From positions 3,457,501 to 3,521,500 of the forward strand of contig NZ_CP046535.1 in assembly GCF_009739515.1 (NCBI RefSeq): 64,000 nucleotides of DNA. The letters run 5' to 3'. Positions within the stretch are counted from its first letter, which is position 1, and each line of letters opens with the position of its first letter. The DNA comes from Sphingomonas profundi (GTDB taxonomy: Bacteria; Pseudomonadota; Alphaproteobacteria; Sphingomonadales; Sphingomonadaceae). Of the stretch, positions 1 through 64,000 are shown piece after piece. The notes beneath the pieces were generated by a model. It saw only the letters and a list, made by a program, of their open reading frames with translations, had not been told where the DNA came from and made no database searches. A program made the translations under genes and the position numbers.

Positions 1-370
1 ACAGGGCCGCCAGCGCCCGCAGCGCCGCCGCCGCATCGGCCGATCCGCCGCCGATGCCGGATGCGACCGGCAGCCGCTTGTCCAGCCGCAGGGCCGCGCC
101 CGCCGTCACGCCGAACGCGTCGCGCAGCGCCACCGCCGCGCGCAGCACGAGATTGTCGGCCGGATCGTCCCCGGCCAGCGCCGCCGCGAACGGGCCGGTC
201 ACGGTCAGCTCAAGCCCGTCGGCGGGCGCCGCCGTCAGCCGGTCGCCGTCGGCGGCGAAGGCGAACAGCGTCTCCAGCGCGTGATAGCCGTCCGGCCGGC
301 GATGGCGGACGTGCAAAGCGAGATTGATCTTGGCGAAGGCCGTCTCCTCGACGGTGCCCGGTTCGTCCAT
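1..370 (-). CDS. ispE: 4-diphosphocytidyl-2-C-methyl-D-erythritol kinase, N-terminal part (cut by left edge)
   Basis: This is the N-terminal part of a GHMP-family kinase; the rest lies left of the window. The visible protein starts [19 protein letters not shown] and carries the ATP-binding loop [14 protein letters not shown] near residue 105, with the early AKINL and DGYH blocks typical of IspE. The family phosphorylates CDP-methylerythritol in the cytoplasmic MEP pathway to isoprenoid precursors. The ATG shares one base with the TGA of the upstream TPR gene (TGATG), so translation of the two is probably coupled. The family call is firm for the visible part; nothing can be said about the C-terminus. 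Confidence 0.9.
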
Positions 371-2028
371 CAGGGCGCCGCCACCGCCTGGCTCCACCCG
401 GTATCGATCTTGGCGCGGATGCGCGCGGCATCCTTCTCCTCGGCGAACACCAGCGCCGCGCGCCAGGCGTAGCGCGCCTCGTAACGGCGGCCGATCGTCC
501 AGTAGGCGTCGCCCAGATGCTCGTTGATCGTCGGCTCGGAGGGTTCGGAGGCGACCGCCGCCTCCAGGGTCGCGATCGCCTTCGGCACGTCACCGCGCAG
601 GAAATAGGTCCAGCCGAGCGAATCGGTGATCGCCGCATCGTCCGGCCGCAGCCGGCTCGCCCGCTCGATCAGCTGCTCGGCCGCCGGCAGGTTGATCCGC
701 CGCTCCAGCTGCGCGTAGCCGAGGTAGTTGAGCGCGGATGCCTGGTCCGGCGCGATCCGCACGGCCTCCTCCAGCAGCGCCTTGGCCTGCGGCCAGTCGC
801 CGGCGCGGTCCAGCGCGCCGCCGCGCTGCAGCAGCAGCGACCAGCGATCCTTGTTGCCGGCCGCGTCGTTCAGCGCCAGCGCGCGGCCAAAGGCATCGGC
901 CGCCTCGGCATGATGCTCCAGCTCGTTCTGCAGCTGGCCCACGCGCACCCAATCCTCGGCCGTCGCGTCCGGCGCCTTAGCCTCGACGAGTGCCTCGCCC
1001 AGCGCCTTGTCGGTCTCGCCGCGCCGCACCAGCAGCTGCACGCGGGCGAAGCGGGCCGCCTCGGCGAAGGGATCGGTCGGCTTCACCTCGGCCACCGCGG
1101 CCAGCGCCGCATCATATTGCTCGGCCGCGCTCAGTATCTCGCTCGTCACCAGCCACGTCTCGGCATTTTCGGGCGCGAGGAAGGTGGAGAGCCGCGCCAG
1201 GGTTAGCGACACCGGCGTCACCCGCTCGCGATTGATGTCGATCGCGGTGCGTGCCAGCAGCTCGGCGATGCCGCCCGCCGCATCGGTGATCGCGCCGGGC
1301 AGCGGCCGGCCCGCCGCCAGCAGCCGGCGCGCGGCGGTGAGGGCGGTATCGTCGCCGGCGAGCAGCGCCTGCGCGCCCGCGCGGTCGCCGCGCTTCGCCA
1401 GGATCGCCGCGGCCGCCAGCCGCAGCCGCACCGCCCGCCCGCCGAGCCCGCCCGCCTGCGCGCGGATCGCCGCGACGCCGTCGGCCGTCCGCCCCGTGGC
1501 CAGCGCGATCAGCGCGCGATGCTCGGCCGCATAGGCGATGGCGATGGCGCCGCCGCGCTGCGCCGCATCCAGCGCCGCCACCGGGTCGCCGCTCTTGCTG
1601 CTCTGGGCGATCCAGGCGCGCAGCACCGGCACCGCGAAGCCGTAGACGCCCTCCGCCTCGATCCGGTCGATAGCCTGCGTCGCGCCTTTCCAGTCGGAGA
1701 GCAGCACCGCCTCGCTCAGCAGCAGCAGCCGCCCGTCGGACGGCAGCAGCCCCTTGGCGTCGAGCATGCGCGCGGTGCGGACCGCGAGCGGCCTGTCGCC
1801 GGCCGCGATCGCCTGGCGGAAGGTGCGCAACGCCAGCACCGTATCGTCCGGAGATTCGGCCAGCACCGCCGCATAGCCGCGCGCCGCCGCTTCGGTACGG
1901 CCGGCAGCGTCCGCCGCCCGCGCCCGCATGTAGCGCGCATAGGGCGAACCCGCCTCCTCGCGTACCGCCGCCTCGCCGGCGGACGCGATCAGCGCCACGG
2001 CGATCAGCCCGAGACCATAAGCCCGCAT
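370..2028 (-). CDS. Secreted tetratricopeptide-repeat protein
   Basis: The 552-residue protein begins with a signal peptide ([20 protein letters not shown]) and is otherwise alpha-helical and alanine-rich, with TPR-like helix pairs. The clearest repeats are in the last 200 residues ([40 protein letters not shown]). The start at 2028 is chosen because GGAG lies about 7 bases upstream and a signal peptide follows directly; an in-frame start 28 codons earlier has neither. It probably acts as a periplasmic or outer-membrane-associated protein-interaction scaffold. It lies between the ETF dehydrogenase gene and ispE on the same strand and overlaps the ispE start by one base. The specific role is unknown. 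Confidence 0.85.
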
Positions 2029-2133
2029 CGTCACACTCCGTGCCCCGGCGCGGCAGGATAGAGAGGCGCCCGCCTGCCCGCCAGCGCGATGTTCGGGCGC
2101 TCGCATGTCCACTCGATCCCGCGTCGGCGGCGA

Positions 2134-3786
2134 TCACATGTTAGGATAGTTCGGCCCGCCGCCGCCCTCGGGCACCACCCAATTGATGTTCTGGGTGGGA
2201 TCCTTGATGTCGCACGTCTTGCAGTGGACGCAGTTCTGCGCGTTGATCTGCAGCCGCGGATCGCCCGCCTCCTGCCCGACGATCTCGTACACGCCCGCCG
2301 GGCAGTAGCGCTGCTCCGGGCTGTCGTAGAGCGCCAGGTTCACGTCCACCGGCACCGAGGCGTCCTTCAGGGTCAGGTGGATCGGCTGGTCCTCCTCGTG
2401 ATTGGTGTTCGAGAGGAACACGGAGGAGAGCCGGTCGAAGCTGATGACGCCGTCCGGCTTCGGATAGCGGATCGGCTTCACCATGTCCTTGCGGTACAGC
2501 TGCTCGCTGTCGCGATGATGCTTGAAGGTGAACGGCAGGCCGATCTTGAAGGTCCGCATCATCATGTCGACATAGGCGATGCCGGTGCCCACCGTCTGGC
2601 CGAACTTGGCGACGGCCGGCTCGGCGTTGCGCACCACCTTCAGCTCGGTGGCGATCCAGCTGTCGTGCAGCGTCTCGGAATAGCGCGTCAGCTCGTCGCC
2701 CTCGCGCCCGCCCGTCACCGCCGCATAAGCCGCCTCGGCCGCCAGCATGCCCGATTTCATCGCCGTGTGCGTGCCCTTGATGCGCGGCACGTTGACGAAG
2801 CCGGCCGAGCAGCCGATCAGCGCGCCGCCCGGGAAGGTCAGCTTCGGCACGCTCTGCCAGCCGCCCTCGTTGATCGCCCGCGCGCCGTAGCTGATGCGCC
2901 GGCCGCCCTCCAGGATCGCGCGGATCTCCGGATGCTGCTTCCAGCGCTGGAACTCCTCGAACGGCGAGAGATGCGGGTTGCGGTAGCCCAGGCCCACGAC
3001 GAAGCCAAGCGCCACCTGGTTGTTGGCCTGGTGGTAGAGGAAGCCGCCGCCCACCGTATCATTGTCCAGCGGCCAGCCCTGGGTGTGGATCACCCGGCCC
3101 GGCACGTGCTTGTCGGCCGGGATGTCCCACAATTCCTTGATGCCCAGGCCGTACACCTGCGGCTGGCACTCCGCTTCCAGGTCGAAGATGCGCTTCAGCT
3201 CCTTCGTCAGATGGCCGCGTACGCCTTCGGCGAAGAAGGTGTATTTGGCGTGCAACTCCATGCCGGGCATGTAGTCCGGCTTGTGGGTGCCGTCGCGCGC
3301 CACGCCCATGTCGCCGGTGGCGACGCCCTTCACCAAGCCCTTGTCGTCGAACAGGATCTCGGCGGCGGCGAAGCCGGGGAAGATCTCCACGCCCAAAGCC
3401 TCGGCCTGCCCGCCCAGCCAGCGGCAGAGATTGCCTAGCGAGCCCGTATAGGTGCCCTTGTTGTTCATGAAGCGCGGCATCACCGCGTGCGGCAGCGCGA
3501 TCTTCTTGCGATCGGTCAGCATCCAGTGGTGGTTCTCCACCACCGGCACCGTGAGCGGGCAGTCCTGCTCGCGCCAGTCCGGGATCAGCTCGTCCAGCGC
3601 CTTGGGATCGATCACCGCGCCGGACAGGATGTGAGCGCCCACCTCCGATCCCTTCTCCAGCACGCAGACGGAAATCTCGGTGTCTGTCTCCGCCGCCAGC
3701 TGCTTCAACCGAATCGCCGCGGAGAGGCCCGCAGGTCCGGCACCGACGATAACGACGTCATATGCCATCGATTCGCGCGTACTCAT
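2134..3786 (-). CDS. Electron transfer flavoprotein-ubiquinone oxidoreductase
   Basis: The 550-residue protein matches the usual family length. It has an N-terminal FAD-binding Rossmann motif ([19 protein letters not shown]), the middle block [16 protein letters not shown] and a C-terminal 4Fe-4S domain with [13 protein letters not shown] followed by [12 protein letters not shown]. The family moves electrons from reduced ETF, loaded by acyl-CoA dehydrogenases, to ubiquinone at the inner membrane. The start at 3786 ([10 protein letters not shown]) has GAAGGGAA upstream; a longer open frame to 4053 has no support. An acyl-CoA dehydrogenase lies in this window at the far right edge, but no etfAB genes are present. 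It is divergent from the UDG-like gene at 3909. Confidence 0.95.
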
Positions 3787-3908
3787 GCCGTTTGGTTCCC
3801 TTCGATTCCGCAGCGTGCCATCCGGTCGTCGCACGCAGCCAACGGTCCGCCACGTCGCCGATGCCTGTTGATTGACCCGATCGTCAACATCGCAGTCTAA
3901 CCATTTGA

Positions 3909-4628
3909 GTGGGGCCGGGGAATATCTTGAACGCGGGCGACGCGGCCGAAGCGGCGACCAGCGCGCTCGACTGGTGGCGCCTCGCCGGTGTCGACATGGT
4001 GGCGGCGGACACGCCGCGCAACTGGCTCGCCCGCGCCGCCGCGCCACCGCCACCGATGGTTTCGCCTGCGGAGCCGGCGGATAGCCTGCCCGCCGATCTC
4101 GCCGCCCTGCGCCTCGCTCTCGCCGCCCTGCCGGTCGCGGGCGCCGGCGAGGAGCGGCTGATGCCGGAAGGCGATCCCGCCGCGGGCCTGATGCTGCTGC
4201 TCGACATGCCGGACGGTGACGACGCGCTCGAAGGCCGCCTGCTCGCCGGGCCGGCCGGTCGCCTGCTCGATCGCATGCTCGGCGCCATCGGGCGCGATCG
4301 CGCCTCCGTCTACCTCGCCACGATCCTGCCGGCGCGTCCGGCCGGCGGCCAGCTGGACCGGGTCGACGCGGCGCCCGCCATCCGCCTCGCCGCCCGCCAC
4401 GTCGCCCTTGCCGCCCCGCGCGCGCTGCTGCTCTGCGGGGATGGGGCGACGCGCGCGCTGCTCGGCACCTCGATGCTCGCGGCGCGCGGGCGTATACACA
4501 AGATTAACCATGACGGGGGCACGGTCCCCGCGATCGCGACCTTCCATCCCTGCCGTCTGCTCGAACAACCGGCGCAGAAGGCTGGGGCCTGGGCGGATCT
4601 GCGCCTGTTGCTGGGGGAATTCGGATGA
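3909..4628 (+). CDS. Uracil-DNA-glycosylase-fold protein, divergent
   Basis: The protein of about 239 residues resembles the C-terminal half of family 4 uracil-DNA glycosylases: [12 protein letters not shown] (family: VYITNVVKCRPP), then [25 protein letters not shown], then [26 protein letters not shown] (family: YHPAALLR). The usual catalytic loop GEAPG is replaced by LDMPDGDD. Only two cysteines are visible, so the four-cysteine Fe-S cluster of family 4 appears absent. It may have lost or changed activity. The start is uncertain: GTG at 3909, or TTG at 3927 with GGGG just upstream. Its stop overlaps the next ATG (ATGA at 4625), so it is coupled to the lytic transglycosylase. Confidence 0.65.
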
Positions 4629-6364
4629 TTCGCATCCTGTTGACGGCCACGCTGCTGCTCGGCACCGCCCTGCCCGCGCTCGCGGCGACGCCCGCACCCC
4701 TCGCGTCGGCCGTCCCCGCCTTGCTCGATGCCAAGGCGCGCGACGATTATCGCGCGGTGTTCGCCGCCATCCGCTCCGGTGACTGGAGCGCCGCCGCCGC
4801 CCGCCTCGATGCCCTGCCGGACGGTCTCCTCACCCCGTTTGCCCGCGCCGAGCTGTTCCTCGCCAAGGGCTCGCCGCGGGTGGAGGCGGATCCGCTCGTC
4901 GCCCTGCTCGGCCAGGCGCCGGATCTGCCGCAGGCCGCCCAGCTCGCCGGCCTCGCTCGCAAGCGCGGGGTCGAGACGCTGCCGGACCTGCCGGCCGAGA
5001 ACGCGCTCAAGCGGATGAGCGCGGCGCCCCGCCGCCAGTCCGCCCGCTCGATCCGCAGCGATGCCGCCGCCATGGCGCTCGGCGCGCAGGTGATCCCGCT
5101 CATCAAGGACGACCGGCCGAGCGACGCGGAGGGGCTGCTGATCGCCGCCGAGCCGCAACTCTGCGCCGAGGCGCAGACGGAGTGGCAGCAGCGCATCGCC
5201 TGGTCCTACTTCCTCACCGGCGACGATGTCTCCGCCCGCCGCCTGGCCGATCGCGCCCGCGTGGGGCTGGGCGAGTGGGCGGTGCAGGCGGATTGGGTCG
5301 CCGGCCTCGCCGCCTGGCGCCAGAAGGATTATGACGCCGCCGGCGCCGCCTTCGCCAACGTCGCCGCCCGCGCTCGCGATACGGAGATGACGGCCGCCGG
5401 CCTGTTCTGGGCCGCCCGCGCCGATCTGGCCGCCGGCCATCCGGAAAAGGTGCAGGCGCGCCTGCGCACCGCCAGCCGCCTGCCCGAGACCTTCTACGGC
5501 CTGCTGGCGGGCGGTGCGCTCGGCCAGGCGCTGCCGGCGCGGCTCGACGGCCCGCAGTTCGTCGCGGCGGACTGGTCCGTCCTCTCGCAGCGGCGCAACA
5601 TCCGCGTCGCCGCCGCCCTCACCGAGATCGGCGAATATTCGCTGGCCGATACCGCCCTGCGCCACCAGGCGCGGATCGGCGACGCCCGCGATCACGAGGC
5701 CCTGCTCCACCTCGCCGCCCGCCTGAACCTGCCCTCGGCGCAGATCTGGCTCGCCCAGAACGGCCCGGCCGGCGCCAGCATGTCGGCCGGCGCGCGCTAT
5801 CCGGCGCCGGCGTGGAGCCCGCGTAGCGGCTGGCGCGTCGACAGGTCGCTCGTCTTCGCCCACGCCCTCCAGGAATCGCAGTTCCGCGCCGATGCGGTGA
5901 GCCCGGCCGGCGCGCGCGGCCTGCTACAGCTGCTGCCCGGCACCGCCCAGCTGATCGATCGCCATCGCGGCTCCAGCTTCGGCAGCAACCTCAACGATCC
6001 GCAGACGAACATCGAATATGGCCAGGCCTATCTGGAGGAGCTGCGCGACGGCGGCGGCACCGGCGGCCTGCTGCCCAAGGTGATCGCCGCCTACAATGCC
6101 GGCCCCGGATCGGTGATGAAGTGGAACGACCGGCGCCGCGACGGCGGCGATCCGCTGCTGTTCATCGAATCCATCCCCTTCGCCGAAACGCGCGGCTACG
6201 TCGCCGTCGTGCTGCGCAATTACTGGATGTACCAGCGCCAGGCCGGCGTGAAGTCGGAGAGCCTGCGCGCCATCGCCCAGGGCATGTGGCCCAAATTTCC
6301 GGGCCTGCCCGGCCGCACCGCCGTCCGCTTGGACAGCATCGGCGGCGTCGCCGCGGCGGACTGA
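4625..6364 (+). CDS. Soluble lytic murein transglycosylase
   Basis: The 579-residue protein has a signal peptide ([20 protein letters not shown]), a long alpha-helical superhelical region and a C-terminal SLT domain. Its catalytic glutamate is in [19 protein letters not shown], followed by [10 protein letters not shown] and [12 protein letters not shown]. The family cleaves peptidoglycan glycan strands in the periplasm, releasing 1,6-anhydromuropeptides during wall turnover. The ATG overlaps the stop of the upstream UDG-like gene. Length and domain order match Slt70-type enzymes. No regulatory site was seen. Confidence 0.93.
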
Positions 6365-6446
6365 CGCTACGCCGCGACAGCGGCGGCGTGGCGCATCTTA
6401 CCCGAATCCGGTTCAGGATGACGGCCGATCCGGCTATCCCGTCCTC
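6365..6446. repeat. Short intergenic gap with half of a REP-like motif
   Basis: Between the lytic transglycosylase and moaB the bases 6406-6424 read ATCCGGTTCAGGATGACGG. This resembles the right arm of the palindrome at 25845-25875 (TTCAGGATGACGG is shared). The left arm CCGTCATCC is missing, so it is probably a decayed copy of the same dispersed element and cannot form the full hairpin. Confidence 0.4.
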
Positions 6447-6974
6447 ATGCCGCTAGACAAATCCCGCATGTTCCTCCCCGTCCGCATCGCCGCGCTCACC
6501 GTGTCCGACACGCGCGGCCCGGCCGACGACCGCTCCGGCGACACCCTCGTCGCCCGCCTCGAAGCCGCCGGCCACATCCTCGCCGATCGCGCGATCGTGC
6601 GTGACGACGTCGCGCTGATCGTCGCCCGCCTCCGTGCCTGGATCGACGACCCGGCGGTCGACTGCGTCATCACCACCGGCGGCACCGGCGTCACCGGACG
6701 GGACGTCACGCCAGAGGCGCTCGCGGCCGTGTGGGACAAGGAGATACCCGGCTTCGGCGAGCTGTTCCGCTGGCTCAGCTACCAGACGATCGGCACCTCC
6801 ACCGTCCAGTCCCGCGCCACCGCCGGCGTGGCGCGCGGCACCTACATCTTCGCCCTCCCCGGCTCCACCGGCGCGGTGAAGGACGCGTGGGACGGCATCC
6901 TCGCCAGCCAGCTCGACAGCCGCCACCGCCCCTGCAACTTCGTCGAACTCATGCCCCGGCTGATGGAGCGGTGA
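6447..6974 (+). CDS. moaB: Molybdenum cofactor biosynthesis protein B
   Basis: The 175-residue protein has the MoaB/Mog fold signatures: [20 protein letters not shown] at the N-terminus, [18 protein letters not shown] in the middle, [15 protein letters not shown], and [19 protein letters not shown] near the C-terminus. MoaB-type proteins bind molybdopterin and support its adenylylation in cofactor synthesis. Length is typical. The first ATG (6447) is used; a second ATG at 6468 is possible because neither has a strong Shine-Dalgarno. No other Moco genes are nearby. Confidence 0.92.
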
Positions 6975-7048
6975 TACCTCGGATCGGCGCCGACTGCGGT
7001 TCCCAACATGCTCGCTCGCAACAGCAGCCCCGCCTCACCTCTCACTGA

Positions 7049-7669
7049 TCACCCCGCCCCTTGCGGATGATGCGGCACCAGCACCAGCGTCCGCCCCTCC
7101 ACCCGCCACGATTGCAGGCGCGAGAGGAAGTTCATGCCGATCACGTTCGTCTCGCCGAACGCGGGGGAGACGACCACCGCCAGGTCGCGCGCCACGATGT
7201 TGCCCAGCCGCATCTCGCCGATCTCGGAGGATTGCGCCGCGATCGTGCCGTTGGCGGTGCGGATCAGCAGCGGGAACGGCTCCTGCCGCACGGCCAGCCC
7301 CGCCTCGCCCGCCGTGGCGGACGAGATCGCGGTGAAGGTCGCGCCGCTGTCCACCAGCATCCGCCGCTCGATGCCGCCGAAGCGCACGTTCGCCCAGAAA
7401 TGCCCGTCTGGCGCCATGCGGATGCGCAGTTCCCTGCCCACCACCTCCTGCTTGTCGAACAGGCCGGCGATCGATCCGAGATACGGGTCCAGCCGCGCCC
7501 GCTGGTCGAGCGCGAAGTAGAGGCCCGCGCCGATCGCCAGCCACACGGCCAGGTTCACCACCGGCCCGACGATCGGCAGGCGGCGCAGCACCAGCAGGAC
7601 GATGAGCCCGGCCGGAATGAGGATGGCGAGCGGAGCCTCCGCCCAGAGTTTCAGGATGCTGTCGAACAT
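7049..7669 (-). CDS. Membrane-anchored retropepsin-like aspartic protease
   Basis: The 206-residue protein has two hydrophobic segments (about residues 11-28 and 36-54) followed by a single retropepsin domain. The active-site motif is MLVDSGATFTAIS (Asp about 107), with a second block NVIGMNFLSRLQSW. This matches the TIGR02281-type clan AA aspartic protease family, in which a single lobe is expected to work as a homodimer outside the inner membrane. The start at 7669 is chosen because the hydrophobic N-terminus follows at once; the open frame to 7738 adds an unlikely leader. Substrate is unknown. A second, two-lobed retropepsin is at 49865. Confidence 0.85.
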   Translation of the reverse strand: MFDSILKLWAEAPLAILIPAGLIVLLVLRRLPIVGPVVNLAVWLAIGAGLYFALDQRARLDPYLGSIAGLFDKQEVVGRELRIRMAPDGHFWANVRFGGIERRMLVDSGATFTAISSATAGEAGLAVRQEPFPLLIRTANGTIAAQSSEIGEMRLGNIVARDLAVVVSPAFGETNVIGMNFLSRLQSWRVEGRTLVLVPHHPQGAG

Positions 7670-7743
7670 GATCCGCTGATCGCAAGGAAGCGCCTTCTCG
7701 GCACAACCCCATGTATGGATGCCGGCCGGCCGATCCAATGGCG

Positions 7744-7773
7744 TTGGACAGCAGTCATGTTCCTGTTATGTTC
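7744..7773 (+). promoter_or_regulatory. SOS box and promoter of the old radical SAM 5' end
   Basis: GTTC-CTGTTAT-GTTC at 7759-7773 is a perfect alphaproteobacterial LexA box (GTTC-N7-GTTC). It overlaps a good promoter: TTGGAC at 7744-7749, a 17-base spacer, and TATGTT at 7767-7772. The ATG of the truncated gene copy is at 7779, only six bases after the box, so a transcript would be nearly leaderless. The match is exact; binding by LexA is inferred from the family consensus. Confidence 0.75.
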
Positions 7774-7778
7774 GCTCC

Positions 7779-8018
7779 ATGGCGACTCATGGCAGAGGTG
7801 CGACGCAGAACGGCGCCAGCCGCCGCTTCAACCTGCCCGCGCGAGGAGGATGGCGACTGGCAGGACGAGCGCGACGCCATCGATGGAGCGGCGCCGCGCC
7901 TGCGCACCACCGTCACCATCGAGCAGCCGCGCACGATCATCACCCGCAACCAGTCGCCCGACATCGGTTTCGATCGCTCGATCAACCCGTATCGCGGCTG
8001 CGAGCAGCCCCGCAACGG
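7779..8018 (+). pseudogene. Truncated, frameshifted 5' end of the PA0069-family radical SAM gene
   Basis: This piece matches the first roughly 75 codons of the intact gene at 8407. The first frame reads MATHGRGATQNGASRRFNLP, parallel to MSKIAGRGATANATSRRFNLP. After a frameshift near 7838 it continues as EEDGDWQDERDAIDGAAPRLRTTV and then TRNQSPDIGFDRSINPYRGCE. The match stops at 8006, just before the cysteines of the CX3CX2C cluster motif, so no enzyme can be made. Base composition is like the host (high GC). It appears to be the original start of the gene, displaced by the segment that follows. Confidence 0.85.
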
Positions 8019-8316
8019 TTGTGCAATGTCTAACTTGAGTGAGAAGCGGACGTTAGCGCCGGTCAGTAGTGTCGGAGTTGAGCCGTTGACGCATCCACAA
8101 GCCCCATACGAACTGAACCAGATTGATGGCACCTACGACGCCCAGCAAGGGCCAGAGCCACCGGTCCCATGCAGTGGGGATGCCTCCGAAGACATCGAAG
8201 TGGAGAGCCGCCCAGAGCAGTCCGAAGAACGTAAGTCCACCGACCCACAGTTGGATGGAGTTGCGTGTGTCCGTTGTCACTCCCTGCGCTCCCTTCCAGA
8301 GCGTTAGGCTGCACAA
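8019..8316. mobile_element. 298-bp segment with imperfect terminal inverted repeats (MITE- or cassette-like)
   Basis: The left end reads TTGTGCA-AT-GTCTAAC (8019-8034). The right end reads GTTAGGC-TGCACAA (8303-8316). The reverse complement of the right end is TTGTGCA-GCCTAAC, so 13 of 14 bases match once the AT is skipped. The inner heptamers fit the integron core patterns RYYYAAC and GTTRRRY, but no standard folded attC was found. The segment has lower GC than its surroundings and carries one small ORF on the minus strand. No target-site duplication is evident. Whether this is a MITE, a degenerate cassette or chance is not settled. Confidence 0.45.
8053..8280 (-). CDS. Small two-helix membrane protein, unknown
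   Basis: This is a 75-residue protein with a GTG start (8280) preceded by AAGGGAG about 8 bases upstream. It has two hydrophobic helices: IQLWVGGLTFFGLLWAALHF, and then a segment from about WLWPLLGVVGAINLVQFVWG. The C-terminus is polar (MRQRLNSDTTDRR). It is the only gene in the inverted-repeat segment between the two copies of the radical SAM 5' end. I do not recognise the family. An open frame to 8508 is longer but would run across the repeat and the SOS box. Confidence 0.55.
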   Translation of the reverse strand: MTTDTRNSIQLWVGGLTFFGLLWAALHFDVFGGIPTAWDRWLWPLLGVVGAINLVQFVWGLWMRQRLNSDTTDRR

Positions 8317-8380
8317 TCTGGGGAATGTCCGCAAGTGGGGCGATAGCTGCAGAACGGCAATTTCGCTCCATTGCGAGTTG

Positions 8381-8395
8381 GTTCCTTTTATGTTC
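8381..8395 (+). promoter_or_regulatory. SOS (LexA) box of the intact radical SAM gene
   Basis: GTTC-CTTTTAT-GTTC is an exact GTTC-N7-GTTC alphaproteobacterial LexA box, 12 bases before the ATG at 8407. A TATGTT -10 element (8389-8394) lies inside it. Both this box and the one at 7759 share the flanking sequence, so the regulatory site was duplicated with the gene 5' end. A clear -35 was not seen here. Confidence 0.75.
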
Positions 8396-8406
8396 TGGTC
8401 CACGCC

Positions 8407-9477
8407 ATGTCCAAGATCGCTGGCAGAGGCGCAACTGCAAACGCAACGAGCAGACGATTCAACCTGCCCGAGCGAGAAGCTGATGGTGACTGGCTCGATC
8501 AGCAGCAATGCGTAGATGGGCTACAGCCGAAGCCTCGCACTACGGTCGGAATTATCACGCCCCGGAAAATTATCACTTATAATCAGTCACCTGACATCGG
8601 ATTCGATCGTTCGATAAACCCGTTTGCAGGCTGCGAGCATGGCTGCATCTACTGCTTCGCCCGGCCGACCCACGCCTTCCACGATCTCTCGCCCGGCCTC
8701 GACTTCGAATCCCGGCTGTTCGCCAAGCCCGATGCCGCCGCCCTGCTGCGCGCCGAGCTCGCCACGCCCTCCTACCGGGTGGAGCGGATCGCCCTCGGCA
8801 CCAACACCGATCCCTATCAGCCGATCGAAGGCGAGTGGCGCATCACCCGCGCCGTGATCGAGGTGCTGGCGGAATCGCGCCACCCGCTGACGATCACCAC
8901 CAAGTCCGATCGCGTCGCGCGCGACGTGGATCTGCTCGGCGACATGGGGCGTAGCGGCCTCGCTGCCGTCGTCCTGTCCGTCACCTCGCTCGATCCGGGC
9001 ACCGCCCGCACGCTGGAGCCGCGCGCGCCGCACCCGCGCCGCCGCCTCGCCGCGATCCGCCGGCTCAGCGATGCCGGCGTGCCCACCTTCGTGTCGCTCG
9101 CCCCCGTCATCCCGGCGATCAACGATCATGAGATGGAGGACATCCTCGCCGCCGCGGCCGAAGCTGGCGCGATCGGCGCCTTCTTCCTCCCCGTCCGCCT
9201 GCCGCACGAGGTGGCGCCGCTGTTCCGCGCGTGGCTGGAGGCGCACCACCCCGATCGCGCGGCCAAGGTGATGGGCATCATCCAGTCCCTGCGCGGCGGC
9301 CGCGACAATGATCCGGATTTCCACACCCGCATGAAGGGGCAGGGGCCATGGGCGGACCTGCTGCGCACGCGCTTCACGATCGCGCGCCGCAAGGCGGGGC
9401 TGGCCGGCGCCGGCATCATGCTGCGCACCGATCTGTTCCGCCCGCCCGAGAAGCACGGCCAGCTGCGCCTGCTCTGA
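8407..9477 (+). CDS. PA0069-family radical SAM protein (spore-photoproduct-lyase-like)
   Basis: The 356-residue protein carries the cluster motif GCEHGCIYCFARPTH (CX3CX2C), then RIALGTNTDPYQPIEGEWRITR, VVLSVTSLDPGTARTLEPR and a C-terminal region GMKGQGPWADLLRTRF. These features fit the PA0069 radical SAM group related to spore photoproduct lyase. The biochemical role is not established; SOS control suggests a link to DNA damage. The start at 8407 (MSKIAGRG) is set by alignment with the truncated copy at 7779. The first roughly 75 codons are noticeably more AT-rich than the rest (for example 8555-8620), while from about 8640 the gene looks like the host, so the gene is a mosaic. Confidence 0.85.
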   Translation: MSKIAGRGATANATSRRFNLPEREADGDWLDQQQCVDGLQPKPRTTVGIITPRKIITYNQSPDIGFDRSINPFAGCEHGCIYCFARPTHAFHDLSPGLDFESRLFAKPDAAALLRAELATPSYRVERIALGTNTDPYQPIEGEWRITRAVIEVLAESRHPLTITTKSDRVARDVDLLGDMGRSGLAAVVLSVTSLDPGTARTLEPRAPHPRRRLAAIRRLSDAGVPTFVSLAPVIPAINDHEMEDILAAAAEAGAIGAFFLPVRLPHEVAPLFRAWLEAHHPDRAAKVMGIIQSLRGGRDNDPDFHTRMKGQGPWADLLRTRFTIARRKAGLAGAGIMLRTDLFRPPEKHGQLRLL

Positions 9478-9779
9478 CCCCGCAGACATACCCTCCCTTC
9501 CCCAAGCCCCCTCCCTTTCCCCAAGCCCCCTCCTTCCCCCGAGCCCCTCCCTTTCCCCGAGCGAAGTCGAGGGGCGCGGAGCGAGCGAAGCGTAGCCGGG
9601 AACCCTCGCTCTCACACGGCAGCGCAAGGCGTGTCTCGACTGCGCTCGACACAAGGGGTGCATCCCGTGCAGCCAGTTCGCATCGAGGCCGCCGATCAGA
9701 CCAGAACGACTCGGCACATCCCGGCAGACACCGGCCGCGCCTTCCCCTTACCCCGCCACAGCAGGCGGTCGGGCGCGCC
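9478..9779. repeat. Intergenic tandem repeats and REPIN-like inverted pair
   Basis: This gap has no convincing gene. Four imperfect 17-19-base units of the type CCCTCCCTTTCCCCAAGC fill 9491-9562. Then CGAGCGAAGTCGA (9558-9570) and TCGACTGCGCTCG (9636-9648) form an inverted pair (12 of 13 bases match), the second inside a small hairpin GTGTC...GACAC (9631-9652). The arrangement of two short palindromic units head to head resembles REP/REPIN elements. It separates the radical SAM gene from the end of dnaE, which converge here. Confidence 0.55.
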
Positions 9780-12700
9780 TCAGGCCACCAGTTCCAGCTT
9801 CGCCTTCACCGTGGCCAGCCGCGCCATCACGCCGGGCACCCGCTCGATCCGCGCCGCCAGTTCCGCGTCCAGCAGAAAGTCGCGACCCAGCAGCACCGTC
9901 GCCTCGCCGCCATCCGGCAGCAGCGCCTTCAGCCGCATCTCGCCGCGCCCGCCGCGCGCCTCGCCCACGATCGCGGCGATCCGCTCCACCGCCGCCGGAT
10001 CGCGCGTCTCGATGTCCAGCCGCAGGCGGGCGTTGCTCGCTAGGCCCTCGAACGGCTGCACCCGCCGAACCGTGACGCGCGGGGTCTCGTCGCCGTCGCG
10101 CCGGTCGAGCTCCACCGACAGCAGGGCGCAGCCACCGAGCTTGGCGGCCACCTCCAGGTCGGCCGAGACATCCTCGTCGAAGCACGTCGCGACGAACTGG
10201 CCGGAGGCGTCGCTCAACGTCGCCATCAGATAGCGCCGGCCCTTGGCCGATGCCCGCCAGCGCGCCTCCTCCACCAGCACCGCCATCGTCGCCGTGGGGG
10301 AGGCGGGGCGCCCGCTCGCGCTCCACTCGCCGCGCGGCTCGGGCGCGGGCATCGGCAGCGCGCAGATCGCGCCGAAGGTGAGCGCGCCGTGGCTCGCCGC
10401 CAGATGCGCGTAGCGATCGGTGGGATGGGCGGAGAAGTAGAAGCCGAACGCCTCCTTCTCCGCCGCCATCCGCTCGGCGATCGTCCAGTGCTGCACCGCC
10501 GGCAGGCGTACATGCGCGTCGGCACCGGCATCGCCGCCGAACAGGCCGCCCTGGCCGCGCTCGCGATCGCCCGTCACCCGCGCCGCTTCGGAGAGGATCG
10601 TCTCGGCCCCGGCCAGCACCGCCGCCCGCTCGGCGCTGATCGCGTCGAACGCGCCCGCGCCCGCCAGCGCCTCCAGCTGGCGCCGGTTCAGCAGCCGCGG
10701 ATCGACCCGGCCGGCGAAGTCGTCCAGATCGGCGAACGGCCCCTTCGCCCGCCGCTCCTCCACCAGCTGCTCCATCGCCTTCTCGCCCACGCCCTTCAGC
10801 GCGCCCAGGGCGAAGCGCACCGCGCCGTCCTGCACCGCGAACTCCGCCTCGCTCGCATTGATGCACGGGGGCAGCACCGTCACCTCGGCGCGGCGCATGT
10901 CGTCCACCCAGATGGCCAGCTTGTCGGTCAGCGCCATGTCGTAGCACATCGATGCGGCGAAGAACTCGGCCTTGTGGTGCGCCTTCATCCACGCGGTGTG
11001 ATAGGCGACCAGCGCGTAGGCGGCGGCGTGGCTCTTGTTGAAGCCGTAGCCGGCGAACTTGTCGATCAGGTCGAACAGCTCGTTCGCCTTGCCCGGCGCG
11101 ATGCCGTTCGCGCTCTGGCAGCCCTCGACGAAGATCTGGCGCTGCGCGTCCATCTCCGCCTTGATCTTCTTGCCCATCGCGCGGCGCAGCAGGTCCGCGC
11201 CGCCCAGCGTGTAGCCGGCCAGCACCTGCGCCGCCTGCATCACCTGCTCCTGATAGACGAAGATCCCGTAGGTCTCCTTCAGGATCGGCTCCAGCAGCGC
11301 GTGCGGGTAGGCGATCTCCTCCTGCCCGTTCTTGCGTCGGCCGAACATCGGGATATTGTCCATCGGCCCCGGCCGGTAGAGCGAGACGAGGGCGATGATG
11401 TCCTCGAAGCAGGTCGGCTTCACCGCCGCCAGGGTGCGCCGCATCCCCTCCGATTCCAGCTGGAACACACCCACCGTGTTGCCGCTCTGGAGCAGTTCGT
11501 AGACGGCCGGATCGTCCCACTCCAGCCGGTCCAGCGCCACCGCCACGCCGCGCCGCGCCAGCATCTGCACCGCCTTCTGCAGCACGGAGAGCGTCTTCAG
11601 GCCCAGGAAGTCGAACTTCACCAGTCCGGCGCCCTCGACATATTTCATGTCGAACTGCGTCACCGGCATGTCCGATCGCGGATCGCGGTACAGCGGCACC
11701 AACTTGTCCAGCCGCCGGTCGCCGATCACCACGCCGGCCGCGTGGGTGGAGGAGTGGCGCGGCAGCCCTTCCAGCTTCATCGCCAGATCCAGCAGGCGCG
11801 TCACCTGCCGATCATTCTTATATTCGGTGTGCAGCTCGGCCACGCCGTCGATCGCGCGCTTCAGGGTCCACGGGTCGGTCGGGTGGTTGGGCACCAGCTT
11901 GGCCAGGCGATCGACCTGCCCGTAGCTCATCTGCAGCACCCGGCCCGTGTCCTTCAGCACCGCGCGCGCCTTCAGCCGGCCGAAGGTGATGATCTGCGCC
12001 ACCTGGTCGCGGCCATATTTCTCCTGCACGTAGCGGATCACCTCGCCGCGCCGGGTTTCGCAGAAGTCGATGTCGAAGTCGGGCATCGATACCCGCTCCG
12101 GGTTCAGGAACCGCTCGAACAGCAGTCCCAGCTTCAGCGGGTCGAGGTCGGTAATGGTCAGCGCCCAGGCGACGACCGAGCCCGCGCCGGAGCCGCGGCC
12201 CGGCCCCACCGGAATATCGTGGTCCTTGGCCCATTTGATGAAGTCGGCGACGATCAGGAAGTAGCCGGGAAAGCCCATGCCGACGATCACGTCGATCTCG
12301 AACTCAAGCCGCGCGAAATAGGCGGCGCGGTCCACCGCCGCGCCGATCGTCGCCAGCCGCGCCTCCAGCCCGGCACGCGCGTCCCGCCGCAGCAGGTCCG
12401 CCTCGGCGTCGCGATCGCCGGCGAGGCTCGGCAGGATCGGCTTGCGGCTGGGCGCCGCGAAGGCGCAGCGCTGCGCCACCACCAGCGTGTTCGCGATCGC
12501 CTCCGGCACGTCCTCGAACAGGGCGGCCATCGTCTCGGCCGGCTTCAGCCACGCCTCGGGCGAGGAGCAGGTGCGCCCCTCGGTCTCCAGGTAGGAGGAG
12601 CTGGCGATGCACAGCATCACGTCGTGCGCGGCGTGGAAGTCAGGCTCGGCGAAGCAGGCCGGGTTGGTCGCCACCAGCGGCAGGTCGCGCGCATAGGCCA

Positions 12701-13286
12701 GGTCGATCAGCGCCGCCTCCGCCCGCTCCTCCGCCTCCATGCCGCGCCGCGCCAGCTCGACGTAGAGACGGCCGGGGAACAGCCCCTCCAGCCGGTCGAG
12801 ATAGGCGCGGGCGGCATCGTGCTGCTCCTCGGCCAGCAGCCGCGTCACCGCGCCCTCGCCGCCGGCGGTCAGCGCGATCAGCCCGTCCGTCCGCCCCTCC
12901 AGCGCGGCGAGCGGCACATGCGCCTCCTCGTGGACCGGCCGGTCGAGATGCGCCGCCGAGACCAGCGCGCACAGATTGTCGTAGCCGGTCGCATCCTGCG
13001 CATAGAGCGCCAGCCAGTCGAGCGTCAGCGCCTTCGCATCACGGTCGCCGCCCTCGCGCTGCGGCCGGGCGATGGCGAGCATCGTGCCGACGATCGGCTG
13101 CACGCCATCCTTCCTGGCCGCATCGGAGAAGGCCATCGCGCCGTAGAGCCCGTTGCGATCGGTGATCGCCGCCGCCGGAAAGGCGAGCGCCCGCGCCTGC
13201 TTGGCGATCGCCTTGGGATCGATCGCACCCTCCAGCATCGTATAGGCGGAGAAGATGCGCAGGGGAACGAACGGGGCGTAAGGCAT
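9780..13286 (-). CDS. dnaE: DNA polymerase III alpha subunit (replicative)
   Basis: The 1168-residue protein has an N-terminal PHP domain (LRIFSAYTMLEGAIDPK, ITDRNGLYGAM) and a C-family polymerase core with VGPGRGSGAGSVVAW and PDFDIDFCE (catalytic aspartates). It also has FDFLGLKTLSVL, SLYRPGPMDNIPMF and a C-terminal OB-fold region. Length and motifs fit the replicative DnaE1 rather than the shorter SOS-induced ImuC/DnaE2. It is the catalytic subunit of the chromosomal replicase. The start at 13286 gives the normal N-terminus, although the Shine-Dalgarno is weak. No LexA box was seen upstream. Confidence 0.95.
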   Translation of the reverse strand: MPYAPFVPLRIFSAYTMLEGAIDPKAIAKQARALAFPAAAITDRNGLYGAMAFSDAARKDGVQPIVGTMLAIARPQREGGDRDAKALTLDWLALYAQDATGYDNLCALVSAAHLDRPVHEEAHVPLAALEGRTDGLIALTAGGEGAVTRLLAEEQHDAARAYLDRLEGLFPGRLYVELARRGMEAEERAEAALIDLAYARDLPLVATNPACFAEPDFHAAHDVMLCIASSSYLETEGRTCSSPEAWLKPAETMAALFEDVPEAIANTLVVAQRCAFAAPSRKPILPSLAGDRDAEADLLRRDARAGLEARLATIGAAVDRAAYFARLEFEIDVIVGMGFPGYFLIVADFIKWAKDHDIPVGPGRGSGAGSVVAWALTITDLDPLKLGLLFERFLNPERVSMPDFDIDFCETRRGEVIRYVQEKYGRDQVAQIITFGRLKARAVLKDTGRVLQMSYGQVDRLAKLVPNHPTDPWTLKRAIDGVAELHTEYKNDRQVTRLLDLAMKLEGLPRHSSTHAAGVVIGDRRLDKLVPLYRDPRSDMPVTQFDMKYVEGAGLVKFDFLGLKTLSVLQKAVQMLARRGVAVALDRLEWDDPAVYELLQSGNTVGVFQLESEGMRRTLAAVKPTCFEDIIALVSLYRPGPMDNIPMFGRRKNGQEEIAYPHALLEPILKETYGIFVYQEQVMQAAQVLAGYTLGGADLLRRAMGKKIKAEMDAQRQIFVEGCQSANGIAPGKANELFDLIDKFAGYGFNKSHAAAYALVAYHTAWMKAHHKAEFFAASMCYDMALTDKLAIWVDDMRRAEVTVLPPCINASEAEFAVQDGAVRFALGALKGVGEKAMEQLVEERRAKGPFADLDDFAGRVDPRLLNRRQLEALAGAGAFDAISAERAAVLAGAETILSEAARVTGDRERGQGGLFGGDAGADAHVRLPAVQHWTIAERMAAEKEAFGFYFSAHPTDRYAHLAASHGALTFGAICALPMPAPEPRGEWSASGRPASPTATMAVLVEEARWRASAKGRRYLMATLSDASGQFVATCFDEDVSADLEVAAKLGGCALLSVELDRRDGDETPRVTVRRVQPFEGLASNARLRLDIETRDPAAVERIAAIVGEARGGRGEMRLKALLPDGGEATVLLGRDFLLDAELAARIERVPGVMARLATVKAKLELVA

Positions 13287-13328
13287 GTGGTGATTATGGG
13301 GCGGGATCGGGCGGAGGGGAAGCGTCCG

Positions 13329-13691
13329 CTACCGCGGCGCCGCTACGGCCGCGACGTCCGGAGCCGGGCGCGGGATGATCCAGCGCAGCTTGCGCGCATA
13401 AGTCGATTGCACCGGATTTCCCGCCGCGTCGACCGCAGGCTTGAACTGCCCCGTCCTGGTCAGTTGAACGCAGGTCTGACGATCCAGGTTGACGTTGCCG
13501 CTCGTCTCGGTGATCCTGCACCCGACGACCTTGCCGCTCTTGGCGACCTTGACCTCGAAGCCGACCACGCCCTCGATCCCGGCCTTCAGCTCGGCAGGCG
13601 GATAATCGAGCTGCACGGACACGAGCTGCGCCAGCGCCGGGGAAGCGATCATCAGCAGCAGCACGCCACCCACCGACCTGATCCAGCGCAT
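13329..13691 (-). CDS. Secreted protein with a stand-alone TonB C-terminal-like domain
   Basis: The 120-residue protein starts with a signal peptide (MRWIRSVGGVLLLMIASPALA). The rest resembles a TonB C-terminal domain: YPPAELKAGIEGVVGFEVKV, KVVGCRITETSGNVNLD, QFKPAVDAAGNPVQSTY. Unlike true TonB it has no membrane anchor or proline-rich spacer, so it is probably a free periplasmic protein. The start at 13691 has GGGAGG upstream; the longer frame to 13733 overlaps the end of xth. Its partner is unknown. Confidence 0.7.
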   Translation of the reverse strand: MRWIRSVGGVLLLMIASPALAQLVSVQLDYPPAELKAGIEGVVGFEVKVAKSGKVVGCRITETSGNVNLDRQTCVQLTRTGQFKPAVDAAGNPVQSTYARKLRWIIPRPAPDVAAVAAPR

Positions 13692-13704
13692 CGATCCCTC
13701 CCCC

Positions 13705-14475
13705 CTACCGCAGCACCACCCAGGTCGGCACATGGTCGCTGGCCTTCTCGCGGCCGCGGATCGCCTTGTCGACGCCGGCGTCCGCCAGCCGGTCCGCCGC
13801 CGCCGGGCTCAGCAGCAGATGGTCGATGCGGAAGCCGGCGTCGCGCGCCCAGGCGCCGGCCTGATAGTCCCAGAAGGTGTAGAGGCGGCCGCTCGGGTGG
13901 CGCGCGCGGATCGCGTCCGTCCAGCCCTGCGCCAGCAGCGCGCGGAAGGCGGCGCGGCTCTCCGGCTGGGTCAGCGCGTCGCCGGCCATCGCGCGGACGG
14001 AGAAGGTGTCCTCGTCCTGCGGGATCACGTTATAGTCGCCGGCCAGCACCACTGGCCGCTCTCCGGCGAACAGGCCCTCGGCGTGGCAGCGCAGCCGCTC
14101 CATCCAGGCGAGCTTGTAGTCGAACTTCGGCCCCGGCTGGGGATTGCCGTTGGGCAGGTAGATCGATCCCACGGTCACGCCGCCGACCACCGCCTCGATA
14201 TAGCGGCTGTGGGCATCCTCGGGATCACCCGGCAGGCCGCGCCCGGTCTCCTCCGGATCGCACCCCTTGGCCAGGATGGCGACGCCGTTGAACCCCTTCT
14301 GGCCGTGCCACACCGCGCCGTAGCCGGCGTCGCGTATTTCCGCCTCCGGAAAGATCTCGTCGGCGCATTTCAGCTCCTGCAGGCAGGCGACGTCCGGCTT
14401 CGCTTCCTCCAGCCACTCGATCAGGCGAGGCAGGCGGCTGCGGATGCCGTTCACATTATAGGTGGCGATCTTCAT
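13705..14475 (-). CDS. xth: Exodeoxyribonuclease III (AP endonuclease)
   Basis: The 256-residue protein begins MKIATYNVNGIRSRLPRL and contains the EEP-family active-site blocks CLQELKC (catalytic Glu), PNGNPQPGPKFDYKLAWM, AGDYNVIPQDED, FTFWDY-like YTFWDYQ and IDHLLLS, with final SDHVPTWV. The family cleaves DNA at abasic sites and has 3' exonuclease and phosphatase activity in base-excision repair. The start at 14475 gives the standard N-terminus; 12 extra codons to 14511 are unlikely to be used. The next gene on this strand (13691) begins 13 bases beyond its stop. Confidence 0.95.
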   Translation of the reverse strand: MKIATYNVNGIRSRLPRLIEWLEEAKPDVACLQELKCADEIFPEAEIRDAGYGAVWHGQKGFNGVAILAKGCDPEETGRGLPGDPEDAHSRYIEAVVGGVTVGSIYLPNGNPQPGPKFDYKLAWMERLRCHAEGLFAGERPVVLAGDYNVIPQDEDTFSVRAMAGDALTQPESRAAFRALLAQGWTDAIRARHPSGRLYTFWDYQAGAWARDAGFRIDHLLLSPAAADRLADAGVDKAIRGREKASDHVPTWVVLR

Positions 14476-14537
14476 GGCGCCGACGTTAGCGGCTGCCGGC
14501 CGCCGCGTCATCCCGGCGGGGGAGCGACCGCGCTCCG

Positions 14538-14870
14538 TCAGATCGAGAAGCTGGATCCGCAGCCGCAGCCGGACGCCGCATTGGGGTTCGTCACGCGGAA
14601 GGCCGCGCCGCCTAGCGATTCGACGAAGTCCACCGCCGCGCCCTGCACCAGATCGAGGCTCATCGGATCGACCACCAGGGTCACGCCGTCGCGCACCGCC
14701 ACGGCATCGTCGCCCTCCACCGTGTCGGCCAGGCCGAAGCGGTACTGGAAGCCGGCGCAGCCGCCGCCGTCCACCGCCAGCCGCAGGATCGCCGGCTTGC
14801 CCTGCTTCGCCGCGATCGCGGCGACGCGCCGGGCGGCGGATGGGGTCAGATCGATCGGGTGCTCGGACAT
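14538..14870 (-). CDS. erpA: A-type iron-sulfur cluster insertion protein
   Basis: The 110-residue protein has the three conserved cysteines of A-type carriers: Cys38 in GGGCAGFQYRF and Cys102/Cys104 in the C-terminal SGCGCGSSF. It fits ErpA/IscA proteins, which hand Fe-S clusters to apoenzymes in the cytoplasm. Among A-type subfamilies erpA is the likeliest name because it stands alone, without an isc or suf operon beside it, but iscA-type naming cannot be excluded from sequence alone. Confidence 0.85.
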   Translation of the reverse strand: MSEHPIDLTPSAARRVAAIAAKQGKPAILRLAVDGGGCAGFQYRFGLADTVEGDDAVAVRDGVTLVVDPMSLDLVQGAAVDFVESLGGAAFRVTNPNAASGCGCGSSFSI

Positions 14871-14944
14871 TGCGTGAAGATAGGCGCTCAGGCGTCCGCC
14901 GACAATGGCGGCGGCACCCGCCCGGCCTGCCGCTTCCGCCGGGT

Positions 14945-15730
14945 TCAGCTCTCCGGGCCGCCCAGCGCCAGCGGCGCGCTCACGCGCGGGCCGGTGCGGT
15001 TCTGCATCGCCACGAGATAGTCGGCCGACTGGAGGAACGGCACCGGGTTCACCGCATGCCCGTCCAGCCGCACTTCATAGTGGAGGTGGCTGCCGGTCGA
15101 TCGCCCGGTCGAGCCCATCAGCGCGATCAGGTCGCCGCGCTTCACCCGATCGCCCGCATGGGCGATGATCCGGGAGAGGTGGCCGTAGCGCGTCGCGATA
15201 CCGCGGCCGTGATCGATCTCGACGAGGTTGCCGTAGCCGTTGGCCCACTCGCCGCGCGCTACCACGCCGTCGGCCGTGGCGTAGATCGGCGTGCCCTGCG
15301 GCCCGGCCAGATCGATGCCGGCGTGCATCGCCGCGCCGCCGCGGAACGGATCGGAACGGACGCCGAAGCCGCTGGTGAAAGCCACGCTCGTGCGGATCGG
15401 CTTGGCCGACGGTACGGAGATGGTGCCCTGCTGGATCATGCCCGGCTGGAAATTGTCCTGCTTCTTCCAGGAGAGGAACAGCGAGCGGAACTGCGGATCG
15501 GCATCGTTCACCGGCGTCGCGGAGAGCGGCTCGTACGGGCCGCCCTCGGCCAGCATCGGCTTGGCGGCGGACTTCGCCGTGGCGTGCACCCGGCGGCCGC
15601 GCGCCTCGGCAGGGTCGCTCATCGCGGCGAAGGGAACGGCGCCCAGCAGCATGGCGATCAGTGCCGGCGTGCCGATCCGGCGGAACCTTTCCGCCACCGC
15701 CGACTTTATCCTGTTGATAGCCAACGTCAT
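14945..15730 (-). CDS. M23-family peptidoglycan endopeptidase
   Basis: The 261-residue protein has a basic N-terminus and one hydrophobic segment (PALIAMLLGAVPFAAM), then a LytM/M23 domain. That domain carries GFGVRSDPFRGGAAMHAGIDLAGPQG (zinc ligands His and Asp), GYGNLVEIDHGRGIATRYGHLS and GSHLHYEVRLDG (HxH). These residues indicate an active zinc enzyme that cuts peptide cross-links in the periplasm. The start at 15730 has GGGGGA close upstream; the frame is open to 15871 but without support. It is probably involved in cell-wall growth or division. Confidence 0.9.
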   Translation of the reverse strand: MTLAINRIKSAVAERFRRIGTPALIAMLLGAVPFAAMSDPAEARGRRVHATAKSAAKPMLAEGGPYEPLSATPVNDADPQFRSLFLSWKKQDNFQPGMIQQGTISVPSAKPIRTSVAFTSGFGVRSDPFRGGAAMHAGIDLAGPQGTPIYATADGVVARGEWANGYGNLVEIDHGRGIATRYGHLSRIIAHAGDRVKRGDLIALMGSTGRSTGSHLHYEVRLDGHAVNPVPFLQSADYLVAMQNRTGPRVSAPLALGGPES

Positions 15731-15821
15731 CAAGTCCCCCAGCGACCGGGTCGGTTCGGCCCATCGCCGGATCCGGCTAAGGCCATGATTATTCGGCCGA
15801 CTGCGAGACTTGCCTCTCCCG

Positions 15822-16667
15822 CTACGACGCGGGCTCTTGGTGCTTAACGATGTTCGTCTCAGCAACCCCAAAGTAGAAATCCCGGGTTAGACCGGCTGTC
15901 TCGCGCGCTGAGTCGTTGAACGGCGGCTTAACCGCGCCGCGAAAGCCCTGTGCGACGAGGCGCCGCCACGTCGCCGCGGGCTCCTCGCGCTGCACCGCAC
16001 AAATCGAGTCGAACCAGCGTACCCCGCACGCCACATGGCCGATCTCGTCCGCCAATATCCGTCGCAGGATGCGGCCGGATCGGCTGTCGCCCGCCGCCTC
16101 GAAGCGGGCGATCATCGCCGGCGTCACATCCAGCCCGCGCGCCTCCAGCACCATCGGCACGATCGCCAGCCGCGCCTGCGCATCGCCCGCGGTGGCCGCC
16201 GCCGCCTCCCACAGCCCGTCATGCGCCGGCAGGTCGCCATAGGCCGCGCCCAGCGCGTGCAGCCGGCGGGCGATCAGCGCGAAGTGCATCGCCTCCTCGG
16301 CGCCCACGCGCAGCCACTCGGTCGTGAAGGCGCGGGGAAAGCGATCGCCGAACCGCCCGACCAGATCGAAGGCGAGGTCGATCGCGACATATTCGATGTG
16401 CGCCACCGCGTGCAGCATGGCGATGCGCGTGCGCGGGCTGCCCGCCCGGCCGCGCTTGGGCATGCGCGCCGGCGGCAGCAGCGGCGGCCGTGCGCCCCGC
16501 GCCGGCGTGATCGGCATCTCCACGTCGAACGCCCAGGCGATCCGGCCCGCCCGCCACTCCCGCGCCGCTGCCCGCGCCGCCTTCACCTTGGCGAGCGGAT
16601 CGGCGGCGAGCAGCACGCCGCGCGCCGCCGCCGCCACGCTCCTGCCCGGGGCCGGCTCAGCCGGCAT
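15822..16667 (-). CDS. DUF455 ferritin-like protein
   Basis: The 281-residue protein has ferritin-like metal-binding helices with acidic and histidine residues: AVAHIEYVAIDLAFDLVGRF, RVGAEEAMHFALIARRL, MVLEARGLDVTP and ILADEIGHVACGVRWF. This is the pattern of the DUF455 family, of uncertain function and sometimes grouped with di-iron oxygenases. Its start overlaps the end of the peroxiredoxin gene by 11 bases, so the two are likely co-transcribed. Confidence 0.85.
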   Translation of the reverse strand: MPAEPAPGRSVAAAARGVLLAADPLAKVKAARAAAREWRAGRIAWAFDVEMPITPARGARPPLLPPARMPKRGRAGSPRTRIAMLHAVAHIEYVAIDLAFDLVGRFGDRFPRAFTTEWLRVGAEEAMHFALIARRLHALGAAYGDLPAHDGLWEAAAATAGDAQARLAIVPMVLEARGLDVTPAMIARFEAAGDSRSGRILRRILADEIGHVACGVRWFDSICAVQREEPAATWRRLVAQGFRGAVKPPFNDSARETAGLTRDFYFGVAETNIVKHQEPAS

Positions 16668-17145
16668 GCGGCTCCTGCGATCCCTTCAGCGCGCGCGCCG
16701 CCGCCAGCACCTCCTCGGCGTGGCCCGGCACCTTAACCTTGCGCCACGCCCGCGCGATGCGGCCCTCGCCGTCGATCAGGAAGGTCGATCGGTCGATGCC
16801 CATATATTTGCGGCCGTACATGCTCTTCTCGGTCCAGGTGCCGAACGCCTCGCACACGCTGTCGTCGCTGTCGGTCGCCAGCGCCACCTTCAGGCCGTGC
16901 TTGTCGATGAACTTGCTCTTGCCCTTCGACGTGCCCTTGGAGACGCCCAGTATGTGCGCGCCCTCCATCTCGAACGCCGCCTTCAGGCTGGAAAAGTCGA
17001 GCGCCTCGGCGGTGCAGCCGGACGTGTCGTCCTTCGGGTAGAAGAACAGCACCAGCGTGCCGCCGCGCATGGCCGAAAGCGGCAGGCGGCCGCCATCGGG
17101 CGTCTCCAGGGTCACGTCCGGCGCCAGATCACCTTCGTTCAGCAT
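16657..17145 (-). CDS. bcp: Thioredoxin-dependent peroxiredoxin (Bcp/PrxQ type)
   Basis: The 162-residue protein reads MLNEGDLAPDVTLETPDGG and carries the peroxidatic motif FFYPKDDTSGCTAEA with Cys44. The usual resolving Cys five residues later is absent. Cys98 in DDSVCEAFG matches the alternative (helix 3) resolving position of some PrxQ proteins. The family reduces hydroperoxides using thioredoxin. The start at 17145 is chosen over 17160 because GGAGG lies 5 bases before it; the earlier ATG overlaps the glnE stop (ATGA) and would add MTEDG. It sits between glnE and the DUF455 gene. Confidence 0.92.
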   Translation of the reverse strand: MLNEGDLAPDVTLETPDGGRLPLSAMRGGTLVLFFYPKDDTSGCTAEALDFSSLKAAFEMEGAHILGVSKGTSKGKSKFIDKHGLKVALATDSDDSVCEAFGTWTEKSMYGRKYMGIDRSTFLIDGEGRIARAWRKVKVPGHAEEVLAAARALKGSQEPHAG

Positions 17146-17156
17146 CCCGTCCTCCG

Positions 17157-19853
17157 TCATCGCAGTTCCTCACCGGCCGCCACCCGTGCCCACTCGGCCG
17201 AGACGACGGCGCGCGCCGCCTCGTAGTACGAACGCAGCGCGTCCCAATCCGCTGCACCGCAGGCCCGCGCGACCAGCGGCCGCGCCACCGCCGGCGGCTC
17301 TGCGGATCCGGGCGCCACCAGCCGCAGCGTCACCAGCATCCGCACCAGCAGCGCATAGGCGCCGGGCAGCGCCGCCGCCGCCAGCCCGGCATCCGCCAGC
17401 GCCGCCAGTGCGCGCGGCAGATGCGGGTCCAGCCCGGTGCCGGTCGAGAGCTGCAGCACGTGCGCGGCGAACTCGCAGTCCACCAGCCCGCCTTCCACGA
17501 GCTTCACGTCGAACGGCCCGGCCGCCGGCTTGTGCCGCGCCATCTCGCCGCGCATCTTCACCGCATCGGCGCGCAGCACGGCCGGGTCGCGCGGCCCGCG
17601 CAGCGTGTCCGCCACGATCGCCGCCACCTCGGCCCGCGCCGCCGCCGATCCGAACACCGGCCGCGCCCGCGTCAGCGCCATATGCTCCCACGTCCAGGCG
17701 CTCTCCGCTTGGTAGCGCGCGAAGCTCTCGGTCGATACCGCCAGCAGCCCCTGCCCGCCGGACGGGCGCAGCCGCGTATCCACCTCGTAGAGCGGGCCGG
17801 ATGCGGTCGCCACGCTCAGCGCGCCCGTCAGCCGCTGGCCCAGGCGGTTGAAATATTGGGTGGCGCCCAGCGGCCGGCGACCGTCCGATTCCGCGCGGTG
17901 GTCGCCGGTGAACAGGTAGACGAGATCCAGGTCGGACGCGTGGGTCAGGGCGCCGCCGCCCAGCCGGCCGAGCGCCAGCACCACCAGCTCGGCCCCCGGC
18001 ACGCGGCCGTGCGCCGTCTCGAACTCGGCGACGGTCGCGGCGCCGAGCGCACCCAGCGCGGCCTCCGCCACCCGCGCATAGCCCTCGGCCACCGCCAGCG
18101 GGTCGCTCGCCCGCTCGATCAGCTGCACGCCCAGGGCGAAGCGCCGCTCGCCGACATGCTGGCGGATGCGATCGAGCAGCGCCTGATAGTCGTCGCCCGC
18201 CTCGCCGGCGGCAAAGGCCGCCGTCAGCGCCGGCACCGGCTCCGGCGGATCGAAGGCGGTGGCGTCGATCAGCCCGTCCAGCAGCGCCGGTTGCCGCGCC
18301 AGCGCCTCGGCCAGCGCCGGCGCGTGGACCAGCACGTCGCCCACCGTGCGCGCCAGCGCGGGCCGCGCCTCCAGCAGGCGGAACAGGTTGATCGCGCTCG
18401 GCAGCCGCGCGACGATGTCGTCGAAGCGGTTCAGCGCGCCGTTGGGGTCGGGCGCCGTGCCCAACGCCGCCATCAAACGCGGCAGCACCGCCTCCAGCGC
18501 CTCCATCGCCGCCGGCGTGCGCAGCGCCCGCATCCGGCCCGCGCGCCATCCCTCGATCCGCGCCCGCGCCGCGCCCGCATCGGCGAAGCCGGCCGCCGCC
18601 AGCGCCTGCTCCAGCAGGTCGGGATCGTGCGAGAGGCCGCCCGGCTGGTCGGCGTCTAGCGCATCGTAGATGCCGCCGATCCGCTCCACATGCGGCCGCA
18701 GCAGCGCGATCAGCGCCGCACCGTCCGCCAGCCCGTGCAGCGCCGCGACATTGTCCAGCGCCGCCGGATCGCGCGGCAGGCTGTGGGTCTGCTGGTCCTC
18801 CACCATCTGCAGCCGGTGCTCGATCGTGCGATAGAGCTGGTAGGCATCGCCCAGCGCCGCCGCTTCCTCCGCCGGCACGCGCCCCGCCGCCGCCAGCGCC
18901 GCCAGCGCGTCCAGGGTGGCGGGCGCGCGCAGCGCCGGTTCGCGCCCGCCGTGGATCAGCTGGTGGATCTGGGCGAAGAACTCCACCTCGCGGATGCCGC
19001 CGCGACCCTTCTTCAGGTCGTATCCGGGGCCGAGCCGCTGCACCTGCGCATGATGGTCGCGAATCCGGCGGGAGATCGCCCGCACCTCCCGCACCGCGCC
19101 GAAATCGAGCGCCCGCCGCCACACGAACGGCCGCACCGCATCCAGGAACCGCCGGCCCAGCGCCACGTCGCCGGCCGCCGCCCGCGCGCGGATGAACGCC
19201 GCCCGCTCCCACGGCAGCGCCGAGGATTCATAATAGGCCACCGCCGCGTCGAACGGCAGCGCCAGCGGCGTCGCTTCCGGCGAGGGCCGCAGCCGCAGGT
19301 CGACGCGCAGCACGTAGCCGTCGCCGTCGCGGCTCTGCAGCAGTTCCACCACCCGCCGGGCGATGCGCACCGCCGCCTCCACCGGCTCCTCGCGCGCGCG
19401 GCGCGGCAGCGTGTCCGGATCGAAGATCAGGATCGGATCGATATCGGAGGAGTAGTTCAGCTCGCGGCTGCCATGCTTACCCAGCGCCAGCGCGGCGAAA
19501 CCGCGTGGCTCCGCATCCGGCGCCCGCTCGGCGATGGCGGTGCGGATCGCCAGATCGAGCGCGCGGTCGGCGAAGTCGGAGAGGGCGGCCACCACCGCCT
19601 CGAACGGCATCAGCCCGGCCAGGTCGCCCAGCGCGACCGTCAGCGCCAGCGCCTGCCGCTCCCGCCGCAGCGCCCGCGCGACGGGCGCGTCCGCCTCGCG
19701 CCCTTCGGCCAGCGCGCCGGCCAGATCGCCCGCCGCGATCCGGTCCAGGATGTCCGGCCGCTGCTCCATCGCGCGCCGCAGGAACGGCGCGTGCGCTCTC
19801 GCGCGATCGATCGCGGCGGCCATGGTAAGGCGGGCGTCCATCGTCGCCGCCAT
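17157..19853 (-). CDS. glnE: Bifunctional glutamine synthetase adenylyltransferase/deadenylase
   Basis: The protein of about 898 residues has two nucleotidyltransferase domains, each with its signature: ALGKHGSRELNYSSDIDPIL in the N-terminal half and ALGRLGGGALTHASDLDLVYLF in the C-terminal half. It also has the GlnE blocks RRGRGGIREVEFFAQ-like KKGRGGIREVEFFAQIHQL and DVKLVEGGLVDCEFAAH. GlnE adds and removes AMP on glutamine synthetase in response to nitrogen status. The start is uncertain (19853, 19841 or 19913) because no strong Shine-Dalgarno is present. Its stop overlaps the possible first ATG of bcp. Confidence 0.93.
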   Translation of the reverse strand: MAATMDARLTMAAAIDRARAHAPFLRRAMEQRPDILDRIAAGDLAGALAEGREADAPVARALRRERQALALTVALGDLAGLMPFEAVVAALSDFADRALDLAIRTAIAERAPDAEPRGFAALALGKHGSRELNYSSDIDPILIFDPDTLPRRAREEPVEAAVRIARRVVELLQSRDGDGYVLRVDLRLRPSPEATPLALPFDAAVAYYESSALPWERAAFIRARAAAGDVALGRRFLDAVRPFVWRRALDFGAVREVRAISRRIRDHHAQVQRLGPGYDLKKGRGGIREVEFFAQIHQLIHGGREPALRAPATLDALAALAAAGRVPAEEAAALGDAYQLYRTIEHRLQMVEDQQTHSLPRDPAALDNVAALHGLADGAALIALLRPHVERIGGIYDALDADQPGGLSHDPDLLEQALAAAGFADAGAARARIEGWRAGRMRALRTPAAMEALEAVLPRLMAALGTAPDPNGALNRFDDIVARLPSAINLFRLLEARPALARTVGDVLVHAPALAEALARQPALLDGLIDATAFDPPEPVPALTAAFAAGEAGDDYQALLDRIRQHVGERRFALGVQLIERASDPLAVAEGYARVAEAALGALGAATVAEFETAHGRVPGAELVVLALGRLGGGALTHASDLDLVYLFTGDHRAESDGRRPLGATQYFNRLGQRLTGALSVATASGPLYEVDTRLRPSGGQGLLAVSTESFARYQAESAWTWEHMALTRARPVFGSAAARAEVAAIVADTLRGPRDPAVLRADAVKMRGEMARHKPAAGPFDVKLVEGGLVDCEFAAHVLQLSTGTGLDPHLPRALAALADAGLAAAALPGAYALLVRMLVTLRLVAPGSAEPPAVARPLVARACGAADWDALRSYYEAARAVVSAEWARVAAGEELR

Positions 19854-19934
19854 AGAGACGCTACCGGACGACACAAGCCGGCAACGAAAACGGAGGAAGG
19901 GCAACCAAGCCACGTCTCGGGCGTTCGGACCCCC

Positions 19935-20108
19935 ATGCAGTGGCAGGCCCCCTCTCTACCCCGCGACGGGTCTCCGGCGATTACGGCCCGGCCCGTGCTG
20001 GCGCCGCCCGATCATCAGGGCGTCGGCAATGCCTTGCGCAGCGCCTACCTGCCCCGCGTGTCGGACATGCCGCGCGATCTGGCGGACCTGCTCGACAAGC
20101 TCGATTGA
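19935..20108 (+). CDS. NepR-family anti-sigma factor (orphan)
   Basis: This 57-residue protein ends VGNALRSAYLPRVSDMPRDL followed by ADLLDKLD. It fits the conserved core of NepR proteins (roughly LR..Y......P..L..LL..LD). NepR binds the general-stress sigma factor EcfG and is itself titrated by phosphorylated PhyR. No ecfG, phyR or sensor kinase gene is in the window, so it would be an orphan or second copy. GCAAC-N16-CGTT at 19901-19925 differs by one base from the EcfG promoter consensus (GGAAC-N16/17-CGTT), but lies very close to the ATG. It is divergent from glnE. Confidence 0.6.
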   Translation: MQWQAPSLPRDGSPAITARPVLAPPDHQGVGNALRSAYLPRVSDMPRDLADLLDKLD

Positions 20109-20152
20109 GCGGCGCGGGTTCCGCGCCGTTTCCACTCCGCCATAATCCGCAC

Positions 20153-21334
20153 TCAAGGCAACGGTGGCACGTCCCAGGCGACGCCCGGCTCGAGTGCGCG
20201 GAACCGGCCGGCCGGGATACTCCGCCGGCGCAACGTGTCCGCCAGCAGTAGCGGCGCTTCGTTCAAGCCCTCGTCGGCCAGCTGGAAGGTGCCCCAGTGG
20301 ATCGCCAGCGCGTTCCGCGCCCTCAGCCGCCGGAACACCTCCACCGCTTCTGCCGGCCCGATATGGTTGCGCCGCATCAGCTCGGCCGGCTTGTAGGCGC
20401 CGATCGGCAGGATCGCGAGGCGGATCGGCCCGCCCGCCGCCATCCGGTCGATCCACCTGCCGTCGCCGAAGCCGGTATCGCCGGCGAACACGATGTCCCC
20501 GCCGGGCAGGCCGACGCGAAAGCCGGACCAGAGCGCCCGGTTGCGATCGGCGAACCAGCGCGATCCCCAATGGTGGACGGGCAGGACGATGACGTCGATC
20601 GGCATGTTGGCGAAACCACCGCAATAGTTCACGCGGTGGCTGACGCGCACACGCTGACCCCAATCGCGCGCCACGGACGAGATACCCGCCTCGCGCAGGA
20701 TGGCGTCATTGCCGAGGCTGGTTACGATCAGCGGTCGATCCCGTAGCCACAGCCGGCGAAGCGTCGGCAGGTCTAGATGGTCGTAATGATTGTGGCTGAT
20801 GAGAACGAGATCGATCTTGGGCAGGTCGTCCAATCGAATTCCGGGCGCACGCACGCGCTTTGGCCCGCGCCCGAACGGCCCGGTGCGATCGGACCAGACC
20901 GGGTCCGTCAGGATGCTAAAGTCGCCGCTTTGTACGAGCGTCGTAGCATGGCCGATCCACGTCACGCGGAGCGTCAGGTCTTTCAATTGTAGGGGTGACA
21001 AAGCGGTATAAACGGGAGGGGGCAGGCAGACCCATCCTGGAGGCAGGTCATCTGCAAATTGCTCCGGCTTCATCTGCCGCACCGCCACGCTCGCTGGCCA
21101 CGGCGTGCGCCCCGCGCCGGTCATGAAGCGCAGCATCCGCCCTATGGGCAAGCCGCCGCCGTTCCACCCCGCCTCGCCGTCCGGGTTGAAGAAGCGGGTG
21201 CCGTCGAAATGGTCGGACACCGGCCCGCGATAATAGATGCGGTCGAGGAACGGGGGCGCCACCACCGGCACCAGCAGCACGCCGATCAGCAGCCAGTAGA
21301 GGATCGCGCCAAGGCGACGGAGAGCGGGTTTCAC
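20153..21334 (-). CDS. Metallo-beta-lactamase-fold hydrolase (NAPE-PLD/UlaG type), membrane-anchored
   Basis: The 393-residue protein starts at a GTG (21334) with an N-terminal hydrophobic helix (ILYWLLIGVLLVPVVAPPFL). It carries the MBL motif LISHNHYDHLDLPTL with later zinc ligands in IVLPVHHWGSRW, VFAGDTGFGDG and ALAIHWGTFQLA. The order resembles N-acyl-phosphatidylethanolamine phospholipase D and UlaG-like lactonases. The hydrophobic N-terminus suggests anchoring in the inner membrane. Substrate is unknown. It lies downstream of fumarase with a 154-base gap. Confidence 0.85.
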   Translation of the reverse strand: MKPALRRLGAILYWLLIGVLLVPVVAPPFLDRIYYRGPVSDHFDGTRFFNPDGEAGWNGGGLPIGRMLRFMTGAGRTPWPASVAVRQMKPEQFADDLPPGWVCLPPPVYTALSPLQLKDLTLRVTWIGHATTLVQSGDFSILTDPVWSDRTGPFGRGPKRVRAPGIRLDDLPKIDLVLISHNHYDHLDLPTLRRLWLRDRPLIVTSLGNDAILREAGISSVARDWGQRVRVSHRVNYCGGFANMPIDVIVLPVHHWGSRWFADRNRALWSGFRVGLPGGDIVFAGDTGFGDGRWIDRMAAGGPIRLAILPIGAYKPAELMRRNHIGPAEAVEVFRRLRARNALAIHWGTFQLADEGLNEAPLLLADTLRRRSIPAGRFRALEPGVAWDVPPLP

Positions 21335-21488
21335 GCGGGCATCAACGCGGCGCGATCACAGACGCACCCGCAATCCCCCCCGGTACGGGGAGGGGGGCCG
21401 TCCGCAGGATCGTGGAGGGGGAGAGCGGCGTTGCGCCACTCCAGCAACGTGCGTCCAGCATCGCGCCTCCTCCCCCTTCGGGCAGGGA

Positions 21489-23012
21489 TCAGGCTTTCTC
21501 CAGCAGCCGCTCGCGCGCGATCTTCTCGCGCCATACCAGCGGCGCCGTGTGGTGCACGCTCTCGCCCGTCGCATCCACCGCCACCGTCACCGGCATGTCC
21601 TGCACGGTGAACTCGTAGATCGCCTCCATGCCGAGATCGGCGAAGCCGACGACCTTCGCTTCCTTGATCGCCCGCGCCACCAGATAGGCGGCCCCGCCCA
21701 CCGCCATCAGATAGGCCGACTTGGCCTCCTTGATCGCGGCGATCGCGGCCGGGCCGCGCTCCGCCTTGCCGACCATCGCCAGCAGGCCCTGGTCGAGCAT
21801 CATCCCGGTGAACTTGTCCATCCGCGTCGCGGTCGTCGGGCCCGCCGGGCCGACCACCTCGTCGCGGATCGGATCGACCGGGCCGACATAGTAGATCACT
21901 CGGCCCGCGAACTCGACCGGCAGCGGCTCGCCCTTCGCGAGCATGTCCTGGATGCGCTTGTGCGCGGCGTCGCGGCCGGTGAGCATCCGCCCGTTCAGCA
22001 GCAGCCGGTCGCCGGGCTTCCACGTCGCCACCACCTCCGGCGTCAGCGTGTCCAGATCGACGCGGATCGACTCCTTCGATGGCGTCCATTCCACCTTCGG
22101 CCAGTCGTTCAGGTCCGGCACCGGCAGATAGGCCGGCCCCGATCCGTCCAGGTGGAAATGGGAGTGGCGGGTGGCCGCGCAGTTGGGGATCATCGCGACG
22201 GGCTTCGATGCGGCGTGCGTCGGCCAGTCGAGGATCTTCACGTCCAGGATCGTGGCGAGCCCGCCCAGCCCCTGCGCGCCGATGCCCAGCGCATTGACCT
22301 TGTCGAAGATCTCGATGCGCAGCTCCTCGATCTTCGTCTGCGCGCCGCGCCGCTTCAGCTGGGCCATGTCGATGTCGCCCATCAGCGATTCCTTGGCCAG
22401 GCTCATCGCCTTTTCCGCCGTGCCGCCGATGCCGATGCCCAGCATGCCGGGCGGGCACCAGCCGGCGCCCATCTGCGGCACCATCTCCAGCACCCAGTCG
22501 ACGATGCTGTCGCTGGGGTTCAGCATCTTGAACTTGCTCTTGTTCTCGCTGCCGCCGCCCTTGGCCGCCACCTGCACGTCGACATGGTGGCCGGGCACCA
22601 TCTCCACGTTCAGCACGGAGGGCGTATTGTCCTTGGTGTTCACGCGGGCGAAGGCGGGATCGCGCAGGATGGAGGCGCGCAGGCGGTTCTCGGGATGCAG
22701 ATAGGCGCGGCGCACCCCCTCGTCGATCACCTCCTGCAGCGAGAGGTCGCTGTCCAGCACGCACTGCTGGCCCCATTTGACGAAGACGGTGACGATGCCC
22801 GTATCCTGGCAGATCGGCCGATGGCCCTCCGCGCACATGCGGCTGTTCGTCAGGATCTGGGCGATGGCGTCCTTGGCGGCCGGGCCCTGCTCCGCCTCAT
22901 AGGCGTCGCCCAGCGCGCGGATATAGTCCATCGGATGATAATAGCTGATATATTGGAGCGCATCGGCGACGCTCTCGATAAGATCCGCTTCCCTGATCAC
23001 CGTCATCGCCAT
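21489..23012 (-). CDS. Fumarate hydratase, class I (iron-sulfur)
   Basis: The 507-residue single-chain protein has the class I fumarase blocks CAEGHRPICQDTGIVTVFVKWG (an Fe-S ligand region), GRHLDV-like GHHVDVQVAAKGGGSENKSKF, PPGMLGIGIGGTAEKA, NCAATRHSHFHLDGSGP and DPIRDEVVGPAGPTTATRMDKF. The family uses a 4Fe-4S cluster to interconvert fumarate and malate in the TCA cycle. The start at 23012 (MAMTVIRE) is taken; the second Met two codons later is also possible. Confidence 0.94.
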   Translation of the reverse strand: MAMTVIREADLIESVADALQYISYYHPMDYIRALGDAYEAEQGPAAKDAIAQILTNSRMCAEGHRPICQDTGIVTVFVKWGQQCVLDSDLSLQEVIDEGVRRAYLHPENRLRASILRDPAFARVNTKDNTPSVLNVEMVPGHHVDVQVAAKGGGSENKSKFKMLNPSDSIVDWVLEMVPQMGAGWCPPGMLGIGIGGTAEKAMSLAKESLMGDIDMAQLKRRGAQTKIEELRIEIFDKVNALGIGAQGLGGLATILDVKILDWPTHAASKPVAMIPNCAATRHSHFHLDGSGPAYLPVPDLNDWPKVEWTPSKESIRVDLDTLTPEVVATWKPGDRLLLNGRMLTGRDAAHKRIQDMLAKGEPLPVEFAGRVIYYVGPVDPIRDEVVGPAGPTTATRMDKFTGMMLDQGLLAMVGKAERGPAAIAAIKEAKSAYLMAVGGAAYLVARAIKEAKVVGFADLGMEAIYEFTVQDMPVTVAVDATGESVHHTAPLVWREKIARERLLEKA

Positions 23013-23119
23013 GTACCGAGCCCTTCGCCCATCCGCCTGTGCCTTCGCGCCTTACGCCGATGCGGGGCGCTTTCCAACGGGGCGCGCAACCGCGGCCGCG
23101 CTCGCCGGTTGTCCGCCGC

Positions 23120-23578
23120 ATGACAGACCGATCCTCCTCCCGCGCCATCCCGGAATCGAGCATCGTCCTGGGCTTCGGCCCGATGCTGGTGCTGCCGGTG
23201 CTGGCGGTGCTGGCGTGGAGCACGGGCGGGTGGTGGGGCGCCTTCTTCGTCGGCATTGGCCAGCTGTGGGCGGGCGTGCTGCTGATCTTCATCGCCGGCG
23301 TGCGTCGCGGCCTCAGCTTCGGCATGGCGGATGGGCCGCGCCCGCTGCAACTCGCCACGATGATGTGGCTGTTCGTGCTGGGCCTCGCCGGCGTGGCGCT
23401 GCCGTGGCTCGCCGGCTTCTGCGCGCTGCTGATCGGTTATGGCAGCGTCGCGATCCTCGATCCCCGGGCGGCGAAACGCGGTGAGGTGCCGGCCCACTTT
23501 GCCCGCCTGCGCCCGCCGCAGATGGCGGTGGCGATCCTCGGCCTCACCGGGCTGCTGCTGCGCGCGCTGACGCTCTGA
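23120..23578 (+). CDS. Small integral membrane protein (DUF3429-like)
   Basis: The 152-residue protein has about four to five hydrophobic helices (from PMLVLPVLAVLAW, VGIGQLWAGVLLIFIAGVRR, LATMMWLFVLGLAGVALPWL, and the C-terminal MAVAILGLTGLLLRALTL). The GVRRGLSFG loop after the second helix resembles the DUF3429 family. The start at 23120 (MTDRSSS) avoids a long arginine-rich leader that overlaps the fumarase promoter region. The call is tentative; function is unknown. Confidence 0.65.
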   Translation: MTDRSSSRAIPESSIVLGFGPMLVLPVLAVLAWSTGGWWGAFFVGIGQLWAGVLLIFIAGVRRGLSFGMADGPRPLQLATMMWLFVLGLAGVALPWLAGFCALLIGYGSVAILDPRAAKRGEVPAHFARLRPPQMAVAILGLTGLLLRALTL

Positions 23579-23873
23579 CGGTGGCCCCGTGCAGGAATGA
23601 CCACGCGCGGAACTGCGTTTTCCGCCGCGCGCAACAGGCGATTCGTCGGAGCAGGTGAAATATACCTCTAGACGACATGAATCCGGTTGAGGCACTAACG
23701 GTGGTGTCGGCGCGGGGCGGCCGGCACAAGATTGAGTTTGCACCTGCCGATCCCATATGGGTTTGGCGGCGTCGGTCGACCTGTTGAGGCGGCGGCGTGC
23801 GTTCCCGATCGGCCGCTCCTGGTGCTAGGCTGGGGCCATCGCCCGAGTCGAACAGAGCAGGAACGAGGGCTTC
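23579..23873. other. 295-bp intergenic region before nrdA
   Basis: This gap separates the small membrane protein from nrdA. It contains a relatively AT-rich patch around 23655-23700. I looked for an NrdR box (palindromes of the ACACAATAT type), a LexA box and a clear -35/-10 pair and found none convincing. A 36-codon frame at 23687 has no Shine-Dalgarno. A Shine-Dalgarno-like GAGG precedes the nrdA ATG at 23874. Confidence 0.5.
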
Positions 23874-25766
23874 ATGGATTTCTCCGGCGACAGGGAAGCG
23901 GGCAGCGACGTGGCGACAACTCTCGACTCCCCCACCGATACCGCGACCGGGCGGCACGCCCAGGGCGCGCGGCCACAGCCCTACCCGGTCGAGGTCGATC
24001 ACGGCCGCGACGCGCTCCTCACCGATTTCGGGAAGGAGACGCTGAAGGACCGCTATCTGCTGCCCGGCGAGAGCTACCAGGATCTGTTCGTCCGCGTCGC
24101 CTCCGCCTATGCCGACGATGCGGCCCATGCCCAGCGGCTGTACGATTACATCTCCCGCCTCTGGTTCATGCCGTCCACCCCCGTGCTGTCGAACGGCGGC
24201 ACCGGGCGCGGCCTGCCGATCAGCTGCTATCTCAATTCCGTGCCCGACAGCCTGGAAGGCATCGTCGATACCTGGAACGAGAATGTGTGGCTCGCCTCGC
24301 GCGGCGGCGGCATCGGCACCTACTGGGGCGCCGTGCGCGGCATCGGCGAGCCGGTCGGCCTCAACGGCAAGACCAGCGGCATCATCCCGTTCGTCCGCGT
24401 GATGGACAGCCTCACCCTCGCCATCAGCCAGGGCTCGCTGCGGCGCGGCTCGGCCGCCTGCTATCTCGACGTGTCACACCCGGAGATCGAGGAGTTTCTC
24501 GAGATCCGCAAGCCCAGCGGCGACTTCAACCGCAAGGCGCTGAACCTGCACCACGGCGTGCTGCTGACCGACGCCTTCATGGAATGCGTGCGCGCCGGCG
24601 GCGAGTGGCAGCTGCTCAGCCCGAAGGACGGCAGCCCGCGCAACACGGTGGACGCCCGCTCGCTGTTCCAGAAGCTCGTCGAGACGCGCCTCGCCACCGG
24701 CGAGCCCTATATCGTGTTCGCCGATACGGTGAACCGCGCCATGCCCCGCTTCCAGCGCGACGTTGGGCTGAAGGTCTCCACCTCCAATCTCTGCTCCGAG
24801 ATCACCTTGCCCACCGGCAGGGATCAGCACGGGCGGGATCGCACCGCCGTCTGCTGCCTCTCCTCGCTGAACCTGGAAACGTGGGACGAGTGGCACGGCG
24901 ACAAGCGCTTCATCGAGGATGTGATGCGCTTCCTCGACAACGTGCTGCAGGACTATATCGACCGGGCCGAGCCCGGCATGGAGCGCGCCAAGTACAGCGC
25001 CGGCCGCGAGCGGTCAGTCGGCCTCGGCGTTATGGGCTTTCACAGCTTCCTGCAGGCGCGCAACATCCCGTTCGAGGGCGCGATGGCCAAATCGTGGAAC
25101 CTGCGCATCTTCCGTCACATCTCGGCCCAGGCGAACGAGGCGTCGATGATGCTGGCGCACGAGCGCGGCGCCTGCCCCGATGCCGCCGATCAGGGCGTGA
25201 TGGAGCGGTTCAGCTGCAAGATGGCGATCGCGCCCACCGCCTCGATCAGCATCATCTGCGGCGGCACCTCCGCCTGTATCGAGCCGATCCCCGCCAACAT
25301 CTACACCCACAAGACGCTGTCGGGCAGCTTCTCGATCCGCAATCCGTATCTGGAAAAGCTGCTCGCCACGAAGTCCAAGAACTCGGATGGGGTGTGGAAC
25401 TCGATCCTGGAACAGGGCGGCTCCGTCCAGCACCTCGATTTCCTGTCGCAGGACGAGAAGGACACGTACAAGACCAGCTTCGAGATCGACCAGCGCTGGC
25501 TGATCGAGCTGGCCGCTGACCGCACGCCCTATATCGATCAGGCGCAGTCGCTGAACCTGTTCATCCCGGCGGACGTGGAGAAGTGGGATCTGCTGATGCT
25601 CCACTTCCGCGCGTGGGAGCTGGGGATCAAGTCGCTCTACTATCTGCGCTCCAAGTCGATCCAGCGCGCCGGTTTCGCCGGCGGCGTAGAAGCGGACAAC
25701 ACCCCCGACCTGCGCCGCATCGAGGTGGAGGCGACCGACTATGACGAGTGCCTCGCCTGCCAGTAG
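23874..25766 (+). CDS. nrdA: Ribonucleoside-diphosphate reductase, class I alpha subunit
   Basis: The 630-residue protein has the catalytic set of class I RNR: ISCYLNSVPD (first redox Cys), TSNLCSEITLP (Asn, radical Cys, Glu), AVCCLSSLNLE (second Cys), APTASISIICGGTSACIEP, SLYYLRSKS (radical-transfer tyrosines) and the C-terminal redox pair CLACQ. It reduces ribonucleotides to deoxyribonucleotides and needs a beta subunit for its radical. The N-terminus before the core is only about 45 residues, so a full ATP-cone is absent. No nrdB gene lies next to it or elsewhere in the window. Confidence 0.93.
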   Translation: MDFSGDREAGSDVATTLDSPTDTATGRHAQGARPQPYPVEVDHGRDALLTDFGKETLKDRYLLPGESYQDLFVRVASAYADDAAHAQRLYDYISRLWFMPSTPVLSNGGTGRGLPISCYLNSVPDSLEGIVDTWNENVWLASRGGGIGTYWGAVRGIGEPVGLNGKTSGIIPFVRVMDSLTLAISQGSLRRGSAACYLDVSHPEIEEFLEIRKPSGDFNRKALNLHHGVLLTDAFMECVRAGGEWQLLSPKDGSPRNTVDARSLFQKLVETRLATGEPYIVFADTVNRAMPRFQRDVGLKVSTSNLCSEITLPTGRDQHGRDRTAVCCLSSLNLETWDEWHGDKRFIEDVMRFLDNVLQDYIDRAEPGMERAKYSAGRERSVGLGVMGFHSFLQARNIPFEGAMAKSWNLRIFRHISAQANEASMMLAHERGACPDAADQGVMERFSCKMAIAPTASISIICGGTSACIEPIPANIYTHKTLSGSFSIRNPYLEKLLATKSKNSDGVWNSILEQGGSVQHLDFLSQDEKDTYKTSFEIDQRWLIELAADRTPYIDQAQSLNLFIPADVEKWDLLMLHFRAWELGIKSLYYLRSKSIQRAGFAGGVEADNTPDLRRIEVEATDYDECLACQ

Positions 25767-25844
25767 CCCAACGGGCAAGCGGCACGCTCAGCACTCTCCC
25801 AAGCCGGCAGCCTGCTGGGCTGTCACCCCGCCCGAACGTATGAG

Positions 25845-25875
25845 CCGTCATCCGGAACTGGATTCAGGATGACGG
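25845..25875. repeat. REP-like palindrome after nrdA
   Basis: CCGTCATCC (25845-25853) and GGATGACGG (25867-25875) form a perfect 9-bp inverted repeat around a 13-base loop. It lies between nrdA and hmgA. It could act as a transcript-end hairpin, but no U-run follows. The right arm resembles the solitary half at 6406-6424, which suggests a dispersed genomic repeat. Confidence 0.6.
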
Positions 25876-25958
25876 GATGGCGAGGTTGCGTTCGGCCCCG
25901 CCCGGCGCGACAATCGCGGCCGGCGACGCAGGATCGCCACGCGACAGGAGAATGGATC

Positions 25959-27263
25959 ATGGCCGTCGCGCGGCCGGACGGCTACCAGCCCGGCTTCGGC
26001 AACCACTTCGCCACAGAGGCGGTGGCCGGCGCGCTGCCGGTCGGCCGCAACAGCCCGCAGCGCGTGCCGTTCGGCCTCTATGCCGAGCAATGGTCCGGCA
26101 CCGCCTTCACCGCGCCCCGCGCGGAGAACCGCCGCTCCTGGCTCTACCGCCTGCGTCCGGCCGCGAACCATCCCGCCTTCCGGCCGTATGGGCGCGACAG
26201 CCTGATCCGCTCCGCCCCGTTCGGTGAGGTGCCGCTCTCGCCCAACCGGCTGCGCTGGGATCCGCTGCCGCTGCCCGCATCGCCCACCGACTTCGTCGAC
26301 GGCCTCGTCACCTATGCCGGCAACGGCGACGCGGCGGCGGGCGCCGGCGTCGCCGTCCACCTCTACGCGGCCACCGCGTCGATGGTCGATCGTGCCTTCT
26401 TCGATGCCGATGGCGAACTGCTGCTGGTGCCCGAGCGGGGCGCCCTGCGCATCGTGACCGAGCTGGGCGTGATCGAGGTCGCGCCGTTCCAGGTCGCCCT
26501 GCTGCCGCGCGGCCTGCGCTTCCGCGTGGAGCTGATCGACGGGCCGGCCCGCGGCTATGTCTGCGAGAATTACGGCGCGCCGTTCCGCCTGCCCGATCTC
26601 GGCCCGATCGGCTCGAACGGCCTTGCCAATCCGCGCGACTTCGAGGCGCCGGTCGCCTGGTTCGAGGATCGCGACGGCCCTCACGAGATCGTGCAGAAAT
26701 TCCAGGGCGGGCTGTGGACGACCACCCTCGGCCACTCGCCGTTCGATGTGGTCGCCTGGCACGGCAATCTCGCGCCCTGCCGCTACGATCTCGGGCGCTT
26801 CAACACGATCAACACGGTGAGCTTCGATCATCCCGATCCGTCGATCTTCACCGTGCTGACCGCACCCGGCGACACGCCCGGCACCGCCAATTGCGACTTC
26901 GTGATCTTCCCGCCGCGCTGGATGGTGGCGGAAGGCACGTTTCGCCCGCCATGGTTCCACCGCAACGTGATGAGCGAGTTCATGGGCCTGATCCACGGCA
27001 CCTACGATGCCAAGGAGGGCGGCTTCGCCCCCGGCGGCGCCTCGCTCCACAACCAGATGAGCGGGCACGGGCCGGATCGCGCGAGCTACGAGAAGGCGAT
27101 CGCCGCCGATCTCGCGCCGCACCGCATCGCCGACACGATGGCCTTCATGTTCGAGAGCCGCGCCGTGCTGCGCCCCACCGCCCATGCGACAGAGACGCCG
27201 CTCGCCCAGCTCGACTATGACGAGGTCTGGGCGGACTTCGCCAAGGCATCGCTGCCGGGCTGA
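25959..27263 (+). CDS. hmgA: Homogentisate 1,2-dioxygenase
   Basis: The 434-residue protein begins [19 protein letters not shown] after a short leader and contains the family blocks [29 protein letters not shown] and [15 protein letters not shown] with the iron ligands. It opens the homogentisate ring in tyrosine and phenylalanine breakdown. The start at 25959 has AGGAG 8 bases upstream. The next pathway enzymes (maleylacetoacetate isomerase, fumarylacetoacetase) are not adjacent; instead a convergent EthD-like gene follows. Confidence 0.95.
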
Positions 27264-27275
27264 TCGCGCGCCGCG

Positions 27276-27623
27276 TCAGCGCATCGGCGAGACGTGGTCC
27301 TCCACCCGCCACATGCGCGTGTAGCTTGAATCGAGAAAGTGGCGCTCGTCCTCGCGGATCTGGCGGATGATCTCGGGGTCGGCGAGGTCGCCCAGCCAGC
27401 GATCGTAGACGGCCTCGCTCTCGAAGGTCAGCTCGGTCACGACGTCGAAGTCGCTCGTCACCCCCTCGGGGTAGAGGCCGTCGGTCAGGTAGATCCGCCG
27501 ATAGCCGTAGTAGCGGCCGAGCAGCCGCTCCGCGAGAGGGACATGATGGTCCTCATAATAGCGGATGAACGCCTCGCGGCTCAGATGCGGCAGCCTCCTG
27601 ATGAACACCAGCACCTTGATCAT
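27276..27623 (-). CDS. EthD-like dimeric alpha/beta-barrel protein
   Basis: The 115-residue protein reads MIKVLVFIRRLPHLSREAF and continues IRYYEDHHVPLAERLL, with a second half VVTELTFESEAVYDRWLGD. This is the pattern of the EthD/ferredoxin-like dimeric barrel family, whose members serve as small catabolic enzymes or accessory proteins. It converges on hmgA with a 12-base gap. A role in aromatic catabolism is possible but only from neighbourhood. Confidence 0.75.
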   Translation of the reverse strand: MIKVLVFIRRLPHLSREAFIRYYEDHHVPLAERLLGRYYGYRRIYLTDGLYPEGVTSDFDVVTELTFESEAVYDRWLGDLADPEIIRQIREDERHFLDSSYTRMWRVEDHVSPMR

Positions 27624-27758
27624 CGCACCCTCCCGAACGCCCGTTCCGCTTCATCAGGCGCGGCGCGGCGGCCGCCAAGCCGCCGTTAATGCCAGTAGAG
27701 CGCGCGGCTCAGGCCGGTGCCCAGAAGGCGGAGAACAGCAGCACGCCGCCGCGCGGCA

Positions 27759-30700
27759 TCACGCCGCCGCCGCCGCCTCGTCGGCCGGCCCCGCCGGCGC
27801 GCGGCCGGCGTCGACGGCCCACTCGCCCAGCGTGACATAGTCGGTCTTGCCGGTGCCGAGCACGGGGATCGCCGCCACCACCCGCACGTCGCGCGGCAGC
27901 GCCAGCTCGGCCACGCCGTTCGCCCGGCCCCAGGCGCCGAGCGGCCCGGCAGCGGCGTCGGGCCGGGTGGTGAACAGCACCAGCTGCTCGCCCTTGCGCG
28001 GATCAGGCCGCGTCACCACTGCGTGGGCGGCATCCGGCCACAGGCTCGCGGCATAGCCCTCCACCGCCGGCAGCGAGACCATCTCGCCGCCGATCTTGGC
28101 GAACCGCTTGGCGCGCCCGCGAATGGTGACGAAGCCTTCGCCGTCCAGCTGCACGATGTCGCCGCTGTCGTGCCAGCCTTCGGCCGGTGGCTGCAGCCGG
28201 CCCGGCGCATCCACCTTGTAATAGCCGGCCATCACGTTCGGCCCGCGGATCGCCAGCCGGCCGACCGTGCCGCCCTCGTCGTCGATGCCGGGCACCGGCT
28301 CCAGCCGTGCCTCAATCGCCGGCATCAGCCGGCCGACCGATCCCGCGCGATAGTGCATCGGCGTGTTGACGGCGATCACCGGCCCCGCCTCGGTCGCGCC
28401 ATAGCCCTCGAAGATGCGCAGGCCGAAGCGCTCGGCATAGGTCGTCCGGGTCGTGTCGCGCACCTTCTCGGCGCCGGCGAAGATGTAGCGCACGCTGTAG
28501 AAATCGTACGGATGCGCCATGCGCGCATAGCCGGCCAGGAAGGTATCGGTGCCGAACAGGATCGTCGCGTTCGCATCATAGGCCATCGCCGGCACGATCC
28601 GGTAGTGCAGCGGGCTCGGGTACAGCAACGTCCTGATGCCGTTCAGCACGGGCAGCAAGGTGCCGCCGGTCAGGCCGAAGCTGTGGAACACCGGCAGCGC
28701 GTTCAGCACGATGTCGGTCGGGTTGAAGTCGATCCGCGCGGCCAGTTGCAGGCAGTTGGCCAGCAGGTTGCGGTGGCTCAGCGCCACGCCCTTCGGCAAC
28801 CCCTCCGATCCGGAGGTGAACAGGATCACCGCCGGCGCATCGGGCGAGAGACGCAGCCGCCCGTGCGCCGCTCGCGCGAAACGGGCCGCCACCAGCGCGC
28901 GCAGCCTGGCGAACAGGCCGATCTCCGCCGCCAGATCCTCCAGATACACGATCCGCCGCGCGCGCCCCAGCGCCGCCACCAGATCGCCGAGCTTCGCCTG
29001 CTCCACAAAGGCGCGCGCCGTCACGATCGTGTTGATCTCGGCGGCGGTGCAGGCCGCCTCGATGTTGGCGGCGCCGGCCGTGTAGTTCAGCATCGCCGGC
29101 ACGCGGCCGCCGGCCTGCAACGCGAAGAAGGTCGCCACCACGCCGTTCACGTTGGGCATCAGCACGCCCACCGCCTCCCCCGCCGCCGTCCGCCGGGCGA
29201 GCGCCCGGCCGAGCGCGAGCGAACCCGTCACCAGCCGCCCGTAGGAGAGCGGCACGCGCTTCACGTCTTCTACCACCTTCGCGTCGCGGCCGTGCAGGTC
29301 GGCGGCGTCCAGCAGCGCCGTGAACAGCGTGCGGCCGGTGTCGGAGGTGGCGAAGATCATCGCGCTCATCTCGTCGTACAGCCGCCGTCCGGCGATCGCC
29401 CGCCGCTCCCGCGCGGACATTGCGCCCTTGATGGCGAAGCGGCGCGGCGGCAGCACCGTCAGCCTTATCTTGGGGAACCACCGCGTCCGCACCTTGCCGC
29501 CCAGCCGCGAGAAGGGGGTGAACTGCGCGCCGTCGATCCGCACCGGGATGATCGGCGCGTCGGCCTTGTCGGCCACCATGCCGGGTCCGTCGAACACCTT
29601 CATCAAGGCGCCGGTCACGGTGATCCGCCCCTCCGGGAAGATCACCAGCGTGCGGCCCTCGCGCACCGCGCGCACCATGGCCTTGGCGGACATCGGGTTG
29701 GTCGGATCGACCGGGAACACGTCGAACAGCTTCAGGAACGGCCGCAGCCACCATGCCTCGGCGATGCGGGTGTGCACCGCGAACGTGGGCTTGCCGGGCA
29801 GGAAGGCGCCCAGCAGCACGCCATCCAGGAAGGAGACGTGGTTGACCACCACCACCGCGCGGCTGCCGGCTGCCGGCATGTTCTCGGCGCCGGTCAGCTC
29901 CACGCGGTAGAGCAGTTGCAAGGTCATGCGGATCAGCGCCTTGAACACCGTTTCCGGCAGCAGCACGCAGGCGACCAGCGCCACCGCCAGTCCCAGCACG
30001 CCCAGCACGACGAACAGGGTGGCCGAACCCGCGCCACCGCCCAGGATCACCGCGACGACCAGCGAGACGCCCACCATGCCGATGGCGTTGACGATGTTGT
30101 TCGCCGCGATGTCGCGCGATCGGTTGGCCGGATCGCCGAGCGTCTGGAGCAGGGCGTAGAGCGGCACGATGAACACGCCGCCCGCAATGGCGATCACCAG
30201 CAGATCGACCACGAGGTGCCAGCTGCCGGCGCTGCGCAGGAAGCCGCCGATGTCAACGGTGGCGGCCGCCGGCGCCAGCCCCGCCACGGTGAAGCCCAGA
30301 TCGATCGTGGCGCCCGCCATCACCAGCGCCGCCGCCGGCACGTAGCGCGCCGAGATCTCGCCCGCCAGCAGCCGGCCGACGAGCAGCGAGCCGATCGCGA
30401 CGCCGACCGAGAACAGGCCGAGGAACAGCGCGCCCACATCCTGCCCGGCGTTCAGATGGCCGACCAGCGGCACGAACTGCTGGGTGAGCACGGCGCCGAG
30501 CGAGAAGAACCAGGTGATGCCCAGGATGACGAGGAACAGCGATCGGCGGGCGGCCGCGCCGCGCACGATCGCCAGGGTGGATCGCACCGGGTTGGGGTCG
30601 ATCGCGGCACGATCCGCGGCGGGCGGCGCGGCGGGGATGAACAGGCTCGCCGCCAGTCCGATCGCGGCCACGCCCAGCATCGCCCAGATCGCCTGTGACG

Positions 30701-31208
30701 GCGCCAGCAGCCCGCCGGCGAGCTGGCCGGAGAGGATCGCCAGGAAGGTGCCCGCCTCGATCAGGCCGGTGCCGCCCATCAGCTCGGCCGGCGCCAGATG
30801 CTGCGGCAGCAGCGCGTATTTCACCGGGCCGAACACCGTGGAGTGGGTGCCCATGGCGAACAGTGTGACGAACAGCAGCGGCAGCGATCCGCTGGCGATG
30901 GCGGCGGCGCCCACCGCCATGATCGCCACCTCGGCGACCTTCACCAGCCGCGCGATCCGCGCCTTGTCGGTCGCGTCGGCCAGCTGGCCGGAGACGGACG
31001 AGAACAGGAAGTAGGGCAGGATGAAGACGCCGCCGGCGATCACCGCCACCATCGCCGCGCGGTCCGCATCGCCGGCGAACAGGCGGAACGACACGAGGAA
31101 CAGCATCGCCGAGCGATAGAGATTGTCGTTGAACGCGCCCAAGAACTGGGTGGCGAACAGCGGCAGGAAGCGGCGGCGGGCGAGCAGGCTGAGGTTCGGC
31201 GCGGTCAT
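27759..31208 (-). CDS. Fused MFS transporter / PlsC acyltransferase / AMP-binding ligase (Aas-LplT type)
   Basis: The 1149-residue protein joins three domains. Residues about 1-420 form an MFS-type transporter (FLGAFNDNLYRSAML, GTHSTVFGPVKYALLPQ), as in LplT. Residues about 430-620 are a PlsC acyltransferase with NHVSFLDG (HX4D) and FPEGRITVTG. The rest is an adenylate-forming domain with LFTSGSEGLPKGVALSH, EGYGATEAGP and GTGKTDY. In enterobacteria LplT and Aas import lysophospholipids and re-acylate them; here all steps are in one chain. It is divergent from a TetR gene with tandem palindromes between. Confidence 0.88.
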   Translation of the reverse strand: MTAPNLSLLARRRFLPLFATQFLGAFNDNLYRSAMLFLVSFRLFAGDADRAAMVAVIAGGVFILPYFLFSSVSGQLADATDKARIARLVKVAEVAIMAVGAAAIASGSLPLLFVTLFAMGTHSTVFGPVKYALLPQHLAPAELMGGTGLIEAGTFLAILSGQLAGGLLAPSQAIWAMLGVAAIGLAASLFIPAAPPAADRAAIDPNPVRSTLAIVRGAAARRSLFLVILGITWFFSLGAVLTQQFVPLVGHLNAGQDVGALFLGLFSVGVAIGSLLVGRLLAGEISARYVPAAALVMAGATIDLGFTVAGLAPAAATVDIGGFLRSAGSWHLVVDLLVIAIAGGVFIVPLYALLQTLGDPANRSRDIAANNIVNAIGMVGVSLVVAVILGGGAGSATLFVVLGVLGLAVALVACVLLPETVFKALIRMTLQLLYRVELTGAENMPAAGSRAVVVVNHVSFLDGVLLGAFLPGKPTFAVHTRIAEAWWLRPFLKLFDVFPVDPTNPMSAKAMVRAVREGRTLVIFPEGRITVTGALMKVFDGPGMVADKADAPIIPVRIDGAQFTPFSRLGGKVRTRWFPKIRLTVLPPRRFAIKGAMSARERRAIAGRRLYDEMSAMIFATSDTGRTLFTALLDAADLHGRDAKVVEDVKRVPLSYGRLVTGSLALGRALARRTAAGEAVGVLMPNVNGVVATFFALQAGGRVPAMLNYTAGAANIEAACTAAEINTIVTARAFVEQAKLGDLVAALGRARRIVYLEDLAAEIGLFARLRALVAARFARAAHGRLRLSPDAPAVILFTSGSEGLPKGVALSHRNLLANCLQLAARIDFNPTDIVLNALPVFHSFGLTGGTLLPVLNGIRTLLYPSPLHYRIVPAMAYDANATILFGTDTFLAGYARMAHPYDFYSVRYIFAGAEKVRDTTRTTYAERFGLRIFEGYGATEAGPVIAVNTPMHYRAGSVGRLMPAIEARLEPVPGIDDEGGTVGRLAIRGPNVMAGYYKVDAPGRLQPPAEGWHDSGDIVQLDGEGFVTIRGRAKRFAKIGGEMVSLPAVEGYAASLWPDAAHAVVTRPDPRKGEQLVLFTTRPDAAAGPLGAWGRANGVAELALPRDVRVVAAIPVLGTGKTDYVTLGEWAVDAGRAPAGPADEAAAAA

Positions 31209-31326
31209 GCCCCTTCCCCTGCCACATAAAGATTAATCCACGGTCCCGCGACCGGGCCGTCCGTAGCGGCAGAAACAGGCATGGCACGACTCCCCGGAGC
31301 TTGCGAGGCGTGGCGTAGCGCGATAC

Positions 31327-31361
31327 TGAGCATCGTTCAATTGTTTTCTGAACATCGCTCA
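31327..31361. promoter_or_regulatory. Tandem palindromic operators between the Aas-type gene and tetR
   Basis: TGAGCATCGTTCA (31327-31339) and TGAACATCGCTCA (31349-31361) are two copies of the palindrome TGARC-ATC-GYTCA, each followed by AATT. Their centres are 22 bases apart, two helical turns. They lie in the 176-base gap between the divergent acyltransferase fusion (start 31208) and the TetR gene (start 31385), a typical place for a TetR dimer pair to bind. Binding is inferred. Confidence 0.55.
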
Positions 31362-31384
31362 ATTAATGCGAGGGGGAATGTCTC

Positions 31385-31981
31385 GTGGGCCGCCGATCCG
31401 ATCACAGCCGCGCCGATCTGGAGGCGCTGATCGTCGCCGAGGCGCATCGCCACATGGCGGAGGTGGGCTTCGCCCGCTTCTCCGCGCGGGAGGTGGCGAA
31501 GCGGATCGGCTACTCGGTCGGCACGCTCTACAACGTGTTCGGCAGCCTCAACCGCCTGCTGCTGGCGGTGAACGCCCGCACCCTGACGCTCTGGACCGAG
31601 GCGATCGAGGCAGCGCTGGCGGCCGCGCCGGACGATCGCCTCGCCACGCTCGTCGCCAGCTACTTCGCCTTTGCCGAGGCGCACCCGCAGAGCTGGTCGG
31701 CGATCTACGCGCACCGCTCGCCGCCGGGCGAGACCCTGCCGGAGTGGTACGCCCGCGCCCTCGCCCGCCTGCTCGGGCTCGTCGATGGCGAGGTGGCGGC
31801 GGCGCTGCCCCCGCATCGGCGCGGCGAGGCGGCGCGACTCGCCCGCTCGCTGCTCGCGACCGTGCACGGCCACTGCACCTTCGCGATCGACGGCACCTTC
31901 GCGCTGCTCGGCGAGCGCGATCCGATGGACGCCGTGCTCGCGCGGATCAGGGAGGCGATCGCCGGGCCGGCCGCCTCATAG
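31385..31981 (+). CDS. TetR/AcrR-family regulator, divergent from the Aas-type fusion
   Basis: The 198-residue protein has an N-terminal helix-turn-helix (GFARFSAREVAKRIGYSVGTLYNVFGS) and a helical ligand-binding C-terminal part. It starts with GTG, preceded by AGGGGG about 9 bases upstream. By position it probably controls itself and the lipid re-acylation fusion through the tandem palindromes at 31327-31361. A fatty-acyl ligand would fit but is only a guess. Confidence 0.85.
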   Translation: MGRRSDHSRADLEALIVAEAHRHMAEVGFARFSAREVAKRIGYSVGTLYNVFGSLNRLLLAVNARTLTLWTEAIEAALAAAPDDRLATLVASYFAFAEAHPQSWSAIYAHRSPPGETLPEWYARALARLLGLVDGEVAAALPPHRRGEAARLARSLLATVHGHCTFAIDGTFALLGERDPMDAVLARIREAIAGPAAS

Positions 31982-32019
31982 GGCCGGCCGGGGCTGGACG
32001 CCGCGCCCCGCGCCACTAT

Positions 32020-32033
32020 ATACCGCTTGGTAT
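32020..32033. promoter_or_regulatory. Operator 1 of the RND-linked TetR
   Basis: ATACCGCTTGGTAT forms a 10-base palindromic frame (ATACC...GGTAT) that overlaps both a TATATA -10-like element (32017-32022) and the ATG at 32032. The same motif recurs at 32648 and 32695. Its position suggests autorepression of the TetR gene. Confidence 0.7.
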
Positions 32034-32646
32034 GGATAGCGTCGACACCCTGCCCGCCCCGAAAGGCCGCCCGCGCGAGTTCTGCGTCGATGCCGCCCTG
32101 GCGGCGGCCTTGCGCGTGTTCTGGCGCAACGGCTACGAAGCCGCCTCCATGGCGGAACTCACCGCCGAGATGGGGATCACCAAGCCGAGCCTCTACGCCG
32201 CCTTCGGCAACAAGGAGGCGCTGTTCCACAAGGCGCTCGATCTCTACGAGCGCGAGAAGCTCGCCTACATGATGTCCGCGCTGGATGCGCCCACCGCGCG
32301 CGGCGTGGCCGAGCGGCTGCTGCGCGGCGCGCTCGGCATGCAGACCAGCACCTGCGATCCGAAGGGCTGCCTCAGCGTCATCAGCGTGGGCGCGTGCGGG
32401 CCGGAGGCGGAGGGGATCAAGGCCGAGGTGATCAAGCGGCGCGCGTCCTCGCTAGCCGCGCTCGTCCGCCGCTTCGAGGAGGCGGAGGCCGCCGGCGAGC
32501 TGCCGGCGGGGATCGATGCCGCCGCGCTCGCCCAGTATCTGCTCACGATAACGCAGGGCCTGGCCGTGCAGGGCGGCGCCGGCGCATCGTGCGACGATCT
32601 CAAGCGGCTTGTCGACACCAGCCTGGCGGTCTGGCCGACAAAATAA
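32032..32646 (+). CDS. TetR-family repressor of the RND efflux operon
   Basis: The 204-residue protein begins MDSVDTLPAPKGRPREFCVD and has a classical TetR HTH (ASMAELTAEMGITKPSLYAAFGNKEALFHKAL), with Cys-rich segments TSTCDPKGCLS and SVGACGPE in the ligand domain. It lies directly before the efflux operon on the same strand. The ATG overlaps operator 1 and the likely transcription start, so the message is probably leaderless. An open frame reaching back to 31366 is a by-product of the preceding gene. Confidence 0.88.
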   Translation: MDSVDTLPAPKGRPREFCVDAALAAALRVFWRNGYEAASMAELTAEMGITKPSLYAAFGNKEALFHKALDLYEREKLAYMMSALDAPTARGVAERLLRGALGMQTSTCDPKGCLSVISVGACGPEAEGIKAEVIKRRASSLAALVRRFEEAEAAGELPAGIDAAALAQYLLTITQGLAVQGGAGASCDDLKRLVDTSLAVWPTK

Positions 32647-32647
32647 T

Positions 32648-32708
32648 TACCAAGCGGTACAGAAGCTGGTTGACGCGATGAACGCCAGCTTTATATACCG
32701 CCTGGTAT
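32648..32708 (+). promoter_or_regulatory. Promoter and operators 2 and 3 of the RND efflux operon
   Basis: A good promoter is visible: TTGACG (32670-32675), 16-base spacer, TATATA (32692-32697). Operator 3, ATACCGCCTGGTAT (32695-32708), covers the -10. Operator 2, TACCAAGCGGTA (32648-32659), lies just upstream of the -35, 48 bases from operator 3. Both match operator 1 at 32020. This arrangement predicts repression of the efflux operon by the TetR protein encoded at 32032. Confidence 0.75.
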
Positions 32709-32934
32709 CGAAGCTCCCCGCTCAGGTTCGGCGGAGCAGCGGGGAAATGCCCATGACCGGGACGATCACCTGAGCCCACGCGGAAGGCCCGCACCTTCCG
32801 CCCTCTCGCCTTCGTGGAAAAGCTGCGGCGCCCCGGCATCGCAGGCGTCTCCGCACATCTCTTCGCGATCCGTTGCACGCCGCAGGCCATTCGCCGGCGG
32901 GGCGGATGCGCGCCCGCGCCAAAGGGGATCATCC
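32709..32934 (+). promoter_or_regulatory. Structured 5' leader of the RND operon
   Basis: About 225 bases lie between the promoter and the first gene. Two hairpins are visible: CCCCGC/GCGGGG (32716-32721 with 32739-32744) and a perfect GCGGAAGG/CCTTCCGC stem (32780-32801, loop CCCGCA). A tiny frame of 8 codons (MPMTGTIT, 32747-32773) follows GCGGGG. None matches a riboswitch I know. A post-transcriptional role is possible. Confidence 0.35.
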
Positions 32935-33327
32935 ATGGCCTATCTCGATTCAGACACGCTGTTCGCCGCCGCCGCCACCCGCGCCATCGCCGCGCCGCAG
33001 GCGGTGCCCGCCGCCTTCTCCGCCCTGGAATGGAGCGTCATCGCGCTGGCCCGCAACGAATCGCTCGGCAGCCTCAGCCAGCCCGGCCGCATGTCGCGCG
33101 CCGTCCGCAGCCTGTTCGGTCTCGGTGAGGCCTCGCCGCTCGCCGATCCCCGGCTGGAGGCGCTACGGCGGATGGCGGTGTGGGCGTGGCATCGCGGCTT
33201 CGCCGTGCCGCTGTCCGAGATCGACCGCTTCCTCGCCGCCGGCTTCACCGAGGCGGATATCGAGACGCTCGTCGTCAGCGTCACCGGCATCCGCGTCGGC
33301 CGGCGCGAGCGGAGCCTCGCCGCATGA
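32935..33327 (+). CDS. Unknown 130-residue protein, first gene of the RND operon
   Basis: I do not recognise this protein. It has no signal peptide or membrane helix and is predicted mainly helical (MAYLDSDTLFAAAATRAIAA, ALEWSVIALARNESLGSL, MAVWAWHRGFAVPLSEIDRF, FLAAGFTEADIETLV). Its stop overlaps the ATG of the membrane-fusion protein gene (ATGA at 33324), so it is translationally coupled to the pump. AAAGGGGATC precedes the ATG. It may be a cytoplasmic accessory or regulator of the pump. Confidence 0.7.
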   Translation: MAYLDSDTLFAAAATRAIAAPQAVPAAFSALEWSVIALARNESLGSLSQPGRMSRAVRSLFGLGEASPLADPRLEALRRMAVWAWHRGFAVPLSEIDRFLAAGFTEADIETLVVSVTGIRVGRRERSLAA

Positions 33328-34604
33328 ACATGGTCACGACCATCGAGCGACCGGACGAGCAGCGTTCGGCGCCACAGGCGCAGCGCCATCGACGTCCGCT
33401 CTGGCAGCGGGGCGGCGTCATCCTGGTGCCCGCTCTACTGCTCGCCGCTGGCGGCATGAAGCTGCTCGATCGGCCCGAGGCGGCCCACGCCGCGCCGCCG
33501 CCACCGGCAGTGACGGTCGCGACGCCGCTGGTGCGCGAGGTGAGCGAGTGGGACGATTATGTCGGCCGCTTCGCCCCCAGCCGCACGGTCGAGATCCGCC
33601 CGCGCGTGGCGGGCGAAGTCACCGGCGTCCACTTCCGCGATGGCGAGATCGTGCGGCCGGGGCAGCTGCTCTTCACCATCGATGCCCGCCCCTTCGCCGC
33701 CGCTTTGGCGGAAGCGCGGGCCAACGCCGCCAGCGCCGCCAGCACCCTCGCCCTCGCCCGCACCGATCTGGCCCGGGCGGAACGGCTGATCGCCGACGAG
33801 GCGGTTTCCGCCGGAGAGGTGGATGCGCTGCGCGGCCGACTGAAGGCCGCACAGGCCGCCGTCGCGGCGGCGGACGCGCGGGTGCGGGCGCGGGCGCTCG
33901 ATCTCTCCTTCACCCGGGTGCGCGCGCCGATCGGCGGCCGCATCTCCGATCGCCGGGTCGATGCCGGCAACCAGGTGGCGGGCGGCGAGGGCACCGGCGG
34001 CACGGTGCTGACGACGATCAACGCGCTCGATCCGATCTACTTCACCTTCGACGGGTCGGAGGCGCTCTACCTGAAGGCGCAGCGCGCGCGACAGCCGGGC
34101 GCCGCCCCCGCCGCCGTCGAGATCCGCCTGCAGGACGAAACCGCGCACCGCTGGAAGGGCCGGCTCGACTTCACCGACAACGGGCTCGATCAGCGATCCG
34201 GCACCATCCGCGGCCGGGCGGTGCTGGCCAACCCGGACTATTTCCTCACCCCCGGCCTGTTCGGCAACATGCGGCTGGCGAGCGCGGGCAAGGCGAAGGC
34301 CATGCTGGTGCCTGACGAGGCGGTGATGACCGATCAGGCACGCAAGGTGCTGCTCACGGTGGATGCCGCGAACGTCGTCACGGCGCGGCCGGTGGAGCTC
34401 GGCCCGGTGGTGGACGGACTCCGCATCGTCCGCTCGGGCATCGGCCCGGCCGATCGCGTCGTGGTTGAAGGCGTGCAGATGGCGACGGCCGGCGCGAAGG
34501 TTTCGCCGCACCCCGGCCGCATCGCCGCCCGCGCCGCCACGGCGCCGGCGGTCGCCATGGCCGCCCCGCCGATCGCCGGCGAAGCGACGCTCGCCGCCAA
34601 CTGA
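33324..34604 (+). CDS. RND efflux periplasmic adaptor (membrane fusion protein)
   Basis: The 426-residue protein has an N-terminal membrane segment (GGVILVPALLLAAGG) and the lipoyl/hairpin pattern of MexA/AcrA-type adaptors. It shows PRVAGEVTGVHFRDGEIVRPGQLLFTID, a helical hairpin rich in alanine, LDLSFTRVRAPIGGRISDRRVDAGNQV, and LVPDEAVMTD in the beta-barrel. It links the inner-membrane pump to the outer-membrane channel encoded next. It overlaps the upstream unknown gene by four bases and is followed after 84 bases by the pump. Confidence 0.93.
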   Translation: MNMVTTIERPDEQRSAPQAQRHRRPLWQRGGVILVPALLLAAGGMKLLDRPEAAHAAPPPPAVTVATPLVREVSEWDDYVGRFAPSRTVEIRPRVAGEVTGVHFRDGEIVRPGQLLFTIDARPFAAALAEARANAASAASTLALARTDLARAERLIADEAVSAGEVDALRGRLKAAQAAVAAADARVRARALDLSFTRVRAPIGGRISDRRVDAGNQVAGGEGTGGTVLTTINALDPIYFTFDGSEALYLKAQRARQPGAAPAAVEIRLQDETAHRWKGRLDFTDNGLDQRSGTIRGRAVLANPDYFLTPGLFGNMRLASAGKAKAMLVPDEAVMTDQARKVLLTVDAANVVTARPVELGPVVDGLRIVRSGIGPADRVVVEGVQMATAGAKVSPHPGRIAARAATAPAVAMAAPPIAGEATLAAN

Positions 34605-34688
34605 CCGGCCCCGGCCGGTTCCTGCACCCCGCCCAGCCCCGCGCCGGGCGGCGGAGCCCCGCGCCTTCCGCTTTCGAGGATCATCGCC

Positions 34689-37600
34689 ATGCGCTTCTCG
34701 CGCTTCTTCATCACCCGGCCGATCTTCGCCGGCGTGATCGCCGTGATGATCACCATCATCGGCGCGATCGCCTATCTGGCGCTGCCGGTCTCGCAATATC
34801 CGGATATCGTGCCGCCCACCGTCACGGTGACGGCGACCTATCCGGGCGCCTCGGCCGAAATCGTGGCCGAAACCGTCGCCGCCCCGATCGAGCAGGAGAT
34901 CAACGGCGTCGATCACATGCTCTACCAGTCCTCGCAATCGACCGGGGACGGGCAGGTGACGATCACCGTCACCTTCCGCATCGGCACCGATCTCGATGCC
35001 GCGCAGGTGCTGGTGCAGAACCGCGTGGCGGTCGCCGTGCCGCGCCTGCCGGAGGAGGTGCAGCGCCTCGGCGTCGTCACCCGCAAGACCTCGCCCGATT
35101 TCCTCATGGTCGTGAACCTCGTCTCGCCCGATCGCTCGCTCGATCGCGGCTACATCTCCAACTACGCGCTCACCCAGGTGCGCGATCGCCTGGCCCGCAT
35201 CGACGGCGTCGGCGACGTGCGGCTGTTCGGCGCGCGCGACTATGCGATGCGCGTGTGGATCGATCCCGGCCGCGCCGCCGCGCTGGATCTGACGGCGGGC
35301 GAGATCGTGGCGGCGCTGCGCGCGCAGAACGTGCAGGTCGCCGCCGGCACGCTCGGCCAGCCGCCCTATTCGCAGGGCAATGCCTTCCAGCTGAACGTGG
35401 AGACGCAGGGGCGGCTGACCGATCCCGCCCAGTTCGCCGACATCGTCATCCGCACGGATGGCGCGGGGCGGCAGGTGCGCGTGGCCGATGTCGCGCGTGT
35501 GGAGCTCGGCGCGCAGGATTATGCCACCAACACCTATCTCAGCGGCGAGCCGACGGTGATCGCCGCCGTGTTCCAGCGCCCCGGCTCGAACGCGCTGGCG
35601 GCGGCACAGGCGGTGTCGGCGGAGATGGCGGCGATGTCCGCGCGCTTCCCGAAGGGCCTCGCATACCGCGTCATCTACAACCCCACCGAGTTCATCGCCC
35701 AGTCGATCGACGCGGTGAAGCACACGCTGGTCGAGGCGATGATCCTGGTCGTGCTCGTCATCCTCGTCTTCCTGCAGAAATGGCGGGCGGCGATTATCCC
35801 GATCGTCGCCATCCCGGTCTCGCTGATCGGCACCTTCGCTGTGCTGGCGGCGGCCGGCTACTCGCTGAACACGCTCTCGCTGTTCGGGCTGGTGCTGGCG
35901 ATCGGCATCGTGGTGGACGATGCGATCGTCGTCGTCGAGAATGTCGAGCGCAACCTGGAGCACGGCCTCTCGCCGCTGGAGGCGGCGCGCACCTCGATGG
36001 ACGAGGTCGCCGGCGCGCTGGTCGCGATCGTGCTGGTGCTGTGCGCGGTGTTCGTGCCGACGATCTTCCTCAGCGGCCTCTCCGGCGCCTTCTACCGTCA
36101 GTTCGCGGTGACGATCTCCACCGCGACGGTCATCTCGCTGCTGCTCTCGCTCACCCTCTCGCCGGCGCTCGCCGTGCTGCTGCTGCGGCCGACCGCCCAG
36201 TCCGGCGGCGGCAACCGCGTCACCCGGCTGCTCCGCGCCCTCGGCGAGCGCTTCAACCGCGGGTTCGAGCGGATGAGCGACGGCTATGCCCGCCTCACCC
36301 GCCGGCTGGTGGGGATGCCGCGACGCATGATGGCCGCCTATGCGGGGCTGATCGCGCTCACCGCCGCGGTGTTCGTCGCGACGCCGACCGGCTTCGTGCC
36401 GGCGCAGGACCAGGGCTATTTCCTCACCGCCATCCAGCTGCCGCCCGGCGCATCGGTGGCGCGGACCGACGCGGTGATGCAGCAGGTGGCCAGGCGCATC
36501 CTGCCGCTGGCCGGGGTGAAAGGGGCGGTGATGCTCGCCGGCTTCGACGGCCCGTCGCAGACGCTCGCGCCCAACACCGCCGCCGCCTACATCCCGCTCA
36601 AGAGCTTCGAGGAGCGGGCGAAGCTCGGCGTCACCTATGCCGGCATCATGGATGCCGCGCGTCAGGCCACCGGCGACATCCGCGAGGCGCGCATCTTCGT
36701 GCTGCCGCCACCCTTGATCCAGGGGCTCGGCTCGGCCGGCGGCTATCGCCTGATGGTGAAGGACGAGGGCGATCGCGGCTATGCCGCGCTCGATCGCACC
36801 GCCACCGGGCTGATCGGCAAGGCCAACGGCACCGATGGGCTGGCGCAGGTCTACACCTTCTTCGAAACGGCCACGCCGCGCGTGTTCGCCGATGTCGATC
36901 GCGCCAAGGCGAACATGCTGGGCGTGCCGCCGGAAAGCGTGTTCGAGGCGCTTCAGGTCTATCTCGGCTCCGCCTTCGTCAACGACTTCAACCTGCTGGG
37001 CCGCACCTACCGGGTGACGGCACAGGCCGACGCGCCGTTCCGCAACACCACCGCCGATGTCGCCAACCTGAAGACGCGGTCCAATTCCGGCGCGATGGTG
37101 CCGCTCGGATCGGTCTCCACCTTCCGCGACAAGACTGGGCCGTACCGCGTCACGCGCTACAACCTGTTCCCGGCGGTGGAGGTGAACGGCGATACCGCGC
37201 CCGGCTACTCATCCGGCCAGTCGCTGGTGGCGATGGAGCGTCTGGCCGACGCCGCCTTGCCCGCCGGCTACACCCACGAATGGACGACGATGGCCTATCA
37301 GCAGAAGGCGGCCGGCGGCACGGCGGCGATCGTGTTCGCGATGGCGGTGCTGTTCGTCTTCCTGGTGCTGGCCGCGCAATATGAGAGCCTCACTCTGCCG
37401 CTCGCGATCATCCTGATCGTGCCGATGTGCCTGCTCGCCGCGATGACGGGGGTGAACCTGCGCGGCATGGACAACAATGTCCTGACGCAGATCGGCCTCG
37501 TCGTGCTGATCGCGCTGGCCGCCAAGAACGCGATCCTGGTCGTCGAGTTCGCCCGGCAGGCGGAGGCGCAGGACGGCCTCTCGCCGGCGGAGGCGGCGGT

Positions 37601-37862
37601 GCGCGCCGCCAGGGACCGGCTGCGGCCGATCCTGATGACCAGCCTCGCCTTCATCCTGGGCGCGGTGCCGCTGGTGATCGCCACCGGCGCGGGCGCGGAG
37701 CTGCGCCAGGCGCTCGGCACCGCGGTGTTCTTCGGGATGATCGGCGTGACCGGCTTCGGCCTGCTCTTCACGCCCACCTTCTACGTCGTCACCCGCGCGC
37801 TGGCGCAGCGGTTCGAGCGTCGCCGGCCCGCGACGGCCCCTGCGCTCCAGCCCGCCGAATAG
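34689..37862 (+). CDS. RND multidrug efflux permease (HAE-1 type)
   Basis: The 1057-residue protein starts MRFSRFFITRPIFAGVIAVM and has the typical AcrB/MexB layout: two sets of membrane helices, each after a first helix and large periplasmic loop. TM4 carries the proton-relay aspartates in GIVVDDAIVVVENV. A C-terminal repeat has QIGLVVLIALAAKNAILVVEF. The family exports drugs and other amphiphiles using proton flow, as trimers. TAGGAG at its stop provides the Shine-Dalgarno of the next gene. TetR control is predicted from the operators upstream of the operon. Confidence 0.95.
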   Translation: MRFSRFFITRPIFAGVIAVMITIIGAIAYLALPVSQYPDIVPPTVTVTATYPGASAEIVAETVAAPIEQEINGVDHMLYQSSQSTGDGQVTITVTFRIGTDLDAAQVLVQNRVAVAVPRLPEEVQRLGVVTRKTSPDFLMVVNLVSPDRSLDRGYISNYALTQVRDRLARIDGVGDVRLFGARDYAMRVWIDPGRAAALDLTAGEIVAALRAQNVQVAAGTLGQPPYSQGNAFQLNVETQGRLTDPAQFADIVIRTDGAGRQVRVADVARVELGAQDYATNTYLSGEPTVIAAVFQRPGSNALAAAQAVSAEMAAMSARFPKGLAYRVIYNPTEFIAQSIDAVKHTLVEAMILVVLVILVFLQKWRAAIIPIVAIPVSLIGTFAVLAAAGYSLNTLSLFGLVLAIGIVVDDAIVVVENVERNLEHGLSPLEAARTSMDEVAGALVAIVLVLCAVFVPTIFLSGLSGAFYRQFAVTISTATVISLLLSLTLSPALAVLLLRPTAQSGGGNRVTRLLRALGERFNRGFERMSDGYARLTRRLVGMPRRMMAAYAGLIALTAAVFVATPTGFVPAQDQGYFLTAIQLPPGASVARTDAVMQQVARRILPLAGVKGAVMLAGFDGPSQTLAPNTAAAYIPLKSFEERAKLGVTYAGIMDAARQATGDIREARIFVLPPPLIQGLGSAGGYRLMVKDEGDRGYAALDRTATGLIGKANGTDGLAQVYTFFETATPRVFADVDRAKANMLGVPPESVFEALQVYLGSAFVNDFNLLGRTYRVTAQADAPFRNTTADVANLKTRSNSGAMVPLGSVSTFRDKTGPYRVTRYNLFPAVEVNGDTAPGYSSGQSLVAMERLADAALPAGYTHEWTTMAYQQKAAGGTAAIVFAMAVLFVFLVLAAQYESLTLPLAIILIVPMCLLAAMTGVNLRGMDNNVLTQIGLVVLIALAAKNAILVVEFARQAEAQDGLSPAEAAVRAARDRLRPILMTSLAFILGAVPLVIATGAGAELRQALGTAVFFGMIGVTGFGLLFTPTFYVVTRALAQRFERRRPATAPALQPAE

Positions 37863-37873
37863 GAGCGATCCGC

Positions 37874-39331
37874 ATGAAGCCCGCCTTTCTCGCCACCCTT
37901 CCCGCGCTCGCCCTGGCCGCCTGCGCCGCCGGGCCGGACTATGTCGCGCCGGTGGCGCCGCCGGCCGCGACCGCCGGCTTCGCGACGGCGAACCCCGCCA
38001 CCGTCGCCGCGCCGGCCGACGATCGCTGGTGGCGGATGTACGAGGATCCGGTGCTCGACGGCCTCGTCGCCGACGCGCTCGCCGCGAACACCGATGTGCG
38101 CGTCGCGGTCGCGCGGCTGGACCGTGCCCGCGCCACCCTGCGCGAGGCGAAGACCGATCGCGAGCCGCAGGCCGCCATCGGTGCGGGCGGCAGCTACGGC
38201 CGGACCGCGCAGATCCAGTCGCTGCCCGGACTGGATCGGGAGCGGGCGACCTACGATGCCGGGCTGGACGTGCGCTACGAGGTGGATCTGGCCGGCCGCG
38301 TCCGCCGCAACGTGGAGGCGGCGCGCGGCGACGTGGGCGCGGCGGCGGCCGATGCCGATGCCGTGCGCGTCGCCATCGTCGCCGCCACGACCCGCGCCTA
38401 TGTCGACGCCGCAGCGGCGGCGGAACGGCTGGCGGTGGCCACGCGCATCGTGGCGCTGCTCGATCGATCGGCCACGCTCACCATGAAGCGGGTCGAGGCG
38501 GGCCGCGCCGCGAAGCTGGATGCGGTGCGCATCGCCGCGCTGCGCGATCAGCGCGCCGCCCTGGTGCCGGCGATCGCGGCGGAGCGGCAGGCCGCCCTGT
38601 TCCGCCTCGCCACCCTCACCGGCCGCACGCCGCAGGATCTGCCGCCGCAGGCGGCGATGCGCGCCACCACCCCCCGGCTGGCACGGCCGATCCCGATCGG
38701 TGACGGCGCCGCCCTGCTCGCCCGCCGGCCGGACGTGCGCGCGGCCGAGCGCCGCCTGGCCGCGGCCACCGCGCGGATCGGCGTCGCCACGGCCGAGCTC
38801 TACCCGCAGATCTCGCTCGGCGGATCGATCGGCGCCACCGCCACCGGCCTGAGCGATATCTTCACCGGCGGCGCGTTTCGCTGGCTGCTCGGCCCGCTGC
38901 TCAGCTGGACGGTCAACCAGTCCGCCGCCCGCGCCCGCATCGCCGGGGCAGAGGCGGACATGCGCGGCGCCCTCGCCACGTTCGACGGCAGCGTCCTGAT
39001 CGCGCTGGAGGAGACCGAGACCGCCCTCTCCACCTACGCCCGAGAGCTCGATCGGCGCGCCCGCCTGCAATCCGCGCGGGACAATGCCGCCAGCGCCGCG
39101 CGCGTCACCCGCGCCCGCCAGCGCGAGGGGCAGATCGACTTCCTTGAGGTGCTGGATGCCGAGCGCACCTTCGCCGATGCCGACGCCGATCTCGCTTCCG
39201 CCGACGCCCGCATCGCGGCCACGCAGGTCGATCTGTTCCGCGCGCTCGGCGGCGGGTGGCAGGCGGCGGGTGGCGGGGCAGGCGACCTGTCCGGATCCGC
39301 CGGTCAGAACCGCAGCCTGGCGCCCACCTGA
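37874..39331 (+). CDS. Outer-membrane efflux lipoprotein (NodT/OprM family)
   Basis: The 485-residue protein has a lipoprotein signal (LPALALAACAAG, lipidated Cys about 17), then GPDYVAPVAPP and the tandem OEP domains (WWRMYEDPVLDGLVADALAAN; RRPDVRAAERRLAAATARIGVATAELYP; LSWTVNQSAARARIAGAEADM). It forms the channel part of the tripartite pump. The ATG is 11 bases after the permease stop, with AGGAG between. Its last 28 bases overlap tail-to-tail with the convergent TonB receptor gene. Confidence 0.93.
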   Translation: MKPAFLATLPALALAACAAGPDYVAPVAPPAATAGFATANPATVAAPADDRWWRMYEDPVLDGLVADALAANTDVRVAVARLDRARATLREAKTDREPQAAIGAGGSYGRTAQIQSLPGLDRERATYDAGLDVRYEVDLAGRVRRNVEAARGDVGAAAADADAVRVAIVAATTRAYVDAAAAAERLAVATRIVALLDRSATLTMKRVEAGRAAKLDAVRIAALRDQRAALVPAIAAERQAALFRLATLTGRTPQDLPPQAAMRATTPRLARPIPIGDGAALLARRPDVRAAERRLAAATARIGVATAELYPQISLGGSIGATATGLSDIFTGGAFRWLLGPLLSWTVNQSAARARIAGAEADMRGALATFDGSVLIALEETETALSTYARELDRRARLQSARDNAASAARVTRARQREGQIDFLEVLDAERTFADADADLASADARIAATQVDLFRALGGGWQAAGGGAGDLSGSAGQNRSLAPT

Positions 39332-41766
39332 ACCGAACGCGGCGCACCGGGCGCGTAGAAGGTGGAACCCAGCAGCGGCCGCTCGCCATCCACCACCGGC
39401 CCGGCGAAGGGCCGCGCCACGAAATTGCCGGCGGCATCGAAGCCGGTCGATCCTAGCTGCGCGGCCGTCTCATACGCCTTGTCGAACAGATTGTTCACCT
39501 GCGCGAACAGTGTGACGCGCCGCACCGGCCGCACCTCCGCGCCCACGTTGAACACCGCATAACCGCGCGTCCGGCCCCGCCCGAGATAGTAGACGCCGTC
39601 GGGCTCGTGCGCGCCATTCTCGTTACCGCGGGCGTACACGCCGGAGACGGCGATCATGTCGAGGCTCAGCGACACGCGCTCCACCGGATCCCAGCCGATC
39701 GTCGCCTTCAGCAGGTGGCGGGGGATCAGCGGGATGCGATCGCCCTTGGCGATCTCGATGTCGCCCTCGAAGCCGGGCGCCGGCCCGTCGTTCGCGCTGT
39801 TGCCCTGTCCGCCCACGCTCTCCTCGCTGCGATAGGTCGCGTCGAGGAAAGTATAATAGAGCGACAGCCGCAGCGTGGCGGTGGCGTAGCGCGCGTCCAG
39901 ATCGACGCCCTGCCGCCGGGTGCGGCCGAAGTTGCGGAAATAGCCGAAGCCGGCCGTATCGTCGGCGACGAAGAGGATGTCGTCGCGATTGTCGATGCGG
40001 AACGCGCCCAGCCGCCACGTCAGCCGCCCGGCGCCGCCATGCACGCCCGCCTCGAAGGTGGTGGCGACCACCTGGTCCAGCGGCGGATCGCCGGCCAGCG
40101 CGTTCGGCAGACGGCACGGGCTCTCCGGATCGGCACAGCCGAGCTCGATCGCGGACGGCGCCCGGCTGGTCTGCGCGACCGCCGCGTCCAGCCCGATCGC
40201 GCCGGCGGGATCCCACGCGATCGAGACGGCCGGGTTCAGCCGATCGAAGCGGTGATCGCCGTCCAGCGAGCCGGTGCCGCCGCCGGGCGTGATCCCGTCG
40301 CGATTATGCACCGTGGTGCGATCGTAGCGGGCGGAGAGATCGATCCGGAGCGTGGCGGTGGGGTGCAGCGTATCCAGCCCGTAGAGGCCGAAGCTGGTCG
40401 TGCGTCCGGTGAGATCGACGCGCGCGTCGAACGCGGTCTCCGAATCCTGGCTGCCGTCGGCGAACGCGCCCGGCCCCGCCACCGGCACCACGCCGCGATC
40501 GGCCGTCAGGTAGCCGAACTGGGAGGTCTGGCCGAACACGGCCTTGCTGCGGACGTAGCTGCCGCCCAGGGTCAGGCGATTGTCCAGCCCGCCAAGGGGC
40601 GCCGCCAGCGCCAGTTCCAGCGTGCCGCCGGCTTCGTGCTGGCGGGTGGCGGAACGGTTGATCAGGCCGTTGCATTTCTCGTTCGGCTCGCTGTTCAGCA
40701 GCACGTTGGCGATGCAGCGGACGCGCGGAAAGGGCGTGTCGGCCTGGCTCTCGCCGCTCGCCGGAACGCCGGTGATGCCGGCGGCCGCCAGCGCGGCGCG
40801 CTCGGCCGCGCTCGGCTGGTAGACATTCTCGCCCAGCGCATCCTCGTTGATGTCGCCGTTGAAGGTGCGCGTGCGGATGCGGCGATAGAAGGCGTTGCCG
40901 GAGAGCGTGAGCGCCCCAGACAGATCGTGCGTGCCGGTGAGGTTCACCAGCACCGCGCGGTTCCGCGTGGTGTCGGGCTGGGTGTAGACGCTGTCGCGGT
41001 CGCGTTGCAGCAGGCGCTGCTCCTGCAGGCCGTTGCCGTTGAGATCGGTGTCGGCGAAGCTCGTCGAGAGCGCGATCCGCGTGCCCGCGGCCGACCAGCC
41101 GAGCTTGCCGAACAGCTGGTAGGCCTCGGACGGCGAGAAATCGCGCCAGCCCCGCTCGGCGAAATAGTCGCCGCTCGCGAACCAGTCGAACGCGCCGGCC
41201 TTGCCGCCCGCCTGCCCCTCGAAGATGCGCCGCCGGAACGAGCCGTAGCTGCCCTCCAGCGCCACGCCCGGATCGGAGAGGCCGTCCTTCGTCCGCACCG
41301 AAAGCGCGCCGCCCAGCGAATTGCGCCCGAACAGCGGGTTCGATCCCGGCACGAGGCTGACCGATCGGATCGCCGACTTCGGGATCAGATCCCAGCTCAC
41401 GACGTCGCCGAACGGCTGGTTCACCCGCACGCCATCGACGTAGACGGACAGGCCCTGCGGCGTGCCCAGCAGCGGCGACGCGGTGAAACCGCGATAGTTG
41501 ATGTCGGGCTGCAGCGGGTTGTTCTGCACGTCGTTGACGAAGATGCCGCCGGTCATCCGCTTCAGATAGTCGGTCAGGTCGGTCGCGTGCGCCGCCTCGA
41601 TCTGCTCGTCGCTCGCCGCCTGCGCCGGGAAGGCCGGCGCACCCGTGCCCGTGTCGCCGAGCGGCGTCTGGCCGATGACGACGATGTCGGCCGGCGCGGC
41701 CCGCGCCGGCCCCGCGCCGGGCGCCGCCATCGCGGCTACGCCGGCAAGCAGCACGCTGCGGATCAT
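39304..41766 (-). CDS. TonB-dependent outer-membrane receptor 1
   Basis: The 820-residue protein has a signal peptide (MIRSVLLAGVAAMAAPGAGP...) followed by DIVVIGQ, a TonB-box-like signature. It then has a plug domain (FVNDVQNNPLQPDINYRGF, GLSVYVDGVRVNQPFGDVV, VSLVPGSNPLFGRNSLGGA) and a beta-barrel ending in VQVGARLRF. Such receptors import iron chelates, vitamins or sugars; the ligand is not evident. GGGAG lies about 7 bases before the ATG at 41766. The minus-strand GATAAT at 41907-41912 could be its -10. It converges on the efflux operon with a 28-base overlap. Confidence 0.9.
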   Translation of the reverse strand: MIRSVLLAGVAAMAAPGAGPARAAPADIVVIGQTPLGDTGTGAPAFPAQAASDEQIEAAHATDLTDYLKRMTGGIFVNDVQNNPLQPDINYRGFTASPLLGTPQGLSVYVDGVRVNQPFGDVVSWDLIPKSAIRSVSLVPGSNPLFGRNSLGGALSVRTKDGLSDPGVALEGSYGSFRRRIFEGQAGGKAGAFDWFASGDYFAERGWRDFSPSEAYQLFGKLGWSAAGTRIALSTSFADTDLNGNGLQEQRLLQRDRDSVYTQPDTTRNRAVLVNLTGTHDLSGALTLSGNAFYRRIRTRTFNGDINEDALGENVYQPSAAERAALAAAGITGVPASGESQADTPFPRVRCIANVLLNSEPNEKCNGLINRSATRQHEAGGTLELALAAPLGGLDNRLTLGGSYVRSKAVFGQTSQFGYLTADRGVVPVAGPGAFADGSQDSETAFDARVDLTGRTTSFGLYGLDTLHPTATLRIDLSARYDRTTVHNRDGITPGGGTGSLDGDHRFDRLNPAVSIAWDPAGAIGLDAAVAQTSRAPSAIELGCADPESPCRLPNALAGDPPLDQVVATTFEAGVHGGAGRLTWRLGAFRIDNRDDILFVADDTAGFGYFRNFGRTRRQGVDLDARYATATLRLSLYYTFLDATYRSEESVGGQGNSANDGPAPGFEGDIEIAKGDRIPLIPRHLLKATIGWDPVERVSLSLDMIAVSGVYARGNENGAHEPDGVYYLGRGRTRGYAVFNVGAEVRPVRRVTLFAQVNNLFDKAYETAAQLGSTGFDAAGNFVARPFAGPVVDGERPLLGSTFYAPGAPRSVQVGARLRF

Positions 41767-42146
41767 CACCGTCTCCCACCCGTTCACTATGCTTCCCTAT
41801 GATCGTGCGCCGCCGGCCCGAGAGGAGGCCCGGTACGGCCCTCGCCATCGCGGGGCCACCCGGAGCGTTCCGCGCAACGGCATGGGCCGGGGCCGGGTGC
41901 GCGGCAATTATCCCTTTGTGCAATGGCCGGAGCACGCGGAGGGCATGGAGCGGCACCGATGAGAGGGCGCGGGCGAGCGATCGTCCAGGTGCGCGCAGCA
42001 TTGCCGGCATGGTTTGTGATCCACGCGGCGCTACCCGACGGCATGCGAGGCATGGCCGCCGGCTGCGCCGCATCGCCGGCGTGCCGCTGATCCCGATGGT
42101 GCGAGCGCAACGCCCGCCCCGCGCCCTGATCGCCGTGTCCGGCCAC
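41767..42146. other. Region between TonB receptor 1 and the small RNA unit
   Basis: About 380 bases without a convincing gene. Several open frames exist but none has a Shine-Dalgarno plus plausible protein. I looked for a cobalamin riboswitch box upstream of the receptor and did not see one. A possible -10 (GATAAT, minus strand, 41907-41912) is the only promoter hint. Confidence 0.4.
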
Positions 42147-42178
42147 GAAAAAACCGCCGGAGCGCGAAGCTCCGGCGG
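42147..42178 (-). terminator. Strong intrinsic terminator of the small RNA unit
   Basis: On the minus strand a 10-bp stem CCGCCGGAGC/GCTCCGGCGG (42169-42178 with 42154-42163) closes a UUCGC loop and is followed by TTTTTTC (42147-42153). This is an ideal rho-independent terminator for transcripts running leftward. On the plus strand only CCTTTTA follows, so it is directional. Confidence 0.85.
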
Positions 42179-42245
42179 CCTTTTACATGGTCAGCGGCCG
42201 GAAGTGCCGGCCCGGGAGACCCATGCTACCACAAGGGCTAAGCCC

Positions 42246-42302
42246 TCAGGCGCGCATCCCCCGAACGGACTGAACCGACCTCATTACTGAACCATGAGAC
42301 AT
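42246..42302 (-). CDS. 18-residue leader-type peptide with an extended Shine-Dalgarno
   Basis: ATG at 42302 opens a short frame MSHGSVMRSVQSVRGMRA ending in TGA at 42246. Upstream, GAAAGGAGGTGATCC is complementary to essentially the whole single-stranded 3' tail of 16S rRNA (GGAUCACCUCCUUUC), with 7 bases from AGGAGG to ATG, the best-looking ribosome site in the window. The peptide is basic (four Arg) and not hydrophobic. It may be a regulatory leader peptide, or its translation itself may matter rather than the product. Confidence 0.5.
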   Translation of the reverse strand: MSHGSVMRSVQSVRGMRA

Positions 42303-42400
42303 CGGATCACCTCCTTTCGCTAAGTTGTCGACACGACGGAATGTGCGTGATCGCGCTGCGCTGCGCAAGAGTCCGCGATCATTTTTTCGCCCGCGCCTGC

Positions 42401-42934
42401 TCAGCCGCGGCAATCCTCGATCACCCGCGCGAATTCGGGCCATGACGGGATCACCAGGCGGGCCGTGCCGCTCACCGCGACGACGAAGCGGCCGCGGCTG
42501 AACGCCATCCTATCGAAGAAAGGGTCGCGCGCCGGCACCGCGATGCCCAGCGCCGCGCCGCCATCGGGTGCGACCGCGAAGGCGCGGTTCCCGGCGGAGG
42601 TGGTGATCGCCATCGTCGCGGCGGCCACGGGCGTGGCGACGGAGCGGGCGAGCGTCACCGTGCGCGTCGCCGTCGCGCAGCGCACCGTGAAGTCCGCCGT
42701 GGCGCCCGCCCGGCCGAAGCGTGCGGCCGATCCGCCTGCCTCCGCGGCGTAGCGCCAGTCGCCGGGGGTCAGCGGAATATCGCGCCAGTCGGTGGTCGCC
42801 GGCGGCGGCGGCGCCACCACCGGCACCGGCACGCGCGGCGGCGGGGCCTGCACCACCTTCGGCGCCACGCAGGCCGAAGCGAGCAGGCCTGCCGCAAGCG
42901 CGAAGCGACGGCGGGCGGAGCGGGCGTCTGTCAT
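42401..42934 (-). CDS. Putative lipoprotein, unknown function
   Basis: The 177-residue protein has a lipoprotein signal (RRRFALAAGLLASACVAPK, lipid Cys in LLASAC) and a proline-rich stretch (PPPRVPVPVVAPPPP), then one compact domain (WRDIPLTPGDWRYAAEAGG ... FTVRCATATRTVTLARSV ... GIAVPARDPFFDRMAFSRGR). It is probably a periplasmic domain on a flexible tether. I do not recognise the family with certainty. The start at 42934 gives the shortest sensible signal; the frame is open further upstream. Confidence 0.75.
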   Translation of the reverse strand: MTDARSARRRFALAAGLLASACVAPKVVQAPPPRVPVPVVAPPPPATTDWRDIPLTPGDWRYAAEAGGSAARFGRAGATADFTVRCATATRTVTLARSVATPVAAATMAITTSAGNRAFAVAPDGGAALGIAVPARDPFFDRMAFSRGRFVVAVSGTARLVIPSWPEFARVIEDCRG

Positions 42935-43181
42935 GCTGCCGGGCATGGTCGATCCGACCGCGAGAGGAAAGGGCCATCCGTCGCGGCGCGCCGTGAGCGG
43001 GACGGATCGGCGGATGCGCATGCGCGCGCGACCAGCGTGGCGGCGCGGCGCCACATTGGCCGCCGCGACTTACGGCACCAGCGCGATACGGGCTGCCCGG
43101 CGCGTCGCAATCCACCAAGCGCAGGCGGAGAGACGTCCGGCGCGTCCGGCATCCCCGTCCCGCGACCGCCGCACTTTCCGC
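42935..43181. other. Intergenic gap between uvrB and the lipoprotein gene
   Basis: This 247-base gap lies after the uvrB stop and before the lipoprotein start, both on the minus strand. I see no terminator with a U-run, no promoter of note and no convincing short gene. Confidence 0.4.
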
Positions 43182-45386
43182 TCAGCCGCGTCCCCGCGCG
43201 CGCTTCTCCGCCCGCGCGGCCTTGGCCTTGCCGTAGCGCGTGGTGCGCGTGCCGGGCTTGCCGCTGATCGCATGGCCCTTCACCGGCGCCCTGTGCTCCT
43301 TCACCGGCAGGCCCAGCTCCTCCTGCTCCAGCTTGCGGATCTCGTCGCGCAGCCGCCCGGCCTCCTCGAACTCCAGGTCGGCGGCGGCGGCGCGCATGCG
43401 GCCCTCCAGCTCCTCAATATAGCCGCGCAGATTGTGGCCCACCATGTGCGGCCGGTCCTCGATGCCGGTCTCCACCGTCACCTGGTCGCCCTGCGAGAGA
43501 TGGCCGACGATGTCGGAGATGTTGCGCCGGATCGTGGCGGGCGTGATGCCGTGCTCGGCATTATACGCCTCCTGCTTCTCGCGCCGCCGCTCGGTCTCGG
43601 CGATCGCCCGCTCCATCGATCCGGTCATGCGATCGGCGTACAGGATCACCCGCCCGTCCACGTTGCGCGCGGCGCGGCCGATCGTCTGGATCAGCGACGT
43701 TTCCGACCGGAGGAAGCCTTCCTTGTCCGCATCCAGGATCGCCACCAGCCCGCACTCGGGGATGTCGAGGCCCTCGCGCAGCAGGTTGATACCGACCAGC
43801 ACGTCGTACACGCCCAGCCGCAGATCGCGGATCAGCTCGATCCGCTCCAGCGTCTCCACGTCGGAGTGCATGTAGCGCACCTTCAGGCCCGCCTCGTGGA
43901 GATATTCGGTCAGGTCCTCGGCCATGCGCTTCGTCAGCGTCGTCACCAGCGCGCGGTAGCCGGCCTTCGCCGTCAGCTTGCACTCGTGCACCAGATCGTC
44001 GACCTGGCTCTCGATCGGGCGGATCTCCACCGGCGGATCGATCAGCCCGGTGGGGCGGATCACCTGCTCGGCAAAGGCGCCGCCGGTCTGCTCCATCTCC
44101 CAGTCACCGGGCGTGGCGGAGACGTAGACGGTCTGCGGCCGCATCGCCTCCCACTCGTTGAAGCGCAGCGGGCGGTTGTCGATGCAGCTCGGCAGGCGGA
44201 AGCCATATTCGGCCAGCGTGATCTTGCGGCGATGGTCGCCGCGCGCCATGCCGTTGATCTGGCCGATCGTCTGATGGCTCTCGTCGACGAACAGCAGGGC
44301 GTTCTCGGGCAGATACTCGAACAGCGTCGGCGGCGGCTCGCCGGGCAGGCGGCCGGTGAGGAAGCGGCTGTAATTCTCGATGCCGGCGCAGCTGCCGGTC
44401 GCCGCGATCATCTCCAGGTCGAAGTTCGTGCGCTGCTCCAGCCGCTGCGCCTCCAGCAGCCGGCCCTCGCCCACCAGCTCCTTCAGCCGCTCGGCCAGTT
44501 CGAAGCGGATCGCGTCGGCCGCCTGCTTCATCGTCGGGCCGGGCGTCACATAGTGCGAATTGGCGTAGATGCGCACGGAGGGCAGGGTCGCCACCTTCTT
44601 GCCCGTCAGCGGATCGAACTCGATGATCTCCTCGATATCGTCGCCGAAGAAGCTGATGCGCCAGGCGGCATCGTCGTAGTGGGAGGGGAAGATCTCCAGC
44701 GTGTCGCCGCGCACGCGGAAATTGCCGCGCGCGAATGCCTGGTCGTTGCGTTTATACTGCAGCGCCACCAGCTTCCTGATGATCTCGCGCTGATCGGCGC
44801 TCTGCCCCTTCTTCAGGTCGAAGATCATCGCCGAATATGTCTCGACCGAGCCGATGCCGTAGAGGCACGAGACCGAGGCGACGATCAGCACGTCGTCCCG
44901 TTCCAGCAGCGATCGGGTGGCGGAGTGGCGCATCCGGTCGATCGCCTCGTTGATCGAGCTCTCCTTCTCGATATACGTGTCCGATCGGGGGACGTAGGCC
45001 TCCGGCTGGTAGTAATCATAGTAACTGACGAAGAACTCGACGGCATTGTCGGGAAAGAAGCTCTTGAACTCGCCGTATAGCTGCGCGGCCAGGATCTTGT
45101 TCGGCGCCAGCACCAGCGCCGGCCGGTTCAGCGTCTCGACCACCTTGGCCATCGTGAACGTCTTGCCCGATCCGGTGACGCCGAGCAGCACCTGATCGCG
45201 CTCCCCCTCCTCCGCCTGCGCCACCAGTTCGGCGATGGCGGTCGGCTGGTCGCCCGACGGGTCATAGTCCGATACGATGCGGAAGGCCTTGCCGCCCTCG
45301 CTCTTGGGCGGCCGCGCCGGGCGATGCGGCACGAAGCCCTGACCGGTCTCGGGCTCGTCTAGGCTGGTGCGAATCTGGATGGCCAT
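43182..45386 (-). CDS. uvrB: Excinuclease ABC subunit B
   Basis: The 734-residue protein has the helicase-like core of UvrB: Walker [15 protein letters not shown], the beta-hairpin region [21 protein letters not shown], motif III VFDESHQT-like [12 protein letters not shown], and motifs [19 protein letters not shown] and [21 protein letters not shown]-terminal UVR domain ([24 protein letters not shown]) is present. It verifies damage in nucleotide excision repair. The start at 45386 ([10 protein letters not shown]) has AAAGG upstream. No LexA box was seen before it. Confidence 0.96.
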
Positions 45387-45447
45387 CGCCTTTCGATATG
45401 GGAGGCCTGCCCGCATGGCGCAACGCCGCGGAGCGTGGCGATGCCGT

Positions 45448-46428
45448 CTAGGTCAATGCCCAAGGGTCGTAGGGCAGAGCCCGGATCCAGCGGGTCGCCA
45501 GCCACTTGGCGCCGCGCGTCACCGGCAGGCCGGCATGCTGCGCGGCGGGATCGGGCGCGCCATCCGGCCGGACATTGGCGAACATCAGCACGTCGCCGGC
45601 CCGGCCGCGGACGATCGGCCCGTTAGGCGTGAACCGGGTTTCGCCACCTTCATAGCCCTGGTTGAGGTAGGCCAGCATCGTCAAGACACGCTGGTTGCCG
45701 CGGGCGATCTGCGGCGGCAGCGCATCGTGATGCGGGCGATATTGCTGGCCCGGCGCATAATGCAGCACCGTCAGCGGCTCGCCCTGGGTCACGTCCGTGC
45801 CGCTCGCCGCCGCCAACCGCCGGTTGATCGCCTGGACGACCAGCGTCTCCCGCGCAGGGCCGATGACAGCGCTGTGCGACGTGCGCACCGGATGCGCGAC
45901 GAAGCGGCCGGTGGCGGGATCGACGACCGAGGCGGGCTCCAGCATGTCGCGCGCCGTCGTGGCGATATGGGCGCATTCGGCAGGCGTCAGCAGCGCGCGG
46001 AACAGCCGCGCGTCGGGCGACGCGGAAACCGGCTCGGCTGTCGCGCCCGCCATGGGCGCGCCGCACGCATCGAGCGCCATCGCCTCGATCAAAGCGAGAT
46101 GCTCGGCGGCCAGCGGATCGTTGGCAGCCGCCATGCGCAGTAGCGCCACCGCGCGCCCCCAGTCGGCCTGGCCGCCGCCGCCATTGGCGGTCAGCGCGAT
46201 CTCCATCAGCGCGGCATCGACGTGGCCGATCGCGATCGCCTGTCTCAGATAATGCCTCGCGGCGAAGAGATCGCGCCGCACCCGCTCGCCGATTAGGTGC
46301 CAGACCGCGAGGGCATAGAGCGCGTCCACGTTCCCGCGCCGGCCGGCATCCTTCAGCAGGCGCAGCGCATCCTGCCGCCGCCCGCTCGTGGCAAGGCCTT
46401 CCGCCCGTTCGGCGATCGTCCCGGTCAT
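45448..46428 (-). CDS. Sel1-repeat / 2-oxoglutarate-Fe(II) oxygenase (prolyl-4-hydroxylase type)
   Basis: The 326-residue protein has Sel1-like helical repeats in the first 120 residues ([40 protein letters not shown]) and a C-terminal P4H-type oxygenase. That domain carries [20 protein letters not shown] (HxD), [22 protein letters not shown], the distal His in AQHAGLPV and Arg in WLATRWIR. It probably hydroxylates a protein or peptide. It sits just downstream of TonB receptor 2, only 28 bases after that gene's terminator, so read-through may control it. Confidence 0.82.
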
Positions 46429-46455
46429 GTGCCGGCTATACCTGCCCCGGCGCAT

Positions 46456-46490
46456 AAAAAAAGGGCCGGCGCATCGCGGCGCCGGCCCTT
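46456..46490 (-). terminator. Intrinsic terminator after TonB receptor 2
   Basis: On the minus strand the stem GGGCCGGCGC/GCGCCGGCCC (46463-46472 with 46479-46488, extended by AA/TT) is followed by a run of seven Ts (46456-46462). It lies 21 bases after the receptor stop codon and 28 bases before the oxygenase start, so it separates or attenuates between the two. Confidence 0.88.
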
Positions 46491-46510
46491 CAGTCAAAGA
46501 CGGAGTGCGA

Positions 46511-49500
46511 TCAGAACTTGGCCCGCACGCCCGCGTAGAAGGAACGGCCCTTATTCTCGTACAAGCCGGTGTTGCCGATATTGTCCGTGCTGGCGCCGAT
46601 GCCGGTCGAGCCGAACGGACCGAAGCGGTTGGTCAGGTTGTCGACGCCGCCATAGATGCCGAACTGGTCGTTGACGGCATATTCGCCGCGGATGTCGTGA
46701 TAGAACACGTTACCGTAGAAGCGCGGATCCGAATAATCGGGATTCTGCGGATCCTGCCCATTCACCGAATAGGTATTCTCCGCAGCGCCGAATACCTGCT
46801 TGCCCACCCAGCGGAGCTGATAGCCCAAGGTGAATTTGCCGGCGGTCGCCTCGGCATTGGCGGTCAGGCGGTTCTTGGGCGTGCCGGCCTCGCTCAGGCG
46901 ACGGTCCGCGAAACTGGCATCCGTCGGATCGGTGAAGTCGTCACGCTGCAGCACGCGGGTGTAGTTCGCCCGAAAGCTGGCCGCGACGGTGCCGAACGTA
47001 TGGCGATATGCCAGCTCCGCATCAATCCCGCGCGCCTTCAGCTTGGCGAAGTTGAAGGTGGACGCCAGCAGCGACCCTTCGAGCACCTGGAACGGGATCT
47101 CGCCCTGCGGGCCACCCGCCGCACCGGCACGGGTGAAGAGGTTGCAGAACGGATTGTTCAGGTCAGACGAATCGTAGCAGTTGTTCAGGATGGTCTGCGC
47201 ATCGATCGAGGAGATGACCTTGTTCACGGTGATGTCGAAATAGTCGACCGTCAGCGACAGGCCCGGCACGAAGCGCGGCGTCAGAACGCCGCCGATCGTG
47301 TAGTTGTCCGACGTCTCCTCGGTCAGGTCTGGGTTGCCGCCGGACAGGATCGAGAGCGATTGCGTGTAGACGAAGTCGTAATTGGACGGGCGGCCGGCGG
47401 CCGCGCAATTGGCCGGGCGCGTGGACGAACCGGCGTTCAGGTTGCGGGCGGCGCAGGGATCGTTCGGCGCGGGTGCGAAATTCTGCCCCTGGGCCTGATA
47501 GAGTTCGAGCAGGTTCGGCGCGCGGATGGCGCGCTGGTAGCTGCCACGGAATTTGATGTCGTCGATCGGCCGCCACTCGACCTGGCCGCCATACGAATAG
47601 ACGGTGCCGGTCGCACCCTTATAGTCGGAAATCCGGCCGGAGCCCGTGAGCGTCAGCTCCTTGAAGAACGGCCGGTCCTTGAGCAGCGGGATCAGCAGCT
47701 CGCCGAACGCTTCCTTCACCTCGAACGCCGGCCCGCGGAACGATGGGATCGCGTTGTAGAAGGCGTAACCCTGCTGGGTCAGGTCATCCAGCTCGTACTT
47801 CAGCGTCTCGCGGCGATATTCGCCACCGAGCGAGAATCGGACCGGGCCACCGGGCAGCTCGAACAGCTGGCTGGAATCGCCCGAGACGAAGCCGTTGGCG
47901 ACGAACTGGGTGATCTTGCCGCTCGCCCGCGAGTTGACCTGCACATAATCGCGCGCCGCCTGGCTGCTCGTTCCGTAACCGAACGGATTGATGGGCACGC
48001 AGGCCGCGATGTCTTGCGCCAGATAGGGATCGTTGGCGACAGTGCGAGGATCGCCGTTCGCATCGGTGAGCGCGCCCAGCGCGGCGGCCGGGTCGACCTG
48101 CGAGCGGCAGACGATCTGCCCGGCGCTGTTGCGCACGGTGTCGAGGCCCAGCAAATAGCGCTGGACGTTCACGTTCGAGATGATGAGGTTCTTCTCGTGA
48201 TGCTCGCCATAATTGGCCGAGACCTCGTAGTTCCAGTCGTCGTTGAAGTCGCCGCGCACGCCGATGACGCCGCGATAGGTCTCGCGGGTGATCTTCTCGT
48301 CACGGATGCCGAAATCGAGCCAGTTGTGCCGCACGATCACGCGGGTGGCGTCCGTCGATGCCTGGCCGTTCGCCGCTCGCAATGCGGTGATCTGCGCACG
48401 CGCCTGGGCGGTGAGGAAAGGATTGTCCAGACGGACGGCTTCACGGTTGCCGATGGCCGTGGAGGTCGCCGGATCGCCCAGCGTCGTTCCCGACGAGAAG
48501 AAGGGGCCGCTCTGCGAACCCTGAGCGACCGAATGGACGTACTTCGCCTCAAAGAACGGCACGAACGCATCGGAGACGTCGAAGTGGCCGAGCAGATTGA
48601 CCGAATACCGCTCAAGCCGCGGCGAAAGCAGGCTAAGTTCGCCCTCTCGGCCCGAATAGCCGTTGCCGCCGAGGAAGCTGCCGTTCGGCGCCAAGCCGAC
48701 GCGCTGCCCGGTCTGCGGTATCAGCGTTCCGTCCGGCTGGAAGAGGTACACGCAGTTATAGGCCGCGCCCACCCCATCGCGGCCGCACGCGCCATTGCGG
48801 CTGCCGACCGTGTAGAGGCCGCCGAGGGCCGTCGTCGTCGACCGGGTATTGCGCAGGAAGACGCGATCCGGGATGCCATCCGAGCTGACGAGTGAGTCGG
48901 AATCGACCGTCACGATCCCGTCGGCGTTGCGCAGCTTTGGCCGGGCAGCCGAGAAGAACTTGCTCTGGTGCGCATATTCGACGTTTGCGGCGATGTTGCC
49001 GCGACCACCGGCAAAGTTCGTGCCGGCCAGTGCAGAGATATACTGGTTCCCGCCGTCGCCATACTGGCTGACGCCCGACTGGCCGCGCACCTGCACGCCC
49101 GAATAGTCCTGCTTCAGCTTGAAGTTCACCGCGCCGGCGATCGCGTCCGAACCGTAAACAGCCGAACCGTAGCCGGTGATGACGTCCACGCTCTCGATCA
49201 GGTCGGTCGGAAAGGTGTTCACGTCGGGCGAGACGCCGGTGTTGAGCACGTCGCCGGCGACATGACGCCGGCCGTTGACGAGCACCAGGGTACGTTGCGT
49301 GCCCAGATCGCGCAGTTCGAGAAGGTTCAGGCCGCGCGTGCCGAGAAAGCGGGTCGACTGCTGCTGGCTGAAGGTGGTGGAGAGCTGCGGCAGCTCGTTC
49401 AGGATGTCGCCGACCGAGACCTTGCCGGTCTGGAAGAATTCGGCGCCTGACACGGTGGTGATCGGCGCGCCGGAATCGATGTTCGGGCGACGGATGCGCG

Positions 49501-49705
49501 AGCCGGTGACGACGATCGTGCCGTTGTCGCTCGCCTCGGCGCCGTCCGCGCCCACTTCCGGCAGGTTGTCGGCCGTGGTGGTGACGGACGGACCGGCCGG
49601 CGGCGGGGTGCCTGCCGGTGCGGTCGTCTGCGCGAAGGCAGCCACCGGCAGGAGCGCAAGCGAGCCGACGAGCGCGCTCGCGGCGAAAAGACTGTTTCTG
49701 GACAT
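46511..49705 (-). CDS. TonB-dependent outer-membrane receptor 2 (large)
   Basis: The 1064-residue protein has a signal peptide (MSRNSLFAASALVGSLALLP), the signature GTIVVTGSRIRRPNIDSGAP, a plug domain (GDILNELPQLSTTFSQQQST, LVNGRRHVAGDV, IESVDVITGYGSAVYGSDAI) and a long beta-barrel ending FYAGVRAKF. The SRIRRPN type is one of the large receptor groups of sphingomonads and caulobacters, often for complex organic ligands. The start at 49705 has GGGGAA upstream. It lies 159 bases downstream of the two-lobed retropepsin gene on the same strand. Confidence 0.92.
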   Translation of the reverse strand: MSRNSLFAASALVGSLALLPVAAFAQTTAPAGTPPPAGPSVTTTADNLPEVGADGAEASDNGTIVVTGSRIRRPNIDSGAPITTVSGAEFFQTGKVSVGDILNELPQLSTTFSQQQSTRFLGTRGLNLLELRDLGTQRTLVLVNGRRHVAGDVLNTGVSPDVNTFPTDLIESVDVITGYGSAVYGSDAIAGAVNFKLKQDYSGVQVRGQSGVSQYGDGGNQYISALAGTNFAGGRGNIAANVEYAHQSKFFSAARPKLRNADGIVTVDSDSLVSSDGIPDRVFLRNTRSTTTALGGLYTVGSRNGACGRDGVGAAYNCVYLFQPDGTLIPQTGQRVGLAPNGSFLGGNGYSGREGELSLLSPRLERYSVNLLGHFDVSDAFVPFFEAKYVHSVAQGSQSGPFFSSGTTLGDPATSTAIGNREAVRLDNPFLTAQARAQITALRAANGQASTDATRVIVRHNWLDFGIRDEKITRETYRGVIGVRGDFNDDWNYEVSANYGEHHEKNLIISNVNVQRYLLGLDTVRNSAGQIVCRSQVDPAAALGALTDANGDPRTVANDPYLAQDIAACVPINPFGYGTSSQAARDYVQVNSRASGKITQFVANGFVSGDSSQLFELPGGPVRFSLGGEYRRETLKYELDDLTQQGYAFYNAIPSFRGPAFEVKEAFGELLIPLLKDRPFFKELTLTGSGRISDYKGATGTVYSYGGQVEWRPIDDIKFRGSYQRAIRAPNLLELYQAQGQNFAPAPNDPCAARNLNAGSSTRPANCAAAGRPSNYDFVYTQSLSILSGGNPDLTEETSDNYTIGGVLTPRFVPGLSLTVDYFDITVNKVISSIDAQTILNNCYDSSDLNNPFCNLFTRAGAAGGPQGEIPFQVLEGSLLASTFNFAKLKARGIDAELAYRHTFGTVAASFRANYTRVLQRDDFTDPTDASFADRRLSEAGTPKNRLTANAEATAGKFTLGYQLRWVGKQVFGAAENTYSVNGQDPQNPDYSDPRFYGNVFYHDIRGEYAVNDQFGIYGGVDNLTNRFGPFGSTGIGASTDNIGNTGLYENKGRSFYAGVRAKF

Positions 49706-49864
49706 GGAGTTCCCCACAAAGCGATCGTGCGCATCCGGTGCGCTCATGGAGCCATGTTTTCGCCGGAGTGGGCTGTTGCACAATGTTAATGTGACGTTCA
49801 GTCCACCAGGGTGCGCGTTTTCATATCAGTGTAACCGATAAGCCACACCGCTTAGGCCCTCCCC

Positions 49865-50767
49865 TCAGCGCCGCAGCACGAAGCGCACGCGGCGGGCGCG
49901 GAAGTCCAGGGATACGCGGCGGAACGCCTGCAGCGTGTCGCTGCCCAGCAGTAGCGCGGGCTGTCGGTCGAGGCCGAACAGGGCGAAGGGCGGCACGTCG
50001 GCGAAGGCGGCTGGCACGCCCCTCAGCGTCACCGCGCCGATGCGGATCTCCGGCAGCAGCGCCTGCTGCGCCGCGATCGTCTGGCCGGTCACGCTCACCA
50101 GCGTCACCGGCGTCGTCGGCCGGTGGCGGCCCAGCCTTGCCAGCAGCGCCGAATTGCCGATCGTCACCTGCGATCCGGTGTCGATCACCGCGTAGATCGG
50201 CCGATCGGCCACGCGCACCTGCGTCAGGATGAGCTGGCCGTGGCGGCGGCGGGCGGTGACGACGATCTCGCCGGCGCTCGCCGGCGGCGGCTTGCGCGCA
50301 TCCTGCACGGTGATCGTGCGCTTCTCGAAATCCAGCATCAGCCGCTGCTCGGCCAGCGCGTCGATGCCCAGCAGCCCCTGCGCGCCCAGGTGCCGCTCGG
50401 CCAGAGCGGGCGCGACGATGTCGGGTATGTCGCTGGCGCCAACGGTCAGCCGGTCGATCCGCACGGTGGCGACGCGGCTGGCGCCGGCCATGCCGTGCAG
50501 CGTCACCGCCGCCTCGGGCGGCAGGGCCAGGCGGCGGGCGAGGTCGGCGCCGATCACGCTGCGGTCGGCGCCGCTGTCCACGACGAAGCGGTAGGGGCCC
50601 TGGCCGTTCACCCGCACCGCCACCGTCATCCGCGTCTCGATCTGGCGCGCGTCGATCGCGTCGCCGCTCACCTCCAGCGTGTCGTCCAGCGCGGCGGGGG
50701 GGATCGTCGGCGGCGGCATCGGCACCGGCGCCGCCGCCAGCAGCAGGGCGAGCGCGTGCGGACTCAT
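49865..50767 (-). CDS. Secreted two-lobed retropepsin-like aspartic protease
   Basis: The 300-residue protein has a signal peptide (MSPHALALLLAAAPVPMPPP) and two aspartic-protease lobes in one chain: FVVDSGADRSVIG (Asp about 64) and AVIDTGSQVTIGN (Asp about 196), each followed by a hydrophobic-Gly block (LLGIDALAEQRLMLDF; LLGSDTLQAFRRVSLDF). The lobes could pair within one molecule, unlike single-lobe retropepsins. The linker carries GEIVVTARRR (about 166-175), which looks like the signature of TonB receptors. The start at 50767 has GGCGGG upstream. Substrate is unknown. Confidence 0.85.
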   Translation of the reverse strand: MSPHALALLLAAAPVPMPPPTIPPAALDDTLEVSGDAIDARQIETRMTVAVRVNGQGPYRFVVDSGADRSVIGADLARRLALPPEAAVTLHGMAGASRVATVRIDRLTVGASDIPDIVAPALAERHLGAQGLLGIDALAEQRLMLDFEKRTITVQDARKPPPASAGEIVVTARRRHGQLILTQVRVADRPIYAVIDTGSQVTIGNSALLARLGRHRPTTPVTLVSVTGQTIAAQQALLPEIRIGAVTLRGVPAAFADVPPFALFGLDRQPALLLGSDTLQAFRRVSLDFRARRVRFVLRR

Positions 50768-50913
50768 CCCGCCCGCCGCCATCGCGCGCGGCCGATCGCG
50801 TCGACCGCATCGATCCGTCGTCTCGCCATGGCGCCTTCATAGCCGCGTTCGCGCGTCGGCGGTATCGCGGCCGCGCGCTTGGCGGCGGCATCGGCGGTGG
50901 CTAAGGCTGGGCC

Positions 50914-51933
50914 ATGAGCACCCCCGTTCCGGTCGCGCGGATCGTCCGCGATCCGGCGTGGCTCGCCCACCGCTACGATCCGCCGGCGGATGCCGTGCAT
51001 TTTCGCTACGTGCCGCGCGTGACGCACCGCGCGGCGACCTTCCTCACCGACGAACATCTGCCCGCCGGCGATCCCGTCGTGCTGCCCTTGGCGGACAGCA
51101 TCGCCGCGATGCCGCCGCCGGCGCCCGTCCACTTCCTGTTCCACTCCGCCTTCTGCCTCTCCACCCTGCTGGCGCGCGCGTTCGACGTGGAGGGGCTGGC
51201 GACCGGCGTGCCGGAGCCGGTGATCCTCAACGACCTCGTCGGCTGGAAGCGGCGCGGCGCCGATCCGCGCGGCGTGGCGCGCGGGCTTGACGGGGCAATG
51301 GCGCTGCTGGCGCGGCCGTTCGCCGCCGGCGAGGCGGTGATCGTCAAGCCGTCCAACATCGTCAATCCGCTGGCGCTGGCCATGCTGGCGATGCGCCCGC
51401 AGGCGAAGGCGCTGCTGCTGCACGCGCCGCTGCGCACCTTCCTCGGCTCCGTGGCGCGCAAGGGCATGTGGGGGCGGCTGTGGGTGCGGGAGCTGTTCGT
51501 CGGCCAGCTGCAGGACGGCATCGTCGATCTCGGCTTCGCGGCCGACCGCTATCTTGAGCAGACCGACCTCCAGATCGCCGCCCTCGGCTGGCTCGCCCAG
51601 CAGGCGCTGTTCGCCCGGCTGGTGGAGCGCGTCGGCCCGGCCCGCGTCCGCACGCTGGACAGCGACAGGCTGCTGGCGGCGCCGCGGGATGCGGTGGCGG
51701 CGCTCGCCCGCCTGTTCGGCCTCGCCTGCGATGCCGGGGCGATCATCGCCGGCCCCGCATTCACCCGCCACTCCAAGACCGGCGCGTCATTCGGCCAGGA
51801 TGCCCGCGCGGAGGAACGACGCACCGGCGAGCAGCCGCATGCCGACGAGATCGAGAAGGTGGCGATCTGGGCGGAGGCGGTGGCCGCCGGCGCCGGCGTA
51901 CCGCTCCGCCTGCCGGCGCCGCTGCTCGGCTGA
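50914..51933 (+). CDS. Sulfotransferase-like P-loop protein
   Basis: The 339-residue protein contains PVHFLFHSAFCLSTLLARAF, which resembles the phosphosulfate-binding loop of sulfotransferases (S-x-F/S-C-S-T-L-x-x-x-L). Later segments AVIVKPSNIVNPLALAMLAM and a C-terminal RHSKTGASF fit a P-loop kinase/sulfotransferase fold. No signal peptide is present. It is divergent from the retropepsin gene. In sphingomonads such proteins often sit near TonB receptors and 2OG oxygenases, as here. The donor and acceptor are unknown. Confidence 0.6.
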   Translation: MSTPVPVARIVRDPAWLAHRYDPPADAVHFRYVPRVTHRAATFLTDEHLPAGDPVVLPLADSIAAMPPPAPVHFLFHSAFCLSTLLARAFDVEGLATGVPEPVILNDLVGWKRRGADPRGVARGLDGAMALLARPFAAGEAVIVKPSNIVNPLALAMLAMRPQAKALLLHAPLRTFLGSVARKGMWGRLWVRELFVGQLQDGIVDLGFAADRYLEQTDLQIAALGWLAQQALFARLVERVGPARVRTLDSDRLLAAPRDAVAALARLFGLACDAGAIIAGPAFTRHSKTGASFGQDARAEERRTGEQPHADEIEKVAIWAEAVAAGAGVPLRLPAPLLG

Positions 51934-52010
51934 GACATTCCGCTTGTCTGCCACCCGGCCTTGTCTATCGTCCGGCCCCCCGGCCAGCTGATGGCGCAAC
52001 GAGAGACGGC

Positions 52011-52940
52011 ATGACCCTTCCGCAGATCCTCGCCGGCCGGCTCTCGGTGCCCATCGTCGCCTCGCCGATGTTCATCGTGTCGCAGCCCGAACTCGTCATC
52101 GCGGAATGCCGGGCCGGCGTGGTCGGCGCCTTTCCGTCGCTCAACGCCCGGCCGTCGGGCATGTTCGAGCAGTGGCTGCTCCGCCTGCGGGCTGCGCTGA
52201 CCGAGGCCGACGCGCCGTTCGCGGTGAACCTGATCGTCCACCGCACCAACACGCGGCTGGAGGAGGATCTCGCCCTCTGCGTGCGCTACCAGGTGCCGAT
52301 CGTCATCACCTCGCTCGGCGCCCGGGCGGACGTGAACGCCGCGATCCACAGCTATGGCGGCATCGTGCTGCACGACGTGATCGACGATCGCTTCGCCCGC
52401 AAGGCGATCGAGAAGGGAGCCGACGGGCTCATCGCGGTGGCGGCGGGCGCCGGCGGCCATGCCGGCACCCTCTCCCCCTTCGCGCTGGTGCAGGAGATCC
52501 GCCGCTGGTTCGATGGCCCGCTCGCCCTGTCCGGCGCCATCGCCACCGGCGGCGCGGTGGCCGCGGCGCGGGCGATGGGGGCCGACCTCGCTTATATCGG
52601 CTCCGCCTTCATCGCCACGGAGGAGGCGAACGCCGCCGCCGCCTACAAGCAGATGATCGTGGACGGGGTGGCCGGCGACATCGTCTACACGAACCTGTTC
52701 ACCGGCGTGCACGGCAACTACCTGAAGCCCAGCATCGCCGCGACCGGCCTCGATCCCGATGCGCTCGCCACGGCCGATCCCTCGAAGATGAACTTCGGCG
52801 GGGACGAGGCGAAGGCGTGGCGCGATATCTGGGGCTGCGGCCAGGGCATCGGCGCGGTGGAGGCGGTGGTGCCCACCGCCGATCTCGTCGCCCGCCTGCG
52901 CCGCGAATATGACGCCGCTCTCACGCGGCTGGCGGCCTGA
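52011..52940 (+). CDS. Nitronate monooxygenase / 2-nitropropane dioxygenase-like flavoprotein
   Basis: The 309-residue protein has the TIM-barrel FMN pattern of the NMO family: PIVASPMFIVSQPELVIAEC, VVGAFPSLNARP, DGLIAVAAGAGGHAG (phosphate-binding) and ADLAYIGSAFIATEEANA. Members oxidise nitronates or act as enoyl-type reductases. Here, beside crotonases and CoA-linked genes, a role in acyl or propionate-3-nitronate handling is possible. It converges on the next crotonase gene with a 6-base gap. Confidence 0.85.
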   Translation: MTLPQILAGRLSVPIVASPMFIVSQPELVIAECRAGVVGAFPSLNARPSGMFEQWLLRLRAALTEADAPFAVNLIVHRTNTRLEEDLALCVRYQVPIVITSLGARADVNAAIHSYGGIVLHDVIDDRFARKAIEKGADGLIAVAAGAGGHAGTLSPFALVQEIRRWFDGPLALSGAIATGGAVAAARAMGADLAYIGSAFIATEEANAAAAYKQMIVDGVAGDIVYTNLFTGVHGNYLKPSIAATGLDPDALATADPSKMNFGGDEAKAWRDIWGCGQGIGAVEAVVPTADLVARLRREYDAALTRLAA

Positions 52941-52946
52941 GCGCGC

Positions 52947-53738
52947 TCACTCGCCGCGGAACACCGGCGCCCGCTTCTCCAGAAACGCCGCGACCCCTTC
53001 GGCATGGTCGGTGGTGCGGCCGGAGACGCGCTGGTTCGCCCGCTCCAGCGCCAGCGAGTCGCCGAAAGAGGAATCAAGCCCCGCCGCGATCGCATGGCGC
53101 ATCAGCGCGTAGGTCGTCGTCGGTCCGGCAGCCAGCCGCGCGGCGATGGCGCGGGCCGCCGGCATCAGCTCGGCATCGTCCACCGCGCGGTGGATCATGC
53201 CCCACTCTTCGGCCTGCTCGGCCGGCACCCGCTCGCCCAGCATCATCATCGCCGTCGCCCGCGCCTTGCCGATCAGCCGCGGCAGCAGCCAGGTCGCGCC
53301 CACATCGGGCACCAGCCCGATATTGGCGAACGGCTGGAGGAAGTAGGCGGATCGCGCCGCCACCACGATGTCGCCCGCCAAGGCGAAGCCGCAGCCGCCG
53401 CCGGCCGCCACCCCGTTCACGGCGTTCACCAGCGGGATGGGCAGCGCGCGCAACCGCTCCAGCACCGGGTTGAAGCCCTGCTCCAGCCCCGCGCCGCGAT
53501 CGTTCCCGATCGTGCCCCCGGGCGAGAAGGCGGCAAGGTCCGCGCCGGAGCAGAAGGCCCGGCCGGTGCCCGTCAGCAGCAGCACGCGCGCCGTACCGCC
53601 GTCGCGCACCCGGTCCAGCGCGACGATCATCTCGCCCAGCGTGTGCAGGGTCACGGCGTTCAGCACCTGCGGCCGGTCGATCGTCAGCGTGGCGATGCCG
53701 TCCGCCTCGTGCAGCAGGATATCGGTGAAGGCGGTCAT
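52947..53738 (-). CDS. Enoyl-CoA hydratase/isomerase (crotonase) 1
   Basis: The 263-residue protein has the crotonase oxyanion-hole motifs GRAFCSGADLAAFSPGG and NAVNGVAAGGGCGFALAGDI. It also has DVGATWLLPRLIGKARA, which is common in PaaG-type isomerases, where Asp replaces a catalytic Glu. It probably acts on an unsaturated or epoxidised acyl-CoA. It is one of four crotonases within 5.4 kb. The exact substrate cannot be read from sequence. Confidence 0.85.
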   Translation of the reverse strand: MTAFTDILLHEADGIATLTIDRPQVLNAVTLHTLGEMIVALDRVRDGGTARVLLLTGTGRAFCSGADLAAFSPGGTIGNDRGAGLEQGFNPVLERLRALPIPLVNAVNGVAAGGGCGFALAGDIVVAARSAYFLQPFANIGLVPDVGATWLLPRLIGKARATAMMMLGERVPAEQAEEWGMIHRAVDDAELMPAARAIAARLAAGPTTTYALMRHAIAAGLDSSFGDSLALERANQRVSGRTTDHAEGVAAFLEKRAPVFRGE

Positions 53739-53810
53739 GTCACTCTCCCCGGCGGGGCATCGTGCCGCCGTCCGCCCCTTCTTGGCGGAGAGAGCCGGCG
53801 TTCGACAAGC

Positions 53811-54728
53811 TCAGCCACCCGTCCCCTCCTCCAGAAACCCTCGCAGCGCCGCCAGGAACGCCGCGAAGCGATCATGGTGCAGCCAGTGGCCGGCATCGTC
53901 GAACAGCATCACGCGGGCGTTTCGGAAGTGGGCGGCGCGGCCGTCCTCGGCGGGGTTGGAGGCCCAGCTGTCGCGCCCATAGGCCAGCAGCACCGGGCAT
54001 GTCACGGCGTGCCACAGCGCATGCAGTTCGGCATCCGTCACCTCCAGCGGCGCGGGCACCCGCAGGTGATTGTCATATTTCCACACGAAGCCGCCATCCT
54101 CGGTCCGCCGCAGGCCGTGAACGGTCAGGTGGCGGGCCTGCTCCTCGCTCAGCTGCGGGAACTGCGCCCGCATCCGGCCCAGCGCCTCCTCCACATCGCC
54201 GTAGCGGCGCGGCGTGCGGCCGCTCAGCGCCCGCCGCTCGGCCATCCACTCGCGCCACCGCGCATCGATCGGGCGCGCCGCCTGCCTCAGCGCCTCGTCC
54301 GGGGCGTAGCCCAGCCCCTCGATCACGACGAGTTTCACCACCCGCTCCGGATACAGCGCCGCGTAGCGCAGCGCGATCGCGCCGCCCAGCGAGTGGCCGA
54401 CGATCGTCACCGGGCCATCGCCCAGCTGGTCGATCAGCTGCGCCAGATCGCAGGCATAATAGGGCATCAGATAGGCGCCGTCGGGCGACCAGGCGCTGTC
54501 GCCATGGCCGCGCAGATCGGGCGCGATCACGTGCCAGTCGCGCCGCAGCGCCCGCGCCGTCCAGTCCCAGCTGCGCGCATGGTCCAGCCCGCCATGGACC
54601 AGCACCAGGGTCGGCGCGCCGGGATTGCCCCAGTCGAGATAGTGCAGCCGCAGCCGCTGCGACACGAAGACGCGCGATTCCGGCACGTGCGGTTCCGGCG
54701 CGGTTGCGTCACTCTCGTCTGCGGGCAT
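53811..54728 (-). CDS. Alpha/beta-hydrolase
   Basis: The 305-residue protein has LVLVHGGLDHARSWDW (oxyanion loop), IAPDLRGHGDSAW, the nucleophile elbow VGHSLGGAI and a final His in DDAGHWLHHDRF. This is an epoxide-hydrolase or esterase-like member of the fold. The start at 54728 has an excellent AGGAGGG upstream. It lies among acyl-CoA genes, suggesting cleavage of an ester or ring product in the same pathway. Confidence 0.85.
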   Translation of the reverse strand: MPADESDATAPEPHVPESRVFVSQRLRLHYLDWGNPGAPTLVLVHGGLDHARSWDWTARALRRDWHVIAPDLRGHGDSAWSPDGAYLMPYYACDLAQLIDQLGDGPVTIVGHSLGGAIALRYAALYPERVVKLVVIEGLGYAPDEALRQAARPIDARWREWMAERRALSGRTPRRYGDVEEALGRMRAQFPQLSEEQARHLTVHGLRRTEDGGFVWKYDNHLRVPAPLEVTDAELHALWHAVTCPVLLAYGRDSWASNPAEDGRAAHFRNARVMLFDDAGHWLHHDRFAAFLAALRGFLEEGTGG

Positions 54729-54796
54729 GATCCCTCCTGGCCGGTTTGCGGAGATCCGCATTATCTTCCATCCTCGCGGCGACAAGGGAGCATCGG

Positions 54797-55579
54797 ATGG
54801 CGGAGCGGGTGACGATTGCGGTGGAGGCCGGCGTCGCGGACGTGCGACTGAACCGGCCGGACAAGATCAACGCGCTCGATCCCGCGCAGTTCGCGGCGAT
54901 CGCCGCGGCGATCGATCGCCTGTCCGCCATGGCCGGCGTGCGCGCGGTGGTGCTCTCGGGCGAGGGGCGCGGCTTCTGCGTCGGCATCGATCTGGAGAGT
55001 CTCTCCGCCGGCGGCGATCTCGCTCGTCTCGGGCCGCGCACGCACGGCGATGCCAATCTGGTGCAGCAGGTGGCGTGGGGCTGGCGCACGCTGCCGATGC
55101 CGGTGATAGCGGCCGTGCACGGCTTCGCCTTGGGCGCCGGCTGCCAGATCATGCTGGGCGCCGACATCCGCCTGTGCGCGCCCGACACGCGGATCGCGCT
55201 GATGGAGGCGCGGTGGGGTCTCGCCCCCGACGTCGCCGGCATCGCCCTGCTGCGCGGGCTGGTGCGCGACGATCTCGCCCGCGAACTCGCTTATACCGGG
55301 CGGCAGGTCGGCGGCGGGGAGGCGGCGGCGATCGGCCTCGTCACCCGCGTCGCCGCCGATCCGCGCGACGAGGCGCTGGCGCTGGCCCGCGCGATCGCCG
55401 CGCAGAGCCCGGCGGCGATGCGCGCCGACAAGCGCCTGTTTAACCTGGCGCGAGAGGCGGACGCACCCGCCATCCTGCGCGCCGAATCGGCCGAGCAGGA
55501 GGCGCTGCTGGCCGGCCCCGACCATGCCGAGGCCCTGCGCGCCGCGCGCGAGAAGCGGCCGCCCGTGTTCCAGGATTAG
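54797..55579 (+). CDS. Enoyl-CoA hydratase/isomerase (crotonase) 2
   Basis: The 260-residue protein shows RPDKINALDPAQFAAI, GRGFCVGIDLESLSAGG and AAVHGFALGAGCQIMLGADI, the crotonase core. It differs from the usual active site near position 110-140 (RWGLAPDVAGIALLRGLV), so it may be an isomerase or hydrolase. GGGAG precedes the ATG at 54797. It lies on the opposite strand to its crotonase neighbours, divergent from the hydrolase gene. Confidence 0.83.
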   Translation: MAERVTIAVEAGVADVRLNRPDKINALDPAQFAAIAAAIDRLSAMAGVRAVVLSGEGRGFCVGIDLESLSAGGDLARLGPRTHGDANLVQQVAWGWRTLPMPVIAAVHGFALGAGCQIMLGADIRLCAPDTRIALMEARWGLAPDVAGIALLRGLVRDDLARELAYTGRQVGGGEAAAIGLVTRVAADPRDEALALARAIAAQSPAAMRADKRLFNLAREADAPAILRAESAEQEALLAGPDHAEALRAAREKRPPVFQD

Positions 55580-55612
55580 CCCGGCGGGATCGGCGCCGCC
55601 GCGCCCGATCGC

Positions 55613-56413
55613 TCAGCGGCCGGCGAAGTCCGGCGCGCGGCGGTCCAGGAAGGCGCGAATCCCCTGCTGCGCATCGTGGGTAGCCATCGCGCGTTCGATC
55701 GTCTCGGCCTCGGCATCGAGATGGTCCGACAGGGTGGCACGATCGGCACCGGCGAGCAGGCGCTTGATCGCGCCATAGGCCGCGGTCGGCCCGCGGGCGA
55801 TGCGCGCGGCGAGCGCGCGCGCCTCGTCGGCCAGCGCCGCATCGTCGACCACGCGGGTGACGAGGCCGTACCCGGCCGCTTCCGCCGCGTTCAAGCGCCG
55901 GCCGGTGAAGGCCAGTTCCTGCGTGCGGCGCAGGCCGATCACGCGCGGCAGCAGCCACGTGGCGCCGCCGTCCGCCGTCAGGCCGATCGCAGGATAGGCG
56001 AGGGTGAAGGTGGCGCCGGCGCCGGCCAGCACCACATCGCCGCTCGCCACCAGGCTCAGCCCCGCCCCGGCCGCCGCACCCTGCGCGGCGACGATCACCG
56101 GCGCCGGATGGGCGACGAGGTGCCTGATCCCGTCATGCAGCCGGCGCGCGAGGCGGCCGATGAAGGCGGCCGGATCGGCATCGCCGGCGAAGCTGCGGAT
56201 ATCGCCGCCGACGGAGAAGTTGCGGCCTTCCGCCTCGATCAGGATCGCGCGCACCGACGGATCGGCCGCCACCCGCTCGGCGCCGGCGGCGAATGCGTCG
56301 AGCAGCGCCCAGTCCATGGCGTTGCCGGCCTCTGGCCGGGCCAGCGTCAGCGTGGCGACACCATCGGCGATGGCAAGGCGAACGGGCGGGGCGGGTTGAT
56401 CGGGGCTGGTCAT
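55613..56413 (-). CDS. Enoyl-CoA hydratase/isomerase (crotonase) 3
   Basis: The 266-residue protein has RPEAGNAMDWALLDAFAAGA, GRNFSVGGDIRSFAGD and VAAQGAAAGAGLSLVASGDV, with DGGATWLLPRVIGLRR further on (PaaG-like). It is co-directional with the quinone oxidoreductase and crotonase 4, with a 40-base gap, so probably in one operon. Substrate unknown. Confidence 0.85.
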   Translation of the reverse strand: MTSPDQPAPPVRLAIADGVATLTLARPEAGNAMDWALLDAFAAGAERVAADPSVRAILIEAEGRNFSVGGDIRSFAGDADPAAFIGRLARRLHDGIRHLVAHPAPVIVAAQGAAAGAGLSLVASGDVVLAGAGATFTLAYPAIGLTADGGATWLLPRVIGLRRTQELAFTGRRLNAAEAAGYGLVTRVVDDAALADEARALAARIARGPTAAYGAIKRLLAGADRATLSDHLDAEAETIERAMATHDAQQGIRAFLDRRAPDFAGR

Positions 56414-56453
56414 CGGTCCTCGCTTGCAGGGGAGTCGGGTGGCGATCGGCCTG

Positions 56454-57425
56454 TCACGGCAGCAGCACGATCGATCCGGTCGTGCGCCGCGCTTCCAGAT
56501 CGGCGTGGGCGCGCGCCGCCTCCGCCAGCGGATAGGTGGCGGGCGGCGCGATCCGCACCGCGCCGCGCGCCACGGCCGCGAACACCGCCTCGGCCGCCGT
56601 CCGCAGTTCCTCGGGCGTGCGCGTATAGGCGGCCAAGCTCGGCCGCGTGACGTACAGCGATCCCAGCGCGTTCAGCCGCTGCAGGTCGAGCGGCGGGATC
56701 GGGCCGGATGCGGCGCCGAAGGCCACCACCAGCCCGCGCGTGCGGGCGCAGGCCAGCGATCCCTCGAACGTGTCGGCGCCCACCCCGTCATAGACCACGG
56801 CGACGCCCTCGCCGCCGGTCTCCTCGCGCACGGCGGCGACGAAGTCCTCCTCGTCCGTCACGATCACGCGGGCGCAGCCGCAGCGTTCGGCGATCGCGCG
56901 CTTGGCGGCGCTGCCGACGGTGCCGATCACGCGCGCGCCGATATCGGCCGCCCACTGGCAGGCGATCTGCCCGACGCCGCCGGCCGCCGCATGGACGAGG
57001 ATCGTGTCGCCCGCCTGCACCGGATAGGTGCGGCGGATCAGATATTCGGCGGTGATGCCCTTCAGCAGGATCTGCGCGGCGGTCACGCTGTCCAGCGCGT
57101 CTGGCAGCGCGATCAGCTGCGCCGCCGGCCGCACCAGCCGCTCGGCATAGGCGCCGGGCGGCCCGACATAGCCGACCCGGTCGCCGACCGCGAAGCCGGC
57201 GACATCCGGCCCCACCGCCTCGATCACGCCCGCGCCCTCATTGCCCGGCACGAACGGCAGCGGCGCCTTGTAGAGGCCGTTGCGGAAGTAGACGTCGATG
57301 AAGTTGAGGCCGATCGCCTCGTTGCGCACCACCACCTCGCCGGCGCCGGGCGCGGCGACGTCGATCTCCTCCCAGGAGAGCGCCTCCGCCCCGCCCGTCG
57401 CATGCACGCGCATCGCCTTCGTCAT
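56454..57425 (-). CDS. NADPH:quinone oxidoreductase (zinc-free MDR family)
   Basis: The 323-residue protein has the medium-chain dehydrogenase plan without structural zinc: GLNFIDVYFRNGLYKAPLPF, PGNEGAGVIEAVG, and the NADPH motif ILVHAAAGGVGQIACQWA. It matches Qor-type one- or two-electron quinone/enal reductases. The start at 57425 (MTKAMRVH) is chosen because GGAGGGCGAG precedes it; frames reach back to 57551 without support. Likely part of the crotonase operon. Confidence 0.88.
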   Translation of the reverse strand: MTKAMRVHATGGAEALSWEEIDVAAPGAGEVVVRNEAIGLNFIDVYFRNGLYKAPLPFVPGNEGAGVIEAVGPDVAGFAVGDRVGYVGPPGAYAERLVRPAAQLIALPDALDSVTAAQILLKGITAEYLIRRTYPVQAGDTILVHAAAGGVGQIACQWAADIGARVIGTVGSAAKRAIAERCGCARVIVTDEEDFVAAVREETGGEGVAVVYDGVGADTFEGSLACARTRGLVVAFGAASGPIPPLDLQRLNALGSLYVTRPSLAAYTRTPEELRTAAEAVFAAVARGAVRIAPPATYPLAEAARAHADLEARRTTGSIVLLP

Positions 57426-57489
57426 CTCGCCCTCCACGGCCATTGGGCGCGTGTAGCGCAGCCGGCGACGATGCGCGACAGGCGCCGTG

Positions 57490-58299
57490 TCAGCGCGCCT
57501 GCCACACCGGCGCGCGCTTCTCGGCAAAGGCGCGCGGCCCTTCACGCGCATCCTCCGATCGCATGACGACGGCGATCTCGGCCTGGGTGCGCGCCCAGAA
57601 GAAATCGTCGGCGGCGATGCGGCCGTCCTCCATGCCCAGCGCCATGCGCTTGGATGCCTGGACGGAGAGCGGCGCGTTCACTGCGATCCGCTCGGCCAGC
57701 GCCAGCGCCGCCGCCATCAGCCCGGCACGCGGCACCACCTGGTTGACGAGGCCCAGTTCCTGCGCGCGCCGCGCATCGATGGGATCGCCGGTCAGCAGCA
57801 CCTCCATCGCCACCTTCTTCGGCAGCTGCTGCGCGATGCGGAAGGCGCCGCCGGCGCCGGCCACGATGCCGCGCTTCACTTCCGGCAGGCCGAAGCGCGC
57901 CTCCTCCGCCGTCACCACCAGATCGGCGGCAAGCGCTATCTCGGTGCCGCCGCCCAGCGCGGTGCCGTTCACCGCGGCGATCACCGGCTTGCTGATCGGA
58001 TGGCTGACGAAGCCGGCGAAGCCCCAGGCCAGCTGCTCCGGATCCTCCGGCATCAGCGGCTCCCCGCGCGAGAGCGCCTTCAGGTCCGCGCCTGCGCAGA
58101 AGGACTGCTCGCCCGCGCCGGTGATGATGACGACGCGGACCTCGGGATCCTTGTCGGCCGCCTCCAGCGCATAGCCGACGCCCAGGTGGGTCTGCAGGTT
58201 CACCGCGTTCCGCGCCTCCGGCCGGTTCAGCGTGATGATCATCACATGGCCGTGCCGCTCGACCAGCACCACGTCGTTGCCCAGTTCCGTATCGTTCAT
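57490..58299 (-). CDS. Enoyl-CoA hydratase/isomerase (crotonase) 4
   Basis: The 269-residue protein has EARNAVNLQTHLGVGYALEA, EQSFCAGADLKALSRGEPL, AVNGTALGGGTEIALAADL and FGLPEVKRGIVAGAGGAFRI with the Glu pair usual for hydratases. AAGGAGCGGAC precedes the ATG at 58299, which is 17 bases from the stop of the CoA transferase, so these two are co-transcribed. Confidence 0.88.
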   Translation of the reverse strand: MNDTELGNDVVLVERHGHVMIITLNRPEARNAVNLQTHLGVGYALEAADKDPEVRVVIITGAGEQSFCAGADLKALSRGEPLMPEDPEQLAWGFAGFVSHPISKPVIAAVNGTALGGGTEIALAADLVVTAEEARFGLPEVKRGIVAGAGGAFRIAQQLPKKVAMEVLLTGDPIDARRAQELGLVNQVVPRAGLMAAALALAERIAVNAPLSVQASKRMALGMEDGRIAADDFFWARTQAEIAVVMRSEDAREGPRAFAEKRAPVWQAR

Positions 58300-58316
58300 G
58301 TCCGCTCCTTCTGATG

Positions 58317-60707
58317 TCATGCGACGGCGGCGACCGCCGGCCGCTCCGTTCCGATCACGCCGGCCTGCGCCAGCGCCGCGATGTCGTCCTCCGGCAGATG
58401 CAGCCAGTCGCGCAGGATCTCGGCGCTCTGCTCGCCCAGCATCGGCGCCGGCCGCTGCGGGGGATCGGGCAGGTGGCGGGAGCGGACGGGCCGCGTCTCC
58501 TGCAACAGCGGCTCCGCCACCATCGGGTGCCGCACCGCCGTCAGCAGGTCGCGCGCGCGAAAATAGGGCGATCCGGGCAGTTCGGACACGCGCCGCATCG
58601 CGCCCGCCGGCACCCCCGCCGCCTGCAACCGCGCCATCGCCGCATCGGGCGCGAGTTCCTGCGTCCAGGCGGAGACGGCGGCGTCGATCCGCCCGCGCGC
58701 GGCGATGCGGCCGGCGCGGTCGGCCAGCGCCGGATCGCCGGCCAGGTCGTCGCGGTCGATCGCGGTGCACAGCCTTGCCCAGTCCGCATCGTCGCGCACC
58801 GTGACCGCGCACCATTCGTCGTCGCCGGCGCAGGGGAAGGCATCCCACGGCGCATCCGGCTCGCCGCCGGCAACGGCGTGGCCAGCCGCCTCCAGCGACA
58901 GCGCCGCCACCTCCGGCGCCATGTGGCTCAGCATGATCTCCGCCTGCGCCACGCTCACGGTGCCGCCCGCGCCGGTGCGCCACCGGCGGATCAGCAGCGC
59001 CAGCACCCCCACCACGCCGATCCGCCCGGCGGCATGATCGGGATAGACGGTGATCGCGTCGGAGAAGCTCTCCGCATCGTCCGGGTAGCGCCAGCGCTGG
59101 GTGAGCCCGGCGGAGGCGCGCACGAGCGGCCCGTAACCGAGCCGCCGGCTCCACGGCCCGCTCGCGCCGAAGGCGGAGCTCTCCGCCACGATCAGCCGCG
59201 GGTTGATCGCGCGCAGCATGTCGGCGCCCAGCCCCAGCGACTCCATCGTGCCGGGCTTGAAGTTCGAGAGGACGATGTCGGCCTCCGCCGCCAGCTTCAG
59301 GAACAGCGCCTTGCCCGCCGGCGCGCGCAGGTTCAGCGACAGGCCGCGCTTGTTGCGGTGCCCGGCGGCGAAGGTGATCGAGAGCGGCACGTTGCCGCGC
59401 GTCTGCCGGCTGCCGTCGGGGAAGTCGGCATTCTCCAGCTTCACCACGTCGGCGCCGTAATCGGCCAGCAGCCGGCTCTGCTCGGCACCGACGACGATCA
59501 CGCCCAGATCGAGCACCCGCAACCCGGCGAGCGGCGCGGCGCCGGCGGCGAGGTCCGGATCGGGGAAGGGCGCGCGCGGCTGCACCGCCGGCTGCGGCAC
59601 GCCGGCGCGCGCGCCGTCCAGCTCCAGCGCGCCATCAGGGAAGGGCGCGAAGATGCCGCGCGCGATCTCCACCGGGCGGAACGCCCCGCGCGCCGCCATT
59701 TGCGGGCTGTGCTCCGCCTCGGCCAGATCAAGCAGCCCGGCCGCCGGCACGCCGTGGCGCTGCCCCTCCGCCTCCAGCTCGGCCCGCGTCCGCCCGGCGA
59801 ACAGGCGGGCGATCGCGGGCACGAGCGTGGGGGAGGAGAAGCGCGTATCCAGCCGGCTGTAGGCGGGATCGGCGAACGCCTCGGGCCGGCCCATCCACTC
59901 GAACATGCCCTGCCACTGCCGCGGCGAGAGCACGCAGAGCCGGACGAACCCGTCGGCGCACGGGATGATCGGATATTGCGCGCCCACCGTCGGCCGCCCG
60001 CGCGGCAGCTGGCTGGCGGGGATGCCGGCGGTGGCGCTGCCGGCGATGCCGTAGCCGGGATCGAGCGCCAGCGACGCGCCGTCCAGCACCGAGAAATCGA
60101 GGTGATCGCCGGTGCCGCCGCGCAGCCGGGCGTAGAAGGCCAGCAGCAGCACATAGGCGCCTTGCGCGACCGCGCAGTCATAGGCGAGATCGCCCGGCGG
60201 CAGCAGCGGCGGCCGCCCGGCGATGCCCGATCGGGAGAGTTCGCCGCTCAGCGCGTGCAGCACCGGATCGGTCGCCTGCCAGCCGGCGAACCCCTCGGTA
60301 CGGCCGAAGTCGCTGGCGGAAAGGATCACCAGCGCCGGATGGCGGGCGGAGAGGCCCGCCGCATCGAGCAGCGCCGCCGCGTCCGATCCCGGCGCCGTCG
60401 TCTCAATCAGCATGTCGGCATCGGCGACGAGATCGTCGAACGCGGCGCGATCGTCCGCATCCGCCAGGTCCAGCCGCGCGCTCCGCTTGCCGCGATTGGC
60501 GGCGAGATGATCGAGGCTGACGCCGGCCACGATCCGCCCCTGGCGCCGGTCGGCCGCGCCGTCGCGCGGCTCCACCCGCACCACGTCCGCGCCGAGCTCC
60601 GCCAGCAGCCGGCCGATCGCCGCCAGCGGCCCGACCGCGAGATCCAGCACGCGAACGCCGGCGAGCGGCGCCGGCGGTTGCGGCGTTTCCGCAGGCTGCT
60701 CGCTCAT
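58317..60707 (-). CDS. Double-domain family III CoA transferase (CaiB/BaiF type)
   Basis: The 796-residue protein contains two CaiB/BaiF units in tandem: LAGVRVLDLAVGPLAAIGRLLAELGADVVRVEP near the N-terminus, and LAGLRVLDLGVIVVGAEQSRLLADYGADVVKLEN at about residue 400. The second unit also has NKRGLSLNLRAPAGKALF. Family III enzymes move CoA between carboxylic acids or racemise acyl-CoA; usually two units come from a dimer, here from one chain. The start at 60707 has GGGAGAG upstream. It leads the operon with crotonase 4, the quinone oxidoreductase and crotonase 3. Confidence 0.87.
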   Translation of the reverse strand: MSEQPAETPQPPAPLAGVRVLDLAVGPLAAIGRLLAELGADVVRVEPRDGAADRRQGRIVAGVSLDHLAANRGKRSARLDLADADDRAAFDDLVADADMLIETTAPGSDAAALLDAAGLSARHPALVILSASDFGRTEGFAGWQATDPVLHALSGELSRSGIAGRPPLLPPGDLAYDCAVAQGAYVLLLAFYARLRGGTGDHLDFSVLDGASLALDPGYGIAGSATAGIPASQLPRGRPTVGAQYPIIPCADGFVRLCVLSPRQWQGMFEWMGRPEAFADPAYSRLDTRFSSPTLVPAIARLFAGRTRAELEAEGQRHGVPAAGLLDLAEAEHSPQMAARGAFRPVEIARGIFAPFPDGALELDGARAGVPQPAVQPRAPFPDPDLAAGAAPLAGLRVLDLGVIVVGAEQSRLLADYGADVVKLENADFPDGSRQTRGNVPLSITFAAGHRNKRGLSLNLRAPAGKALFLKLAAEADIVLSNFKPGTMESLGLGADMLRAINPRLIVAESSAFGASGPWSRRLGYGPLVRASAGLTQRWRYPDDAESFSDAITVYPDHAAGRIGVVGVLALLIRRWRTGAGGTVSVAQAEIMLSHMAPEVAALSLEAAGHAVAGGEPDAPWDAFPCAGDDEWCAVTVRDDADWARLCTAIDRDDLAGDPALADRAGRIAARGRIDAAVSAWTQELAPDAAMARLQAAGVPAGAMRRVSELPGSPYFRARDLLTAVRHPMVAEPLLQETRPVRSRHLPDPPQRPAPMLGEQSAEILRDWLHLPEDDIAALAQAGVIGTERPAVAAVA

Positions 60708-60884
60708 CCCCGTCTCTCCCCTCATCGGGCGCGCCGGCCCGCTTGTTTCCATGTCGCGACGCTGAGTCGCGGATGCGGCGGATACGGTCAACCTGACCTT
60801 CTGGCTGGCGCCGGAACCGGCTTTGCCGCATCGCCGGCTGGATGCGACGCGACGTCGATCGGGCGGAAACGGAGGGAGAGGCGC

Positions 60885-61664
60885 ATGACAGGATCGGGCA
60901 GGGTCGCCGGCAAGAAGGCGCTCGTCACGGGCGCGGCGCAGGGGCTGGGCGCGGCGATGGCGCGCATGCTGGCCGCGCACGGCGCCAAGGTGGCGCTGGC
61001 CGACATCAACCGCGCGGGCGCCGCAGAGATCGCCGCCGAGATCGACGCCGCGCACGGCGCCGGCACCGCCACCGCTTTGACCCTGGACGTCACCGATGCC
61101 GATGCGTGGCCGCACGCGATCGACGACGCCGCGCGGGCGATGGACGGGCTCTCGGTGCTCGTCAACAATGCCGGCATCGCCACGCTCGGCTCGATCGAGG
61201 ACATGCCGGTCGAGGCATGGCACCGCATCATGGCGGTGAACGTGGACAGCGTGTTCCTGGGCAGCAAGGCGGCGCTGAAGGTGATGCGCGATCACCAACC
61301 CGGATCGATCATCAACATCTCGTCGATCGCGGGCATCGTCGCCAGCCACGCCTTTGTCGGCTACAACACCTCAAAGGCGGCGGTGTGGATGCTGACGAAA
61401 TCGATCGCGCTGCACTGCGCGCGGGAGAAGCTGGCGATCCGCTGCAATTCCGTCCACCCGAGCTTCGTCGATACCCCGCTGATCGAGGGGCTGGCGCGCG
61501 GCACGGCGGAGGAGCGCAATGCCAAGCTCGCCCGCCAGATCCCGCTCGGCATGATCGCCGCGCCGGACGACGTCGCCTACGCCGTCCTGTACCTGGCCTC
61601 GGACGAGAGCCGGATGATGACCGCGTCGGAACTGAAGCTGGATGGCGGCCTCTCCGCGATGTGA
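60885..61664 (+). CDS. Short-chain dehydrogenase/reductase
   Basis: The 259-residue protein is a classical SDR: cofactor motif TGAAQGLGAAM, DITD-type LDVTDADAW, NNAG, catalytic Ser in NISSIAG and YNTSK (Tyr-x-x-x-Lys). An acidic residue after strand 2 (ALADIN) suggests NAD(H). It is divergent from the CoA transferase, with GGAGGGAG before the ATG. It may oxidise a hydroxyacyl intermediate of the adjacent pathway. Confidence 0.9.
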   Translation: MTGSGRVAGKKALVTGAAQGLGAAMARMLAAHGAKVALADINRAGAAEIAAEIDAAHGAGTATALTLDVTDADAWPHAIDDAARAMDGLSVLVNNAGIATLGSIEDMPVEAWHRIMAVNVDSVFLGSKAALKVMRDHQPGSIINISSIAGIVASHAFVGYNTSKAAVWMLTKSIALHCAREKLAIRCNSVHPSFVDTPLIEGLARGTAEERNAKLARQIPLGMIAAPDDVAYAVLYLASDESRMMTASELKLDGGLSAM

Positions 61665-61720
61665 GAGCCGTTGAAATGGACCAGTGGATGGTCTACTTCG
61701 AATGTCGGAGGAGCTTGACG

Positions 61721-61978
61721 ATGGACGTCTCCGTCACCGCCGCCAAGGCGCAGCTTACCGATCTGGTCCGCCGAGCGGAGGCAGGGGAGGATGTGGTGCT
61801 GACCCGGCATGGTCAGCCGGCAGTGCGCCTCGTACCCGTCGCCGCCAAGGTTGATCCGGAACGGCGCGCGGCGCTGATGCGACAACTGGCCCGCGAGGGT
61901 GGCGCGAAGGCGTTGCCCGGGCCGTGCGCGGCGAGAAGCCAAGACTTTCTCTATGGCGACGACGGTCTGCCTGCGTGA
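61721..61978 (+). CDS. Phd/YefM-type antitoxin
   Basis: The 85-residue protein reads MDVSVTAAKAQLTDLVRRAE and GEDVVLTRHGQPAVRLVPV, the prevent-host-death DNA-binding fold, with a flexible C-terminal tail that should wrap the toxin. GGAGG lies 9 bases before the ATG at 61721. The stop overlaps the GTG of the next gene (GTGA), the standard coupled arrangement. Confidence 0.88.
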   Translation: MDVSVTAAKAQLTDLVRRAEAGEDVVLTRHGQPAVRLVPVAAKVDPERRAALMRQLAREGGAKALPGPCAARSQDFLYGDDGLPA

Positions 61979-62367
61979 AGGCGATCGACACGTCGGCCCT
62001 GCTTACGATCGCACTCGACGAGCCAAGGGCATCCGATTGTATCGAGGCCATCAAGGCGGAAACGCACTGGATCATATCCGCCGGCACGGTGGCCGAAGCA
62101 CTGATCGTGGCGCGGAGACGGGATGTCGGCGACATCGTTGAGGGGGTGATAGGCGCCGGGGGCGTCGAGATCGTTCCCGTCACCGCCGCCTCCGCCCGTC
62201 TTGCCGCGGACGCCTATGATCGCTGGGGCAAGGGCGTTCACCCCGCTGCGCTCAACCTCGGCGACTGCTTCGCCTACGCGCTGGCCAGGGAGCGCGCGTG
62301 CCCGCTGCTCTATATCGGCGACCATTTCACCCGGACCGATATCGTACCCGCGCTGTCGGCCGGCTGA
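61975..62367 (+). CDS. vapC: PIN-domain toxin (VapC type)
   Basis: The 130-residue protein starts at a GTG overlapping the antitoxin stop and reads VKAIDTSALLTIAL. PIN-domain acidic residues are visible in IDTSA (Asp5), TVAEALIVA (Glu), LGDCFAYALA (Asp) and GDHFTRTDI (Asp), so the RNase site looks intact. Members cut specific tRNA or rRNA sites when freed from the antitoxin. The pair is inserted between the SDR and the phosphotransferase of the catabolic region. Confidence 0.88.
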   Translation: MKAIDTSALLTIALDEPRASDCIEAIKAETHWIISAGTVAEALIVARRRDVGDIVEGVIGAGGVEIVPVTAASARLAADAYDRWGKGVHPAALNLGDCFAYALARERACPLLYIGDHFTRTDIVPALSAG

Positions 62368-62370
62368 GCC

Positions 62371-63441
62371 TCAGCGCGCCCCCGCCCGCTCGGCCTGCTC
62401 CCAGGCCAGCCGGGCGAGCGCCGGGAAGGCATCGGCGCGCAGCTTGGCCTCGGCATTGGCGGCGGTGCCGCGCAGGTAGCGGCCCTTGATGCCGTGGATG
62501 ATCGCGGCGAAGCGGAAGAAGTTGAACGCCATGTAGAAATCGTAGCCGGGCACGGAGTCGCGGCCCGTCCGCCGGCAGTAGGCGGCCAGATACGCCTCCT
62601 CGCTCGGGATGTTCAGCGCCGTAAGATCGGCCCCGGCGAGGCCCGGCACCACCAGCGGCGGCATCCGGTACATCATCGCATGATAGGCGAAGTCGGCCAG
62701 CGGATGGCCGAGGGTGGAGAGCTCCCAGTCCAGCACCGCCAGCACGCGCGGCTCGGTGGGGTGGAAGATCATGTTGTCGGCGCGGAAATCGCCGTGGACG
62801 ATGCTCGTCTCGTCGCCCGGCGGCACGTTCGCCGGCAGCCACTCGACCAGCCGATCCATGTACGGATCGCGCCCGGCCTCGTCGTCGGCCACATACTGCT
62901 TGGACCAGGTGCCGATCTGGCGCTCGATATAATTGCCCGTGCGGCCGTAGTCGCCGAGGCCGACCGCCTGATAGTCGATGCCGTGCAGGTGGGCGATCGT
63001 GGCGTTCATCGCGTCGAAATAGGCCGGTCGCTCGTCCCGGCTCACGTCGGGGAAGGTCGCGTCCCACATGATGCGGCCCTCCACCATGTCCATGACGAAG
63101 AACCAGGTGCCGATCACCTCGTCGTCGGTGCACAGGCCGTGGACGTGGGCGACGGGCAGGCCGCCCTGCTCCACGCCGCGCAGCACCCTGGCCTCGCGGT
63201 CCACCGCATGGGCGCCCTTCAGCAGCTGGCCCGGCGGCTTGCGCCGCAGCACATAATCGTGGCCCGGCGTGCGCAGCTTGTAGGTGGGGTTCGATTGCCC
63301 GCCCTTGAACTGCTCCACCGTCAGCGGCCCGGCATAGCCGGCGACGTTCCGCTCCATCCACCCCGCCAGCGCCGCCTCGTCGAAGCGGTGCTGGTCGCGC
63401 ACGGCGGTGGTGCCGGTCTGGCTCTCGGTATCGAAGCTCAA
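62371..63441 (-). CDS. Aminoglycoside-phosphotransferase-fold kinase (ACAD10/11-like partner)
   Basis: The 356-residue protein has GGQSNPTYKL and VLRRKPPG (nucleotide-binding Lys), the catalytic loop IVHGDFRADNMIFH and metal-binding LDWELSTLGHPLAD. It belongs to the APH-like group often encoded next to acyl-CoA dehydrogenases, and in animals fused to them (ACAD10/11), where it phosphorylates 4-hydroxyacyl-CoA. The TTG start at 63441 overlaps the stop of the dehydrogenase (TTGA), supporting a joint role. Confidence 0.85.
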   Translation of the reverse strand: MSFDTESQTGTTAVRDQHRFDEAALAGWMERNVAGYAGPLTVEQFKGGQSNPTYKLRTPGHDYVLRRKPPGQLLKGAHAVDREARVLRGVEQGGLPVAHVHGLCTDDEVIGTWFFVMDMVEGRIMWDATFPDVSRDERPAYFDAMNATIAHLHGIDYQAVGLGDYGRTGNYIERQIGTWSKQYVADDEAGRDPYMDRLVEWLPANVPPGDETSIVHGDFRADNMIFHPTEPRVLAVLDWELSTLGHPLADFAYHAMMYRMPPLVVPGLAGADLTALNIPSEEAYLAAYCRRTGRDSVPGYDFYMAFNFFRFAAIIHGIKGRYLRGTAANAEAKLRADAFPALARLAWEQAERAGAR

Positions 63442-64000
63442 GCGGGCTTCTCCGCGAGGAAATCGCGCTTCACCTTCTTGGCGAGCGACCATTTGTGCAC
63501 CTCGGTCGGCCCGTCATAGATGCGGAAGGCGCGGATCTCGCGGTAGAAGGCCTCCACCGGCGTGTCGCGCGTCACGCCGGTGCCGCCCATAACCTGCACG
63601 CAGCGATCCGCCACGCGGGAGAGCGCCTCGGACACCGCCACCTTCGCCATCGAGCTCTCGGTCGTGCCGAGCGCGCCCGTGTCGAGCACGTCGGCGCACC
63701 AGTCGATCATCAGCTCGGCCTGCTTCAGGTCGATCAGATTCTCGGCGAGCATGAAGCCGACGCCCTCATGATCCACCAGCAGCTTGCCGAACGCCTTGCG
63801 GCGGCAGGCATAAGCGGTGGCCTCCTCGTGCGCCCGCGTCGCCACGCCGTGCCAGCGCATGCAGTGGGAAAGGCGCGCGGGGGAGAGGCGGATCTGGGCA
63901 TATTTGAAGCCCTCGCCCGACTGGCCGAGCATCTGGTCGGCCGGCACGCGCAGGTCGACCAGGTCCAGCTCGGCGTGGCCGCCGGTCATCCCGTCGTCGA
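63438..64000 (-). CDS. Acyl-CoA dehydrogenase, C-terminal part (cut by right edge)
   Basis: The visible 187 or so residues are the C-terminal helical domain of an acyl-CoA dehydrogenase: VPADQMLGQSGEGFKYAQIRL, LSHCMRWHGVATRAHEEATAYACRRKAFGKLL, QVMGGTGVTRDTPVEAFYREIRAFRIYDGPTEVHKWSLAKK. The upstream part lies outside the window. It is translationally coupled to the APH-fold kinase. The pair would process 4-hydroxy- or branched acyl-CoA; electrons would go via ETF to the oxidoreductase at 2134. Confidence 0.9.
   Translation of the reverse strand, partial: DDGMTGGHAELDLVDLRVPADQMLGQSGEGFKYAQIRLSPARLSHCMRWHGVATRAHEEATAYACRRKAFGKLLVDHEGVGFMLAENLIDLKQAELMIDWCADVLDTGALGTTESSMAKVAVSEALSRVADRCVQVMGGTGVTRDTPVEAFYREIRAFRIYDGPTEVHKWSLAKKVKRDFLAEKPA

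Follow-up and report, generated by a model that had tools for sequence, protein, structure and literature searches.

The minus strand of the analysed stretch of Sphingomonas profundi DNA (64,000 nucleotides, hereafter the window) carries a small transcription unit at 42368-42148, composed of promoter-like hexamers, the ribosome site GAAAGGAGGTGATCC, an 18-codon ORF, conserved stems and a terminator. Judged from sequence comparison, it is a free-standing RNA gene that occurs across the Alphaproteobacteria, almost always as a single copy, and a distant relative of the Caulobacter sRNA CC2171 (Rfam RF01867). The CC2171 family is recast here as a class-wide mini-mRNA, of which the window RNA is a homologous variant below the Rfam threshold. 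An earlier note on this DNA had described on this strand a 15-base complement of the 16S rRNA tail, ideally spaced before an 18-codon ORF, and a terminator, and the sequence confirms these elements. The features are as follows.

42363..42368, minus strand: -35-like hexamer TTGCGC, assigned by position; CTTG-type -35 elements lie at equal distance in other clades
42340..42345, minus strand: -10-like hexamer CACATT after a 17-nt spacer, matching the position of boxes in Hyphomicrobiales homologues
42304..42318, minus strand: Shine-Dalgarno site GAAAGGAGGTGATCC, complement of the 16S rRNA 3′ tail, near-invariant class-wide
42302-42300, minus strand: ATG, separated from GAAAGGAGGTGATCC by a spacer G
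42246..42302, minus strand: 18-codon ORF and stop, MSHGSVMRSVQSVRGMRA, kept in 127 of 127 curated homologues
42286..42296, minus strand: P1a 5′ strand CAUGGUUCAGU, codons 3-6 and the start of the next, partner 42195-42186, equivalent to the RF01867 outer stem
42275..42280, minus strand: P1b 5′ strand GGUCGG, partner 42201-42196
42257..42264, minus strand: P2 5′ strand UCGGGGGA, covarying inner stem
42212..42219, minus strand: P2 3′ strand UCUCCCGG
42218..42225, minus strand: stem arm CAUGGGUC of the earlier note, alternative partner of GACCAUG, formable in 16 of 110 relatives
42196..42201, minus strand: P1b 3′ strand CCGGCC
42186..42195, minus strand: P1a 3′ strand GCUGACCAUG, nearly invariant in Sphingomonadaceae
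42148..42182, minus strand: intrinsic terminator GCCGCCGGAGC-UUCGC-GCUCCGGCGGU with U run; the stem covaries in relatives
42401..43054, minus strand: upstream neighbour, lipoprotein-like, conserved, without a Pfam family, outside the RNA

The terminator stem-loop occupies approximately 42182-42154 and the T run 42153-42148. The other strand also forms a hairpin there.

In an Rfam search at an E-value threshold, the window RNA aligned to RF01867 over model positions 1-159 of 159 (51.8 bits, E 3.6e-10). At gathering thresholds no Rfam family matched in the window, the gathering score of RF01867 being 75. The window RNA is therefore not a formal CC2171 member, though homology is clear, and on this sequence evidence we regard it as near certain that it is a divergent homologue, which contradicts the earlier description of an undescribed RNA. 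The two RNAs align end to end and share the 5′ block CAAC-n-GAAAGGAGGUGAUCC-start codon-UCUCAU. The outer 7-bp stem of the family, which links the beginning of the transcript body with the terminator base, is present here as P1, with the terminator directly after it. They differ in the start codon (ATG in the window, GTG in CC2171), in the stem sequence (CAUGGUUCAG against CAUUGUC) and in the interior. Matches to SorX, sul1 and miRNA were rejected as terminator-like chance matches. The SorX match (RF02784) covers only the 3′ stem and terminator region and scores 18.0 bits, far below the gathering score of 46.6; we judged it chance or terminator similarity.

CC2171 reportedly goes back to Landt 2008. 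In the open-access literature searched, which did not include the original Caulobacter report, we found no description of an ORF or of 16S complementarity in the CC2171/RF01867 family; the only relevant mentions of the family were in Rfam 15 and in an RNA-seq list from Mesorhizobium huakuii, which includes a member named MH_s33 (PMC5596092).

Homologues were found by blastn in 181 of 201 Sphingomonadaceae genomes and in 89 of 96 genera. RF01867 itself matched in 61 of 289 genomes of the class, plus the named Caulobacter control. A core pattern occurred in 89 of 385 Alphaproteobacteria genomes, once in each except for one genome with two copies; the reversed pattern, run as a control on the 385, gave zero matches. 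There was no core-pattern match in approximately 210 phylum-mates outside the class, and the 49 positives in a sample of 299 from the phylum were all Alphaproteobacteria. Orders and families named in the scans are Sphingomonadales, Hyphomicrobiales, Rhodobacterales, Caulobacterales, Rhodospirillales and Acetobacteraceae. Among the matches listed, a few are labelled merely Proteobacteria and only L202, a metagenome-assembled genome, is named outside the class. The RNA is present in full at 7833 of its contig (labelled Gemmatimonadetes MAG SZUA-440), through either mis-binning or transfer. One Sphingomonadaceae genome (G093) has two copies (L050 and L095), one of the CC2171 type (68.9 bits) and one of the window type. 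No full copy of the RNA was found in plasmid and phage collections.

Within the ribosome site, the 14-mer AAAGGAGGTGATCC is the sole match in the window even at two or fewer mismatches (0.13 expected). The 4.54 Mb genome has one exact copy, which is this site, a count apparently made without rRNA genes, as the 16S-tail pattern matched in 0 of 10 of the genomes searched. We take AAGGAGGTGATCC to be the complement of the 16S tail, according to the established tail sequence, not the organism's own rRNA. The sequence at 42304-42317 is identical to the core shared by common 16S reverse primers (AAGGAGGTGATCC), and mispriming by them at this site is therefore possible. Substitutions in the 13-nt core keep the pairing with the 16S tail through G-U pairs in 12 of 15 cases. 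GGAGG is unpaired only 2-32% of the time in predicted ensembles, and free exposure of the site is therefore not certain. That the locus encodes a distinct RNA with a complete, indeed maximal, ribosome site is supported by conservation across the class.

Counting from the first G of GGAGGTG, the start codon begins exactly 12 nt further on in each of the 127 curated homologues. It is ATG, GTG or TTG in this aligned set, with ORFs of 18-21 codons in Sphingomonadaceae (exactly 18 in 65 of 81) and 18-35 codons elsewhere. Of 259 distinct homologues, 249 have frame 0 open over 18 codons or more; the other two frames reach this in 147 and 166, and shuffles in about 56-61%. The homologues counted span many families and are not phylogenetically independent. 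By three groups the frame 0 counts are 122/123, 38/38 and 89/98. The shortest frames among the 259 have 14 codons and are mostly from Bradyrhizobium (a shorter value, in L208, is a contig end), and the longest are three of 56-59 codons that belong to an Azospirillum-type variant. The open frame and the fixed start spacing argue for translation of the short ORF in vivo. The minimal ORF pointed out earlier is thus a conserved one, with an open frame in 127/127 curated homologues.

The 186-nt RNA has a predicted folding energy of −92.3 kcal/mol (z = −4.8 against dinucleotide shuffles). The RNAalifold consensus of 40 Sphingomonadaceae sequences contains P1, P2 and the terminator, and GACCATG pairs with ORF codons 3-6. 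P1 consists of these codons and GGUCGG paired with CCGGCC-GCUGACCAUG; its 3′ strand ends just before the terminator. In most homologues P1 begins only 3-6 nt past the start codon. P2 shows changes on both sides in six of its eight pairs (63 such cells; 24.7 in shuffles). The combined covariation score of P1 and P2 is 0.243, compared with 0.128 in shuffles, none of 500 being as high, and at most 0.067 in slid controls. All both-sided changes lie in P2. P1 never varies on both sides in Sphingomonadaceae, and its covariation therefore rests on comparison between clades. When P1 strands were paired with their own or other-clade partners, own partners gave −23.0 against −17.3 and −21.5 against −16.5 kcal/mol in two of four groups, and −19.6 against −13.8 and −18.6 against −15.2 kcal/mol in the remaining two. 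The swap did not clearly favour own partners in the Rhodobacteraceae or the Bradyrhizobium group. P1 pairing thus appears to survive sequence change between most clades.

The earlier proposal of conserved stems and a terminator holds; the branched stem CATGGGTC/GACCATG that it drew is a minority alternative and not the conserved fold. Among 110 relatives, 16 can form this stem, more than in shuffles (mean 1.15, maximum 5), and it competes with P1 for one GACCATG strand. No antiterminator overlapping the terminator stem was found: P1 ends before the terminator, which forms in every modelled state. With the start region blocked in the model, P1a is lost and P1b, P2 and the terminator stay intact.

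The sequences themselves show the ribosome site, a frame that is kept open and restricted in length, the stems P1 and P2, the terminator and the clade-specific neighbours. Because a complement of the 16S tail leads into an ORF that is folded into the main stem, the ribosome itself is probably the regulator. One P1 strand is the first half of an ORF with a fixed start, so ribosome loading and P1 should be mutually exclusive and occupancy would set the state. A 30S subunit at the start would cover approximately 15 nt downstream and could not coexist with the base of P1, and elongating ribosomes would keep P1 open. The maximal Shine-Dalgarno site would let the 30S compete with the P1 stem. Two forms are then expected: a loaded form with P1 open and its 3′ strand free, and an unloaded, compact form with P1 closed. 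We infer that a switch between them would alter RNA stability or base pairing with other RNAs, and that the RNA may thereby report initiation capacity in trans. No conserved target in trans, and no output, came to light. A free-standing mini-mRNA/sRNA of approximately 180 nt, homologous to CC2171 and with its state set by the ribosome, is a reading that we favour tentatively. Regulation by ribosome occupancy, suggested earlier from a single sequence, is the best reading of the frame, the start spacing and the overlap with P1.

Dual-function sRNAs such as rnTrpL/peTrpL, Spot 42 and SgrS are also small structured transcripts with a short ORF, and ribosome occupancy has been described for rnTrpL in S. 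meliloti (PMC10117765). The window RNA differs from them in that it is not an attenuator product and not leaderless, its peptide is not conserved and its ORF forms the main stem.

It is unlikely, if the most serious of the other explanations, that this is an ordinary base-pairing sRNA in which regulation resides in the 3′ structured region and translation of the short ORF does no more than protect or mature the transcript. Rfam classes CC2171 as an sRNA, MH_s33 was recovered by RNA-seq (PMC5596092), and the 3′ segment GCACUUCCGGCCGCUGACCAUG is highly conserved in Sphingomonadaceae. Across the class, however, conservation peaks at the ribosome site, the start codon and the Ser codon, and the 3′ part is rewritten between clades.

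Internal mimics of the 16S tail, able to pair with the RNA's own ribosome site, occur in several non-sphingomonad clades (L260, L160, L036, L237 and L213). Examples are GCGGATCACCTCC in L260, CUGGAUCxUCGCCUCC in the CC2171 clade, GGGAUCGCC in Bradyrhizobium and CACCUCC in several Rhodobacteraceae. By RNAduplex, homologues outside Sphingomonadaceae tend to have an internal anti-Shine-Dalgarno (group mean z −0.5 to −1.8); in Sphingomonadaceae it is absent (mean z −0.2), with none at the window locus, and so it does not explain this locus. For the class, it is conceivable, if improbable, that the RNA senses free 30S subunits, with the real 16S tail and the internal mimic of many non-sphingomonad clades in competition. 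Where ribosomes won, the mimic would be set free and might then cover the Shine-Dalgarno sites of other mRNAs.

The RNA could instead be a decoy that titrates 30S subunits, its 5′ tail capturing the 16S tail and P1 blocking mRNA accommodation. The complementarity extends along the entire 16S tail, most changes in it preserve pairing by wobble, and the short distance from start codon to P1 would suit such a block. An open frame would be of no use to a decoy, but all 127 curated homologues have one, of restricted length, and the gene is single copy; we consider a decoy distinctly improbable.

The chance that the gene serves to make a functional small peptide is slim. The frame is kept, and in the Azospirillum-type variant (L170, L173, L268 and L318 1525-1701) the same ribosome site heads an ORF of 56-59 codons with a signal-peptide-like start, annotated as protein WP_168220487.1 in Azospirillum thermophilum. 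Beyond Met-Ser, however, the peptide drifts freely outside the stem-forming codons, even within one family. Going by the sequences, the conserved HGS and RS residues of Sphingomonadaceae are explained by P1 pairing, and recurring motifs such as HGS and TWIxAS look like RNA pairing elements and not protein motifs. To the question raised earlier of peptide or structure, the answer is that structure and frame openness are conserved and the peptide is not, beyond Met-Ser and the codons that form the stem.

The chance is slimmer still that the RNA is a sponge for anti-Shine-Dalgarno sRNAs such as the alpha-r8/SisA/MmgR family. The alpha-r8 10-mer would form only about six pairs with the window RNA. 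The conserved block runs through GATCC, matching the 16S tail, and for a sponge the ORF would be superfluous. A precedent is Caulobacter CrfA, which sponges SisA-D, carriers of the anti-Shine-Dalgarno 10-mer (PMC12559287). CrfA and SisA (alpha-r8, MmgR) resemble the window RNA in being alphaproteobacterial sRNAs that centre on Shine-Dalgarno or anti-Shine-Dalgarno pairing. They differ in acting by Hfq-aided RNA pairing, and the part of the source that was available reports no complement of the length of the 16S tail for them (PMC12559287). None of their Rfam families matched the window.

A strict promoter consensus scan found nothing at the locus, and the promoter thus rests on position and on clearer boxes at equal distance in other clades. 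Examples are CTTGT...CCATACT and CTTAAC...CCTATATT; in Hyphomicrobiales homologues the boxes CCATACT, CCTATAT and CCACATT lie at the -10-like position. The motif TGANTCA, which contains the CcrM methylation site GANTC, occurs at -75 to -12 before the site in 35 of 114 Sphingomonadaceae homologues (1.2 in shuffles, maximum 5). By sequence it points to possible cell-cycle control of the promoter. It is absent from the corresponding position in the window.

The lipoprotein-like upstream gene, on the same strand, is linked to the RNA in approximately 71 of 81 Sphingomonadaceae loci. Downstream genes differ in identity and strand, both within the family and between clades. The earlier note had suggested an attenuator of the TonB receptor gene, which lies on the same strand approximately 360 nt downstream in the window. 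It has no counterpart in other loci. As the context on both sides is clade-specific, the RNA gene is an independent unit, with the TonB receptor gene as an incidental neighbour. A leader or attenuator of this gene was rejected by synteny and by the strong terminator and promoter-like hexamers that belong to the RNA itself, and we give it almost no credence. In approximately 16 of 19 Rhodobacteraceae loci, the RNA has a YhhQ-like transporter gene on one side and, on the other, a gene on its own strand for an ArfB-like ribosome-rescue release factor (GGQ motif); both assignments were made by reading the sequences (L209 177-600 and L160 224-647, relative to the ribosome site), without a family search.

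An Rfam sRNA known mainly from relatives of Caulobacter is hence a class-wide gene. About 90% of the Sphingomonadaceae genomes tested have it, and one short pattern alone finds it in about one quarter of the sampled Alphaproteobacteria. In this gene, the strongest possible ribosome site precedes an ORF that is conserved in openness and length, not in product. If occupancy is the signal, the RNA would be a natural sensor of initiation capacity, directly testable with existing Caulobacter and Sphingomonas tools.
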